Below, one piece after another: positions 1 through 56,546 of a stretch of DNA of 56,546 bases; within the stretch, counting starts at the first letter, position 1, and every line of letters starts with the position of its first letter. The position numbers were made by a program, and so were the translations under genes. Below the pieces are notes generated by a model. The model was not told the DNA's origin. It ran no database searches and saw nothing but the letters and a program-made list of their open reading frames with translations. Origin of the DNA: an uncultured Bacillota bacterium (GTDB taxonomy: Bacteria > Bacillota_I > Bacilli_A > RF39 > UBA660); NCBI GenBank assembly GCA_947644695.1, contig CANSAJ010000006.1, forward strand, positions 1 through 56,546, in the 5' to 3' direction.

Positions 1-143
1 TTTCATATTTTTTTCTTTTATTTTCTTACTTAGATTAAAACTGTCCAGTTATCAGTTTCAATAGCTTAATATTTTATAATTTTTGTTTTTACTAGGATAC
101 TTGTTTCTCTTTAATTTATTCTAATATAGTTTTCACTATGAAC

Positions 144-284
144 TCACTTATATTCAAGAGAAATTTCTGGACGTACTCCGCCACCATTATTAGTACGACT
201 TGCAAAACCAGGAGCATCAGTACCACAGACAATAAGTACTGAGACCCAAACATTCGAACTATAATACCAATCAGACGGACTCAT
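144..284 (-). other. Variable cassette A1 (46-codon ORF)
   Basis: ORF from ATGAGTCCG to TGA. The core contains VCGTDAPGFASRTNNGG, followed by GVRPEISLEYK. The hairpin ATAGT-GAAA-ACTAT (minus strand) is at 126-139. There is no convincing Shine-Dalgarno site, so translation is unproven. Confidence 0.75.
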
Positions 285-445
285 TTATCAATATTAACCT
301 TATTATAATTATTAAAACAATAAATCATTAAAAACTTTCATTTCTTACTAACTCCTAATAATTTAACATTCCTAAATTTTTGCTTTATAGCTAGGATAAT
401 ACTTGTTTCTCTTTAATTTATTCTACTATAGTTTTCACTATGAAC

Positions 446-598
446 TTACCTACATTCAAGAGAAATTTCTGGACGTACTCCACCACCACCAGCAGTACCA
501 TAAACGTAATCGTGCCCTAAATAGCCAGTAAAACCAGTACCACTCGCAGTGAACATGAGTGATTTAGTCTTACTAGTATTCCAATAAGACGGACTCAT
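446..598 (-). other. Variable cassette A2 (50-codon ORF)
   Basis: ORF from ATGAGTCCG to TAA with core ending GHDYVYGTAGGG, then GVRPEISLECR. The same 5-bp GAAA hairpin as in A1 follows. Only about 24 bp separate it from the end of A3, so the normal spacer upstream of this cassette is absent. Confidence 0.75.
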
Positions 599-622
599 TA
601 GATATCAATATTACCCCTAAGT

Positions 623-805
623 TCATTCTACTATAGCTTCTACTATAAACTTACTTCTATTAAAAGAAATTACTGGACGTACTCCGTAACTATTACTGAC
701 ATAAAAGCTATACATGTAGCCAGGAGAGCCAGAACCACGCACATAAAACACTACTGATATCCACTCAGATACTTTACTCAACAAAGACCAGTCATACGGA
801 CTCAT
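623..805 (-). other. Variable cassette A3 (60-codon ORF)
   Basis: ORF from ATGAGTCCG whose core carries YVRGSGSPGYMYSFYVSNSY, then GVRPVISF. It reads through the hairpin region (633-646, stem ATAG/CTAT with a 6-nt loop) and ends SKFIVEAIVE. Cassette B5 ends with the closely similar GEFIVETIVE. This may be the ancestral tail that most cassettes lose through an earlier stop. Confidence 0.75.
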
Positions 806-965
806 TTATCAATATTAACCTATTATAATTATTAAAACAATAAATCATTAAAAACTTTCATTTCTTACTAACTCCTAATAATTTAACATTCCTAAATTTT
901 TGCTTTATAGCTAGGATAATACTTGTTTCTCTTTAATTTATTCTACTATAGTTTTCACTATGAAC

Positions 966-1124
966 TCACCTACATTCAAGAGAAATTACTGGACGTACTC
1001 CAACCTCAAGGTATGCAGCAGAGGAATCCAAGTCACCACAGACCACAGAGCCAAATGCAACACCAGAACCATACACCAAGAACACGTGCAAGTACCCACC
1101 AGATGCATAGTAATACGGACTCAT
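966..1124 (-). other. Variable cassette A4 (52-codon ORF)
   Basis: ORF from ATGAGTCCG to TGA. The core includes FLVYGSGVAFGSVVCG, then GVRPVISLECR. The hairpin ATAGT-GAAA-ACTAT lies at 948-961. Confidence 0.75.
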
Positions 1125-1289
1125 TAAATAATATTACCCTTTAAATTAAATAAACAATAATAAGACAATAACAAGTTTCTATTTAGATTATTCTTTTTTA
1201 AGTTAATAATTTTAATTTTCGTTTTAAAACTAGGATAACATTTGTTTTTATTAAATTCATTCTATTATATTAATACAATGAATTCACAT

Positions 1290-1454
1290 TTACCAAGAGA
1301 AATTACTGGACGTACTCCAACTTGGATTACTGAAAAAGCCATAATTTAATGAACCAGGATAACTAGAACCAGCTAGTATGAACACATTCGTATAAAAAAG
1401 ATCTTCCCCAGCACCCCATTCATCCAACTGTTTATAAAATCGATACGGACTCAT
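1290..1454 (-). other. Variable cassette A5, frameshifted
   Basis: Starts MSPYRFYKQLDEWG but reaches the conserved 3' block in the wrong frame, giving SWSTSSNFSW and a stop. Removing one T from the T5 run just upstream would restore GVRPVISL. The hairpin here has a different sequence, ATTGTA-TTAA-TATAAT (1264-1279, one G-T pair), so the fold is kept although the bases changed. It is either a damaged cassette or a sequencing slip. Confidence 0.7.
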
Positions 1455-1620
1455 TCAACTTTATCAATACCACCCTTATAATTAACAAAAGATATTAAGC
1501 TAATAAAAACTTTCCTTTATTATACTAATTCTCAATAACTTAATTATTCTTAAATTTTTGCTTTTAGCTAGGATAATATTTGTTTCTCTTTAGTTTATTC
1601 TACTATAGTTTCCTATGAAC

Positions 1621-1779
1621 TCACCTATATCCAAGAGAAATTTTTGGACGTACTCCGTACGTAGCATAGACACTGTTGTAATTCAAGTAGCCAGGAGAAT
1701 CAGAACCACGCACACGAAAAACATCTGACGATAATACACCTAATCGTGCGACAGATAAAGGAAAACCATACGGACTCAT
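1621..1779 (-). other. Variable cassette A6 (52-codon ORF)
   Basis: ORF from ATGAGTCCG to TGA. The core includes VFRVRGSDSPGYLNYNSV, then GVRPKISLGYR. Its hairpin (1605-1616, ATAG-GAAA-CTAT) is the short type seen in the second array, making it the array A member closest to array B. Confidence 0.75.
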
Positions 1780-1840
1780 TAATTAAATTCCAATTATCAA
1801 TACTACCCAAAAACATTATATAACAAAAAAGAACTCCACT

Positions 1841-1869
1841 AAAAAAAATGCCACGTAAATAGCATTTTT
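1841..1869 (-). terminator. Terminator after the thiI unit
   Basis: Inverted repeat AAAAATGC/GCATTTTT with a 10-nt loop, followed on the minus strand by more T residues. It separates the thiI transcription unit from cassette array A and could work in both directions. Confidence 0.65.
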
Positions 1870-1880
1870 ATGAGTAAAAA

Positions 1881-1985
1881 CTAATTAAACCTAACAGTCT
1901 TCTTAAAATTCTCCTTAAATTTGTCTTTAACTACTACCTCATACCCATAATCACTTTTTATTCTTAAAACTCCAGGATTTTTCAT
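1881..1985 (-). CDS. Small hypothetical protein, 34 aa
   Basis: A short ORF beginning MKNPGVLRIKSDYGYEVVV and ending TVRFN. It has a GGTGG Shine-Dalgarno-like sequence just upstream and sits between thiI and a terminator. It is lysine-rich, with no signal peptide or membrane segment. I do not recognise it. The good ribosome site and the position inside the transcription unit favour a real gene, but the length makes this uncertain. Confidence 0.35.
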   Translation of the reverse strand: MKNPGVLRIKSDYGYEVVVKDKFKENFKKTVRFN

Positions 1986-2029
1986 TCTTACCACCTACTA
2001 TTATTATAAAAAAAAAGAAAAAAATTATA

Positions 2030-3199
2030 CTATAAGTAATCATCTTTTTCATCTTTTTCTAAATCAACACTAAAAATATTATCTATTGCCTCATCAATCA
2101 AACTAAAATCAAACTTCTTTTCTTCACTATAAACATGCTCTATATTTGGATTAATAACTGGATGAGTAGGAACAAAAATAGTACAACAATCTTCATAAGG
2201 TAAAATGCTTATATCATAACTACCTATTTTTCTAGCTATATCCATAATCTCTAATTTATCAAAAGAAGCCAGTGGTCTAATAATCGGATAATTAGTAACA
2301 TCGTTTACTACTCTTATACTAGTTAAAGTCTGACTAGCAACTTGTCCTATACTCTCTCCATTTACAATAGCTAAGCTCTTATTTTTTTTAGCAAACTTTT
2401 CTGCAATTCTATACATCATTCTTCTCATAATAGTAATCATATACTGATTATCTAAATCTCTATAAATAGATTCTTGAATTTTAGTAAAAGGAACTACATA
2501 AAGCTTACCATCATTTCCATACTTCTTAAGAACAGATGCAAGCTCTACTACTTTTTTTCTAGCTTCCAAGCTAGTATGAGGTAAACTCTCAAAATATAAA
2601 AAATCAAGTTTAACCCCACGTTTCATAGTAAGATATCCAGCAACTACACTATCTATTCCACCACTAAGCATAAGAACCGCCTTACCCAAAGTACCTGTTG
2701 GATATCCTCCACTACCCTTTAAACCATTCTTATATAAATAAACTCCTTCTTTTCTAATCTCAATATTGAGATGAACTTCTGGACTATGTACATCAACTTT
2801 CAAATTAGAAACATTCTTAAGTAAATACCCACCAACAGTACGACTAACATCCATACTATTTATTTGATATGTTTTATCGCTTCTATTAGTTTCTACCTTA
2901 AAACTAACACCACTACAAATAAGATTTTTAGCCTTACTACATATAGAATCTATACTCTTATCTTCTATAAAACTAGCAATAGTAACTTCATGAATACCAA
3001 AAACTTTAGTTAAACGCAAAACACATTCATCTAAAACAGACTCATCTACTTTTACAAACATTCTAAAATAATCTTTTTCTATAATAGGATCAAACTCAAA
3101 TAATGCACTTTCTATATTTTTAACTAATGTATTTATAAAATAATTTCTATTATCTTTCTTAGTAGTTAACTCAGCATATTTTATCATTATCAATTTCAT
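2030..3199 (-). CDS. thiI: tRNA 4-thiouridine synthase ThiI
   Basis: ThiI adenylates U8 of tRNA and transfers sulfur to it; in many bacteria it also supplies sulfur for the thiamine thiazole. The N-terminal 165 residues fit the ferredoxin-like plus THUMP region. The PP-loop ATP site SGGIDS is at about residues 179-184, GESIGQVASQT at 281-291, and a DCC motif at 337-339. At 389 residues it has no C-terminal rhodanese domain, as in Bacillus-type ThiI. It starts 3 bp after the cysteine desulfurase stop, so sulfur donor and acceptor are probably co-transcribed and partners. The start MKLIMIKYAEL matches the family. Confidence 0.95.
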   Translation of the reverse strand: MKLIMIKYAELTTKKDNRNYFINTLVKNIESALFEFDPIIEKDYFRMFVKVDESVLDECVLRLTKVFGIHEVTIASFIEDKSIDSICSKAKNLICSGVSFKVETNRSDKTYQINSMDVSRTVGGYLLKNVSNLKVDVHSPEVHLNIEIRKEGVYLYKNGLKGSGGYPTGTLGKAVLMLSGGIDSVVAGYLTMKRGVKLDFLYFESLPHTSLEARKKVVELASVLKKYGNDGKLYVVPFTKIQESIYRDLDNQYMITIMRRMMYRIAEKFAKKNKSLAIVNGESIGQVASQTLTSIRVVNDVTNYPIIRPLASFDKLEIMDIARKIGSYDISILPYEDCCTIFVPTHPVINPNIEHVYSEEKKFDFSLIDEAIDNIFSVDLEKDEKDDYL

Positions 3200-3202
3200 A
3201 TC

Positions 3203-4327
3203 TTACCTCTTAAGTAATAAACTATCATAAGTTCTATAAAAAGCATCTATAAAACTATTAATTTCACTCTCACTAGTATAAGGACTAATACTAATTCTTA
3301 TACTAGTAGTATTTATATTTTTATCATCATATAAAGCTTTTAAAATTGTACTTGCTTCTAAACTAGAACAAGCTGTATTAGTACTTATAAAAATGTTCTC
3401 TTTCTCTAATGCTCTAACAAAAGTTTCACTCTTTATTTTAAGCAAACTTAAATTAAAAATATGAGGAACACAAGTATTATTAGAATTAACATGTATCTCT
3501 GCTTCCTTAAGACCATTCTCTAGCATATTTTTAAGCTTTTCCACTTTCTTAATATTAAACTCCATTGTTTCAGTAGCTATTCTAAGCGCTTTCGCAAAAC
3601 TAACTATTAAAGGTAAAGCTGGAGTACCACCGCGATAAGGACAATTATCTGTAAGTCCATATATTAAAGGTTCTATTTCCAAACTACTCCTTTTATATAA
3701 AACTCCAAGTCCTTTAGGTGCATAAATCTTATGAGAACTAAAAGAAGCCAAATCAACATCCTTTAAACTAAACTTACATTTTCCTAATGCCTGAGTCATA
3801 TCACTATGAAAAATTACTTTCTTATTCTTTTTATTTATAACTTGTCTAATAGTTTTAAGAGGAGCTTTATATCCAACCTCACTATTAACAGCTGCTATAC
3901 TAACTAAAATAGTATCTTCACGAATAAGCTTTTCAAGTTCTACTAAATTAACAGAACCATCTTTAAGTAATGGAACATAAGTAATTTCAAATCCTTTACT
4001 CTCTAAAAAATCCATAGTTTCTAAAACACTTTTATGTTCAAGCTTACTAGTAATTATATGCTTACCACGAGATTGATATTTAAAAGCAACACCTTTAATA
4101 GCTGTACTATTACTTTCACTAGCACCACTAGTATAGATAATCTCATTAAATTCACAACCTAAACAAGAAGCAACTTGCCTAGTAGCTTTAAGCATTAAAT
4201 CTTTAGACTTAACACCTAAATTATGAAGTGAATTTGCATTTCCTATAAAATCCCTTGTAACTTTTACATAAGAATCTAAAACCTCTTCTAAAACTGGTGT
4301 AGTCGCACTATAATCCAAATATATCAT
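3203..4327 (-). CDS. Cysteine desulfurase (NifS/IscS family)
   Basis: A PLP-dependent class V aminotransferase-fold enzyme that takes sulfur from cysteine as an enzyme-bound persulfide. The N-terminus IYLDYSATTP is typical. The PLP lysine is about residue 200 in SFSSHKIYAPKG, and the persulfide cysteine is about residue 320 in STNTACSS. Length (374) is usual. It lies 8 bp downstream of the RNase J-like gene and 3 bp upstream of thiI, which suggests a NifZ-like dedicated donor for tRNA thiolation rather than a general Fe-S desulfurase; no iscU/sufU is next to it. Confidence 0.92.
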   Translation of the reverse strand: MIYLDYSATTPVLEEVLDSYVKVTRDFIGNANSLHNLGVKSKDLMLKATRQVASCLGCEFNEIIYTSGASESNSTAIKGVAFKYQSRGKHIITSKLEHKSVLETMDFLESKGFEITYVPLLKDGSVNLVELEKLIREDTILVSIAAVNSEVGYKAPLKTIRQVINKKNKKVIFHSDMTQALGKCKFSLKDVDLASFSSHKIYAPKGLGVLYKRSSLEIEPLIYGLTDNCPYRGGTPALPLIVSFAKALRIATETMEFNIKKVEKLKNMLENGLKEAEIHVNSNNTCVPHIFNLSLLKIKSETFVRALEKENIFISTNTACSSLEASTILKALYDDKNINTTSIRISISPYTSESEINSFIDAFYRTYDSLLLKR

Positions 4328-4334
4328 AAGTCAC

Positions 4335-5984
4335 CTACATTTCTTGAATAACTGTTAAAATAACTGGTTTACTTTCAGTCTTTTTATATAGAAAAGATCC
4401 TACTTCCTCTCTAATATCTGTCCTTATTTTAGCATAATCAGCATATTTACCATTATGAGTATTATTCTTAATAATTTCCAAACTTTTACTCTTTATCTCT
4501 TCAATTACATCTAAATTATCTTTAACATATATAAAACCTCTAGTTAAAACCTCAGGACCATTCTTAATTCTTTTATTTCTCTTATCTACAGTTGCGCTTA
4601 TTAAAATAAGTCCATTATTTCCAAGCATTTCTCTATCTTTAAGCACTAACTCTCCAACATCATTACTACTTTTACCATCTATTAAAATATCATCAACATG
4701 AATTTTCTCATAACTCTCTTTTAATACACCATCAACAAATGGAACTACATCTCCATTTTCTTTTAAAATTACATTCTCATGACTCATTCCAACTTGTTCT
4801 GCAAGCTCTGCATTTTTAACTTGATAACGATACTCTCCTTTAATAGGCATATAATATTTAGGATTAAAAAGTTTAACCATAAGCATCAAATCTTGACTAG
4901 ACGCATGAAGTCTAACACTTTTATTTTTAGGTACTTCACTAATAGATGCCCCTGTTTGAGCTATATCATTTTTAAGTTTTACACTTGTAAGTTCAATCGC
5001 ATCATAACTAGGATCTGCAAAACAAATAGTATCTGTACTCTTTAAAGTAATATATTTATCATAACCATTTACTATTCTAGACAAATTATAATAAGGCATC
5101 TCTCTATCATTACTAACAAATATTACTGAATCATCATCTCTTAAATTAGATAAATCACCTATAACTTGCTTATCTATATCTAAATATCCTTCATTAATAG
5201 CCATATCAACTATAGAATGTAAATATTTACCCATAATAACAGCTTTTCTCTTTGTACCTTTTAATGCATCAAAAATATTTTGAATAGTTAATATATGTAA
5301 TGGTAATATACTAAAAATAATTCTTCCTTCACTCTTCTCAACTACATCTTTAAAATACTTATCTAATTTATGATTAGGACTCGTAAAACCTTGTTTCTCA
5401 GCAAATACACTTTCACTCATAAGAAGTAACACACCTTGCTTACCAATATATGCAAGTTTCCCTAAATCCATATCATAATGACCATGCATAGTTGAATCTA
5501 CAACAAAATCAGCCATATATACAATACTTCCATCATCAGTATTAACTGAATAACCAACACTCTCTGGTGCTGAATGCGTAACACTAAAAGGAAACACACT
5601 AAACTCTTTAAAATCAATTTTTTTATGTGGCTTAATAACATGTAAATTCTTTATACTAACATTTGCTTCATCACTTTCTATTTGAATAACTTTAGAAGCA
5701 TAATTAGTAGCGTATATATGAATATCTGGAATAGCTTTAACCAAATCATTAATAGACCCTATATTCTCATAATGAGCATGACTAATAAATAAACCTACTA
5801 TCTTTTCCTTATTTTGTATTAAATAAGAAAAATCAGGAATTATATAATCCACTCCATACATCTTATCTGTAGCATATTTAAGCCCAGAATCAAATAAAAG
5901 TATCCTATCATTTATACTCACCACATACAAATTCTTACCATTCTCATTTAGTCCACCAAGACTAAAAACATTTATCTTACTCAT
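4335..5984 (-). CDS. RNase J-like protein with degenerate active site
   Basis: A metallo-beta-lactamase/beta-CASP protein of the RNase J family, which processes and decays mRNA in Firmicutes. Family landmarks are GGLNENGKN near the N-terminus, DSGLKY, HSAPESVGYS, and near the C-terminus ILTRGFIYVKDN. The metal-binding motif normally written HGHEDH is HAHYEN here (residues 69-74). The usual VSGHAS region reads LHASSQD, and PVHGEYR reads PIKGEYR. Several ligand histidines are therefore missing. This resembles RNase J2-type paralogues that lack or have little activity and act with an active J1. The ribosome site AGGAGGAA precedes the ATG. Confidence 0.85.
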   Translation of the reverse strand: MSKINVFSLGGLNENGKNLYVVSINDRILLFDSGLKYATDKMYGVDYIIPDFSYLIQNKEKIVGLFISHAHYENIGSINDLVKAIPDIHIYATNYASKVIQIESDEANVSIKNLHVIKPHKKIDFKEFSVFPFSVTHSAPESVGYSVNTDDGSIVYMADFVVDSTMHGHYDMDLGKLAYIGKQGVLLLMSESVFAEKQGFTSPNHKLDKYFKDVVEKSEGRIIFSILPLHILTIQNIFDALKGTKRKAVIMGKYLHSIVDMAINEGYLDIDKQVIGDLSNLRDDDSVIFVSNDREMPYYNLSRIVNGYDKYITLKSTDTICFADPSYDAIELTSVKLKNDIAQTGASISEVPKNKSVRLHASSQDLMLMVKLFNPKYYMPIKGEYRYQVKNAELAEQVGMSHENVILKENGDVVPFVDGVLKESYEKIHVDDILIDGKSSNDVGELVLKDREMLGNNGLILISATVDKRNKRIKNGPEVLTRGFIYVKDNLDVIEEIKSKSLEIIKNNTHNGKYADYAKIRTDIREEVGSFLYKKTESKPVILTVIQEM

Positions 5985-6017
5985 AAATTCCTCCTAAAAG
6001 TTTCATTACTTAGTTTT

Positions 6018-6047
6018 ATTTTAACAAAATAAAGCACAATAAACCAA
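6018..6047 (-). promoter_or_regulatory. Putative promoter of the RNase J-desulfurase-thiI unit
   Basis: On the minus strand, TTGGTT and TAAAAT are separated by 18 bp, and the AGGAGG ribosome site of the RNase J-like gene follows about 25 bp later. The match is moderate, but it is the best candidate in the 178-bp gap. Confidence 0.4.
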
Positions 6048-6133
6048 TAATAGCCAATTATAACTTCATTAAATAATACTAGTTCTTAAGTAAGTATAAA
6101 TATACCACAAAAAAACAATTTAGTCAAACAATC

Positions 6134-6164
6134 AAAAAGCACCTTTTAACCTAAAAGATACTTT
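6134..6164 (-). terminator. Terminator overlapping the ProA-like ORF stop
   Basis: A 12-bp stem (AAAGCACCTTTT against AAAAGATACTTT, with G-T pairs on the minus strand) and a 5-nt loop. A T-rich tract follows on the minus strand. It ends the unit holding the 1206-residue gene and the ProA-like ORF. Confidence 0.55.
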
Positions 6165-6750
6165 AATTAGTTAATATTTCTTCATAAAAGCTATCTATAT
6201 TTAAACATTTGATCTCTTCATTTAAAATAACAAAATCAAAATTAGATTTAAAGTTTTCTACTTCACTATTATCTTCACATACATAAATACTAACCTGATT
6301 TCTAGATAATCCATATATTAAAAGAATATCCTTAATAAAATTAACAATTAAATTATTAACACCAAACATAAATCCATTATATACAAATAAAAGACTATTA
6401 TTAAATAAAATACCTTTTATAATAAGTTCTATTAAAACATAAGGATTTCCATCAAAAAGAATTAAAATATTTCCTACATTCTTAATTTGTTTTCTACTTC
6501 CATTTTCATCTATTACTTTATCAAAACAATAATTCATATCTACATTAAATATTTTAGTAATTTCTTCTTTCTGAATCAAAAAACCAGTATTGTTAGACAA
6601 ATCTATTTTATTAGCTTCTATAATTAAATCAAAATTATCTAATAATACATCTTGTAACATTTTAACAACGCTTTTAAACTGAACATTACTATTTTTAGAA
6701 ACTGAATTTGTTAAATTACTAACTATATTATTTAAACTATCTTGCTTCAT
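6163..6750 (-). CDS. Truncated ProA-like (aldehyde dehydrogenase) protein
   Basis: 195 residues resembling only the N-terminal part of gamma-glutamyl phosphate reductase (ProA). The opening helices lead to DLIIEANKIDL, close to the ProA segment that usually reads EANKKD. A segment around residue 110 (IKGILFNNSLLF) fits the nucleotide-binding region. The protein ends long before the catalytic cysteine, which is near residue 280 in ProA, so it cannot be an active dehydrogenase. There is no second fragment downstream, and the frame is intact. It may be a decayed gene or a small retained domain. It follows the 1206-residue gene by 9 bp, so they are co-transcribed. Confidence 0.55.
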   Translation of the reverse strand: MKQDSLNNIVSNLTNSVSKNSNVQFKSVVKMLQDVLLDNFDLIIEANKIDLSNNTGFLIQKEEITKIFNVDMNYCFDKVIDENGSRKQIKNVGNILILFDGNPYVLIELIIKGILFNNSLLFVYNGFMFGVNNLIVNFIKDILLIYGLSRNQVSIYVCEDNSEVENFKSNFDFVILNEEIKCLNIDSFYEEILTN

Positions 6751-6759
6751 TTATAATAC

Positions 6760-9700
6760 CTACCTTAATATTCTTTTATTTATATCTACGTAATCTTTAA
6801 CAATCATTACATTATTATACATCTCTTTCTTTATATCACTTAAATCATCATCTAGTTCTATATCTTTATCATTAGATATCTGCATAAAAGCCATATACAT
6901 TTTAGACATAATACTTAAAGATTTATCTTCATTCTCATTTAAATCAAATAACAAATCTAATATACATATAAGCTCATCACTTTCTTCATATATAATTACA
7001 AAACTAGAAGTTATTATCATCTTAAAATCTTCGCCATACTCATAATTAATAGTCAATAAAACATCTTTTTCTATAGTGAGTTCTTCATCAAATAAACTCT
7101 TAAATTTATGAATACTATGAACATGATTTTCTTTCACGCTTTCACTATCATATATAGGAAACTTATCAAAATAAATAAGTGGAGTATCTCCCTGATACAA
7201 AGTTTCTTGATGACTTCCTGCCAAAATATACTGTTCATATGAATCTAAATATAAATCATCATCCTCTAATAATGAACATTCAAATGGAATAGGACTAACT
7301 GCATTTTTATCTTTACTTGTTTCGTCTTCAATTACATCACTTATATCAGAGTTATCTAAACCAGTTGTAACTTCTCTTAAAACTACTCCTTCTAATTGTC
7401 TTTCACTAATTTTTCCTTTACTATATAATTCTTGATAACTTTCTCTATCTATTAAAATTAACTCTTCTGAAGCTTTCTTATACAAAGCTAGTATATCTTT
7501 TACAAATGTTTGTTTATCACTATTATTATCTAACTGCTTTTCTGGAATTTCAATATTATCAAAGCAAATAACATTTTGATTTCTCCAAACCCAACTCTGA
7601 GCTAGAATCTCACCATTTATATTTCTGACAACAAATATTCGACCATGCTCGGATACTACACTGTGAATCATAGAAGACTCAGCTAAATTACCAATTTCTT
7701 GACAACAAGTAGTCAAAGTACCAATAGAAACAGCCAAAGGATCATCAAGCCTTAATATTTCATAAGAATAATCTTTATAACTGCCTTCTATTCTAGGAAT
7801 ACTACTAAATACTCTTCTCTTTCCAGCATTATAAATAACTTGAAGTTTATCAAAATCAGCCTGAGTATATCCGGCTATAGAAGAAACCACAGCAAGTTCA
7901 TCATTACCAACCATTACTTCTTTATAACAATATGTTTTAACATAACCAAGTGCTAAACTATAAGTTAATCTTCTATTTCTATTAATAGCTTTTATTTCAT
8001 CAAATTCTTTTTGAATACTTGCTAAATAAGAATAATTTTCCTTATCTCCCAAAATCAAAGCTAAATTACTAACAAAAAATTCTCTAAAATCAGCATCATA
8101 CTTAACATCCATTCTACCTAATACTTTATGCACAAAGTCTAAAGTAAATAAAGGAAAAATATCATTATTTAAAATTAAATCTCTAACCTCTTTAGTTAAA
8201 TAAGGATCCACTTGTCTATTTAGTTTAAGTTGATAAAATCCTTTCTTATTTCTTTTATATATCTGAGGAATAAGAAACGTACTATAATCTAATTTAAATT
8301 TAATTCTTTCACTATCTAAAGAACTAATAAACTCATTATCAATTTCATAAGTAAATAAAAGATCAAATTCTTTTTCAGATATAACTTTAGGAAGTCCCAA
8401 AAACAATTCCTCTAATTGATTAATACCTCTTTTATCTCCATTAAATAATCCAAAACTATAAGAAATCTTAAATAATGCATCTTCTTGATCTATAGATTTA
8501 TCGCACTCACTAATCCTATAAATTCTAGCCCAGCTATTTTTATTTTCTAAAAATGAAGATATTTCATTTATATCAAATCCTAACATTATAGAAGAACAAG
8601 GAATAAACTTTTTACCAGTCATCGAATACCATAATTTCAATAATTTAATATTATCCTTCAACCTAAATACTTGAACTGAATAATCAGAAAGTACTTTCAC
8701 TCCTTCTTCTTTTCCAAATTCATTAAAGAAATTATCAAAAGATTCTCTAGATAAACCATAGTTAATAAGATTATACCAATCTTTTCCTTCTATATACTTT
8801 ACCCATTCTGGATGTTTAACTAAATCACTTGCCTCAAGTGTTCCATTATAAAATAATACTTGCAAATCTAAAGGAGCACTTTTATCTATAAAAAGTTCTT
8901 TATACTTCTCTCTAAAATCACCTTCTATAAAACTTAAATTAGGAAGTAAATGATCTTTTTTAAGTTTCAATAACATTTTAACAAAAACATCAAGAAATGT
9001 ATCATAATCTATAATATATTTTCTAACTTTAAGACAATCATACCCATTTAAATTGCGGCAATAATTAGCCAAATCTTGTATAATTTCTCCTATAGTAAAA
9101 ATATGTGTTTCAACTTCTAATCTTTTAAGATAATCAAGTTTAAATACTTCTAATAATGATCTAGACGCACAATCTTTTATATATGTTTTATAAGATATAT
9201 TCATAAGATTTTTATCAGATAAAATTGGAACATATTCTACTTCCAAATCTTCAAACATATTAATTGATTTTACAAAATCTAACTTGGAAATTTGCAAAGC
9301 AACTAAGATAACTTTCTTATTAAAATTTAAAAATTTATCTCCTTCAAATTCATCAAAAGAACAATATGCTATTCTTTTAAAAAGATTTCTATAAAAATAA
9401 TCAGAGTTTACTTTACTAAAAAAATTACTATATCTTAATATTAAGTCTTGAAGTTTCACTTCTAATTTATAAGAAATATAAGAAATATCTCTATAATCAA
9501 AAAAACAGCCTAAATCGAATTCCTTAAATTTATCTCCATATTCTATAACATCATTTATAGTTAATTTACCAGAATATAATCTATTCATTACCCTTTTAGG
9601 TACAACATCTTCTGGAGGAAACAACTCTTTATATCTACTTTTAAAGTTATTAGAACAAAAATCTAATACATTACTAATATTTTCACTCGCATCCTGAAAA

Positions 9701-10380
9701 GAATTAAAAACAAATTTTATAGCTAACTCTGAAGCTTCTTCCAAAGATATACTTTCATGAATCTTATCTACAAAAAAGCTTGATAATTCTAAAGCACACA
9801 AAATATCTTGAAAAGCTTCTCTATCTTGTCTATACCATAAAACAGCTTTAGACATTCCTATTTTATCTAATAGAAAATATACACGCTCATCTTTAAATCT
9901 TAAAAAAACAAATTTTAAGTCTAGTAAATTAAGTAGTTCATCATCTAATAAACAAAAATCTTCCATAGTTAAACTCTTACTAATCATTGACTCTCTAAAC
10001 TTAATAGGTAGTCTACCAAGTATGGATAAATTATCTTCATCTAAATCATGAAACTTTAAAATATTTTCACTTTTTAAATCATTTTTTCCTAAATCTATAA
10101 TCGAACCACTTTTAAACTTCACTTTAGAATTTATCAAATGAGCATAAGAACTTTTAATATCTAAAGGTTTATAATAACCACTTAAATATACATAATCCCA
10201 TTCATATGAAGGTATGAGAGATAAATCCTCTTTAAATAATTGAAACTCTATTTCTTCATATTCTTTTAATAATTTAGAAGATAATTCTTTTAAACCTAAT
10301 GCATCAGCTACACCAAAAAGAAAATATTTTCTTTTTAAAATCTTTTTCTTTATTCTAAATTCCTGAATACTTAATTTCAT
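6760..10380 (-). CDS. Large protein of unknown function, 1206 aa
   Basis: A very long acidic and lysine-rich helical protein with no signal peptide or membrane segment, probably cytoplasmic. Most of it has no motif I recognise. A distinctive block near residues 888-945 contains TCCQEIG, then GRIFVVRN, GEILAQSWVWRN and VICFDNIE. This pattern of a Cys pair, a strand with Gly and a SWVWRN strand recalls the conserved block of PcfJ-type and related large Firmicutes proteins, but I would not assign a function from it. A serine/aspartate-rich C-terminal region follows. The start MKLSIQEFRIKKKILK has an AAAGG ribosome site, and a TATAAT -10 box lies at 10406-10411. Confidence 0.8.
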   Translation of the reverse strand: MKLSIQEFRIKKKILKRKYFLFGVADALGLKELSSKLLKEYEEIEFQLFKEDLSLIPSYEWDYVYLSGYYKPLDIKSSYAHLINSKVKFKSGSIIDLGKNDLKSENILKFHDLDEDNLSILGRLPIKFRESMISKSLTMEDFCLLDDELLNLLDLKFVFLRFKDERVYFLLDKIGMSKAVLWYRQDREAFQDILCALELSSFFVDKIHESISLEEASELAIKFVFNSFQDASENISNVLDFCSNNFKSRYKELFPPEDVVPKRVMNRLYSGKLTINDVIEYGDKFKEFDLGCFFDYRDISYISYKLEVKLQDLILRYSNFFSKVNSDYFYRNLFKRIAYCSFDEFEGDKFLNFNKKVILVALQISKLDFVKSINMFEDLEVEYVPILSDKNLMNISYKTYIKDCASRSLLEVFKLDYLKRLEVETHIFTIGEIIQDLANYCRNLNGYDCLKVRKYIIDYDTFLDVFVKMLLKLKKDHLLPNLSFIEGDFREKYKELFIDKSAPLDLQVLFYNGTLEASDLVKHPEWVKYIEGKDWYNLINYGLSRESFDNFFNEFGKEEGVKVLSDYSVQVFRLKDNIKLLKLWYSMTGKKFIPCSSIMLGFDINEISSFLENKNSWARIYRISECDKSIDQEDALFKISYSFGLFNGDKRGINQLEELFLGLPKVISEKEFDLLFTYEIDNEFISSLDSERIKFKLDYSTFLIPQIYKRNKKGFYQLKLNRQVDPYLTKEVRDLILNNDIFPLFTLDFVHKVLGRMDVKYDADFREFFVSNLALILGDKENYSYLASIQKEFDEIKAINRNRRLTYSLALGYVKTYCYKEVMVGNDELAVVSSIAGYTQADFDKLQVIYNAGKRRVFSSIPRIEGSYKDYSYEILRLDDPLAVSIGTLTTCCQEIGNLAESSMIHSVVSEHGRIFVVRNINGEILAQSWVWRNQNVICFDNIEIPEKQLDNNSDKQTFVKDILALYKKASEELILIDRESYQELYSKGKISERQLEGVVLREVTTGLDNSDISDVIEDETSKDKNAVSPIPFECSLLEDDDLYLDSYEQYILAGSHQETLYQGDTPLIYFDKFPIYDSESVKENHVHSIHKFKSLFDEELTIEKDVLLTINYEYGEDFKMIITSSFVIIYEESDELICILDLLFDLNENEDKSLSIMSKMYMAFMQISNDKDIELDDDLSDIKKEMYNNVMIVKDYVDINKRILR

Positions 10381-10747
10381 AACTAAACCTTTCTGAGTAA
10401 GCGTTATTATACTACAAACACTATTAAAATAAAATACATATAAAATTATACTAGCATAAATAGTGGTTTTACATTTTACGAATTTCTTTATCTTTTATTT
10501 TTTGCATTAAGATAATATTGCATTTTCAATGCCACTTGTTATCTCTTAAAATGACTTATCTAGCATAAGTCTAGCCAATCTTTATATAAAGACTATACCA
10601 TTTTATAAATCTAACTTACACTTACTTTATGTAACATTTTTATTAAACTTTTTTATATTAATTTTAACAACGTATTATATGAATTTTAAAGTTTTGATAG
10701 TTAAAAAGATAGTTGAGAATTAATCTTAACTATCTTCTTCTAAATCC
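10381..10747. other. Intergenic region, 367 bp
   Basis: Very AT-rich, with no ORF I can support. Its left end carries the -10 box of the 1206-residue gene (10406-10411). Its right end carries the terminator of the antitoxin gene. The middle holds short repeats such as CTTATCTAGCATAAGTCTAG (an imperfect inverted repeat near 10555-10575) and nothing else I can name. Confidence 0.6.
10698..10736 (-). terminator. Terminator of the antitoxin gene
   Basis: Inverted repeat AAGATAGTT/AACTATCTT with a 13-nt loop, followed by TTTTT on the minus strand. It lies just downstream of the HigA/ImmA-type gene. Confidence 0.7.
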
Positions 10748-11770
10748 CTATATTTGATTTACCCACTTATATCTTTCTCTATATTTAGCCATAAATGTAT
10801 AATCATCAATATCTTTTTGAATTCTTCCAATCACTATTCCTGGTTTTACATTTTGAGATTTAGCAAATTTTGTAATTGTTATAAAATCATATTTTCTACT
10901 TTTTATAAAAATATTATAATCATCTTCATTTATCAAAGTATTTCTTGCAAAATTATTAGCTCTTTTCTCAACTTCGCTTTCAATAAAATTATAATCAATA
11001 TATAAATCGTTAAAGTCATCATTCATTAAATGTCCTATTTCATGAAATAAAGTAAACCAAAAAATATCAGAAAATGATTGACGAATCATCATGCATAATA
11101 TGACTTTATCATTCTTCTTTTGTATATATCCTTGTACTGGCGCGCCAGCAAAATTATGTACAACTTCAAAAGCAATGCCACATTCTAAGAATATTTTTTT
11201 TAATTCTGAAACCATTTTATTTGGTTCTAGAAACATCGTCTTTTTTATATCTTCATATTTTTCTTTTAGCTTATTTTTATCAAATGAAGTAGATGGTTCT
11301 ATCTTTTCGGTTAAAAATTCACATATACGTTTCCATGCAAACAAAACATTTACATTAACTTTAACTTTTTGAGATCCTCTAAATACAACTTGCTGTATTG
11401 GTAAATTAGGAATGGATAATAAATTATTAACATTTAAAAATCTTCTCATATTTAAAAGTGTCAAAGCCTTATTTAATCCACTTTCAATAATTGAGGTAAT
11501 TTCACTCAATTTCAAGTATTTCCTTATCATAATTTCCTTGTAAATTAATCCAAAATTCTGTTGGAATTCCAAAAACATATTCAAGCGAATTAGCAAATTT
11601 AGAGGAAATATTTTTTTACCACTAAGAACTTCACTAACATGTTTAGCTGAATAACCACATCTTATAGCTAATTCTTCTTGAGTCATATTTTTTTCTTCCA
11701 GTAATTCTTTTATTGTTTCTCCTGGGTGTATTATTAGATCAAGGGATAAGCCATTCTTTTTTGTCACCAT
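10748..11770 (-). CDS. HigA-type antitoxin with ImmA/IrrE protease domain
   Basis: A two-domain regulator. The N-terminal XRE helix-turn-helix (about residues 15-65) starts at HPGETIKELLEEKNMTQEEL, typical of HigA/VapI antitoxins. The C-terminal half is an ImmA/IrrE-type zinc metallopeptidase with LFHEIGHLMN (HExxH near residue 243) and a downstream acidic region ESEVEKRANNFA. Such proteins bind the promoter of their own toxin-antitoxin operon, and the protease may relieve repression. It lies directly after a broken HigB-like toxin, in the same frame with no stop between. A palindromic operator lies upstream of the pair. Confidence 0.85.
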   Translation of the reverse strand: MVTKKNGLSLDLIIHPGETIKELLEEKNMTQEELAIRCGYSAKHVSEVLSGKKIFPLNLLIRLNMFLEFQQNFGLIYKEIMIRKYLKLSEITSIIESGLNKALTLLNMRRFLNVNNLLSIPNLPIQQVVFRGSQKVKVNVNVLFAWKRICEFLTEKIEPSTSFDKNKLKEKYEDIKKTMFLEPNKMVSELKKIFLECGIAFEVVHNFAGAPVQGYIQKKNDKVILCMMIRQSFSDIFWFTLFHEIGHLMNDDFNDLYIDYNFIESEVEKRANNFARNTLINEDDYNIFIKSRKYDFITITKFAKSQNVKPGIVIGRIQKDIDDYTFMAKYRERYKWVNQI

Positions 11771-11773
11771 GAT

Positions 11774-12058
11774 ATTCCACCACTTAATTAAACTTTTCTC
11801 ATCTAGTTTTTCAACTAACGGTTCTACTATAAGTCTAATATTTTTATTTAAAAATATGCCATATAGATTATCTAAATCACCAGTAAGGGTATGAGGTTAG
11901 CCAAGTCCATAATCTAAATAAGCTTTAAAATTAGGTGAAGCTTTCATTTGATTAATTCTTAGTCTAACTTTTTTTGCTAATTCCATACCAATTCTTTTTA
12001 TTAACTTATCATCATATATTATTTTTTCTACTTTTTGATTATGTACTACAACATTCAA
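11774..12058 (-). pseudogene. HigB/RelE-type toxin, interrupted by a stop
   Basis: Translation from a TTG (12058) preceded by AAGGAGG gives VVHNQKVEKIIYDDKLIKRI, then KAYLDYGLG, a TAA stop at 11899-11897, then PHTLTGDLDNLYGIFL and IRLIVEPL. This matches the HigB pattern LGKPHxLxGDxxG...NxRLIFEP, with the lysine codon AAA replaced by TAA. Only a 53-residue peptide would be made, without the catalytic C-terminal half, so the toxin should be inactive. After the stop the frame stays open and runs straight into the antitoxin ATG. Confidence 0.75.
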
Positions 12059-12080
12059 CCTAAACCCTCCTTTTAAACAT

Positions 12081-12128
12081 ATTACCTAATAGGTAATTTT
12101 ATTATAAAATTTATTTTTGTAAATACAA
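12081..12128 (-). promoter_or_regulatory. Promoter and palindromic operator of the higBA-like locus
   Basis: On the minus strand, TTGTAT and TATAAT (12123-12128 and 12101-12106) are spaced by 16 bp. Immediately downstream is the perfect inverted repeat ATTACCT-ATT-AGGTAAT (12081-12097). The toxin ribosome site AAGGAGG follows. The layout fits autorepression by the XRE antitoxin. Confidence 0.7.
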
Positions 12129-12225
12129 TAATATTATTAAAAATTTTTCATAATATCTGCAGAAAGCACCTTCAACCTAATTATTGACATACAAATAAAA
12201 AAGATAAATCTTATGATTATAAATT

Positions 12226-12291
12226 TTAAGCAGAATTTAAGCAAGATTTAAGCAAGATATATTGTATATTTTCAATAAAAATGGTACAATA
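12226..12291 (+). promoter_or_regulatory. Promoter of the fic gene with three tandem 11-bp repeats
   Basis: TTGTAT (12263-12268) and TACAAT (12286-12291) are 17 bp apart. Directly upstream are three head-to-tail 11-mers, TTTAAGCAGAA then TTTAAGCAAGA twice (12226-12258). They are spaced one helical turn apart, so they look like an activator or repressor site. Confidence 0.65.
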
Positions 12292-12316
12292 GAAATAACA
12301 AAATGAGGTGATTCTA

Positions 12317-13312
12317 ATGGATAAATATATTCCCCCATTTGAGATATCAAATGAAATGCTAAAAAAAGTATCTGATATTATGGAAAAAATCGGTAAATTA
12401 GATTCTTTTACTAATTTAGATAAAACACCATATTTAAGAAAACAAACTAAAATCAATTCAGTTCACTCTTCTGTTGCTATTGAAAATAATCCACTTAATT
12501 TAGAACAAGTAAAAGATGTTATCAATGGTAAACTAGTTATTGGTAAACAAAAAGACATTCAAGAAGTAAAAAATGCATATAATGCATATGAAATGTTAAA
12601 AGATATCAATCCATACTCTATTGATGATTTAAAAAAAGTTCATGGGGTTATGACCTTCTTAGTTGAAGAAGTATCTGGAGAATTTAGAACTACTTCTGAA
12701 GGTGTATTTGATGATAATGGCAATTGTATATTTGTATGTCCTCCAGGAGATAGAGTTAACTCATTGATGAATGATTTATTTATATGGTTGAATAAAAATA
12801 AAGATACAATTCATCCTTTAATTTTATCAAGTATATTCCATTATGAATTTGTATTTATTCATCCATTTACAAATGGTAATGGTAGAACAGTTAGATTATG
12901 GCAAAATTCAATTCTTTATAAATGGAAAGATATTTTTGAATATTTACCAATTGAATCTAAAATTCATAAATATCAAGATGAATACTATAATAAAATAGCT
13001 GAGTGTCATAAAAATGATAACTCAAATGTATTTATTGAATTTATGTTAAAAATGATAGATGAAACTTTAGATGAAGCAATATCTACTTCTCATCTACCAC
13101 TTACAAATGAAACAATCAATATAAATAAATTATTAGATGTTATGGAATCTGGCAAACCAATGACAGCAACTGAAATAATGGAAAAATTAGGAATAAAATC
13201 CAAAGAAACTTTAAGAGGACAATATCTTGATCCTGCTATTAAACAAGATTTAGTTAATTTAACTATTCCTGATAAACCAACAAGTAAAAATCAAATGTAT
13301 TATAAAAATTAA
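12317..13312 (+). CDS. Fic family protein (AMP transferase), class II
   Basis: Fic enzymes transfer AMP from ATP to protein hydroxyls. The catalytic loop HPFTNGNGRTVR is complete (near residue 181) with the catalytic His, the phosphate-binding Asn/Gly and the Arg. The N-terminal helix carries SVAIEN, matching the self-inhibition motif (S/T)xxxE(G/N) near residue 51, so activity is restrained in cis as in class II Fic. The C-terminus (about residue 270 on) looks like a winged helix (MTATEIMEKLGIKSKETLR), suggesting DNA binding. The ATG at 12317 with GAGGTG upstream is preferred over a GTG at 12308. It is the only sizeable plus-strand gene. Confidence 0.88.
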   Translation: MDKYIPPFEISNEMLKKVSDIMEKIGKLDSFTNLDKTPYLRKQTKINSVHSSVAIENNPLNLEQVKDVINGKLVIGKQKDIQEVKNAYNAYEMLKDINPYSIDDLKKVHGVMTFLVEEVSGEFRTTSEGVFDDNGNCIFVCPPGDRVNSLMNDLFIWLNKNKDTIHPLILSSIFHYEFVFIHPFTNGNGRTVRLWQNSILYKWKDIFEYLPIESKIHKYQDEYYNKIAECHKNDNSNVFIEFMLKMIDETLDEAISTSHLPLTNETININKLLDVMESGKPMTATEIMEKLGIKSKETLRGQYLDPAIKQDLVNLTIPDKPTSKNQMYYKN

Positions 13313-13370
13313 TTTAAGTAAGAAGTAAATATCCATTTATCTTTATATGATACTAACAATTCCACCTTGT

Positions 13371-13402
13371 ATGATGATAGACTACTAATATCATCATTTT
13401 TT
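13371..13402 (+). terminator. Terminator of the fic gene
   Basis: Stem ATGATGATA/TATCATCAT with a 9-nt loop, then a run of seven or more T on the plus strand, about 60 bp after the fic stop codon. Confidence 0.75.
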
Positions 13403-13451
13403 TATTTAAATTTTTCTACAACACCATTACGTAGATAGCACATAGTTTTAA

Positions 13452-13478
13452 TAGTTGCTACAAAAAAAGAAGCAACTA
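13452..13478 (-). terminator. Possible terminator at the rpoC stop
   Basis: The 8-bp stem TAGTTGCT/AGCAACTA encloses an A/T-rich loop and overlaps the rpoC stop codon. There is no good T run after it on the minus strand, so the call is tentative. Confidence 0.35.
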
Positions 13479-16400
13479 AGCCTCTTCTAATTTTTCTTCA
13501 GTCATAAATGTTTCTTCTAGTACTTCACTAGGATCATCATTTAAAAACTCTTTTTCTAAAATAAGTTCGATATTATTATATTGTTTAGCACCAGTACCAG
13601 CTGGTATTAATTTACCTAAAATTACATTTTCTTTTAGACCGTTTAAAGTATCAACTTTACCTTTAACAGCTGCATCAGTAAGAATTCTTGTAGTCTCTTG
13701 GAAAGATGCTGCTGATAAGAATGAATCAGTCTCTAAACTTGCCTTTGTAATACCAAGTAAAACAGCTTTACCACTAGCTGGAACTTTACCTTCAAGAATA
13801 TAAGGTTTATTCTTTTCAGTAAATTCTCTAATTGATACACTTGTACCTTCTACAAAATCAGTATCTCCTGCATCAACTATCTTAATTTTAGAAATCATAC
13901 GTTTAACAACAGTTTCAATGTGTTTATCTGAAACATCAACACCTTGACCTTTATAAACTTTTTGAATTTCTCTTAAAATATATTCTTGTACTGTTGTTGG
14001 GTCTGTAACAGCAAGTAACTCTTTAGGACTTATACTTCCTTCAGTAAGCGCTTGTCCTGCTTGAACTTCGTCACCTTTCATAACTCTAAGTTTAGCGTTA
14101 TATAAAGTTACATGTTCACGAACCTCAACATCATTAGTAATATATATCTTAAACTTACCTTTTTCTTCAACTATCTTTGTAACTTTACCATTAATTTCAG
14201 CTATAGTTGCTTTAGCCTTTGGAATTCTTGCTTCAAATAATTCTTCTACACGAGGAAGACCTTGTGTAATATCGTCAGCACCAGCAACACCACCAGTATG
14301 GAATGTACGCATTGTAAGCTGTGTACCAGGTTCTCCGATACTTTGAGCAGCCATAATACCAACTGCTTCACCTACTTCTACTACATTTCCAGTAGCAAGG
14401 TTTCTACCATAACATTTTTGGCAAAGTCCATTATGTGTCTTACAAGTAAGAACACTTCTAATCTCTAACTTACTAATACCAGCATTAACAATTTTCTTAG
14501 CTATTTGCTCAGTAATTAATTCACCTTTCTCAAGTATAACCTCTTTAGTTTCAGGATTAAGTACTTTTTGATTAGTAAATCTTCCTATAATTCTCTCTTC
14601 AAAACTCTCTAAGACACTTCCAGATTTATCATCCATAAATGCACTAACTTCAAGACCTTGAATAGTTCCACAATCTTCTTCTTTAATAATCAAATCTTGT
14701 ACAACATCTACAAGTCTACGAGTCAAATATCCAGCATCAGCTGTTTTAAGAGCTGTATCTGCAGTTCCTTTACGTGATCCGTGACTTGATAAGAAGAATT
14801 CTTGAACGTCTAACCCTTCTTTAAATGAAGCTTCAATTGGTATTTCAACTTCTTTACCATCAGGCTTTTTCATAAGTCCACGCATACCGCTAAGCTGTCC
14901 AAGTTGGCTCGCATTACCTCTGGCTTTAGAAGTAAATATCATAGCAAGTGGATTAGTATCTTTAACTTTCTCCATCTCATTCATAACAACTTTCTGTACT
15001 TCATCAGTCGCATCAAGCCATAATTTAACAACTTTAGTATATCTCTCTTCATCAGTTATTAAACCACGTTTATATTGTTTATTAATTTTAGAAACCGTTT
15101 CTTTTGTATTATTTATAATAACTTGTTTCTCATCACTTACTGGAATATCACTTAAACTAAATGTAATTCCACTTAAAGTACTATATTTAAAACCTAAATT
15201 TTTAAGTCTATCAAGCATTATAGAAGTCTCAGTAGTCTTAAATCTTTTAAATATCTGAGCTATTAAAGTCTCTAAATCCTTCTTTATAAATCCGTTATTA
15301 GCAGGCATTTCTTTAACTGCTTCAAATAAATTAGTACCTTTTTCTAAAAAATACTTTTCAGGTGTTAGACCTTCAAAATTAGCTTTAGATGGTTCATTTA
15401 CATAAGGATAAGCATCAGGTAAAATTTCATTAAAAATAATTTTACCAGGAGTTGTAACTAAATATTTATCTAGTACATTATCAGCCCATACTTTATGTTT
15501 AAAACTTTTAGCTGGAATACACACACGTGTATGAAGAGTAATATTACGTCTTTCATAATCCATTAAAGCTTCTGCTTCGTTTTTATATGCTTTACCTTCA
15601 TTCTCTAATCCAGGAATTTCAAGTGTTAAATAATAGTTACCTAAAACCATATCTTGTCCTGGTGTAACAATTGGACTACCATCTTTAGGTGATAAAATAT
15701 TATTAGCACCTAACATTAGAAGTCTTGCTTCACTTTGACTTTCTTCACTTAAAGGAACGTGAACAGCCATCTGGTCTCCATCAAAATCAGCATTAAACGC
15801 TGTACAAACTAGAGGGTGAAGTCTTAAAGCTTTCCCACCTACAAGTTTTGGTTCAAATGCTTGAATTCCAAGTCTATGTAGAGTTGGAGCACGGTTTAAA
15901 AGTACTGGATGTTCTTGTATAACATCTTCAACAATATCCCATACTCTTTCATCTTGTGCATCTATTAACTTTTTAGCTCCTTTAATATTATGAGCAAGTT
16001 CTCTTTCTACAAGTTCATGAATAACATGTGGTTTAAATAATTCAAGAGCCATCTCTTTTGGAATACCACACTCATACATCTTAAGTGATGGTCCAACAGC
16101 GATAACAGAACGTCCACTATAGTCAACACGTTTACCAAGTAAGTTTTGACGGAAACGTCCTTGTTTACCTTTAAGCATACTAGATAAACTTTTTAAAGGT
16201 CTATTTCCTACACCTTGTACACTTCTTCCACGTCTACCATTATCTATTAAAGCATCTACTGCTTCTTGAAGCATACGTTTTTCATTCTGTACTATTATTG
16301 TAGGAGCACCTAACTCGATTAATTTTTTAAGACGATTATTTCTATTAATAATTCTTCTATATAAATCATTTAAATCACTAGTAGCAAATCTTCCACCAGG

Positions 16401-17132
16401 AAGTTGAATCATTGGTCTAAGTTCAGGTGGAATAACTGGAAGTACATCTAAAATCATCCATTCAGGTCTATTTCCACTATCTATAAAGTTTTGTAGACAG
16501 TCTACTCTCTTAACAAGACGTAATTTCTTTTGACCTTGTGCTTTCTCTATTTCTTTCTTTAAAGATTCTACTTCACGCTCTAAATCTACTTCAGCAAGTA
16601 AAGTTTTAATAGCTTCAGCACCCATTCCTACAGTAAATGAACTACCATATTTTTCATAATAAGCACGATATTCTTTATCACTTAATGTTTGTTTCTTCTC
16701 TAAAGGTGCACTACCTGGATCTAAAACCACATAACTTACAAAGTAAATTACTTCTTCTATATCACGAGGACTCATATCTAGAACAAGTCCAATTTTAGGT
16801 GGAACTCCTTTAGTAAACCAAATGTGAGCAACTGGAGTTGCAAGTTCGATATGACCCATACGTTCACGACGAACTTTACTTCTAGTAACCTCAACTCCAC
16901 ATCTATCACACACTACATTTTTATATCTAAGTCTTTTATACTTTCCACAAGCACATTCAAAATCTTTAGTTGGACCAAAAATCTTTTCACAGAAAAGTCC
17001 ATCTCTTTCAGGTCTTAAAGTTCTATAATTTATAGTTTCAGGTTTCTTAACCTCTCCATAACTCCAAGAACGAATTTTATCAGGTGAAGCAATCCCGATG
17101 CGAATTCCTTCAAACATATTAACTTCCATCAT
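13476..17132 (-). CDS. rpoC: RNA polymerase beta' subunit
   Basis: The catalytic beta' subunit of RNA polymerase. The N-terminal zinc site ([20 protein letters not shown]) is intact. The magnesium site [12 protein letters not shown] is near residue 447, the bridge/trigger region reads [20 protein letters not shown], and the second zinc cluster includes [13 protein letters not shown]. Length (1218) is normal for Firmicutes. The start overlaps the rpoB stop (TAATG), with a GGAGGG site inside the rpoB end, so translation is coupled. A shorter start at the next ATG is equally possible. Confidence 0.98.
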
Positions 17133-20100
17133 TATTCTTCACCCTCCTCCATATCTTCTAAATCATCTGGATTAAATTCTAAATTATCTAAATCAAAATC
17201 CTCTTCTTCATCTTCTAAAGAATAGTCATCATTCTCTTCATCTTCAGTTACCATTTCTTGCTCTTTAACAATTTCTTCAGGTTTAACAGTATCTACTTCT
17301 TCAATAGTTACTGGTAATTCATCTTTCTCTTCTTCTTTTTCTAATTCCTTAAGCTCTTTAATTCCATCTTTAGTCATAATTGAAATATCAAGTCCTAAAG
17401 CTTGGAATTCTTTAATAAGAACTCTAAATGATTCAGGAACACCTGCTTGATCTACTGGTTTACCTTTAACAAGCTGTTCATAAACCTTAACACGTCCTAA
17501 AACATCGTCTGATTTAATTGTAAGAACTTCTTGTAAAATATGAGCTGCACCATATGCATAAAGTGCCCATACTTCCATTTCACCAAATCTCTGTCCACCA
17601 AATTGTGCTTTACCACCTAAAGGCTGTTGTGTAACTAAACTGTAAGGTCCAGTACTTCTTGCGTGCATCTTATCATCAACCATATGGTTAAGTTTAATCA
17701 TATACATGACACCAACATTTACACGTTTATGGAATCTTTCACCAGTTCTACCATCATATAACCAAGTCTTAAAATCGTCATCAAGCCCAGCCTCTGCTAC
17801 CATAGCGCGTATATCTTCTTCTGAAGCGCTGTCAAATACTGGAGTAGCGATATGAACTCCCAAAGTCTTAGCAGCCATACCTAAGTGAACTTCTAATATC
17901 TGTCCAAGGTTCATACGAGATGGAACACCAAGTGGATTAAGCATAATATCAACAGTTCTACCATCTGGTAAATAAGGCATATCTTCTTCTGGAAGAACTA
18001 AACTTACGACACCTTTATTACCATGACGTCCACTCATTTTATCTCCAACTTGCATCTTTCTCTTCTTAATTAGATAAATCCTAATAATTTTAATAACACC
18101 TGCTGGTAACTCATCACTATTTTCTTTAGTAAATACTTGAATATCATGAACAATACCACTACTTCCATGAGGAACTCTTAAAGAAGTATCTCTAACTTCA
18201 CGAGTCTTTTCCCCAAATATAGCATGTAATAATTTCTCTTCACTAGATAATTCTTGAACACCTTTAGGAGTTATCTTACCTACTAGAATATCATTTTCTT
18301 TAACTTCTGTTCCTATCTTAATGATACCATTCTCTCCTAAATTCTTACGAGCTTCTTCACTAACATTTGGAATATCACGAGTAAATTCCTCTGGTCCAAG
18401 TTTAGTATCTCTAGCTTCTACTTCAAGCATTTCAATATGTACACTAGTTAAAACATCATCTTTTACAATTCTTTCATTTAATATTACTGCATCTTCATAA
18501 TTATAACCATTATAAGTCATAAATGCTACAGTTAAGTTTTTACCTAAAGCTATCTCTCCACCATTTGTACTTGGTCCATCAGCAATAATACTACCAGCTT
18601 TAACAGTATCACCATATTTTACAATAGGTCTTTGTGTATAACATGTCTCAGCATTACTTCTTTGATAACTAATAAGTTCATACTCTTGTTTACCCTTACT
18701 ATTTTTAATAACTATTTTTTTAGAATCAACGTAATCTACTACTCCATCTTCTTTAGCTTTAACTACAGCGCCACTATCAAGTGCTGCATAGTATTCAACA
18801 CCAGTTCCAACTATCGGAGCTTCTGTTTTCATCAAAGGAACAGCTTGACGTTGCATATTCGCACCCATAAGCGCACGGTTAGCGTCATCATGTTCCAAGA
18901 ATGGAATCATACTAGTAGTAATACTTACTATTTGTGATGGACTTACATCACTATAATCTACTTTTTCCTTAGGAACAACTAAATTATCTCTATTAAATCT
19001 TACTGGAACCTCTACATCTTGAATTTCATCTTTATCATTAACTGTAATAGTAGCAGGACAAATATAATAATTCTCTTCTTCATCCGCTGTCATATAAACT
19101 ATTTCATCTGTTAACTTACCATCTTTTACTTTTCTATAAGGAGTCATTATAAAACCATACTCATTTAACTTAGCAAAACCAGCTAAACTTGTAATAAGTC
19201 CAATATTCTGTCCTTCTGGTGTCTCTACTGGACAAATTCTACCATAGTGACTTGAATTAACGTCACGTACTTCCATACCAGCTCTATCACGAGATAAACC
19301 ACCAGGCCCTAAAGCACTAAGTTTACGTTTATCATATAACTCAGCTAAAGGATTAATTTGATCCATGAATTTAGACAACTGACTACTACCAAAGAATTCT
19401 TTTAAAGAAGCAGTTACAGGACGTATATTAATTAAAGATTTAGGAGTAACTGTATCTATATCTTGAGTAGTCATTCTCTCACGAATAACTCTCTCCATAC
19501 GTGCAATACCAACTCTAAATTGATTTTGAATTAATTCTCCACCTTGTCTTACACGTCTATTTGCTAAATGATCAATTTCATCATAATTACCAATTCCATA
19601 ATGTAAATCTATATAATATGAAACTGAAGCATAAATATCACTAATAGTTAAACGCTTACTATCTATAGATTGATCATTACCTATAACTTTAATTAATTTT
19701 TCACTTCCATCATTAGCATACACTAAAACCTCTTGAATCTTATTATAAGAATCAAGTTCTTCATTAATTTTAACCTCATGAACACCATATCCATTATCAA
19801 AGATAGGTTTAATTTCTTCTAATAATTCTTTAGTAATTAAAGTTCCCTTTTCTACTACAACTTTACCATCAACTACGATATCTTCTCCAATACGATTATT
19901 AAGAAGTCTATCAACTACATTTAACTTTCTATTAAACTTATAACGTCCTACTTTAGCTAAATCATATCTAAACTTATCAAAAAATCTAGTAATAAGTTGA
20001 TTCTTAGAAGAATCAAGTGTAGCTGGTTCTCCTGGTCTTAACTTCTCATATATCTCAATTAAAGCTTCATCTGTATTCTTAGTAGAATCCTTCTCTAAAG

Positions 20101-20767
20101 TATTAACCATGTATTCATCTTCACCAAATACTTTAATGATATCATCATCACTACTTAAACCTAAAGCTCTTAAAAATGTTGTAATAGTTACTTTTCTAGT
20201 TCTATCTATTCTAACATAGAAAATACCTCTAGCGTCTAACTCATACTCTAGCCATGTACCTTTACTAGGAATAACTTCACTAGTGATAATATTGCGTCCA
20301 TTCTTATCTATTTCACGTTTAAAATAAATACTAGGAGAACGTACTAATTGACAGTTAATAACTCTCTCTACTCCATTAACAATAAATGAAGCATTCTCTG
20401 TCATTAATGGTATATCACCCAAAAATACTTCTTGTTCCTTAACTTCACCTGTCTCATTTATGAAAAGTCTTGCTTTAACCTTTAAAGGCGCAGCATAAGT
20501 AACTCTTCTCTCTTTAGCCTCATTTACTGTATATCTAGGTGTATCTAAATTGTATTCACCAAACTCAAGCGATAAACTTCCACTGAAACTCTCCACTGGA
20601 AAAATATCTTCAAATACCTCTTTTATCCCCTCATCCAAGAATTTTTGAAACGAATCTCTTTGAACTTCAAGTAAATTTGAAAGTTCAAATTTGTTTCTTA
20701 ATTTAGAGAAATTTCTTCTTTCTCTATGGTCTCCAAAATTTTCAACTTTGTAAGCCAAATCAGTCAC
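17132..20767 (-). CDS. rpoB: RNA polymerase beta subunit
   Basis: Beta subunit of RNA polymerase, 1211 residues. Conserved blocks include [60 protein letters not shown] and [20 protein letters not shown]. In the rifampicin pocket the usual LTHKRRLSALG is [11 protein letters not shown], so the position equivalent to E. coli His526 is Asp (near residue 479) and Arg529 is Lys. The last 70 residues form a strongly acidic tail (many D/E) beyond the usual C-terminus. It overlaps rpoC by one base. Confidence 0.98.
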
Positions 20768-20856
20768 CCCAATTCCTAAGATTTTTTAGTCACATCAAAC
20801 TGTAAAAAATTTATATGTATCGCAGTTTATAATTTTATCAAAGATTTGTAAACAAG

Positions 20857-21447
20857 TCAATTAAAATTAGCTTTATAAACATAAAATCCCTTACTTTTAT
20901 CAATATTTTCAATCATATAATACTTTTCTAATTCTTTTACAACACTTTTTGCCCCTTGATCTTTTCTAATAACAAACCACATTTCTCCATCTTTATTTAA
21001 ATATTCACGGGCCTTAATAAGTATATCTAAAAGCTTAACTTTACCTACACGTATAGGCGGATTAGTTATAATTACATCATACTTCTCTTTTATATTTTCA
21101 TATGCATCACTAACAAAAACTTTTACATTAACACAACTATTTTTAATATTCATCTCTGTAAGATGAACAGCTCTTTTATTTACATCAACACATGTAACAT
21201 TACTACCAGTAATTTTAGAAATCACTATACCAATAAATCCGTAACCACAACCCATATCTAAAACTTTTTTTGCCGACTCTTTCTCTTCTAAATAACACTC
21301 TAGTAAAAATTTAGATCCGTAATCTATTCTATCTTTAGAAAATACACCTAAATCTGAATAAAACAAAAAAGAAGTAGATTTATATGAATACTCTATTTTT
21401 CTAATTTCACTTTTTAATTCTTCATTATTAGTAAAATAATGCTCCAT
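20857..21447 (-). CDS. RsmC-like 16S rRNA guanine methyltransferase
   Basis: A class I SAM-dependent methyltransferase of 196 residues. The SAM loop is LDMGCGYGFIGI, and the catalytic motif is ITNPPIRVGK, of the NPP type used by N2-guanine and N6-adenine enzymes. Short RsmC-like proteins of this size sit between rplL and rpoB in many Firmicutes (the B. subtilis ybxB position), as here. The likely role is methylation of G1207 of 16S rRNA, by family analogy. It lies 16 bp downstream of the helical two-repeat protein. Confidence 0.85.
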   Translation of the reverse strand: MEHYFTNNEELKSEIRKIEYSYKSTSFLFYSDLGVFSKDRIDYGSKFLLECYLEEKESAKKVLDMGCGYGFIGIVISKITGSNVTCVDVNKRAVHLTEMNIKNSCVNVKVFVSDAYENIKEKYDVIITNPPIRVGKVKLLDILIKAREYLNKDGEMWFVIRKDQGAKSVVKELEKYYMIENIDKSKGFYVYKANFN

Positions 21448-21463
21448 ACATTTCTCCTTCCTA

Positions 21464-21934
21464 CTATCTATTAGCTAGTAAATTAATTATATCTCGCTTC
21501 TGCATAGTATACTCTGATGAATAATTATAATTTGCTATCATTTCTTCCTCTAAACGTTCTACCTCTTTAAATTTACTAACTAAATTAATTGCTTCTTCAT
21601 TTCCTAAATTACATAACTTAGTCAAACACTTACAAGCTTCTTCACTATCAAGAGACAATACTCTCTCAATTTCTTTTATATACGCTTCTTTTATTACTTC
21701 ACTTTTAGCATATTCTCCACTAGTAAGTCCTCTTATAATTACTTGCTTCTCTTTTGCATAATTAGAAGTATCAATTCCGCGAGCTAACATATCCACCTCA
21801 ATATCATAAATTTTCTTATACTCATCTATTAAATTAGAAGACTGAAAATCTTTAATATTACATAACTCTGATAATTCACAAACTGTTTCTTCACTTTTAG
21901 GTGAACTAAGTATCCTTATAACTTCATCTTTCAT
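21464..21934 (-). CDS. Helical protein made of two internal repeats, 156 aa
   Basis: I do not recognise this family. It contains two copies of a repeat of about 70 residues. The first (residues 5-72) has LSELCNIKD, then EVDMLARGIDTSNYAKEKQ and IIRGL. The second (residues 88-153) has LTKLCNLGN, EEEMIANYNYSSEYTMQKR and IINLL. Leu, Cys, Glu-Met and the Ser/Tyr positions match between copies. There is no signal or membrane segment. It sits between rplL and the RsmC-like gene and is preceded by a terminator, so it may have its own weak promoter or depend on read-through. It could be a small ribosome-linked or clade-specific protein. Confidence 0.65.
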   Translation of the reverse strand: MKDEVIRILSSPKSEETVCELSELCNIKDFQSSNLIDEYKKIYDIEVDMLARGIDTSNYAKEKQVIIRGLTSGEYAKSEVIKEAYIKEIERVLSLDSEEACKCLTKLCNLGNEEAINLVSKFKEVERLEEEMIANYNYSSEYTMQKRDIINLLANR

Positions 21935-21951
21935 AACTATCTCCTTATACG

Positions 21952-21978
21952 CAAAAAAGCCTTTTACTAAAAAGGCTT
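21952..21978 (-). terminator. Terminator after rplL
   Basis: Perfect 9-bp stem AAGCCTTTT/AAAAGGCTT with a 4-nt loop, then TTTTTT on the minus strand. It lies just after the rplL stop codon and before the next gene, so it probably attenuates expression into the downstream genes rather than ending it fully. Confidence 0.8.
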
Positions 21979-21984
21979 ATTTAA

Positions 21985-22356
21985 TTACTTTAATTCTACT
22001 GTTGCTCCTGCTTCTTCTAACTTAGCTTTAATTTCATTAGCTTCATCACCAGAAACATTTTCTTTAATATTACCACCATTATCAGCTAAATCTTTTGCTT
22101 CTTTAAGTCCAAGACCAGTGATTTCTCTAATTACTTTAATTACTTGTAATTTTCCTGCTCCTGCTTCTTTAAGAACTACAGTCTTAGTTGACTCTCCTGC
22201 ATCTTCAGCTGCTCCTCCAGCTGGTGCTGCTGCTACAGCTACTGCACTTGGATCTACTCCAAATTCTTCTTTCATCATATCAACTAATTCTTTAACTTCA
22301 AGAATAGTTTTTTCTTTAATTGCTTCGATAATGTCTTTATTTTCTATTTTTGCCAT
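21985..22356 (-). CDS. rplL: 50S ribosomal protein L7/L12
   Basis: Stalk protein of the large subunit that recruits translation GTPases. It has an N-terminal dimerisation helix, an Ala/Gly-rich hinge near residues 38-52, and a C-terminal domain with [18 protein letters not shown] and the ending [10 protein letters not shown]. Length 123 is normal. Its start overlaps the rplJ stop, which couples L10 and L12 synthesis. Confidence 0.97.
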
Positions 22357-22859
22357 TATTCATTTCCTCCCTTTTCTAAATTTTCAGCATGTAAATTAAG
22401 CGCTATACTGAAGTGTCTTACATGTTCGATTAAACCACCAGCAAACATTGTAAGTAATCCTTCATAACTTGGTATACTAGCATATTCATTAATTACTTCT
22501 ACTGGAGCAAACTCTCCATCAATATATCCAGCTTTAATAGATAAATTATTATTTGATTTACAAACACCACTTACTATTTTTATAGGCTCGATAATATCTT
22601 TACTGAATATAAAAGCATTTGGACCAGTCATGTAATCACTTAAATTAATACCTTTTTCTTTAAGTGCAAGTGCTGCTAAAGTATTTTTATAAACTTTTAG
22701 GTCACTACCACTTTCCTTTAAACTTTGTCTAAGATTACTAAGTTCTGAAACAGTCATACCTTGATAATCTACTAAAATTAAAGTTTTAGAATTATCTAAT
22801 TTAGATACTATTTCATCAACAGTTGCTTTCTTAAGTTTAAGACTTCTTTCACTTGCCAT
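22356..22859 (-). CDS. rplJ: 50S ribosomal protein L10
   Basis: L10 anchors the L7/L12 dimers to 23S rRNA. It has the typical start ([15 protein letters not shown]), the block [16 protein letters not shown], and [18 protein letters not shown] ribosome site lies before ATG. The 5' leader (see next entry) is the known autoregulatory site where L10(L12) represses its own translation. Confidence 0.97.
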
Positions 22860-22867
22860 ATTCGTCC

Positions 22868-22985
22868 TCCCTTTATATTAAAACAAGTTTTCCGTATCAA
22901 GGAAAACTTAAAAGAAGATTTCCTCGGCAGGATTTATAATAACCTGCTGTCTACGGCCAACTACAAGATGTATTCTACTACATCT
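22868..22985 (-). promoter_or_regulatory. Ribosomal protein L10 leader RNA
   Basis: The minus-strand leader contains GCCGTAGACAGCAGG (plus 22943-22957) and the complementary CCTGCCGAGGAAA block, the conserved features of the L10 leader family. Further hairpins include TTTTCC/GGAAAA just before the ribosome site. It is expected to bind L10-L12 and reduce rplJ-rplL expression. Confidence 0.85.
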
Positions 22986-23006
22986 ATATTACTTTGTAAA
23001 TAGATT

Positions 23007-23699
23007 TTAATTAAAACTAGCTAAATCTATTCTTATTCCAGGACCCATTGTACTAGAAATAGTTACATTCTTTACAAAAGTTCCTTTTACTCCTGTAGGC
23101 TTATTCTTAATAACTTCATTTACAAATGATACTAAGTTTTCACTTAATTTATCTGCATCAAAGCTAACTTTACCTATAATAGCATGAACATTTCCTTTAG
23201 CATCTGCTCTATACTCAATCATACCTTTTTTAATGTTCTCTATTGCACCTTCCACATTAGTTGTAACAGTTCCAGTCTTAGGATTTGGCATAAGACCTTT
23301 AGGTCCTAAAACTTTACCTATTTTTCCTAATGCTACCATCATCTCAGGTGTTGCAACGATAACATCAAAATCAAACCAATTCTCTTTAGAAATTTTTTCA
23401 ACCATATCTTCTGCACCAACATAGTCAGCACCAGCCTTCTTAGCTTCTTCTGCATGAGTCTTAGTAACAACTAAAATTCTCTTAGTCTTACCAGTTCCAT
23501 GAGGAAGTGTAAAAGAACTTCTTACTTGTTGATCACTCTTAGTAGTATCAATATTTAAGTTAAGTGCAACTTCTACAGTTTCATCAAATTTTCTTTTTGA
23601 AAGAGACTTTACTAATTGAGTCGCTTCTAAAGGTTGATATAATTTATTCTTATCAACTTGGTTAAAAGCTTCCACATAAGCACGTCCACGACGTTTCAT
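23007..23699 (-). CDS. rplA: 50S ribosomal protein L1
   Basis: L1-stalk protein, 230 residues. Conserved segments include FDETVEVALNLNIDT, GKIGKVLGPKGLMPNPKTGT and the C-terminal TMGPGIRIDLASF. It is in the standard order after rplK and has a GGAGGG ribosome site upstream. It may repress the operon by binding its mRNA, as in other bacteria. Confidence 0.97.
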   Translation of the reverse strand: MKRRGRAYVEAFNQVDKNKLYQPLEATQLVKSLSKRKFDETVEVALNLNIDTTKSDQQVRSSFTLPHGTGKTKRILVVTKTHAEEAKKAGADYVGAEDMVEKISKENWFDFDVIVATPEMMVALGKIGKVLGPKGLMPNPKTGTVTTNVEGAIENIKKGMIEYRADAKGNVHAIIGKVSFDADKLSENLVSFVNEVIKNKPTGVKGTFVKNVTISSTMGPGIRIDLASFN

Positions 23700-23760
23700 A
23701 ATATCCCTCCTTTATGTGGTATTTGGATTATTTATTCTACTCGACTTATAATAAATCTAA

Positions 23761-24354
23761 TTATTCTTCTGATTGATCTTTTTGTTCTGTTGACTCTACT
23801 TCTGGAACTTCTGCCTGAGCCATAGCCTTAGCTTCTTGTTCCATCATTTCAAGAGACTCTTCTAACTTAGCAGCTTCTACTTGAGCCTCTTTAGCTTCTT
23901 CTGCTTGAAGAGCTAACTCTGCATCATTAAGTCCTTTAACAGCTATACCCATATTTCTAGCAGTACCTGCCACTATTTTCATAGCTTGTTCGATTGAATT
24001 AGTATTCAAATCTGGTAACTTAATCTCAGCAACTTGTCTTAATTGCTCTTTTGTAATAGTTGCTACTGTATCATTAGCGCCCTTAACACCACCTTTTTGA
24101 ATTCCAGCTACTTTTAATAAAAGTGAAGCTGCTGGTGGAGTCTTTAATACAAAATCAAATGTTCTATCCTCATAAACACTAACTTCACATGGAATAATAT
24201 CTCCCATTTTGTCTCTAGTTGCGTCATTATATCTAGTACAAAATTCTTGTAAGTTAATTCCTAAAGGACCAAATATTGTTCCTACTGGTGGAGCTGGTGT
24301 AGCTTTACCTGCAGGTATTTGTATTTTTACTACTTTAGTAACTTTCTTTGCCAC
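23761..24354 (-). CDS. rplK: 50S ribosomal protein L11, with C-terminal extension
   Basis: L11 forms the GTPase-associated centre with 23S rRNA. VVKIQIPAGKATPAPPVG and DLNTNSIEQAMKIVAGTARNMG are diagnostic. The preferred start is GTG at 24354 (protein beginning AKKVTKV), 6 bp after AGGAGGTG. A start at 24363 would sit inside that ribosome site. The usual protein ends near residue 142; here about 50 more residues follow, rich in Ala and Glu (EEAKEAQVEAAKLEES and so on), likely a charged helix. The extension may be lineage-specific. Confidence 0.95.
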   Translation of the reverse strand: MAKKVTKVVKIQIPAGKATPAPPVGTIFGPLGINLQEFCTRYNDATRDKMGDIIPCEVSVYEDRTFDFVLKTPPAASLLLKVAGIQKGGVKGANDTVATITKEQLRQVAEIKLPDLNTNSIEQAMKIVAGTARNMGIAVKGLNDAELALQAEEAKEAQVEAAKLEESLEMMEQEAKAMAQAEVPEVESTEQKDQSEE

Positions 24355-24369
24355 GAAAAACACCTCCTA

Positions 24370-24435
24370 TTAATTTAATCGTATGTTTTTTGCGAGTGGT
24401 TAAAATGATAATCCAAGTGTCTCCCACTTATTTGT
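24370..24435 (-). promoter_or_regulatory. Possible L11 leader RNA
   Basis: Between the promoter and rplK the minus strand reads AAGTGGGAG, an ACTTGGATTATC segment and AACCACTCGC. This resembles the GTGGGAG...CCAC leader seen before rplK in other Firmicutes, which imitates the L11 or L1 rRNA site. The call rests on the short motifs and the position. Confidence 0.4.
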
Positions 24436-24446
24436 TACATAATAAA

Positions 24447-24476
24447 TATATAACTACGGCTCTAATAATATCACAA
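24447..24476 (-). promoter_or_regulatory. Putative promoter of rplK
   Basis: On the minus strand TTGTGA and TATATA are 18 bp apart, about 95 bp upstream of the rplK start and in front of the possible leader. Confidence 0.45.
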
Positions 24477-24514
24477 AAACTTAAGAGTTACAAGCACTTT
24501 TCCTTATTTTAACA

Positions 24515-25330
24515 CTACTTAAGACTTAAAGACTTAGCGTCTTTTTCTAAAATTTCTGCATCATCTATGTTTATTACTTCATGCATATATGGAATATCTG
24601 GTATAGGCTTACTATAATCAGAAAGACGAACAACTAACTCTCTTAAATTTCTAAAAGTCTCTAACACCTCAGCATATGAATCAAATTGATACATATTTAT
24701 CCCTGAACTTAAAATAAATCCTAATGAGTTTAAAAACTCAATTAAATAACTAAGCCTATCATTATTTCTACTAGCTATGTACTCCTCTCCTCTGTAATCA
24801 TAATAATTTTTAGTTAAAATAGGAAAATATGGACTTTCAATCCCACCTACTTGTACACTATCAAAATCTATAAAATTAGGATGCATATCAATACCAATGT
24901 CATTATATTCAAAATGAACATTTGCAAAATTAGCATCTGAAATAATTATATCTTCTGGTCTTTCATGTAATTGTTGCATACCCTTTGAAGCACTTTCTAG
25001 TGCAGAAAAATACTGTTTAACTCTATTAGGCATTCCTGAAAGATCATGTAAAGAAATACTTGGCTTTAATAATCTCATACCATATCCTCTTAAGCTTAAT
25101 TTAAAATTAGCACATGACTCCACAAGTTCCTCAGGTAAAACTGCTATATCTAAATCTTTAATTTCTCCTAAAATATTTAACCTGCGATAAGTATCAACAA
25201 GATTATATTTAAGACATTTAGTAAAAATTTTATAAAATTTATTCTGTTTATAATAAAAGTTAGCAAAAGTACTATAACCACTCTTATGAAGAGCTGATTT
25301 CATTAACTCTTTATAATCAATACTTTTCAT
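24515..25330 (-). CDS. Kinase-fold protein, function unknown
   Basis: 271 residues with traces of an aminoglycoside-phosphotransferase/choline-kinase-like fold. The segment MQQLHERPEDIIISDANFAN resembles a catalytic loop with Asp and Asn, and NFIDFDSVQVGG resembles the metal-binding DFG region. No glycine loop or clear lysine is evident, so the N-lobe is either divergent or absent. It has no membrane segment. It lies 19 bp downstream of the last of four tandem paralogues and is probably co-transcribed with that gene. It could phosphorylate a small molecule or protein, or be a pseudokinase. Confidence 0.6.
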   Translation of the reverse strand: MKSIDYKELMKSALHKSGYSTFANFYYKQNKFYKIFTKCLKYNLVDTYRRLNILGEIKDLDIAVLPEELVESCANFKLSLRGYGMRLLKPSISLHDLSGMPNRVKQYFSALESASKGMQQLHERPEDIIISDANFANVHFEYNDIGIDMHPNFIDFDSVQVGGIESPYFPILTKNYYDYRGEEYIASRNNDRLSYLIEFLNSLGFILSSGINMYQFDSYAEVLETFRNLRELVVRLSDYSKPIPDIPYMHEVINIDDAEILEKDAKSLSLK

Positions 25331-25349
25331 TATATTTATATCCCCCTTT

Positions 25350-26948
25350 TTATTTATAAGATAATGTTACATTATCACCTTTCATTTTAATTAAATACTC
25401 TCTTGAAATATTTAAATATATATATGCACTTATTCCTGTTAAATTAAATATCTGAGCTTCAGTAATATCATTTATATAAATATTAGCCAAAACCGCTAAT
25501 GCTATATTACCACCATAAATAGAAGCTAATTCTTCATATTCATATGTTCTAGATAAATAATTTATTAACTTTAAATCACTTACTTGTATACCAGTCATTT
25601 TACTTTTAGCTTTATATAAACGTTTTCTAATCTTCTCAAAAGTATCATTTATAATTTCATTTTCTTCTCCAATTAATGAATCATAACTTAGATCTTTTCT
25701 AAACTTTTTATTTAATAACTCTTTTAACTCTAAAGATTCTGCGTCAATTTGAATATCTATCTCTTCTTTACTAAAAAATATTGGAAAATAATCATAAAAC
25801 GGTCTATAAAGTTTTTCTTTTTTCTCTTTTAATTTCTTTTTAATTCTTGGAACTATATAAACAAATAAATACTTTCTTTCATAAGATGTAATACTATCTC
25901 TTCTATCTTCATCATAATTTTCACCATATGCACGCTTTAATAGTTTTTGACATTTATTATTTATATATGTATTAACTGTATTTATTATTCTTAGTCTAAA
26001 TTCCTCTTCACTTTCTCCATCTGTTCTATATCCTTCAAACAAAGAATAAAAAGGTTTTAATGGTCTACTCTTAACTCCTTGTAATCTCTTTATTAATCTT
26101 TTTCTTTGAAGAGCACTAACTATAGACTGAATTTCATTAGGTAAAACTAAATATTTACGAGATAAATTCTCACTAAAAACTTTAAAATAATATGCACTAA
26201 GAGCATCATCCTCACTAATAGTATCTAGAAGTCGATCTTTAGAATATCCTGAAAATAAATCTTCTATTCCAACTATAATATATCCATCTTTTAACTGCTT
26301 TAATCTGCGTTTCATAACTTTTGTAACATTATAATGAAAGTAATCTTTTTCTTCTTCAGTTAAATCTTTTTTAAATTCTGTATCTACTAAACTTTCTCCT
26401 AATTTTTTATAAGTTATCTCTTTTTGTTTATCATCCAATGTAGAAAAAATAGCATCTATTTCTTCTTTAGAATATTCTCCATTATTGCTAAGTAATGTAT
26501 AAAAATCAACATATTTTATACCATAATTTCCATTTAAATCATTATTTTTAAGATTACTTTCTATAGAACTTAAAGCATACCTAATAAGTTCTATCTCTTT
26601 TGGTGGGAATATTTCTCTTAATTCTTTTCTATCATCTAATACAAAACTTAATCTTATTTTAGCCTGTATTTTATAACTACTATTATTAAAAACCATAAGA
26701 ACATCTGAAGAATCATATTGAGAAAAATAATCAGTAAGTCTTGGCTTATATATTAAACCTGAATCAATTGCGTCTCTAATACTTTCTATTCCTAATCTAA
26801 CATTTTTTTGTTTTTTAGATAATGTCCCTAAAACATAAGCTTTATAAATAGCATTATAATAAAATCTTCTAACTACTTTTAAAGCTACATCTACTTCTTC
26901 TTTACCAGCGCCTATAAAAAGATTATAAAATTCTTCATTAAATCCCAT
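25350..26948 (-). CDS. Tandem paralogue 4, internal-repeat helical protein
   Basis: One of four neighbouring paralogues of about 535 residues. It shares long stretches with the next gene upstream (for example GEYSKEEIDA, KRRLKQLKDGYI). The protein seems built from repeats of about 90 residues. Each begins FY(S/D)(L/Y)F, has an S(K/R)(E/D)EID helix, an L..K.(Y/F)G..L segment and a closing I..R(I/L)KKKL. The rhythm recalls sigma-70 region 3/4 helices, but I see no clear DNA-recognition helix. The C-terminal 80 residues (ANIYINDITEAQIFNLTGI) are the best conserved part of the family. An extended -10 box (TATGGTATAAT) lies upstream near 26972. The function is unknown. Confidence 0.7.
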   Translation of the reverse strand: MGFNEEFYNLFIGAGKEEVDVALKVVRRFYYNAIYKAYVLGTLSKKQKNVRLGIESIRDAIDSGLIYKPRLTDYFSQYDSSDVLMVFNNSSYKIQAKIRLSFVLDDRKELREIFPPKEIELIRYALSSIESNLKNNDLNGNYGIKYVDFYTLLSNNGEYSKEEIDAIFSTLDDKQKEITYKKLGESLVDTEFKKDLTEEEKDYFHYNVTKVMKRRLKQLKDGYIIVGIEDLFSGYSKDRLLDTISEDDALSAYYFKVFSENLSRKYLVLPNEIQSIVSALQRKRLIKRLQGVKSRPLKPFYSLFEGYRTDGESEEEFRLRIINTVNTYINNKCQKLLKRAYGENYDEDRRDSITSYERKYLFVYIVPRIKKKLKEKKEKLYRPFYDYFPIFFSKEEIDIQIDAESLELKELLNKKFRKDLSYDSLIGEENEIINDTFEKIRKRLYKAKSKMTGIQVSDLKLINYLSRTYEYEELASIYGGNIALAVLANIYINDITEAQIFNLTGISAYIYLNISREYLIKMKGDNVTLSYK

Positions 26949-26971
26949 AATTAACCCCCCATAACATCTAA

Positions 26972-27020
26972 GATTATACCATATTTGTAACGAAAAATCT
27001 AGACTTAATTTTGTACAAAA
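26972..27020 (-). promoter_or_regulatory. Promoter and palindromic element before paralogue 4
   Basis: The minus strand has the palindrome TTTTGTACAAAA (27009-27020), then TTAAGTCTAGATTTTTC, then TATGGTATAAT and GGGGGG ahead of the ATG. The same palindrome and AAGTCTGGATTTTC recur before paralogue 2 (30302-30328), so this is a shared regulatory element. Confidence 0.55.
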
Positions 27021-27042
27021 AGAAAAAACACCTATGTGTTCT
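27021..27042 (-). terminator. Terminator after paralogue 3
   Basis: Short stem AACAC/GTGTT with loop ATAG, followed by TTTTTTC on the minus strand, directly after the stop codon of the neighbouring gene. Confidence 0.55.
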
Positions 27043-27043
27043 C

Positions 27044-28657
27044 TTAATTTAAAGATAAAATAGCATTATTACCTTTAATTTGTTCTAAATATTCTCTTGA
27101 AATATCAAGATATATATGTGCATTAACACCAGTTAAATTAATTATTTCTTTCTCACTAATATCATTAATATATAAATTACTTATAACTGCAACCGCTATA
27201 TTAGCCCCATACTCCGATGCTAAATCATAATATTCTTGTGTCTTAGTCATTTCATGAATAATTTTTAGACTAGGTACACTTATACCAGTACTCTTACTTT
27301 TCATTTTATATATACGTTTTTTTACAGAATTAATTATATCAAATAATTTTTTCTCTTCAAGTGTAGTTAAAGAACCCCATACTTTCTGTTCATCCAAATT
27401 CTCTCCATATTTTCTTCTTAAAACTAGTAAATGATCATTATTTAAAGTACTAACGCCATAATTTATTTCATCTCTACTAAAAAATATTGGAAAACATTCA
27501 ATAAATGGTTTATATAGTCTCTCTTTCTTTTCTTCTTCTAATCTTAATTTAATTCTAGGTGTTATATAACTAGACAAATATCTTCTTTCATAAATTGTAA
27601 TTCTATCTGCTCTCTCTTCATCATAATTTTCACCATATGCTCTTAAAAGAATATCTTGACAATAACTATTTAAAACTCTACTTGCAACAGTTCTAACTCT
27701 CAAATAAAATTCTTTTTCACTTTCCCCTTCTGTTCTTTCTCCTTCAAACAAAGAATAAAAAGGTTTTAATTGAGTTCTCTTAAATCCCTGTAATCTTTTT
27801 TCTAGTCTCTTCCTTTGAACAATACTAACTATAGACTGAATCTCATTAGGTAAAACTAAACGCTTACGAGATAAATCTCCTCCAAAAACTTTAAAATAAT
27901 ATTCACTAAGAACGTCTTCCTCACCAATAGTAAATAGAAGTTGATCTTTAGAATATCCTGAAAACAACTCTTCTATTCCAACTACAATATATCCATCTTT
28001 TAACTGCTTTAATCTGCGTTTCATAACTCTTGTAACATTATAATAAAAGTAATTTCTTTCTTCTTCAGTTAGATCTTCTTTAATTTCCGTATCTACTAAA
28101 CTTTTTCCAAATTTTTTATAAGACACCTCTACTTGTTTATCATCCAATGTAGAAAAAACAGCATCTATCTCTTCTTTAGAATATTCTCCATCATTACTAA
28201 GTAATGTATAAAAATCAACATATTTTACACCTAAATTTTTATCAACATCACCTGATTCTAAACTTTTAACAATCATCTTTAAAGGATGTAGTGCAGATGG
28301 TTTAGAATTAGGTGGAAAAACTTCTCTTAGTTCTTTTGTATCATCTACAACAAACATTTTTCTTATTAATCCTTGATGAGTCTTAATAGAATTATTAAAA
28401 AGATTAATAACATCTTCACTTCTATATTTTGATAAATAATCAGTAAGTCTTGGCTTATAAATTTCACCTAACTCTATCTTTTTTGCTATAACATTTATAA
28501 CCTCTCTTACTACTTCTGATTCTGGTGATAAAATGTCATAAACAAAAGCTTTATAAAGCACTCTAAGTTGACTCTTTCTAATTATTTTTAAAGCTACATT
28601 TACTTGCTCTTTACTATATAGAGGAAAATTATCATAAAATTCTTGTCCTAATTCCAT
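27044..28657 (-). CDS. Tandem paralogue 3, internal-repeat helical protein
   Basis: 537 residues and the closest relative of paralogue 4, with near-identical blocks such as YVDFYTLLSN, MKRRLKQLKDGYIVVGIEEL, LVLPNEIQSIVS and PFYSLFEGERTEGESE. Divergence is spread over the gene, and no frame is broken. Its start is 3 bp from the paralogue 2 stop, so both are on one transcript. It has the same repeat design and the same C-terminal motif (NLYINDISEKEIINLTGV). I do not recognise a biochemical function. Confidence 0.7.
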   Translation of the reverse strand: MELGQEFYDNFPLYSKEQVNVALKIIRKSQLRVLYKAFVYDILSPESEVVREVINVIAKKIELGEIYKPRLTDYLSKYRSEDVINLFNNSIKTHQGLIRKMFVVDDTKELREVFPPNSKPSALHPLKMIVKSLESGDVDKNLGVKYVDFYTLLSNDGEYSKEEIDAVFSTLDDKQVEVSYKKFGKSLVDTEIKEDLTEEERNYFYYNVTRVMKRRLKQLKDGYIVVGIEELFSGYSKDQLLFTIGEEDVLSEYYFKVFGGDLSRKRLVLPNEIQSIVSIVQRKRLEKRLQGFKRTQLKPFYSLFEGERTEGESEKEFYLRVRTVASRVLNSYCQDILLRAYGENYDEERADRITIYERRYLSSYITPRIKLRLEEEKKERLYKPFIECFPIFFSRDEINYGVSTLNNDHLLVLRRKYGENLDEQKVWGSLTTLEEKKLFDIINSVKKRIYKMKSKSTGISVPSLKIIHEMTKTQEYYDLASEYGANIAVAVISNLYINDISEKEIINLTGVNAHIYLDISREYLEQIKGNNAILSLN

Positions 28658-28660
28658 ATA

Positions 28661-30259
28661 TTAATACAATGCCAATCTAGCATTATCTCCTTTCATTTGT
28701 TCTAAATACTCTCTTGAAATATTAAGATATATACGTGCATTAACACCTGTTAAATTAAGTATTTGCTTCTCACTAATGCTATCAATATATAAATTACCTA
28801 TAACTGCAACCGCTATATTAGCCCCATACTCTGATGCTAAATCTTCATATTCTTGTGTCCTAGTCATTTCATAAATAATTCTTAAATTAGCTACACTTAT
28901 ACCAGTACTCTTACTTTTATTATTAAATAATTTCTTTTTCATTTTATTTATTATAAAATTTGCATTTCTTGCTTCATCTATAGTCAAATCTCCATATCTA
29001 GCTGGAGTAGATAAATCTCTTCCATACTTCAACCTAAGAATTTCTTTTTCTTCTTCTAATAATGAATTAAATAACATATCTATTTCACTTCTACTAAAAA
29101 ACATTGGAAAAGAATCATAAAAAGGTTTATAAAATCTTACAACTTCCTCTTCTCCTAACTTTTTCTTAATTCTTGTAATAACATAACAAAACAGAAATGA
29201 TTTTTCTTTTATATTAATACCCTTACGATTCAAATCATCATCATTTTCTCCATAAGCTCGATTAAGTAAATCTTTATACCTAGGATTTAAATATTTTAAA
29301 CAAACATAATCAATTCTTGAATGAAATTCTTCTAAAGTCTCTCCTTCTCTTTGATATCCTTCAAATAAAGAATAAAAAGGAGGCAAAGTTACATTTATAT
29401 TATTTATTAATTTCTCATAAAATGTCGGAGAAACAATAGACCTAACATTATCAGGTAAAGATACATACATACGATTAAGATCTTGATTAAAAACACGATA
29501 ATAATAATCCTTAGTTTCAGTTCTCATATCAATAACATTCTTTAATTCATTCATACTATAAAGTTCAAATACATCCTCTAAACCAACTAATACATAACCA
29601 TTACTCAATTTTTCCAATCGTTCCTTTATTATTCTAACAATATAATTAAAAGCTCTGGTATCTTTAAATGTAAACTCTTGAGAAGATTTTTGATTAGAAA
29701 CACCAAGACTTAGTCTTCTATTAAGTAATTCTTTTTGTTTATCACTTAAAGTAGAAAATACTGAATCTATCATTTCAATAGAATACTTCTTTAAAGGATC
29801 TATTATTCTATAAATATCAATTGCATAGTCAACATATATCTTACTCAAATCTCCTCTTTCAAGAGATTTTCCCATTCCATAAAGTAAATTATGCCCAACA
29901 TGATTGTCATTAGGTGGAAAAACTTCTCTTAACTCTTTAGTATCATCAACTACAAATCTTTTTCTTAAATCTTCTTTTTGCCTATTAGTAGCATTATTAA
30001 ATAAAGTCATTACATCTTCACTTGGATATTCTGAAAAATAAGACGTAAGCTTAGGTTTAAATATAAGCCCCCATTCTATTCTATCCCTAACAGCTTGTAA
30101 AGCTAAAATAACATCTTCACTATCACGTGGTATTTTATTTAACTCATATGCTTGATATAAAACATATGTAAATGTTTTTCTACCCAATTTTAAAGCAACA
30201 TCAACATGCTCTCGTTTATATTTTTTAAAATTATCATAAAATTCTTTTCCAAATTCCAT
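28661..30259 (-). CDS. Tandem paralogue 2, internal-repeat helical protein
   Basis: 532 residues. It shares REVFPPND, VDDTKELREVFPP and the C-terminal NLYIDSISEKQILNLTGV with its neighbours, but the central part is more diverged. The repeat pattern PFYSLFEGYQREGE and PFYDSFPMFFSRSEID is clear. A GGGGGA ribosome site precedes ATG. The gene lies downstream of the palindromic TTTTGTACAAAA element. Confidence 0.7.
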   Translation of the reverse strand: MEFGKEFYDNFKKYKREHVDVALKLGRKTFTYVLYQAYELNKIPRDSEDVILALQAVRDRIEWGLIFKPKLTSYFSEYPSEDVMTLFNNATNRQKEDLRKRFVVDDTKELREVFPPNDNHVGHNLLYGMGKSLERGDLSKIYVDYAIDIYRIIDPLKKYSIEMIDSVFSTLSDKQKELLNRRLSLGVSNQKSSQEFTFKDTRAFNYIVRIIKERLEKLSNGYVLVGLEDVFELYSMNELKNVIDMRTETKDYYYRVFNQDLNRMYVSLPDNVRSIVSPTFYEKLINNINVTLPPFYSLFEGYQREGETLEEFHSRIDYVCLKYLNPRYKDLLNRAYGENDDDLNRKGINIKEKSFLFCYVITRIKKKLGEEEVVRFYKPFYDSFPMFFSRSEIDMLFNSLLEEEKEILRLKYGRDLSTPARYGDLTIDEARNANFIINKMKKKLFNNKSKSTGISVANLRIIYEMTRTQEYEDLASEYGANIAVAVIGNLYIDSISEKQILNLTGVNARIYLNISREYLEQMKGDNARLALY

Positions 30260-30301
30260 AATTATCCCCCAATCAATAAAATAATAACATATATTACCCA
30301 G

Positions 30302-30328
30302 AAAATCCAGACTTTATTTTGTACAAAA
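30302..30328 (-). promoter_or_regulatory. Palindromic element before paralogue 2
   Basis: Second copy of TTTTGTACAAAA (30317-30328), followed by AAGTCTGGATTTTC on the minus strand, matching the copy at 26993-27020. A weak -10-like TTATTATTT lies further downstream. Confidence 0.5.
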
Positions 30329-31951
30329 TTAAATATTTAGCTTAAGCTCATCTCCCTTAATACGAGTTAAATACTCTAAAGAAATACTTAAATATATACT
30401 AGAATCAATTCCCGTAAGAAGAACAATTTCTCTCTCTGTAATATTATTAAAGTATATATTAGCTATAACTGCTACTGCTACATTAGCACCATATTCTGCT
30501 TCTAAATCCTTATACTCTTCTGTTTTAGTTAAATCATCTATTATTCTTAAACTTAAAGTACTAATACCAACAATAGAACTCTTTATTTTAAAAACTCTTT
30601 TAACTAATTCGTTAATAGCTTCACAAAATAATCGTTCCTCTGTTGCAGATAAAACTATAAAGTTACCCTTATTATATAAATCATCTATATATCTAAGACT
30701 TATAATATCTCTTAAATGAATAGGTAAAGAATAATACCCTAGATTTATATCACTCTTACCAAAAAACATTGGAAAATAATCAGTAAATGCTTTATACTTA
30801 CTTCTCTCTAAATCTATCTTAGCCTTTATTCTTGGAACTATATAACTATATAAAATATCCAAACTATCTTCATCACATTCATTCAAACTATCAAAATTAT
30901 CTCCATAGAACTTTCTTAAAATATCTAAATGTTTTAAATTTAAATACTTATAAGAAATATTTTTAATATTTAAATTAAAAATATCAGAGTCTTCACTATC
31001 CAATCTATAAGAAGAAAACATTGAATAAAAAGGCATTAATTTCTTCCTTGAATTATACTTTCTATTTTTTAATTTTTCTCTTTGTCTCTTCATTTTATTA
31101 TAAGCACTCTCTAACTTCAATCTCTGCTTTTTACTAACACCATTACTAATGTCATTTGAAGGTGCTAAACACTTACGAGATAAATCCTCACCAAAAATCC
31201 CAAAATAATAGCTCCTTAAATCTTCTTTACTAGTAATTACTTCTCTTAATTCATCTAATGGCATTGTAGAAAATATATCTTCAACACCAACAACTACATA
31301 ACCATTTTGTAATTTTTCTAAACGATACTTTATAACTTTATAAACATTACTAAAATTTCTATTTTCTTCTTTAGTTAAGTCTTCATTAAGTAAACTTAAA
31401 CTCTCAAGCTTTTTATAAAAAATAGCTTTTTGTAAACTATCCAAAGTCAAAAAAACTGCATCTATACCTTCTTTAGAATAAACTCTTTCTCTATCTATCA
31501 TTGAATAAATATCTATTTTTCTTCCAAAGTATCTATCTAAATCCCCACTTCTAAGTGCAGACACTAAAAAATTAATAGCATAATCACAAGCACTAACATC
31601 ATGTGGTGTTAACTCTTCCTTTAACTCTTTTACATCATCTAATACAAATCTTTTTCTTAAATTCATCTGCATTCTATTTGTACAATTATTAAAAACTTGA
31701 ACAACATGCTCACTTTTAAACTTTGACATATAATCCGTAAGTCTTTCTTTATATATCTTTCCTCTTATAATTAAATCCTTTAATGCTAGAATAGCATATA
31801 AAACTTCTTTCGAATCCTTCTCTACACTACCCAAAACAAAAGCTTCATAAATTAACTTAGAAAATCTCTTACTTGCTATTTTCAAAGCTACATCTACTTC
31901 TTCTTTACTAAATTCTATAAAATTATCATAAAAATCCTGTCCCAAAATCAT
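30329..31951 (-). CDS. Tandem paralogue 1, internal-repeat helical protein
   Basis: First gene of the four-member family and the most diverged. The preferred start is the ATG giving MILGQDFYDNFIEFSKEEVD (near 31951), which aligns with the starts of the other three and has GGGGGAATT upstream. A longer reading from 31984 would add 11 hydrophobic residues (MLLFILINGGI) with no matching part in the relatives. A basic insertion rich in Lys/Arg (near residues 270-290) is unique to this copy. It keeps the C-terminal motif NIYFNNITEREIVLLTGI. Confidence 0.7.
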   Translation of the reverse strand: MILGQDFYDNFIEFSKEEVDVALKIASKRFSKLIYEAFVLGSVEKDSKEVLYAILALKDLIIRGKIYKERLTDYMSKFKSEHVVQVFNNCTNRMQMNLRKRFVLDDVKELKEELTPHDVSACDYAINFLVSALRSGDLDRYFGRKIDIYSMIDRERVYSKEGIDAVFLTLDSLQKAIFYKKLESLSLLNEDLTKEENRNFSNVYKVIKYRLEKLQNGYVVVGVEDIFSTMPLDELREVITSKEDLRSYYFGIFGEDLSRKCLAPSNDISNGVSKKQRLKLESAYNKMKRQREKLKNRKYNSRKKLMPFYSMFSSYRLDSEDSDIFNLNIKNISYKYLNLKHLDILRKFYGDNFDSLNECDEDSLDILYSYIVPRIKAKIDLERSKYKAFTDYFPMFFGKSDINLGYYSLPIHLRDIISLRYIDDLYNKGNFIVLSATEERLFCEAINELVKRVFKIKSSIVGISTLSLRIIDDLTKTEEYKDLEAEYGANVAVAVIANIYFNNITEREIVLLTGIDSSIYLSISLEYLTRIKGDELKLNI

Positions 31952-32033
31952 AATTCCCCCATTTATTAAGATAAATAATAACACACTTAGTACTAAAAAA
32001 GCAACAAAAAAAGAATAACTATTAAAAGCTACC

Positions 32034-32573
32034 CTAATTTTTACTTATTTGTACAATATCAACTTCTACTGGAGTCTCTTGTCCAAATAAATCTATTAAT
32101 ACATTTAATTTTTGATTATCTAAATCTATAGTTTGAACACGACCAAACATTCCTTTAAATGGACCATCAATTATTGTTACAGAATCACCTTCAGCTAAAT
32201 CTGTTTCGACATCAATTCTACTTAAACCTTCTGCTTGAAGTATTTTATCTATTTCTTGAGGAAGTAATGGTGTTGGTTTTGCTCCTTTACCACTAGATCC
32301 AATAAAGCCTGTAACTCCTGGTGTATTACGTACAACATACCAAGCTTCATCACTCATAACCATTTCCACTAAAACATATCCAGGAAACATTTTCTTAGTT
32401 TTCTCTTTCTTAACTCCATCTTTAATCTCAACTTCTTTAGTCTCAGGAACAATAACTCTAAAAATATTATCCTCCATTCCCATAGACTCAGTTCTCATAA
32501 GTAGATTTTCTTTAACTTTACTTTCATGACCTGAATAAGTATTAACAACATACCACAACTTTTGCTCTTCCAT
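32034..32573 (-). CDS. nusG: Transcription termination/antitermination factor NusG
   Basis: NusG binds the RNA polymerase clamp and links it to Rho or ribosomes. It has the NGN domain (LWYVVNTYSGHESKVKENL, PGYVLVEM, NTPGVTGFIG) and a C-terminal KOW domain (EGDSVTIIDGPFKGMFG). Length 179 is normal. ATG overlaps the secE stop (TAATG). The usual next gene, rplK, is displaced 8 kb downstream by the four paralogues and the kinase-like gene. Confidence 0.97.
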   Translation of the reverse strand: MEEQKLWYVVNTYSGHESKVKENLLMRTESMGMEDNIFRVIVPETKEVEIKDGVKKEKTKKMFPGYVLVEMVMSDEAWYVVRNTPGVTGFIGSSGKGAKPTPLLPQEIDKILQAEGLSRIDVETDLAEGDSVTIIDGPFKGMFGRVQTIDLDNQKLNVLIDLFGQETPVEVDIVQISKN

Positions 32574-32752
32574 TATCCCACTAATCCTTTCACAAATGTA
32601 AATACTAAATCTAATCCATAAAAATATACTCCAAAAAATACCATTAAGAAAAGTACAACTCCTGAATACTTAGCCATACTCTTAGCACTAGGCCAACGCA
32701 CCATCTTAGATTCCTGTTTTATTCCTTTAAAAAATGCTTTAATCTTCTTCAT
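32573..32752 (-). CDS. secE: Preprotein translocase subunit SecE
   Basis: A small SecYEG subunit of 59 residues with a basic N-terminus (MKKIKAFFKGIKQESKMVRW) and one transmembrane helix (VVLFLMVFFGVYFYGLDLVF). The ATG at 32752 is chosen because GGAGGA lies 4 bp upstream; a longer frame would extend through that ribosome site. No rpmG (L33) gene precedes it, unlike the usual order. Confidence 0.93.
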   Translation of the reverse strand: MKKIKAFFKGIKQESKMVRWPSAKSMAKYSGVVLFLMVFFGVYFYGLDLVFTFVKGLVG

Positions 32753-32839
32753 TAAGTCCTCCATAAAAAAAACACTACTCTGTGTGTAACTAGAATATAC
32801 CACACTTAAACAACTTTTTCAATATAAAATTACTTTTAA

Positions 32840-33220
32840 CTACTTAACAATCTCCCCTTGCCAATCGCTTATACCTCCAATATTTATTACATCTGTAAAT
32901 CCCATCTTAGCAAGCGTATCACTAGCCAAAGCACTCCTACCTCCTGACTGACAATAAACAAGTATAGTCATCTCTTTATCATCGGTTACTTTACTTAAAA
33001 AATCACTTTCAATATCTCCAAGAGGTAAATTAATAGCATTAAGTATATGCCCACTTGTATATTCAATTTCCTCTCTAACATCTAAAATAATAACATCTTT
33101 ACCACTATTGATAATCTCTTCTGCTTCATTACTACTAATAGTCTTATATGAAACATCTTCATTATTATTACATCCACAAAATAAAACTAAACACATTAAA
33201 ATTACTAAAAACTTTTTCAT
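32840..33220 (-). CDS. Rhodanese-domain lipoprotein
   Basis: A secreted, membrane-anchored single-domain rhodanese. The N-terminal signal MKKFLVILMCLVLFCGC ends in a lipobox, with the lipidated cysteine at residue 17. The rhodanese fold follows (VIILDVREEIEYTSGHI), with the active-site loop VYCQSGGRSA containing the catalytic cysteine. It may handle sulfane sulfur or act in extracytoplasmic redox chemistry. It starts 1 bp after gatB ends, which looks like chance operon sharing. Confidence 0.88.
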   Translation of the reverse strand: MKKFLVILMCLVLFCGCNNNEDVSYKTISSNEAEEIINSGKDVIILDVREEIEYTSGHILNAINLPLGDIESDFLSKVTDDKEMTILVYCQSGGRSALASDTLAKMGFTDVINIGGISDWQGEIVK

Positions 33221-33221
33221 T

Positions 33222-34643
33222 TTACCTCTTAACTATCTCCTCATTTAAAATTTTAGAAGCAACTCCTGGATTAGCCTTACCACCACTCGCCTTCAAAACT
33301 TGTCCTACAAAAAATCCTATAATATTGGTTTTACCACTCTTATAAGTCTCTAATTGACTAGGATTCTCATCCAATACTTTATTAACAATATCTCTAATCA
33401 AATCAGGATCACTAATTTGTTCCATACCTTTTTCTTTAACGATTTCACTTGGAGACTTCTCTTCCTCCAAAACACTAGCAAAAACTTCCTTAGCCTGTTG
33501 GCTACTTATTTTACCACTCTTAACCATATTAATAAGTTCTACTAACATTTCTGGAGTTAAATATACTTCCTCTATTGTTTTATTATTAGTATTCATAAAC
33601 CCTAAAAGTCTAGTAGTCATCCAATTAGCAGCATCTTTTGCGTCTCCACCTAAAGAAAGAACACTCTCAAAAAAATCACTAATTGCTTTTTCTCTAACTA
33701 AAGTCCTAGCATCTTTTGAATTAACTCCTAAACTTATATATTTAAGTTCCCTTTCATATGGTAAAGCTGGAATTTCTTTTCTAATTTCATCCAAAAATTC
33801 TTTATCAAGTTTTACTACTGGAATATTAGGTTCAACATAAAACTTATAATCTATCGCATCAACTTTTTCTCTCATAGAAACAGTAACTTTTTCATCATCT
33901 ACCCATCTACGAGTTTCCTGTTTAACCTGTCCTCCACTTTCTAATATTTCTCTCTGTCTTTCCATCTCATAAAGAATAATTTCTTTAACACTATTAAATG
34001 AGTTAATCCCTTTTATTTCAGCACGTACCCCAAGTTCAGTATCAGTTTCTTTCATCATAGAAATATTAACATCAACTCTTAATTGTCCTTTATCACTTGA
34101 CGCTTCACTAACATCAATATACTTAATAATACTTCTTAAACTTTCTAAAAACTCTATAACAGTCTTTTCATCATTAAATACTGGATCTGTTACTATTTCA
34201 ACTAAAGGTATACCAGCACGATTATAATCAAGTAAACTATACCCGTCATAATGATCCATATTAGCAGTATCTTCTTCTAAATGTAACTGATGAATAGTAC
34301 ATTTCTTTTCTTCACCATTAAAATTAATAGTCAAGTGTCCATTACGTCCAAAAGGCTTAGTCATTTGTGTTAACTGATAACCTTTAGGTAAATCAGGATA
34401 ATAATAATTCTTTCTATCAAATTTAACTATATCTGGTACCTCACAATTAAGTGCCATTGCAAGTTTTAATGCTTTTCTTATAGCTTCTTTATTAGGAAGT
34501 GGCAAAATTCCAGGAAAAGCTAAATCTATAACACTTATATTTTCATTAGGCACTTTAGAATAAGTATTCTTACTACCTGAAAACATCTTAGATTCTGTAT
34601 TAAGTTCACAGTGAACTTCTAATCCTATAACAGCTTTATACAT
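33222..34643 (-). CDS. gatB: Asp/Glu-tRNA(Asn/Gln) amidotransferase subunit B
   Basis: GatB holds the misacylated tRNA and phosphorylates Glu-tRNA(Gln) or Asp-tRNA(Asn). The start giving YKAVIGLEVHCELNT is preferred (ATG at 34643); a longer frame would run into the preceding gene. Diagnostic blocks are FPGILPLPN, LHLEEDTA, DYNRAGIPLVEIVT, and the C-terminal YqeY-like domain ending GQVLKASGGKANPGV. It overlaps the YhcG-type nuclease gene by 8 bp. Confidence 0.96.
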   Translation of the reverse strand: MYKAVIGLEVHCELNTESKMFSGSKNTYSKVPNENISVIDLAFPGILPLPNKEAIRKALKLAMALNCEVPDIVKFDRKNYYYPDLPKGYQLTQMTKPFGRNGHLTINFNGEEKKCTIHQLHLEEDTANMDHYDGYSLLDYNRAGIPLVEIVTDPVFNDEKTVIEFLESLRSIIKYIDVSEASSDKGQLRVDVNISMMKETDTELGVRAEIKGINSFNSVKEIILYEMERQREILESGGQVKQETRRWVDDEKVTVSMREKVDAIDYKFYVEPNIPVVKLDKEFLDEIRKEIPALPYERELKYISLGVNSKDARTLVREKAISDFFESVLSLGGDAKDAANWMTTRLLGFMNTNNKTIEEVYLTPEMLVELINMVKSGKISSQQAKEVFASVLEEEKSPSEIVKEKGMEQISDPDLIRDIVNKVLDENPSQLETYKSGKTNIIGFFVGQVLKASGGKANPGVASKILNEEIVKR

Positions 34644-35655
34644 GTTTTTCACCGTCCATTTCTTCATCATAAATATCAATATGTAAATTTATCTCTTCTT
34701 CAGTTGGTAATGATTCTAATATGCTTTTTTCTAATTCATAAGAAGACACACCAATAGGAGCATTAACACTTTCTAATGACCACTCTACTGATAACCTATC
34801 TTTTTCACGACACAAAAGAAGTCCAATAGTTTCATTGTCATTTTCCTTCTTTAACACTTTATTAACAGCTGTTACATAAAAACTCAACTGTCCTACAAAT
34901 TCTGGTTGAAATTTAGTATTTTTAAGTTCCACCACAACATAACATCTCAAATCTAAATGATAAAAAAGTAAATCTACGTAATAATCATTATCTTCTGTAC
35001 TAATCTTATATTGATTTCCTACAAAACTAAAACCTTTACCAAATTCTAATAAAACATCTCTTATTCTATTTACCATACTTTCTTCTAATTCTTTTTCAAT
35101 ATATTTATCTTTTAATAAAGGTAAATTAAAAATATATGGATCTTTTTGTAAATCATTTGCTAAATCACTTTGCGGATTTATTAAAGCATTTTTAAAATTA
35201 TTTTCTTTTCTTACTGCTGCTTTTCTTTCATATAAACCCAAATCTATTTGATGATCTAATACTACTTTTGACCAATTTGAGTTAATTGCTTCATTGGCAT
35301 ACCAAATTCTTTTTTCTCTATCTTTTATTTTTTCAATAAGTATATTATTATGTGTCCAAGGTAATTTTGCCACCGCTGGTGGCAAAATTCCATCATTTTC
35401 ATATTCAAGATAAAATCTTTTCATTCTTCTAAGATTTCTCGCAGAAAATCCTTTAGAATTAGGATAATCTATTTTTAATTCTATTTCCAATTCTTGAATA
35501 AATTTACTTCCCCATTTAGATTTTTCATTTATTATCTTACCTATATTAAAATACATATTTATCAGTCTAACGTTAGCATCACTCATAACTAAAGTTTGAG
35601 TTTTTGAAATTTCATTCTTTATTTCTAGTATAGTATCCTTAAAGTCTCTATCCAA
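34636..35655 (-). CDS. YhcG/DUF1016-type PD-(D/E)XK nuclease
   Basis: The N-terminal half is the DUF1016 helical region (LINMYFNIGKIINEKSKWGS, FSARNLRRMKRFY). The C-terminal half carries the nuclease signature YYVDLLFYHLDLRCYVVVEL followed by K, with the D...E-x-K residues in place. The best start is TTG at 35655, 5 bp after GGAGGTGA. An alternative start upstream would add about 20 residues inside gatA. The gene is wedged between gatA and gatB, overlapping both. Such proteins occur with restriction-modification systems and mobile DNA; none is next to it here. Confidence 0.85.
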   Translation of the reverse strand: MDRDFKDTILEIKNEISKTQTLVMSDANVRLINMYFNIGKIINEKSKWGSKFIQELEIELKIDYPNSKGFSARNLRRMKRFYLEYENDGILPPAVAKLPWTHNNILIEKIKDREKRIWYANEAINSNWSKVVLDHQIDLGLYERKAAVRKENNFKNALINPQSDLANDLQKDPYIFNLPLLKDKYIEKELEESMVNRIRDVLLEFGKGFSFVGNQYKISTEDNDYYVDLLFYHLDLRCYVVVELKNTKFQPEFVGQLSFYVTAVNKVLKKENDNETIGLLLCREKDRLSVEWSLESVNAPIGVSSYELEKSILESLPTEEEINLHIDIYDEEMDGEKHV

Positions 35656-37096
35656 TATTTTCACCTCCAGCACACACATCTTTAATACCAATAACACTTT
35701 CAAGTTTAAAAGCAATATTTAAACAACTCGCGTCCTCTCTCTGCGGACAAGTTAAATTAATACCTACTGGCATATTACTAACATATCCCATAGGAAAAGT
35801 AATACTAGGGTATCCTCCAAAATTACCAATTGCTAAATGATTATCAAGAAGTAAATAATCACTTCCTAATCTATCAGTTTCTTCATCAGGATTAATTTTA
35901 GGCGCAATACCTCCAGCTGGCAAAATAAGTCCATCATATTCTTTAAATAAAAGATTCATTTTTTCTACTATCATTCTTCTAGCTCTCTTAGCATTTAAAA
36001 ATAATCTCTCTTGATTCTCTCTTTGAAGAATATAACTTCCAGTAATAAATCTTCTCTTTATCATTTCTGAAAAACCTTTAGTTCTAGTATTAAACATAAC
36101 TTCTCTAGGTGAATTACCTTGTTCTCTACTACCAAATATAAACCCAGTTAAATTAGAATTATTACTAGTTGCTTCAGCACAAGAAATAATAAAATAAATA
36201 GGATATAAACATTCTAATAATTTCTTATCAAAACTTACCTCTTCTACTATTACTCCTTCACTTCTAAATTTATCTATATTTTCTTTAAATATTTTTATTA
36301 CTTCTTTATTTTCTTCAGTACTTACTGATTCTACTATTTCTTTAATATAAAATAATTTTTTCTCCTTTATATCTTTATCTAAAGTATCTACATATTTTAT
36401 ATCTTCATCTGGTAAACTTGTCATATCAAGTTCATCATAACCTTTTAATACATCCGTAACATAAGTAATATCTTTTACATTTCTAGCAAATATTCCTACA
36501 TGATCTAAACTTGATGCAAAAGGAAAAAGACCAAATCTACTTATTCTTCCATATGTTGGTTTAAACCCTACAATACCACATAAACTAGCGGGCTTTCTTA
36601 CAGAATCTCCTGTATCACTTCCTATAGAAAATGGTACTATACCTAAACTAACAGAAGCAGCAGAACCAGCACTACTTCCTCCAGAAATTCTAGTAGTATC
36701 CCAAGGATTCCTTACAATACCAGTATGTCCCGTAAGACCACTTCCTCCCATCGCAAGTTCATCTAAAACTGTTTTACCAATTAAAATAGCACCTGCCTCT
36801 TTTAATTTTTTATAAACTGTACTATCAAATACAGGAACATAATCTTTTAAAATATTACTGCTACCTGTTGTTAAAATACCAGAAGTAGAAAAATTATCCT
36901 TTAATGCATAAGGTATACCACTTAAAACACTAGAACCACCACTACATTCACACTTATCCATAATACTAACAAATGCATTAACACTCTCTTGACTCTTCGA
37001 AGAAGCCTCCATTGCTGAATTAAATAAGTCACAAGCATTCACAACCCCTTCATCTAGTTCTTGTCTTAATTCATCTATATTTTTACCCATAATCAT
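35648..37096 (-). CDS. gatA: Asp/Glu-tRNA(Asn/Gln) amidotransferase subunit A
   Basis: GatA is the amidase-signature glutaminase of the GatCAB complex. Ser-cisSer-Lys residues are in ALKDNFSTSG (Lys) and ISGGSSAGSAASVS (the two serines). The GSDTGDSVRKPASLCGIVGF block is clear. Length 482 is normal. It overlaps gatC by one base and the nuclease gene by 8 bp. Confidence 0.96.
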   Translation of the reverse strand: MIMGKNIDELRQELDEGVVNACDLFNSAMEASSKSQESVNAFVSIMDKCECSGGSSVLSGIPYALKDNFSTSGILTTGSSNILKDYVPVFDSTVYKKLKEAGAILIGKTVLDELAMGGSGLTGHTGIVRNPWDTTRISGGSSAGSAASVSLGIVPFSIGSDTGDSVRKPASLCGIVGFKPTYGRISRFGLFPFASSLDHVGIFARNVKDITYVTDVLKGYDELDMTSLPDEDIKYVDTLDKDIKEKKLFYIKEIVESVSTEENKEVIKIFKENIDKFRSEGVIVEEVSFDKKLLECLYPIYFIISCAEATSNNSNLTGFIFGSREQGNSPREVMFNTRTKGFSEMIKRRFITGSYILQRENQERLFLNAKRARRMIVEKMNLLFKEYDGLILPAGGIAPKINPDEETDRLGSDYLLLDNHLAIGNFGGYPSITFPMGYVSNMPVGINLTCPQREDASCLNIAFKLESVIGIKDVCAGGENIG

Positions 37097-37383
37097 TATG
37101 CCACCACCTTTGGAGTTTTAACACATCCATCTTTCACATCTTTACTATTCTTTAAAGCGTCTTCTCGTGCTAAACTCATATTAACTTTATCTTCTCTTAA
37201 ACAAGCACTTTCGAGAGGAAAAGGAAAGTCCATTGGTTCATAATTACTTATTCCTTCTATATTTTCAATTAATTCTACTTGTTTTAATAAAATATCAAAT
37301 TCTCCCATTAAAGTTTTATATTCACTTTCATCCATATCAAACTCTAAATCATTAGCATATTTTTTTAATTTATCTTTATCCAT
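37096..37383 (-). CDS. gatC: Asp/Glu-tRNA(Asn/Gln) amidotransferase subunit C
   Basis: A small bridging subunit (95 residues) that belts GatA and GatB together. The LKKYANDLEFDMDESEY and GISNYEPMDFPFPLESACLR regions match GatC. Translation is coupled to gatA through the overlapping stop and start. The upstream gap has no clear promoter. Confidence 0.9.
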   Translation of the reverse strand: MDKDKLKKYANDLEFDMDESEYKTLMGEFDILLKQVELIENIEGISNYEPMDFPFPLESACLREDKVNMSLAREDALKNSKDVKDGCVKTPKVVA

Positions 37384-37436
37384 AACATGCCTCCATCACA
37401 AAAAATGATATCATAAAAAAAAGAAAGTAACAATTA

Positions 37437-38066
37437 CTAACTCTTTAAATTTCTTACTTTATTTACAGTATCTCCACTAAGCAAATAAGATTCACTAATA
37501 ATAATATCTACACCTTTATCCTTTATTTTATTAAAACTTTCTTCGTTAATTCCACCATCAACACTAATTTTAACATTTAAATTATCTTCAATTATTTTCT
37601 TTTTCAAAACCTCAATTTTATAAATAACACTATCCATAAACTTCTGACCACTTACACCAGGTTCAACACTCATAATAAGAACTAAATCAATGTAGTGGAG
37701 CATATCAAATAAAATACCTACACTAGTTCCAGGCTTTATACTAATCCCCACCTTAATACCATTATTTTTAATATGATTAATAATATCCATGTGATTTTTA
37801 ACAGCTTCATAGTGGAAAGTTATATATTCAGTATTAAGCATACTAAAACTATCTATATACTTGGTAGGATTTGCAACCATCAAATGAATATCCAAAGGCT
37901 TAGAAGTATATGTACTAAATTTTTCCACATCACTAATACTAAAACTTTTCTCACTAACAAATTTTCCATCAGCTATATCAACATGTATAAAATCAATACC
38001 TGATTTATTATATATTTCTATACTTTCCTTAGGATTATGATTTAAAAATGAACCACTAACTAACAT
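37437..38066 (-). CDS. rpe: Ribulose-phosphate 3-epimerase
   Basis: A TIM-barrel enzyme interconverting ribulose-5-P and xylulose-5-P in the pentose phosphate pathway. Motifs are FIHVDIADGKFV (metal His and Asp), DIHLMVANP, MSVEPGVSGQKF and VDGGINEE. The usual methionine in HVDxMDG is Ala here, a mild change. It ends the conserved prpC-prkC-rsgA-rpe run, 3 bp after rsgA. Confidence 0.93.
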   Translation of the reverse strand: MLVSGSFLNHNPKESIEIYNKSGIDFIHVDIADGKFVSEKSFSISDVEKFSTYTSKPLDIHLMVANPTKYIDSFSMLNTEYITFHYEAVKNHMDIINHIKNNGIKVGISIKPGTSVGILFDMLHYIDLVLIMSVEPGVSGQKFMDSVIYKIEVLKKKIIEDNLNVKISVDGGINEESFNKIKDKGVDIIISESYLLSGDTVNKVRNLKS

Positions 38067-38069
38067 AAA

Positions 38070-38909
38070 TCACCTCACTTCCTTAATTAATTTAAGATAA
38101 CTTTCATATCTACTTTTCATAATTTTGCCTTCATCCACAGCTTTTATAACATAACATCCATCACTCTTAACATGATTACATGTATTATATTTACAATTAA
38201 AACCAAATTCTATAAATCCATTCGCAATATCCTGTTTTTCTAAATCAAGTTCCAAAGAACTAAATCCAGGCGTATCTGCAATTAGTGAATTTCCAACATG
38301 TATAAGCTCTACTAACCTGGTAGTATGTTTACCACGCCCTAAAGCTTCACTAACTTCTCCAGTTTTCAAATTTAAATTTTTATCTATCTTATTAAGAAGA
38401 GTTGACTTACCAGCACCAGTCTGTCCTGCTAAAGCTATAACAGCTCCTTCCATCTCTTTTTTAATCTTTCTTACATCTTTATTTTTATAAACTTTATATC
38501 CAATCTTTTTATAATACTTAAGAGCTTTCTTTACTTCTTTAAGCTCCTTTTTATCACATAAATCAAGCTTAGTAATAATAATAACTGGTTTTATATTATT
38601 AAACTCACTAAGTACCAAAAATTTATCAAGTAAATAAGTACTAAACTTAGGCAAATGAGTACTCACTACTATAAATAACTTATCTATATTAGAAACTAAA
38701 GGTCTTATTAAAGTATTTTTCCTCTCTAACACATCTTCAATAGTATTAGTATCTTTATTAAATAAAACGTTATCACCAACAGTTAATTTAAAATTCTTTA
38801 ACTTTCCTCTTACTGAACAGAAGAAAGCACTGTTACCTTCCATAACAGTGTATAAATCTTTATTAATACTTGTAATTTTTCCAATATTATTATTCTCTTT
38901 CTTCATCAT
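38070..38909 (-). CDS. rsgA: Ribosome small subunit GTPase RsgA
   Basis: A circularly permuted GTPase that checks late 30S assembly. It has an N-terminal OB fold, then the permuted order G4 (TKLD), G1 (GQTGAGKST), G3 (DTPGF), and a C-terminal zinc site C-x4-C-x-H-x5-C in CKYNTCNHVKSDGC. The chosen ATG lies within the last codons of prkC; another start 24 bp further upstream is possible. Coupling to prkC is conserved in Firmicutes. Confidence 0.94.
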   Translation of the reverse strand: MMKKENNNIGKITSINKDLYTVMEGNSAFFCSVRGKLKNFKLTVGDNVLFNKDTNTIEDVLERKNTLIRPLVSNIDKLFIVVSTHLPKFSTYLLDKFLVLSEFNNIKPVIIITKLDLCDKKELKEVKKALKYYKKIGYKVYKNKDVRKIKKEMEGAVIALAGQTGAGKSTLLNKIDKNLNLKTGEVSEALGRGKHTTRLVELIHVGNSLIADTPGFSSLELDLEKQDIANGFIEFGFNCKYNTCNHVKSDGCYVIKAVDEGKIMKSRYESYLKLIKEVR

Positions 38910-40653
38910 CTTCTTCTGGTATAATATCTCCAACTACTCCAGGCACCTCAGGTTCCCTTGTAACAGTAATTGTCAATTTAATTCCTTCCACAACATCACT
39001 TTCTGCCGGTCTACTTTGTTTAGTAATAGTACCAGCTGGTAAAATTGAATTTTCTACTTCTTCTATATCTAAAGTTAAATTATATTTCTTAGCAAACTCT
39101 TTAACTTGATCCACTGTATATCCATTAGTAAAATCTGGATAAACTACTTTTACCTCAGGAATATAAAGTGTAATAGAACTTCCATACTTAACTGTCTCTC
39201 CTACTTTAGGACTTATATCTATAACAGTATCAGCCTCTTTATTATCACTTTCTTTTACTTCTTTTTTCTCAACAACTACATTACATCCATATTTAGTTTC
39301 TAACTTTGTTTTAACTTCTATATAATTACTTCCAATATAACTTTCATCTATCTCAAAACTTGCATCACCACTTGATAAATAAATACACACCTTTTTACCA
39401 GGTTTAGCCTTAGTACCAGCTTCTGGACTAGTTTTAACTGCAAATTCTTCTTTTATATCATCACTTGGAATATATTTATATTCCTCTTCTTCTCCACATG
39501 TTACAACAAATCCAGCTTCTGTAAGCTTATTACTAGCATCTACTGCACTTAAATTAGATACATCAGGTATTTCTATAGGCTTTTCCTCAGTTAAAGTAGG
39601 TAACAAAAATATAACCACAGCAGTAATAACTACTAAACCTGTAAAAATACTTGCAAGTATTATTAATAACTTATTTTGTTTTTGACTTTCTTGTTTTTCT
39701 ATTCTTTTCATATCTTCTTTTCTAGCCTGCTCTTGACGGCTTACCTCCTTAGCAGCATTATCTAAAACCCTAGTACTATCCATATCTGTTTCTGAATACT
39801 TATATACATATGGTTTTTCATTTATTCTAGCTTCATCCATAGCAGTTATAATATCTTGATGCATCTCCCTTGCATCTTTATATCTATTCTGCGGATTCTT
39901 AGCTGTAGCTCTAAGTATAATATTCTCTATTGTCTGCGGTAACTCTGGTAATTTCTTTCTAATACTTGGAAGTGGTTCTTTCAAATGCTTAAGTGCTATT
40001 TCTACAGCATTATCTCCTTTATATGGTACCCCTCCAGAAAGAAGTTCATACATTAAAATACCCATAGAATAAATATCGCTTCTAATAGTTGAACCCTTTC
40101 CATTAGCTTGTTCTGGTGGCAAATAATGAACACTTCCCATAACTGAATTAGTTTGAGTTAACTGTGTACTATTTAATGCCATAGCAATACCAAAGTCTGT
40201 TATTTTTATAAGTCCATTCTCTAAAATCATAATATTTTGAGGTTTAATATCTCTATGAATAATATAAGAATCATGCGCATGAGCCATACCATCAGTAAGC
40301 TGTCCCATAATATCTATAACCTCTGTAATAGTTAAGCTTCCTCTTTTCTTCAAAAGCTGCTTTAATGTTCTACCCTCAACATATTCCATAACTATATAAT
40401 ATTGTCCATCATCTTCACCAACATCATACATTTCCACAATATTAGGATGATTTAAACTACTGGCACTAAGAGCTTCTCTTTGAAATCTTCTAACAAACTT
40501 CTCATCATTTGCAAGATCTCCACGTAATACTTTTACAGCAACATTTCTATCAAGAATGGTATCATAAGCTAAATACACATTAGCCATTCCACCTTCACCA
40601 ATAGTTCTTATAATTGCATACCTATCATTTATTTTAGTACCCTTAATTATCAC
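38890..40653 (-). CDS. prkC: Ser/Thr kinase with PASTA repeats (PrkC/Stk family)
   Basis: A transmembrane sensor kinase of 587 residues. The kinase domain has GEGGMANVYLAYD, VAVKVL, HRDIKPQNI and ITDFGIA. One membrane helix lies at about residues 325-350. Three PASTA repeats follow outside, with boundaries such as IPDVSNLSAVDASNKLTEAG; PASTA domains bind muropeptides or lipid II. An acidic tail closes the protein. It is adjacent to its phosphatase and RsgA. Confidence 0.95.
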   Translation of the reverse strand: MIIKGTKINDRYAIIRTIGEGGMANVYLAYDTILDRNVAVKVLRGDLANDEKFVRRFQREALSASSLNHPNIVEMYDVGEDDGQYYIVMEYVEGRTLKQLLKKRGSLTITEVIDIMGQLTDGMAHAHDSYIIHRDIKPQNIMILENGLIKITDFGIAMALNSTQLTQTNSVMGSVHYLPPEQANGKGSTIRSDIYSMGILMYELLSGGVPYKGDNAVEIALKHLKEPLPSIRKKLPELPQTIENIILRATAKNPQNRYKDAREMHQDIITAMDEARINEKPYVYKYSETDMDSTRVLDNAAKEVSRQEQARKEDMKRIEKQESQKQNKLLIILASIFTGLVVITAVVIFLLPTLTEEKPIEIPDVSNLSAVDASNKLTEAGFVVTCGEEEEYKYIPSDDIKEEFAVKTSPEAGTKAKPGKKVCIYLSSGDASFEIDESYIGSNYIEVKTKLETKYGCNVVVEKKEVKESDNKEADTVIDISPKVGETVKYGSSITLYIPEVKVVYPDFTNGYTVDQVKEFAKKYNLTLDIEEVENSILPAGTITKQSRPAESDVVEGIKLTITVTREPEVPGVVGDIIPEEDDEERE

Positions 40654-41393
40654 TACTTTTCACCAACCTCATCTAAATAAGCAATTGAAATATTATCATT
40701 TCCCCCTCTTAAATTACTCTTAATAATTAATTTATCAACCTTTTCTTCTATATCTAATTCTTCATCATTTAATACTTTTTCTATCTGTTCTTTAGTAACC
40801 ATATTAGTTAAACCATCACTACATAAAAATATACCATCTACATTATTCTCAACATCAAAAATATCTATCTCTACTTTTGGTGCTGCTCCTAATGCTCTCA
40901 TTAAAACATTTTTCTGTGGATGATTTACTGCATCCTCTGGTCTTAACTCTCCTGTCTCTACTAATATATTAACAAGTGTATGATCTTTAGTTACTTTATA
41001 TAATTTACCATTTTTATAAACAAAACCACTTGAATCTCCAATATTAGCAAAAACTAAATAATCCTTTGTTAAAATCGCACATACTAAAGTCGTACCAAGA
41101 CCTGTAGAATCAACATGCTCCTCTGCATAGTTAATTATACTAGTATTAACCTCTTCAATTATTTCTTTTAACCATGTAATTGCATCTATTTTATCACCTA
41201 AAGAACTCATTTTCTGAAAACGTGTACCAATATGTGTAACAGCCATAGAACTAGCAACCTCTCCAGCTCTATGTCCTCCCATTCCATCTGCTACCATTAA
41301 AAGATAGTCATTATTAAAATTTTTCACTATAGTAACACTATCTTCATTATGACTTCTAACCTTACCTGGATCTGTTTGATAATGTGCAAGCAT
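40653..41393 (-). CDS. prpC: PP2C-type Ser/Thr phosphatase
   Basis: A metal-dependent phosphatase that reverses PrkC phosphorylation. It has the motifs GKVRSHNEDS, MVADGMGGHRAG, VFANIGDSSG, LCSDGLTNMV and GGNDNISI with the metal-binding Asp residues. Length 246 is typical. It overlaps prkC by one base. It starts this operon; rlmN, its usual upstream neighbour, is separated by an ATPase gene and dut. Confidence 0.95.
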   Translation of the reverse strand: MLAHYQTDPGKVRSHNEDSVTIVKNFNNDYLLMVADGMGGHRAGEVASSMAVTHIGTRFQKMSSLGDKIDAITWLKEIIEEVNTSIINYAEEHVDSTGLGTTLVCAILTKDYLVFANIGDSSGFVYKNGKLYKVTKDHTLVNILVETGELRPEDAVNHPQKNVLMRALGAAPKVEIDIFDVENNVDGIFLCSDGLTNMVTKEQIEKVLNDEELDIEEKVDKLIIKSNLRGGNDNISIAYLDEVGEK

Positions 41394-41503
41394 AACTACA
41401 CACCTCTTTCTTAAATCTATTTATAACTAATACCAAGTATACCACAAAAAATCTTATTTTTAAATAAAACAAACATTAAGAATGTAAATCTAACTGTAAC
41501 TTT

Positions 41504-41698
41504 TTACCTTAATATACAATTTTCTTGCACTTGACCAAGTCCTGTTTTATCAGTTGGAACTATCTTAATTACATTAGTGCGACTATCAAAAATTCCTTTA
41601 GAATAATAAACTGTTGTATTATATGTAACTTCATAATTATGCCCCTTTATAAAATCTTTATTAAAATCAGATGAATTAAGTGATACCTTATTCAGCAA
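41504..41698 (-). CDS. Small ORF of unknown function, 64 aa
   Basis: ORF starting at a TTG without a clear ribosome site (LNKVSLNSSDFNKDFIKGHN and so on, ending QVQENCILR). The sequence is soluble and strand-rich. I recognise no family. It may be the end of a decayed gene, since the frame stays open for some codons upstream. Confidence 0.3.
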   Translation of the reverse strand: MLNKVSLNSSDFNKDFIKGHNYEVTYNTTVYYSKGIFDSRTNVIKIVPTDKTGLGQVQENCILR

Positions 41699-41739
41699 AA
41701 CACAAAAAGTACTTCTGTTCGCGTGTGCGTTTAAAATTA

Positions 41740-41845
41740 AACTAGAGTTTTTTCTCTAGTTACTTTTTTAGTTTCCTGTTAACGATCGGAATCGACGACT
41801 TTTTCAAACATAATTTCTTATGTAATCTAATTGTACCATAACATA
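41740..41845 (-). ncRNA. Possible small RNA or leader with terminator
   Basis: A TTGACT...TACAAT promoter pair (19 bp apart, ending near 41840 on the minus strand) precedes the hairpin ACATAA-GAAA-TTATGT. About 60 nt later is a terminator-like stem AACTAGAG/CTCTAGTT (41740-41761) with a T-rich tail on either strand. No ORF with a ribosome site fits within it. It could be an RNA of about 100 nt or the end of the ATPase transcript. Confidence 0.35.
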
Positions 41846-41885
41846 ATTCTATAAAGTCAAACAAAACATAACAATAATTACCATT

Positions 41886-43205
41886 CTAATCTATATAGAT
41901 CTCATTAATATACTCAATAAAATAAAGTGGAATATTAATTATTTTTCCATCTTTACTTAAATTATTTAATGAAAATCTAAAAGATATTTCATTATCATTT
42001 TTAGCATTATACTTTGTTAAACTATTATGATTAGTACTTTTATCTGATTTTACTTCTATAGGAATTATTTTATTATTTCTTTGCATTACAAAATCAATTT
42101 CATTTCTATCAAAAGTATAATAATTAAGTGATTCATCTAATAAATAATTTAATGTATTAATAACATAATTTTCTGTAAAAGAACCTTTAAATTCTTCAAA
42201 TAATTTATTACCTTCTAAAACAATTTTACTATCTAAATTAGACATTCTTCTTAAAAGTCCCACATCATTCATATAAATTTTAAAAGCAGATAAATCTTGA
42301 TATGCTTTTAAAGGAAAAGCACATTTATTTACTAAATAACACTTAGAAATTAAATTAGCATCATTTAACCAATTTAATGCTCCTTCATATTCTCTAGCAC
42401 GAGCACCTTCTTTAACTACTTGATACAAAAATTTTTTATTTTCTCTTGCTAACTGTGATGGTATTCCATTCCATATTAATGATATTTTATTCGCTTCTTT
42501 TGCATCAGTATGTTTTGAAAAATCACTTTCATAAGAATCTAAGATATTTTTTTGGATTTTATTTACTTTTTCTATATCCTTATCATTAATCCAACTATAT
42601 ACTGTTTCTGGCATTCCACCTATAATATAATAAATTTTTAATTTTTCTATTAATCTATTTTCAAATATCTTAGGAATTTCACTTATCTGTTTAGTTTTTC
42701 TCATAACTTCAACTAAATTTTCTGAATCATCAGCTATTAAAAATTCACTAAAAGTCATTGGATATAAATTTAAAAAATCTACTTTGCCTACTGGAAAAGA
42801 TGTTTTTGAAAGTCTTATACCTAAAAGAGAACCAGCACAAGCAACATGATATTCACTCGCTTCTTCACAAAAATACTTTAATGAATTTAGTGCATTAGGA
42901 CATTCCTGTATTTCATCAAAAATAATTAATGTCGTATTTGGATTTATTTTTTTACCATTTGCTAAAGATAATTGCTCAATAATTCTTTTAGGATCTTTAG
43001 TATTTTTAAATAATTCAATTAGTCCATCACCATGATCAAAGTTAAAATAAGCCACATTATCATAATATTTTGAACCAAAATCTTTTAAAATATATGTTTT
43101 ACCAACCTGTCTCGCTCCTTTTAAAATCAAAGGTTTTCTATCTTTACTATTTTTCCAATTAATTAATTTTTCAGTTATAAATCTTTGCATAATATCTCTC
43201 TCCAA
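41886..43205 (-). CDS. AAA ATPase with DUF4143 domain
   Basis: 439 residues. The AAA_14 module has Walker A in LKGARQVGKTYIL (near residue 35) and Walker B in LIIFDEIQECPNA. The DUF4143 part ends with FDRNEIDFVMQRNNKIIPIE plus VKSD, a nuclease-like D..ExK arrangement. Such ATPases occur widely in genomic islands and gut bacteria and have no settled function. It breaks the common rlmN-prpC neighbourhood, so it is likely an insertion. Confidence 0.85.
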   Translation of the reverse strand: MERDIMQRFITEKLINWKNSKDRKPLILKGARQVGKTYILKDFGSKYYDNVAYFNFDHGDGLIELFKNTKDPKRIIEQLSLANGKKINPNTTLIIFDEIQECPNALNSLKYFCEEASEYHVACAGSLLGIRLSKTSFPVGKVDFLNLYPMTFSEFLIADDSENLVEVMRKTKQISEIPKIFENRLIEKLKIYYIIGGMPETVYSWINDKDIEKVNKIQKNILDSYESDFSKHTDAKEANKISLIWNGIPSQLARENKKFLYQVVKEGARAREYEGALNWLNDANLISKCYLVNKCAFPLKAYQDLSAFKIYMNDVGLLRRMSNLDSKIVLEGNKLFEEFKGSFTENYVINTLNYLLDESLNYYTFDRNEIDFVMQRNNKIIPIEVKSDKSTNHNSLTKYNAKNDNEISFRFSLNNLSKDGKIINIPLYFIEYINEIYID

Positions 43206-43259
43206 ATAACATTATATCACACTTTTGCAAAACTTTTCAGCAAGATTATCACATTTTTG

Positions 43260-43724
43260 TTAAATACTATTCTTATCAGTAGTACCAAATCCACCAGTTC
43301 TTTTACCTTCTGCATAATCATTATCTACTACTAAAAATTTTTGAAATATTACCTGTCCAATAACATCTCCCTTTTTTATTAACTTATCTTCTTTAGAAAA
43401 ATTAAAATATTGAAAATAAAAATGTCCATCATTATTTTCATTTCCATAATAATCTGCATCTATTACACCTATACCATTAGCAAGCACTAAACCTTTTTTA
43501 GGTCCAGAACTTCTATTAACAAGCATATACCACTCATCTTCTTTACAATACGCTTTTAATCCAGTTGGAATAAGTGTAGGATTAGTTCCAAATTGATACG
43601 CTGGTATAACCGTATCTTCCGCAGCCTCTACATCATAACCAACAGAATTCTTAGTACTTCTTCTAGGAAGATTTATTTCCTTATCTTCCCATCCTTTTGC
43701 TATTTCAAACCCACGTTCTCTCAT
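43260..43724 (-). CDS. dut: dUTP diphosphatase
   Basis: Hydrolyses dUTP to dUMP and PPi, keeping uracil out of DNA. All trimeric dUTPase motifs appear: SVGYDVEA, NRSSGPKKGL, GIGVIDADYYG, GQVIFQKF and the C-terminal RTGGFGTT. It starts 3 bp downstream of rlmN. Confidence 0.93.
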   Translation of the reverse strand: MRERGFEIAKGWEDKEINLPRRSTKNSVGYDVEAAEDTVIPAYQFGTNPTLIPTGLKAYCKEDEWYMLVNRSSGPKKGLVLANGIGVIDADYYGNENNDGHFYFQYFNFSKEDKLIKKGDVIGQVIFQKFLVVDNDYAEGKRTGGFGTTDKNSI

Positions 43725-43726
43725 TA

Positions 43727-44755
43727 CTATTTCACTTCCCTTTCATAACTCGCTTTAAGTTGACCACAAGCTCCTTTTATACCTTTTCCCATTTCTTTTC
43801 TTATAACTACATTAATTCCATTCTTAACTAAAATATTATAAAAATTAGTTATTCTTTCTTTACTTGTTCTTTTAAACTGACTATCACTAGTACTATTATA
43901 AGGAATTAAATTTACATAAATTAACTTTCCTTTACAAAGACTTGCAAGCTCTTTAGCACATTCTTCACTATCATTAATATCTAAAAGCATAATATATTCA
44001 AAAGTAACTCTTCTATTAGTAACACTGATATAATAATCTATAGATTCCATTAATTCATTTATTTTATAAGCTTTACTAATAGGCATTAACTTTTGACGTA
44101 AATCATCATTAGATGCATGTAAACTAATAGCCAAATTAACTTGTGTATGTAAATTAGCAAAATCCTTTATCTTTGGCACTATTCCGCAAGTAGAAACAGT
44201 TATCTTTCTACTACCTAAATCAATCCCTTTTGGTTCAGTTAAAATTGCTAAGGCATTAACTAAATTAGCAAAATTATCAAATGGTTCACCAATACCCATA
44301 ATAACTACATTACTAACTCTTATATTTTCTAACCTTTCTATAGTCAAAACTTGTAAAACGATCTCTCCAGGTGTCAAATCTCTTATCTTCTTTAACTTAC
44401 CACTTTCGCAGAACTTACACCCCATATTACAACCTATCTGAGTACTAATACATATACTTTTTCCATAATCATGACTCATCAAAACACATTCAATAGTACT
44501 ACCCCTAACACTGAGTAAATACTTATTAGTATCTTCACTCTTTAATGCTTCTATTACATCTAAATACCTAATCTCATAATTATCATTAAGAAACTTCTTT
44601 AAATCTTTACTAATATTAACAATATCATCAAAACATTCTACTTTTTTCTTATATATTCCTTCAAATACTTGAGTGGCATTAAATTTCTTAAAACCATTAT
44701 TTAACATAATTGCTTCAAGCTCTGGTTTAGTTAAATCAAAAATACTATTCTTCAT
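43727..44755 (-). CDS. rlmN: 23S rRNA (A2503-C2)-methyltransferase RlmN
   Basis: A radical SAM enzyme that methylates A2503 of 23S rRNA and A37 of some tRNAs. The cluster motif is GCNMGCKFCESG (Cx3Cx2C). The SAM-binding GEPFDN and the catalytic cysteines (STIECVLM and GACGQL) are present. The start overlaps the alaS end by 11 bp. Confidence 0.95.
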   Translation of the reverse strand: MKNSIFDLTKPELEAIMLNNGFKKFNATQVFEGIYKKKVECFDDIVNISKDLKKFLNDNYEIRYLDVIEALKSEDTNKYLLSVRGSTIECVLMSHDYGKSICISTQIGCNMGCKFCESGKLKKIRDLTPGEIVLQVLTIERLENIRVSNVVIMGIGEPFDNFANLVNALAILTEPKGIDLGSRKITVSTCGIVPKIKDFANLHTQVNLAISLHASNDDLRQKLMPISKAYKINELMESIDYYISVTNRRVTFEYIMLLDINDSEECAKELASLCKGKLIYVNLIPYNSTSDSQFKRTSKERITNFYNILVKNGINVVIRKEMGKGIKGACGQLKASYEREVK

Positions 44756-46496
44756 CTATAAGCACTGCCTTAATTCTACGTACTCCTGTACTAGAACTTT
44801 CTTCCTTAACAATTTTAAACTTACCAAGTAGACTAGTATTACTTACATGAGGTCCTCCACAAAGTTCTTTAGATATATCTCCAATAGAATAAACTGTAAC
44901 TATATCAGGATACTTCTCTATAAACATACACTCAGCACCACTCTTAATAGCTTCTTCCTTTGACATCTCAGTTTTAACAACATCTATACCTTCATTAATC
45001 CAATTATTTACTAAATCTTCTGTTTTATTCTTCTCCTCATCACTTAACTTATGATCACAAGAAAAATCAAACCTCATTCTTTCACTAGTAATATTGCTTC
45101 CTTTTTGATGAACATCACTACCCACTACAACTTTTAAAGCTGCATTTAATAAATGGGTTGCAGTATGATATTTAGTCTCAACTTCACCATTACCTGCAAG
45201 ACCACCTTTAAACATACCTTGAGAAGCAGTTCTAGACAATTCTTGATGAGCTTTAAACTTTAATATAAATCCTTTTTCATCTACATTTAAACCTTTTTCA
45301 TTAGCCATCTCTTTAGTTAATTCAATTGGAAAACCATAAGTATCATACAAATGAAAAGCAGTATCTCCATCTATATCTTTATTATTAATAGTAGCCTTCT
45401 CAAATTCTCTAAGACCCTTTTCAAGTGTCCTATTAAACTTAATCTTTTCACTTCTTAACACTTCTAAAACAATATCTTTATTATCTAAAAGTTCATTATA
45501 ATAACTCTTATACTTATCAATAATAAGTAAAGCTATTCTCTCTTCCCAATCACTATTTATATCAATATTTAATGCTTTTGCATGTCTTATAGCTCTTCTA
45601 ATAAGTCTTCTTAAGATATATCCTTGATTTGTATTACTTGGTTTAATCCCAGCATTATCAGCACTTATAAACACTGCTGTTCTAATATGATCTGCTATAA
45701 TTCTCATACTTACTTCATTACCTTCATATGATAATCCAGATATATTAGATATAAGCTCTATAACATCTCTCCAAATACTAGACTTATAATTATCATTAAC
45801 TCCTTCAAGAATAGCAGTAGTTCTTTCAACTCCCATACCAGTGTCAACATTCTTTTTAGGTAACTCTGTAACATTTCCTTCACTATCTTTATAATATTGC
45901 ATAAAAACATTATTCCAAATTTCTACCCATCTCTCATCTTCTGGATCAAAAGATTCTGGTATTTCATCATCACTTCTAAAATAAAAAATTTCTGTATCAC
46001 TACCACACGGTCCACTTTCTCCTGCAATCCAAAAATTATCATCTTCTGTCTTAGCTATTCTCTCACTCTTAATACCTAAACTAATCCATTTATTATAAGA
46101 AACTTCATCAAATGGAATACTATCATTTCCAGCAAAAACAGTAACTGCAAGTCTTTCAACTGGAATATTTAAAACTGAGACTAAAAATTCAAAACTAAAT
46201 TCTATAGACTCATCTTTAAAATAATCACCTAAACTCCAATTACCTAACATTTCAAAAAATGTATGATGTGTAGTATCTCCTATTTCTTCTAAATCATTTG
46301 TTCTTATACACTTTTGATAATCAACAAGTCTTGTTCCATATGGATGCTCCTCACCCATTAAATAAGGAATAAGAGGTTGCATACCAGCAGTATTAAACAA
46401 AACAGAAGGATCATTTTCAGGTACTACAGGCGCACTAGGAATCTGTTTATGACCTTTACTTATAAAATAATTAATATATAAATCCTTTAAATTCAT
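44745..46496 (-). CDS. alaS: Alanyl-tRNA synthetase, short form without C-Ala domain
   Basis: Charges tRNA(Ala). The class II core is intact: FEMLGNWSLGDYFK, DTGMGVERTTAILEG, MRIIADHIRTAVF. The editing domain has HTATHLL and LCGGPHV (usually CGGTH). At 583 residues the protein stops just after the editing domain (GVRRIKAVL). The helical DHHA1/C-Ala domain of the usual 870-residue enzyme is absent, with no fragment of it downstream. The downstream gene overlaps, so the short end is real. It is controlled by the Ala T-box upstream of the preceding gene. Confidence 0.95.
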   Translation of the reverse strand: MNLKDLYINYFISKGHKQIPSAPVVPENDPSVLFNTAGMQPLIPYLMGEEHPYGTRLVDYQKCIRTNDLEEIGDTTHHTFFEMLGNWSLGDYFKDESIEFSFEFLVSVLNIPVERLAVTVFAGNDSIPFDEVSYNKWISLGIKSERIAKTEDDNFWIAGESGPCGSDTEIFYFRSDDEIPESFDPEDERWVEIWNNVFMQYYKDSEGNVTELPKKNVDTGMGVERTTAILEGVNDNYKSSIWRDVIELISNISGLSYEGNEVSMRIIADHIRTAVFISADNAGIKPSNTNQGYILRRLIRRAIRHAKALNIDINSDWEERIALLIIDKYKSYYNELLDNKDIVLEVLRSEKIKFNRTLEKGLREFEKATINNKDIDGDTAFHLYDTYGFPIELTKEMANEKGLNVDEKGFILKFKAHQELSRTASQGMFKGGLAGNGEVETKYHTATHLLNAALKVVVGSDVHQKGSNITSERMRFDFSCDHKLSDEEKNKTEDLVNNWINEGIDVVKTEMSKEEAIKSGAECMFIEKYPDIVTVYSIGDISKELCGGPHVSNTSLLGKFKIVKEESSSTGVRRIKAVLIDEE

Positions 46497-46497
46497 T

Positions 46498-47067
46498 TTA
46501 CTTCTCCTCTCCTAAATCTAATTCACTAACAAACTCACTTACTTTAACATTCAAATCTTCTAAAGTACCATCATTAATAATCTTATAATCATAACTATCA
46601 TAATTATCAAGCCCAGTCTCAGTAATATGTTTATTTTGATTACTATTAAGTTCACTTACAAAATTAGGTCTAACTATATTAATAGAAACCACATCTTCAA
46701 AATTATTCTTAGTAAGCAAAATCTCTCTTTCAAGTCTAGCATCACTAATAATAATAACATCATAAAAATAACTATATATTTTTACATCATCTATCATTCT
46801 ATTTATAAAAAAATCTTGACCTAAATTCTTTCTAATAAGATCAGTTCCTAAAAACTGTAAAAAATCTCTAGGTTTAGTTTCATCTCTTCCATCCCAATCT
46901 ATAATATTTTTAGTATAACCTTTTATATAATCAGCATATGCAAGTTTAATAGACTTAATATTTTTTAAATCAAATATTTCTTTCATCATACCTGCTATAG
47001 TATCTTTTCCACTTCTTGCCTTACCACTAATTATAATAATTTTAGCTTCTTTTTCTCTAATATCCAT
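46498..47067 (-). CDS. P-loop kinase, dNMP-kinase-like
   Basis: The start ATG at 47067 (MDIREKEAKI) follows TAGGAGGA. P-loop IIIISGKARSGKDTIAG, a PRDFLQFLGTDLIRKNL segment and VIIISDARLEREI match deoxynucleoside monophosphate kinases of the phage T4 gene 1 type and related P-loop kinases. The likely role is nucleotide phosphorylation; it lies 2 bp upstream of alaS in the same T-box-controlled unit. The substrate cannot be read from the sequence. Confidence 0.7.
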   Translation of the reverse strand: MDIREKEAKIIIISGKARSGKDTIAGMMKEIFDLKNIKSIKLAYADYIKGYTKNIIDWDGRDETKPRDFLQFLGTDLIRKNLGQDFFINRMIDDVKIYSYFYDVIIISDARLEREILLTKNNFEDVVSINIVRPNFVSELNSNQNKHITETGLDNYDSYDYKIINDGTLEDLNVKVSEFVSELDLGEEK

Positions 47068-47084
47068 AAAAATCCTCCTACAGA

Positions 47085-47235
47085 AAAAATACCACAAAAC
47101 CTCAGGAACGAGTGTCTTCGTGGTACCATCCTTATATTATACTTAATTAAAATAACGGCCTATAACCGGAAGCAATTAACTTCACTAAAAGAAGAGCTTC
47201 AAATAGCCATCTAACTCTTTTTCACCAACCAAGAG
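47085..47235 (-). promoter_or_regulatory. T-box riboswitch, alanine specifier
   Basis: The leader has GGTTGGTG near its start, a specifier region GAA-GCT (GCT = Ala, minus strand 47197-47195), the T-box GGATGGTACCACG (47119-47131), and a terminator stem TACCAC/GTGGTA followed by TTTTTT. Uncharged tRNA(Ala) should favour read-through into the kinase-like gene and alaS. Confidence 0.88.
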
Positions 47236-47239
47236 CTCT

Positions 47240-48418
47240 CTACTTAGATAAACTTACTTTACTAATTTCTTTCTTAACGCTTTTATCTTTACTGTATCCA
47301 AAGAAATCAAACTTATCATCTAAGAATACATAAACTATTTTAATAACTGCAACTATAGGTGTTGCAACAATCATCCCAATTATACCAAAGAAATATTCAA
47401 ATATCAATAGAGAGATAACTATAGTAACAGGATGTAAATCCATCTTTTTTCCAATAACTATAGGATGTAAGAAATTACCTTCAAACCCTTGAACTGCTAC
47501 TATAAATATAAGTGCTAATATACCTGTAAGTGGTGATTGACTAAATGCTACTAACACAGCTGGTATACCTCCAATATATGGTCCAACATAAGGAATAATA
47601 TTAGTAACAGCACAAAAGAAAGCAAATAAAACTGGTGCATTAAGTCCTATAATTTCAAATCCTATAACTGATACTACAAAAAGAATTAAAGATACTAAAA
47701 GTGTTCCATTAACAAATTTATAAAGAACTTTACTTATATTAGAAAGTAACTCTTCTGCATCTCCTTTTATTTTCTTAGGTAAAACACTCATAAGATGTGC
47801 ATTAGCATTATTAAAATTAAATAGTAAATAAAACCCTATAACAACAGCAATTAAAAATTGACCTACACCACTAACTAATTTCTGAACTACATTAATCATT
47901 AAAGTAGGCAAATTAGTCGCAATATCTTTAGCAAAATTCTCCATATAATTTAAAAACTCTAACTTAACAGAACTCATATCTATATTAGTAGATCTTGATA
48001 ATTTCAAAAATACATCATTAACTACTTCTCTTGCATCAACAAGTAAATCTGGTATCATTTTAGCCATTTCATTTATTTGATCTACAAGTGTTGGTATAAC
48101 TGCTAAGCAAAATAAATAAATAATTACTATAAGCATCAAATAAACAAGAACAACAGCCCAAGATCGTTTCATACCTTTATCACTAAGCTTATTAACTAGT
48201 GGATTTAAAAGCCATGCTATTACAAATCCTATAAAAAAAGGACTAACAACACTTAAAACTTTCATAATAACTGGAATAACTTTCCACTCTCTTAAAATAA
48301 AACTAACAACAGCGATTATTAAAACTACCATAACCACATAAAATAATTTCAATATTTTACCACCAGTGTTAATAACCTCATTGAGTCCTTTAACATCCAT
48401 CTTATCTTTTCTCTCCAT
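47240..48418 (-). CDS. AI-2E/PerM-family membrane permease
   Basis: 392 residues with about eight membrane helices and the family-specific segment FAFFCAVTNIIPYVGPYIGG, plus LHPIVIGKKMDLHPV. The family exports or exchanges varied substrates; only some members move AI-2 or Na+/H+. There is a long loop with amphipathic helices between residues 110 and 190. The start codon is followed by a short cytoplasmic stretch. It has no close operon partner. Confidence 0.88.
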   Translation of the reverse strand: MERKDKMDVKGLNEVINTGGKILKLFYVVMVVLIIAVVSFILREWKVIPVIMKVLSVVSPFFIGFVIAWLLNPLVNKLSDKGMKRSWAVVLVYLMLIVIIYLFCLAVIPTLVDQINEMAKMIPDLLVDAREVVNDVFLKLSRSTNIDMSSVKLEFLNYMENFAKDIATNLPTLMINVVQKLVSGVGQFLIAVVIGFYLLFNFNNANAHLMSVLPKKIKGDAEELLSNISKVLYKFVNGTLLVSLILFVVSVIGFEIIGLNAPVLFAFFCAVTNIIPYVGPYIGGIPAVLVAFSQSPLTGILALIFIVAVQGFEGNFLHPIVIGKKMDLHPVTIVISLLIFEYFFGIIGMIVATPIVAVIKIVYVFLDDKFDFFGYSKDKSVKKEISKVSLSK

Positions 48419-48508
48419 CTTATTTCACCCTTACGTTCATTTTAACAAATTATATTCATAAATAAAATAAACTTGTAAATTATTTGACATTTAAAATTTA
48501 AAACACTT

Positions 48509-48535
48509 AAAAACAACTAACTACTAGTTGTTTTT
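48509..48535 (-). terminator. Terminator after the 52-aa gene
   Basis: Eleven-bp stem AAAAACAACTA/TAGTTGTTTTT with a 5-nt loop, overlapping the stop codon and followed by T residues on the minus strand. Confidence 0.75.
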
Positions 48536-48682
48536 CATCTGAGCATTTACTTGATTTGCCATTTTATTTATTTCTTTTTTTCCTTTTTTCATTGCTTTTT
48601 TAATATCTTTACTATATTTAGATGCAAGCATACCTACACCTACACCACTAGCCATCCAAAGCATATTACTTAACTTTTTCAT
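48524..48682 (-). CDS. Small YtxH-like protein, 52 aa
   Basis: A short gene beginning MKKLSNMLWMASGVGVGMLA, then a highly basic helical tail (KYSKDIKKAMKKGKKEINKM). A GGAGA site lies 8 bp upstream. It looks like a membrane-inserting glycine-rich helix with a cytoplasmic Lys-rich part, as in YtxH-type envelope proteins. It sits between recD2 and the permease, with its own terminator. Confidence 0.65.
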   Translation of the reverse strand: MKKLSNMLWMASGVGVGMLASKYSKDIKKAMKKGKKEINKMANQVNAQMKNN

Positions 48683-48733
48683 AAATACACTCTCCTTCTC
48701 ACTATTATTGTGTACATTAATAATGTATTTATA

Positions 48734-50905
48734 CTAGAAAAAACTTTTCAAACTTGTATGCCTATTTTCACTATAACTTTGTTGGATAGCATAATTTAAA
48801 CTATCTATAGATCCTACAACAATTAAACCTTTCTTTGCCCTGGTAACAGCTGTATACAAAAGTTTATTATATAACATTCTTTTCATATTGGAAGGAATTA
48901 CCACTAAAACATTAGAATATTCACTACCTTGACTTTTATGAACACTAATAGCATAAGCATGAGTAAATTCATCAAACTTACCTTTTCTATAAACCACAAC
49001 ATTACCATTATAATTTATCTCAATTAATGGCTCCTTAGTCTCTATAATTCTTTTAATATATCCTGTATCCCCATTATATATATTGTTATCAACGTCGTTA
49101 ACTAACTGAATAACTTTATCCCCTTCTCTATAAACAACATCTCTAATAGTAATTTCCCTTTTATTTTTACTTTCTTTATTAAAAATAGATTGCATTAAAA
49201 CATTTATATTATCTATTCCATTCTCACCTTTATACATAGGAATAAGAACTTGAAAATCCTCTATATCTAAATCTTTATCTAAAGCTTTCTCGCAAATTTC
49301 TTCTATATACTTTTTAATTAAAATATCAGGACAACTAATAAACTTAAAATCATCATAATTATTTGGTAATTCTTTAAACGTATTACGATTTTTAATATCC
49401 TGAGAAAAAGGAATAATATAAGAGTCTCCTTTAGTTCTATAAATTAAATCTAAATATTTTCCAGGAATACTATCAACTTCTAACAAATCTCCTAAAATAT
49501 TACCTGGAGAAATACTCGGTAATTGATTAGCATCTCCTACCATAATTAACCTAATATTACTATTAAGTCCATCAAGTAAACTATTAAAAAGAAAAATATC
49601 AACCATACTAAACTCATCAATAACAACTAACTTGGTCTCTGCAGGATTATACCTATTGACACTAAACTCTTTAGTTTCTTTATTCCATTTAAGAAACTTA
49701 TGAATAGTACTAGCTTTTCTATTAACACTTTCAGTAATTCTCTTAGCTGCTCTACCAGTGGGAGCTAACAAAGTAATATCACTCATCTCAGTATCTTCAT
49801 ATATACTTTCATAAATATCTACTACTGCTTTAATAATAGTGGTTTTACCAGTACCAGGACCTCCTGTAATAATAAATAAATTATTCATTAAACTACCCAC
49901 TATTGCATCTCTCTGACAATCATTAAAACTAATAGAATTCTTCTTTTCATACTTTATAATCTCTTTATCAATTCTTTCTTTATTTATATTATTTTTTATA
50001 TTAATAAGATTATTAACTGCAGAAGCTATATTAGCTTCAGTTTCATAAAACTCATTTAAAGTAACTAATTCATGAACCTCTATAACTTCTCCTAATTCTA
50101 TTAAATCTTCAATACATGAAAGAAAAACCTTAGAATCAAGTGTATCACTAAAATACTTATTAATTTCTATAAATAAAGTTTCTTTATCTACTAAAGTATC
50201 TCCACTCTTATAACATAAAGCTTTTATACAATACTTTATAAGCGCATTAACTCTAACAATTTCAAACTCATCATGAAGCTTCAAAAAAACTTTATCTAGT
50301 TTTAAAAAATTAATATCACTTTCTAATACATAAACATTATTCTCAAGAATTTCTGGTGCTCGATCTTTATATTTATTTACTATCTTCAAACACTCTTCAG
50401 TAGTAAATCCTAACTTATTAAATTCTAATATCAAAGATTGATCTTTATCATATTCAAGTATTTTCTTAGTGAGCTCTCTTGCCTTTTTTTCATTCATACC
50501 TTTAACCTTAGCAAGAATTGGACTTGAAGTTTTAATAGCTTCTATTGTATCTTCACCAAACGTATCTACTATTGCTTTAGCAATTTTAGGTCCTATACCT
50601 TTAAATATACTACTAGATAAATACATGACAATCCCATCTTTAGTATCTGGCACTACTGATTCATAACTTACAACTGCAAATTGAACACCAAACCTGGGAT
50701 GATTAGTAATATATCCATTAAATTTATAAGTAAGTTCATTATTAAGAGGCATAAAATTTCCAGTAAATGTTATTGTTTTATTTACATAAGACTTTAACCC
50801 ATCTCCACTAGCTTCCTTAACCTTAAAAAGTCCAACCTTATAACCAGTTGAACTCTCAAACAAGATTTTAACTACATTTCCTTTTATATAACTATTTTCA
50901 TTCAT
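48734..50905 (-). CDS. recD2: RecD2-type ATP-dependent DNA helicase
   Basis: A 5'-3' SF1B helicase that works without RecBC. It has N-terminal OB and helix-hairpin-helix regions (GIGPKIAKAIVDTFG), Walker A in ITGGPGTGKTTIIKAV (near residue 347), Walker B in VIDEFSMVDI, and the C-terminal AISVHKSQGSEYSNVL. Its upstream region is not an ordinary promoter. It continues directly into the spacer of the second cassette array, with the same TTCTTAATAATTTG block. Confidence 0.95.
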   Translation of the reverse strand: MNENSYIKGNVVKILFESSTGYKVGLFKVKEASGDGLKSYVNKTITFTGNFMPLNNELTYKFNGYITNHPRFGVQFAVVSYESVVPDTKDGIVMYLSSSIFKGIGPKIAKAIVDTFGEDTIEAIKTSSPILAKVKGMNEKKARELTKKILEYDKDQSLILEFNKLGFTTEECLKIVNKYKDRAPEILENNVYVLESDINFLKLDKVFLKLHDEFEIVRVNALIKYCIKALCYKSGDTLVDKETLFIEINKYFSDTLDSKVFLSCIEDLIELGEVIEVHELVTLNEFYETEANIASAVNNLINIKNNINKERIDKEIIKYEKKNSISFNDCQRDAIVGSLMNNLFIITGGPGTGKTTIIKAVVDIYESIYEDTEMSDITLLAPTGRAAKRITESVNRKASTIHKFLKWNKETKEFSVNRYNPAETKLVVIDEFSMVDIFLFNSLLDGLNSNIRLIMVGDANQLPSISPGNILGDLLEVDSIPGKYLDLIYRTKGDSYIIPFSQDIKNRNTFKELPNNYDDFKFISCPDILIKKYIEEICEKALDKDLDIEDFQVLIPMYKGENGIDNINVLMQSIFNKESKNKREITIRDVVYREGDKVIQLVNDVDNNIYNGDTGYIKRIIETKEPLIEINYNGNVVVYRKGKFDEFTHAYAISVHKSQGSEYSNVLVVIPSNMKRMLYNKLLYTAVTRAKKGLIVVGSIDSLNYAIQQSYSENRHTSLKSFF

Positions 50906-51070
50906 AAAACTAATATAACATTAAATATACAAAAAGAAAACATCAAATTATTAAGAACTTTCTATTAATACTAATCCCTATCATTTAATGCTTTAGTTTC
51001 TAGTCTACTAATTAGACAATGGATAATACTTGTTTCTCTCAAGTTTATTCTACTATAGTTTCCTATGAAC

Positions 51071-51211
51071 TCACCTATATCCAAGAGAAATTACTGGACG
51101 TACTCCGTTCCCATTGTTGACGTTACCATTACTCAAGTTGCCAGGATTGTCAGAACCGTTCACACGAAACACGTTCGAGTTACCACTGGAATTACCAAAA
51201 TACGGACTCAT
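51071..51211 (-). other. Variable cassette B1 (46 codons)
   Basis: Core reads GNSNVFRVNGSDNPGNLSNG, then NVNNGN and GVRPVISLGYR. It is very rich in AAC/AAT (Asn) codons and close to a template-like state. Hairpin ATAG-GAAA-CTAT at 51055-51066. Confidence 0.8.
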
Positions 51212-51391
51212 AAAAGTTTATTTACCAATATTATCCTCATCTATTATACTATAAAAAAACACCAAATTATTAAGAACTTTCTTTAACAATACTAATCCCT
51301 ATTATTTAATGCTTTAGTTTCTAGTCTACTAATTAGACAATGGATAATACTTGTTTCTCTCAAGTTTATTCTACTATAGTTTCCTATGAAC

Positions 51392-51535
51392 TCACCTATA
51401 TCCAAGAGAAATTACTGGACGTACTCCGTTCACATTGTCAACGTTATTGTTATTCAAACGGCCAGGATAGTCAGAACCACGCACGTTAAACACGTTCGAG
51501 TTAGTATTACTAGAATTCCAGTTATACGGACTCAT
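51392..51535 (-). other. Variable cassette B2 (47 codons)
   Basis: Core TNSNVFNVRGSDYPGRLNNN, then NVDNVN and GVRPVISLGYR. Versus B1, substitutions are mainly in AAY codons (for example CGT/AAC swaps around the conserved GTG). Confidence 0.8.
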
Positions 51536-51684
51536 CATAATTTATTTACCAATATTATCCTAATATATTATACTATAAAAAAACACCAAATTATTAAGAA
51601 CTTTCTTTTATAATACTAATCCCTATCATTTAATGCTTTAGTTTCTAGTCTACTAATTAGACAATGGATAATACTTGTTTCTCT

Positions 51685-51855
51685 TTAGTTTATTCTACTA
51701 TAGTTTCCTATGAACTTACCCTTCTCAAGAGAAATTACTGGACGTACTCCGTACGCACTGTTGACGCGAGTGTTATTCAAGTAGCCAGGGTTGCTAGAAC
51801 CGTACACGTAGAACACGTTCGAGTTACCATTAGAATTACCGTTAGACGGACTCAT
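51685..51855 (-). other. Variable cassette B3 (56 codons)
   Basis: Core GNSNVFYVYGSSNPGYLNNT, then RVNSAY and GVRPVISL. A small change after the block puts the frame through the hairpin to the end KFIGNYSRIN. TAC, CGC and AGC codons replace the AAC seen in B1. Confidence 0.8.
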
Positions 51856-52034
51856 CATAATTTATTTACCAATATTATCCTAATATATTATACTATAAAA
51901 AACACCAAATTATTAAGAACTTTCTTTCACAATACTAATCCTTATCATTTAATGCTTTAGTTTCTAGACTACTAATTAGACATTGGATAATACTTGTTTC
52001 TCTTTAGTTTTTTCTACTATAGTTTCCTATGAAT

Positions 52035-52175
52035 TCACCTATATTTAAGAGAAATTTCTGGACGTACTCCACCATAACTCTGTACTCCTCCACGGTGCAT
52101 CTGACCAATTTCATCAGAACCAAGCAAAGCAATAACATTAGAATCTCCAGTATTATAACACCTATACGGACTCAT
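52035..52175 (-). other. Variable cassette B4 (46 codons)
   Basis: More diverged core (GDSNVIALLGSDEIGQMHRG), then GVRPEISLKYR. The usual Asn pattern is mostly lost, so this copy looks old or heavily mutated. Confidence 0.75.
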
Positions 52176-52321
52176 TATTTAATTCTTACTTAAAAAATAT
52201 TATCATTTATAAATATAGAATACAAATTAATAAAAATTTTCTATAAAATACTAATACTCATTAATTTATTATTTTAAAATTTTTGTTTCAAAAACTTAGA
52301 TAATATTTGTTTCTCTTTAAC

Positions 52322-52501
52322 TTATTCTACTATAGTTTCAACTATGAACTCGCCTATACTAAGAGAAATTTCTGGACGTACTCCACCACCACCACGAACA
52401 TAAAAGTAACTCAAGTGACCAAGATCACTAGAACCATTCACACGAAACATGTCCGCATCATCGTTGGTAGTACCAGTCCACAAGAAATAATACGGACTCA
52501 T
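52322..52501 (-). other. Variable cassette B5 (59 codons)
   Basis: Core DMFRVNGSSDLGHLSYFYVR, then GVRPEISL. The frame continues past the hairpin (ATAGT-TGAA-ACTAT) and ends GEFIVETIVE, like A3. Confidence 0.75.
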
Positions 52502-52671
52502 TTACAATTTACTTAATAATATCATCCAATATTAAATCATTAAAATAATAAACTAATAAAAACTTTCTATTTAGTACTAATATTCATTAATTTAATATTC
52601 TTAATTTTTGTTTCAAAACTAGGATAATATTTGTTTCTCTTTAGTTTATTCTACTATAGTTTCCTATGAAC

Positions 52672-52809
52672 TCACCTATATTCAAGAGAAAATACTGGAC
52701 GTACTCCACACGCGACAATGACATCAAGACTACCTAAGTTGCCAGGGTTGCTAGAACTGCCCATGAAAAACACATACGAGCTACCACCATACCAATGAAA
52801 CGGACTCAT
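52672..52809 (-). other. Variable cassette B6 (45 codons)
   Basis: Core SSYVFFMGSSSNPGNLGSLD, then GVRPVFSLEYR. It is the first cassette downstream of the superoxide reductase gene, 31 bp from its stop. Confidence 0.75.
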
Positions 52810-52839
52810 TAAATAATACACTAATATTACCATGCATAC

Positions 52840-53211
52840 TTATTGAACAATTTTAGACCATAAACCATGTTTATTACAATATGAATAAATTTTAGAACCC
52901 TTTACATATTCAAACTTAAATTCAGATTTCTCATTAAAATTAAATTTTTTAATATAAAGTAAATCATCATCTTTAGTCAACATTACAAATTGAATATAGT
53001 GATCTTCTTCCATAGGATGTTCTACTTCTCCAACTTTAACTAAAATTAAATCATCTTTAACTTCGTAAAATGGAACATGCTTTTCTTGCGAAGCATCAAC
53101 TGTATTTTCTAATAATTCTTCCATATCTACTCCACAACAAGTTATAGGTTTTATATTTCCTTCAATAATAGTAATAATATTTCCACATATAGGACACTTA
53201 TAAATTTTCAT
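52840..53211 (-). CDS. Superoxide reductase / desulfoferrodoxin
   Basis: Reduces superoxide to hydrogen peroxide without releasing oxygen, as in strict anaerobes. The N-terminal desulforedoxin iron site is CPICG...CC (residues 6-9 and 26-27). The catalytic Fe(His)4Cys centre is given by EKHVPFY, VEHPM and YCNKHGLW. The start MKIYKCPIC (ATG at 53211) follows AAGGTGG. The gene interrupts the cassette array, which supports an anaerobic lifestyle but shows no functional link to the cassettes. Confidence 0.92.
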   Translation of the reverse strand: MKIYKCPICGNIITIIEGNIKPITCCGVDMEELLENTVDASQEKHVPFYEVKDDLILVKVGEVEHPMEEDHYIQFVMLTKDDDLLYIKKFNFNEKSEFKFEYVKGSKIYSYCNKHGLWSKIVQ

Positions 53212-53444
53212 TTTTACCACCTTCATTATTTCTTATAGTAATATACATAATACTTTTGTATTTATAATAAGATTACTATATTAAATATTATACTAAAAAC
53301 AATATATTAAGAAAAGTATTTATTCACCATTACTTCTTTATAAAAATATCAAACTAATAAAAATGTTCCTAATTAGTACTAATACTCAACAATTTAACAT
53401 TCTTGAATTTTCGTTTTTAAATCTGGAATAATATCTGTTTCTCT

Positions 53445-53615
53445 TCAGTTTATTCTACTATAGTTTCCTATGAACTTTCCAATACCTAAGAGAAATTCTG
53501 GACGTACTCCACCAGTAGAAGTATGAACAAGAGGGTTGCCCAAATGACCAGTATCAGAACCATACACAAAAAACGCGGACGAGTAACCACCAGATTTAGT
53601 GTTAGACGGACTCAT
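53445..53615 (-). other. Variable cassette B7, end frameshifted (56 codons)
   Basis: Core AFFVYGSDTGHLGNPLVHTS, then GVRPE. One base is missing in the AATTTCT run, so ISL becomes FLL, and the frame ends KFIGNYSRIN. Confidence 0.75.
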
Positions 53616-53795
53616 CATAATTTATTTACCAATATTATCCTAATCTATTATACTATAAAAAAACACCAAATTATTAAGAACTTTCTTTCACAATACTAAT
53701 CCCTATCATTTAATGCTTTAGTTTCTAGTCTACTAGCTAGACAATGGATAATACTTGTTTCTCCCAAGTTTATTCTACTATAGTTTCCTATGAAT

Positions 53796-53951
53796 TCACC
53801 TATATCCAAGAGAAATTACTGGACGTACTCCGCCATTAGTATTGTTGACATTAGCGTTATTCAAGTTGCCAGGGTTGTCAGAACTGCGCACACGAAACAC
53901 GTTCGAGTAGTTAGTGCTACTACTATTCCAGTTGAAGTTAAACGGACTCAT
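53796..53951 (-). other. Variable cassette B8 (51 codons)
   Basis: Core STNYSNVFRVRSSDNPGNLN, then NANVNNTNG and GVRPVISLGYR. Its near-twin is B9. Asn-rich, with AAC/AAT at most hypervariable positions. Confidence 0.8.
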
Positions 53952-54130
53952 AATAATTTTTTACCAATATTATCCATATCTATTATACTACAAAAAAACA
54001 CCAAATTATTAAGAACTTTCTTTCACAATACTTATTCTTATCATTTAATGCTTTAGTTTCTAGTCTACTAATTAGACAATGGATGATACTTGTTTCTCTT
54101 TAGTTCATTCCACTATAGTTTCCTACGAAC

Positions 54131-54286
54131 TCACCTATATTCAAGAGAAATTACTGGACGTACTCCGCCAAAAGTATTGTAGACATTAGCGCCATTCAAG
54201 TAGCCAAGGTTGTCAGAACTGCGCACACGAAACACGCTCGAGTAGTGAGTGCTACTACTATTCCAGTTGAAGACAAACGGACTCAT
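54131..54286 (-). other. Variable cassette B9 (51 codons)
   Basis: Core STHYSSVFRVRSSDNLGYLN, then GANVYNTFG and GVRPVISLEYR. Differs from B8 at 11 core nucleotides, of which 10 are at coding adenines. The hairpin is kept with a G-T pair (GTAG-GAAA-CTAT). Confidence 0.8.
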
Positions 54287-54435
54287 ATATTCTATTTACC
54301 AATATTATCCTAATCTATTATACTATAAAAAAACACCAAATTATTTAAGAACTTTCTTTCACAATACTAATCCCTATCATTTAATGCTTTAGTTTCTAGT
54401 CTACTAGCTAGACAATGGATAATACTTGTTTCTCT

Positions 54436-54603
54436 TTAGTTCATTCCACTATAGTTTCCTATGAACTCACCAATTTCAAGAGAAATTACTGGACGTACTC
54501 CGAACGCAGCGTTGACGTAATTGTTATTCAAGTTGCCAGGGTTGTCAGAACCGTGCACAAAGAACACACGCGAGTTACTGCCATTCCAGTTATACGGACT
54601 CAT
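54436..54603 (-). other. Variable cassette B10 (55 codons)
   Basis: Core SNSRVFFVHGSDNPGNLNNN, then YVNAAF and GVRPVISL. The frame continues to GEFIGNYSGMN. Confidence 0.8.
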
Positions 54604-54752
54604 AATAATTTATTTACCAATATTATCCTAATATATTATACTACAAAAAAACACCAAATTATTAAGAACTTTCTTTCACAATACTTATTCCTATCATTTA
54701 ATGCTTTAGTTTCTAGTCTACTAATTAAACATTGGATAATATTTGTTTCTCT

Positions 54753-54923
54753 TTAGTTCATTCCACTATAGTTTCCTATGAATTCACCTATATCCAAGAG
54801 AAATTTTGGACGTACTCCACCAACAGTATCGTAGACAACAACTTGATCCAAGTAGCCAGGGTTGCCAGAACCGTGCACTTGGAACGTGTCCGAGAAACTA
54901 CGATTCCAATAAGACGGACTCAT
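54753..54923 (-). other. Variable cassette B11, end frameshifted (56 codons)
   Basis: Core SDTFQVHGSGNPGYLDQVVV, then GVRPKFLLDIGEF. A one-base loss in the conserved TTTCT run shifts the end, as in B7. It is the cassette closest to the full-length surface gene. Confidence 0.75.
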
Positions 54924-55006
54924 AGTAATTTATTTATCAATATTATCCATATCTATTATACTATAAAAAATTTAATTTACATTAAGCTAAAACAAATTTT
55001 TAAAAA

Positions 55007-55034
55007 ATCGGCTTCAAGTTAACTTGAAGCCGAT
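55007..55034 (-). terminator. Perfect 28-bp palindrome, terminator of the surface gene
   Basis: Self-complementary 28-mer centred on AAGTTAACTT, with GC-containing arms ATCGGCTTC/GAAGCCGAT, followed by TTTTTTAAAAATTTG on the minus strand. It fits a strong rho-independent terminator after the large gene. Confidence 0.8.
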
Positions 55035-55040
55035 AAAGCT

Positions 55041-55064
55041 GGCCGCGAAAAGGTTTTCGCGGCC
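55041..55064 (-). other. GC-rich inverted repeat just after the stop codon
   Basis: Arms GGCCGCGAAAA and TTTTCGCGGCC with a 2-nt centre, 4 bp after the stop codon of the surface gene and 6 bp before the terminator palindrome. Its GC content is far above the surrounding DNA. It could be an mRNA-end hairpin, a cruciform or a protein-binding site. Confidence 0.65.
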
Positions 55065-55068
55065 AAAT

Positions 55069-56546
55069 CTAATTTTCAGCACTACTACATGTACTATTGA
55101 TTTCTACTTTATATGGGTTTGCGCTTGTACCGTTTCCGGAAGATGTCAGAACGCAAGATTTCAGAGAAACTACTGGACGTACTCCACCTGCAGTATGAAC
55201 ACCTTCCCTAACTAAATAACCTATATTGCTAGAAGTATCAACACTAAATAAACACGGATTACTAAAAGGAACCCCACCACTTCGCCAAATATAATCAGAC
55301 GGACTCATTGTCCACCACCAGGTGGACCCGGTTACACTGCCTCCGGCAGCGTTGTAGTAATAATATGCTGGCGCATTTGTACCATATTTTCCTCCTGCGA
55401 ATGCTACCTCATCTGCTGTCATCAAAGCTACTGGGTTTGTTAGTTTTCCATTTCCTGTACTTGTACTTGCTGTGAATTTATCAGCTGTACTTGCCCCATT
55501 TGTTCCACTATACAAGCTTCCACTTGCATTATTTCCACATTTATATGATGGTGCTTTTGCATCTACTAGTCTCTTATACGCTGCATAGTAGAATGTTGAC
55601 GATGTACTATATCCTTCATTTGCCCTGTCATTACAATAGATTGCTGTTTTACTTACATATCCATTATAACTTGGTTCTATTGTCTTATCATACCATGTAT
55701 CTATTACTCCCTTTATTGTTGAATTTGTCGTATTATTTCTATTACTTGCTAAACTTCCACTACTTCCATACATATATCCTACATACATTGGATTATTATA
55801 TGTTGTATTATATGCACTTGTTGTCTCGTTTATATATCCTTTTTCTGTATTCTTATCTGGTCCTACATAAAGTAATCTTACACTTCCGTCTTCATTTATA
55901 CGAATTATTCTCCAATATAGTCCTGCAAAATATACCCAGTTATCCTGTGCATTTCCTGAGAAATAATATACTGTATTTCCATTTTCTGTCTGATTTCCAC
56001 TCGCTGTATATAATGTTCCTGTATTATTATCTGTGAATACTCCACTATTTAGGTTTGGTCTAGCTCCTGGTCTTGTTGGATGATCTGCTAGTATCTTCGT
56101 CTTTAATGTTGTGTCTACTACATATGATACTGTACATGTTTGACTACTATTTATATTACTTACTGTTGCTGTGGTTCCGCTTAGTGTTATTACTGCTCCT
56201 TTATTACATGAATAACTATCTAAGATGTAGCCACTATTTGGTGATACTCCTGTGAATGTCAGACTTCCTCCTGGTGTTGATACTATCTTACTTGTACCTC
56301 CTGTACCATTATTTACTACTAATGTTACCTTTATCTCTTCTTTTGGTACTACTGTACATGTGGTATTTGATTTTATATTACTTACATTTACTGTTCCATT
56401 ACTAATGGTTGCAGTTGCATTGTTTGTACATGTTACTGTTGCTCCTGTTAATGTGTATCCACTGTTTGCTGTTACTTGGAATGAGGTTGAACCTATCCTT
56501 CCTACTGTCTTATTTGCAGGTGCTGTTATACTTATGTTACTTCCTA
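55069..56546 (-). CDS. Large surface-type protein, partial; carries the cassette-type C-terminus
   Basis: The frame is open to the window edge, so the N-terminus is missing; 491 residues are visible. Two repeated beta-type domains of about 70 residues come first (GYTLTGATVTCTNNATATIS, then GVSPNSGYILDSYSCNKGAV), each with a Cys pair, like InlB/Big-type adhesin repeats. Next is a domain beginning DNWVYFAGLYWRIIRINEDG, then MTADEVAFAGG and STWWWTMSPSD. The last part runs from MSPSD through a variable core to GVRPVVSL and corresponds to the cassettes. The WWTMSPS...GVRPV layout resembles the C-type-lectin-like (FGE-sulfatase-type) terminus of DGR targets. After the block a short hairpin CCG-GAAA-CGG (55130-55139) sits where the cassettes have theirs. 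Confidence 0.8.
   Translation of the reverse strand, partial: GSNISITAPANKTVGRIGSTSFQVTANSGYTLTGATVTCTNNATATISNGTVNVSNIKSNTTCTVVPKEEIKVTLVVNNGTGGTSKIVSTPGGSLTFTGVSPNSGYILDSYSCNKGAVITLSGTTATVSNINSSQTCTVSYVVDTTLKTKILADHPTRPGARPNLNSGVFTDNNTGTLYTASGNQTENGNTVYYFSGNAQDNWVYFAGLYWRIIRINEDGSVRLLYVGPDKNTEKGYINETTSAYNTTYNNPMYVGYMYGSSGSLASNRNNTTNSTIKGVIDTWYDKTIEPSYNGYVSKTAIYCNDRANEGYSTSSTFYYAAYKRLVDAKAPSYKCGNNASGSLYSGTNGASTADKFTASTSTGNGKLTNPVALMTADEVAFAGGKYGTNAPAYYYYNAAGGSVTGSTWWWTMSPSDYIWRSGGVPFSNPCLFSVDTSSNIGYLVREGVHTAGGVRPVVSLKSCVLTSSGNGTSANPYKVEINSTCSSAEN

Follow-up and report, generated by a model that had tools for sequence, protein, structure and literature searches.

What are the short repeated cassettes beside a surface-type gene of an uncultured gut bacterium of the Bacillota, and in which direction does sequence pass between cassettes and gene? 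The window, the whole stretch of 56,546 nucleotides that was analysed, holds two arrays of such cassettes, which a preliminary description from the sequence had viewed as targets, as donors for recombination, or as expressed mini-proteins of a DGR-like system. Our analysis suggests that the cassettes are very probably stand-alone DGR template genes, each made of a template repeat (TR) and a 3' RNA element, and used in trans by a remote operon encoding a reverse transcriptase (RT), Avd, and a MutS-like protein.

Cassette arrays in the window and across the genus

As originally counted, there are 17 cassettes in two arrays, 11 at 50998-54923 (array B) and six at 75-1779 (array A), all on the minus strand, and a desulfoferrodoxin gene (52840-53226) splits array B (Table 1). 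The TR measures ~100–130 bp per cassette, and every cassette in the window starts with ATGAGTCCG and ends with GGAGTACGTCC. The cassette 11-mer has 45 exact matches in the 1.25 Mb genome, vs. three matches for a reversed 11-mer control, even with one mismatch allowed. The near identity of the array B spacers was also borne out (93–96% between pairs, while the cores of those pairs are only 53–81% identical). However, what the cassettes copy is not the final 45–60 codons of the gene at 55069, as had been thought, but an internal block of ~41 codons, and the gene runs ~33 codons beyond GGAGTACGTCC. Variation confined to the first two codon bases, another early claim, is true of AAC/AAT codons when close pairs are compared but not over all cassettes, where variability by codon position is 0.52/0.52/0.46; with so many strongly diverged cassettes, the third position is almost as variable as the other two. 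Many cassettes of this genome have 0–3 AAC/AAT codons.

At least 31 cassettes lie on four contigs of the window's genome, a lower bound because contigs C6, C12, and C49 end in arrays, and at least 68 are present in a related species. Cassettes are present in all nine genomes of the genus. In three of the species (G001, G004, and G008) they are few and are A-rich classical TRs, located next to a target gene or at the position of the array. The target genes in the window's genome are ~20 dispersed, surface-type members of one family, whose proteins match DUF6273 weakly. For the target domain, which in DGRs has a C-type-lectin or similar fold, structure prediction gave no reliable model (pLDDT 36). 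The array matches no Rfam family, and viral contigs carried neither an RT relative nor the cassette motif. Promoter-like sites are barely more numerous than in shuffles (30 vs. 23), and therefore we claim no promoter.

Table 1. Positions of putative template cassettes, the target gene, and the flanking locus marker in the window (TR, template repeat; VR, variable repeat)
Feature	Position	Strand	Description
Cassette A1	75-284	-	TR 169-284 + 3' RNA element; TR boundaries, RNA model
Cassette A2	371-598	-	TR 471-598 + 3' RNA element; TR boundaries, RNA model
Cassette A3	577-805	-	TR 675-805 + shortened 3' RNA element (64.7 bits); overlaps A2
Cassette A4	891-1124	-	TR 991-1124 + 3' RNA element; AAC/AAT codons all gone
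Cassette A5	1210-1454	-	TR 1308-1454, sole frameshifted core; diverged 3' RNA element
Cassette A6	1548-1779	-	TR 1646-1779 + 3' RNA element; TR boundaries, RNA model
recD2 helicase gene	48734-50905	-	Flanks array in four species; locus marker, part in system not shown
Cassette B1	50998-51211	-	TR 51096-51211 + 3' RNA element; RNA model match 127 bits
Cassette B2	51319-51535	-	TR 51417-51535 + 3' RNA element; A-rich, 12 AAC/AAT codons
Cassette B3	51643-51855	-	TR 51740-51855 + 3' RNA element; TR boundaries, RNA model
Cassette B4	51962-52175	-	TR 52060-52175 + 3' RNA element; TR boundaries, RNA model
Cassette B5	52275-52501	-	TR 52374-52501 + 3' RNA element; TR boundaries, RNA model
Cassette B6	52599-52809	-	TR 52697-52809 + 3' RNA element; TR boundaries, RNA model
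Cassette B7	53403-53615	-	TR 53500-53615 + 3' RNA element; TR boundaries, RNA model
Cassette B8	53723-53951	-	TR 53821-53951 + 3' RNA element; 13 AAC/AAT codons, genome's most template-like
Cassette B9	54058-54286	-	TR 54156-54286 + 3' RNA element; B8 relative, adenine-mutated
Cassette B10	54394-54603	-	TR 54491-54603 + 3' RNA element; TR boundaries, RNA model
Cassette B11	54711-54923	-	TR 54808-54923 + 3' RNA element; TR boundaries, RNA model
Target (surface-type) gene	55069-56546	-	Open to contig end; family of ~20 dispersed genes
VR of target gene 55069	55175-55308	-	One difference from cassette C49:922 (cassette A, gene T)

A remote RT operon and a structured RNA after each TR

A DGR with remote, trans-acting parts had been suspected, and its RT, Avd, targets, and adenine-specific differences are all present in the genome. 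The RT and avd-like genes, for which a genome-wide search had been suggested, lie with a gene for a MutS-like protein (a MutS_I match) in a single operon at C12:6018-7894. The DGR-type RT (C12:6345-7463) has GLPIGNMTSQ and YMDD motifs, matches phrog_1423 (5.6e-73), and has the BPP-1 RT, 8ub7, as its best solved relative (1.6e-32, vs. 1.7e-16 for a group II RT). Avd matches phrog_3206 ‘Avd protein of DGR’ (1.6e-9), NF033474 (6e-8), and bAvd (2.4e-6), with Pfam and NCBIfam scores under their curated cut-offs. Other RTs of the genome, a group II-like one on C3 and other kinds on C4, C33, and C45, were inspected and set aside. Three of the nine genus genomes, which are only 74–82% complete, have no close RT match.

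A TR in the RT's own locus is usual for DGRs, though not obligatory. Around the RT of the window's genome no TR was found, and the nearest cassettes are ~23 kb away on C12. The template that had been predicted, with AAC/AAT at all variable columns, did not appear anywhere in the whole genome within two mismatches, and a scan of selected stretches of the genome for a single classical all-adenine TR returned cassettes only.

Each cassette TR is followed by ~75 nt of structured RNA with three stems, which is conserved and covaries (99/104 paired across several species, vs. 50 expected). A consensus built from the window's cassettes alone had no covariation, which emerged only with other species added, and the spacers of the window itself had unremarkable fold energies. 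This element probably corresponds to the BPP-1 spacer RNA that recruits RT-Avd. In the sister genus G222, a VR gene, TR, RNA, avd, and RT lie together in a single locus; the RNA element is the same as that of the window's genus and sits between TR and avd-RT, and 16 of 17 TR/VR differences are at A. The TR-RNA unit of the window's genus appears to have left the RT locus and been amplified into arrays.

Direction of the adenine differences and competing explanations

Across 33 gene/cassette pairs from nine species, A in the cassette was counted 470 times vs. 113 times for A in the gene, and 47% of A sites were changed vs. 11–14% for C, G, and T; the pairs lack independence, which makes any p-values nominal. 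In the window's genome alone the counts are 86 and 22, with equal A content in cassettes and genes. Among close pairs, C12:31062 -> C3:41022 has 13 differences at cassette A, none in reverse, and two others, a pair in G008 has 12/0/1 (cassette A accounting for 12 of 13), and a pair in G002 has 16/0/0, the gene differing from the cassette at cassette adenines only (16/16). The pair of cassette C49:922 and gene 55185 has fewer changes than is typical (1 of 29 A). The direction of the asymmetry, A in the cassette and non-A in the gene, argues that the cassettes act as templates and not mainly as targets. In G002, different cassettes match different genes at diagnostic non-A sites and, judging from these sites, different cassettes template different genes in this related species. 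In the mechanism that we propose, cassettes would be transcribed and then reverse transcribed in trans by the C12 operon with errors opposite adenines, and the cDNA would replace the matching block in one of the dispersed target genes, in a system that is presumably active at present.

On one hand, partial copies in tandem near a surface gene could be silent donors for ordinary homologous gene conversion into surface genes without an RT, as for vlsE, tprK, and vlhA, and C49:922 and the window gene do differ at a single base throughout the core, their flanks being unrelated. However, gene conversion predicts no base asymmetry, contrary to the counts above, and leaves the RNA covariation and the G222 layout unexplained; we consider it improbable as the explanation, and it may act as an additional process. 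The earlier suggestion of donors came closest, except that the donors appear to act through the RT. Still less probable is that the cassettes are stand-alone VRs written from a TR elsewhere, which would account for cores mutated at the adenines of the ancestral TR (0.42–0.50, vs. 0.14–0.19 at spacer A) and for copying between cassettes (10 changes at B8 adenines, none in reverse, and one other between B8 and B9, and 7/0/0 in another case). Against it, genes derive from cassettes through loss of A, the cassettes of G001, G004, and G008 are A-rich classical TRs, and the search for a separate TR in the window's genome found none; because of this we regard the cassettes as templates that are also hit, being themselves hypermutated at adenines as far as their sequences tell. 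Least credible is the expression of cassettes as mini-proteins of 45–60 residues. Cores in the window and in some relatives start with ATG and stay open, with one of 17 frameshifted, but of the nine readable cassettes of G002–G004, six have an in-frame TAG directly before the core (AGTCCG), so mini-protein expression cannot be the general function, and the reading frame after GGAGTACGTCC varies between cassettes whereas the RNA pairing in that region is preserved.

Returning to cassettes as templates, array members also appear to overwrite one another, so that the template library is itself hypermutated. We tentatively hypothesize, at somewhat below even chances, that this library evolves, new templates arising when one cassette is rewritten from another by mutagenic retrohoming, with A-rich TRs for mutation and A-poor TRs for memory, served by one RT. 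If true, templates without AAC/AAT would be nearly non-mutagenic, archived heritable variants that are written back almost unchanged into surface genes.

Comparison with known systems

The usual picture of a DGR is a single RT whose template lies next to it, and surveys look in the vicinity of the RT. Since the templates here appear to be separate units away from the RT, RT-centred pipelines would miss such systems, in which tens of template copies would serve ~20 targets per genome across the whole genus. The arrays make it possible to test the TR-RNA unit as a trans module and the evolution of DGR templates by retrohoming, and the units, in which nine species display natural compensatory changes, are a ready data set on what DGR reverse transcription requires of its RNA.

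Antigenic variation from silent cassettes (vls, tprK, vlhA) has a layout similar to the one described here, with partial copies in a tandem library that feeds a surface gene family. Unlike in those systems, the transfer bears the mark of reverse transcription that mutates adenines, and a conserved RNA element is part of each unit. DGRs with several TRs or with remote or trans targets are also known (Yan et al. 2019, PMC6642488; Thiohalocapsa PB-PSB1, PMC10907252), and are alike in having more than one TR and targets distant from the RT. The largest number of TRs in the literature searched is six, in a system that its authors call atypical, and that literature reported no tandem TR-RNA arrays and no self-mutating template library. 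In the BPP-1 type of DGR, the order is mtd-avd-TR-spacer-brt (PMC12875486; structure family 8ub7), which the sister genus G222 nearly matches. The system in the window's genus resembles BPP-1 in its RT, Avd, TR, VR, adenine-specific differences, and a structured RNA immediately after the TR on its 3' side, whereas its TR and RNA are cut off from avd-RT, are amplified to at least 31 units, and would serve ~20 dispersed genes.

Reverse transcriptase operon, target genes and cassettes

The window is contig C6, and its genome (G000; 1.25 Mb in 56 contigs) encodes an operon of three proteins on contig C12, and the covariance model counts 31 cassettes in this genome, each a template repeat (TR) with a 3' RNA element (see table). 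Avd matches phrog_3206 (1.6e-9), NF033474 (6e-8) and PF22296 (2.4e-6), and the third protein carries a MutS_I domain (8e-7). The reverse transcriptase (RT; 373 aa, with GLPIGNMTSQ and YMDD) matches phrog_1423 at 5.6e-73; its best solved relative is 8ub7_A (1.6e-32), entered under the name 'Reverse transcriptase' and part of the BPP-1 diversity-generating retroelement (DGR) complex, with a group II RT behind at 1.7e-16. Close relatives of the RT come from uncultured Bacilli and Firmicutes MAGs, of which two belong to sets that carry the label 'Lapin'. Within the genus, it recurs at 76–79% identity in five of the eight other genomes, and no close match was found in the remaining three, which are less complete. 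A scan of the operon's surroundings on C12 found no TR close by. The window's genome also has a group II intron RT on C3 (L001) and three more non-DGR RT-like genes that may be related to retrons or defence; one lies near a target gene.

Features of the window and related contigs (C, contigs; L, stretches read)
Feature	Location	Strand	Cassettes
Operon, in gene order: Avd, RT, small MutS_I-domain protein	C12:6018-7894		
Cassette array B	50998-54923	minus	11
Cassette array	75-1779	minus	6
Further cassettes	end of C12		5
Further cassettes	C49		8
Lone cassette, behind target gene	C8		1
Variable block of gene 55069 (gene 55185)	55175-55308		
Desulfoferrodoxin gene within array B	52840-53226		
Desulfoferrodoxin relative beside cassettes, genome G005	L132:3555-3923		
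Non-DGR RT-like gene	L002:1363-3024 (C4)		
Non-DGR RT-like gene	L004:1345-2382 (C33)		
Non-DGR RT-like gene	L005:1228-2814 (C45)		

Both window arrays have a period of ~320 bp. Their 17 cassettes start at ATGAGTCCG and end at GGAGTACGTCC, and their cores vary in length, 16 of the 17 being in frame; in array B, spacers are 93–96% identical in pairs whose cores share 53–81%. The desulfoferrodoxin gene and its G005 relative share 48% identity. About 20 genes of the genome have the block found in the cassettes, inside WWTMSP...GVRPV, among them gene 55069, in which it is internal.

Cassettes occur in all nine genomes of the genus and in none of 51 others. Because contigs end in arrays, counts are lower bounds: one or two, mostly AAC/AAT-rich, in each of G001, G003, G004 and G008, six in both G002 and G007, 16 in G005, 31 in G000, and at least 68 in G006. 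G000, G001, G004 and G006 share one locus for the array beside recD2. In G006 (L126-L131), the exact WWTMSP pattern occurs in only 4 genes despite the many cassettes, the opposite of G002 and G004, and its targets may depart from the pattern used. Three successive cassettes there (C46; L131:6075-7100) have identical predicted core proteins, which points to a recent duplication in tandem or else to an effect of assembly.

Adenine asymmetry and mutated templates

In close cassette/gene pairs, the adenine lies on the cassette side, as in the C12:31062 cassette and gene C3:41022 (13 A-in-cassette, 0 A-in-gene, 2 other). Pairing each gene with its best same-genome cassette (identity ≥0.65) gave 33 pairs from nine species, with 470 A-in-cassette against 113 A-in-gene differences (86 against 22 in the window's genome, where mean A content is nearly equal, at 0.22 in cassettes and 0.23 in genes); nominal p-values are tiny, but the pairs are not independent of one another. 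Adenines differ at 47% of sites and C, G and T at 11–14%; in the 12 closest pairs, 50% of AAC/AAT adenines are changed, against 17% of others. As a positive control, an outgroup DGR with its TR directly behind the RT (L063) was 98% identical at non-A sites, with 11 of 28 adenines changed. In G002, all 16 changes between the RT-adjoining gene and cassette L140-4267 fall at cassette adenines, and further genes match cassettes L140-4618 and L140-2765 instead, judged by diagnostic non-A positions; several templates have thus been used within one genome.

Measured against the G001 TR, adenine sites of G000, G006 and G005 cassettes differ in 42–50% of cases in cores and 14–19% in spacers, while non-A sites differ alike (26–34% and 28–33%). 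Neighbouring cassettes 53831 and 54166 differ at ten adenines of the first, none in reverse and one other site, and L140-4267 and L140-5158 at seven, none and none. Given this core-limited excess and these A-specific differences, one cassette appears to overwrite another in the same A-mutagenic way. Many G000 and G006 cassettes retain few or no AAC/AAT codons, and we speculate that A-poor cassettes might form an archive. Cassette C49:922 (L040:816-1045) and gene 55185 have unrelated flanks and one difference over the core, A to T, unlike typical pairs, in which a dozen or more adenines differ. This fits near-unmutated writing, but it would also fit simple gene conversion, or the array may have captured the sequence of the gene.

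The RNA element and the sister genus

The sequence 3' of GGAGTACGTCC is conserved in almost every cassette, the single C8 copy among them. Across nine species it forms three stems: P1 (UUUCUCUU/AAGAGAAA), P2, which covaries, and P3, a hairpin that has an AGUA bulge. Among 104 distinct units, the first P2 pair, with six pair types, is standard in 99 (50 expected with partners dealt anew), the second in 102 (84 expected) and a P3 pair in 99 (75 expected). The minimum-energy fold agrees for seven of eight single sequences, and in its main part for the eighth.

In a sample of 193 genomes from the family, the RNA model matched outside the genus only in the sister-genus genome G222 (2.2e-6), between the TR and avd-RT. 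The target gene lies upstream, which gives the order variable repeat (VR) gene, TR, RNA element, avd and RT, all within 3.7 kb. The RT is 50% identical, and of the 17 differences between TR and VR over 100 positions, 16 fall where the TR has A. From this single-locus layout, taken as ancestral, it follows that the window's genus has separated TR and RNA from the RT operon. The G222 RT frame (L196:3353-4882) apparently ends in a MutS-like part, which in the window's genus has a gene of its own.

Comparison with known systems

In BPP-1, a folded spacer between TR and brt recruits bRT-Avd (PMC12875486); the cassette RNA element would be its counterpart, as the G222 layout supports. Cassette units would be transcribed and used in trans by the single RT-Avd, with cDNA entering the block that ATGAGTCCG and GGAGTACGTCC delimit, and the system is probably active at present. 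Trans action has been proposed in Thiohalocapsa (PMC10907252), and a large RT-centred survey says that remote targets would escape it (PMC8144416). In the literature searched, DGRs with several VRs are frequent (271 of 948), and the majority of these, 216 of 271, have a single TR; the highest TR number there is six, in a system described by its authors as atypical (PMC6642488). Since that literature, which excludes most subscription journals and all bioRxiv preprints, yielded no description of tandem TR-RNA arrays, we class the system as a DGR in a new variant layout.
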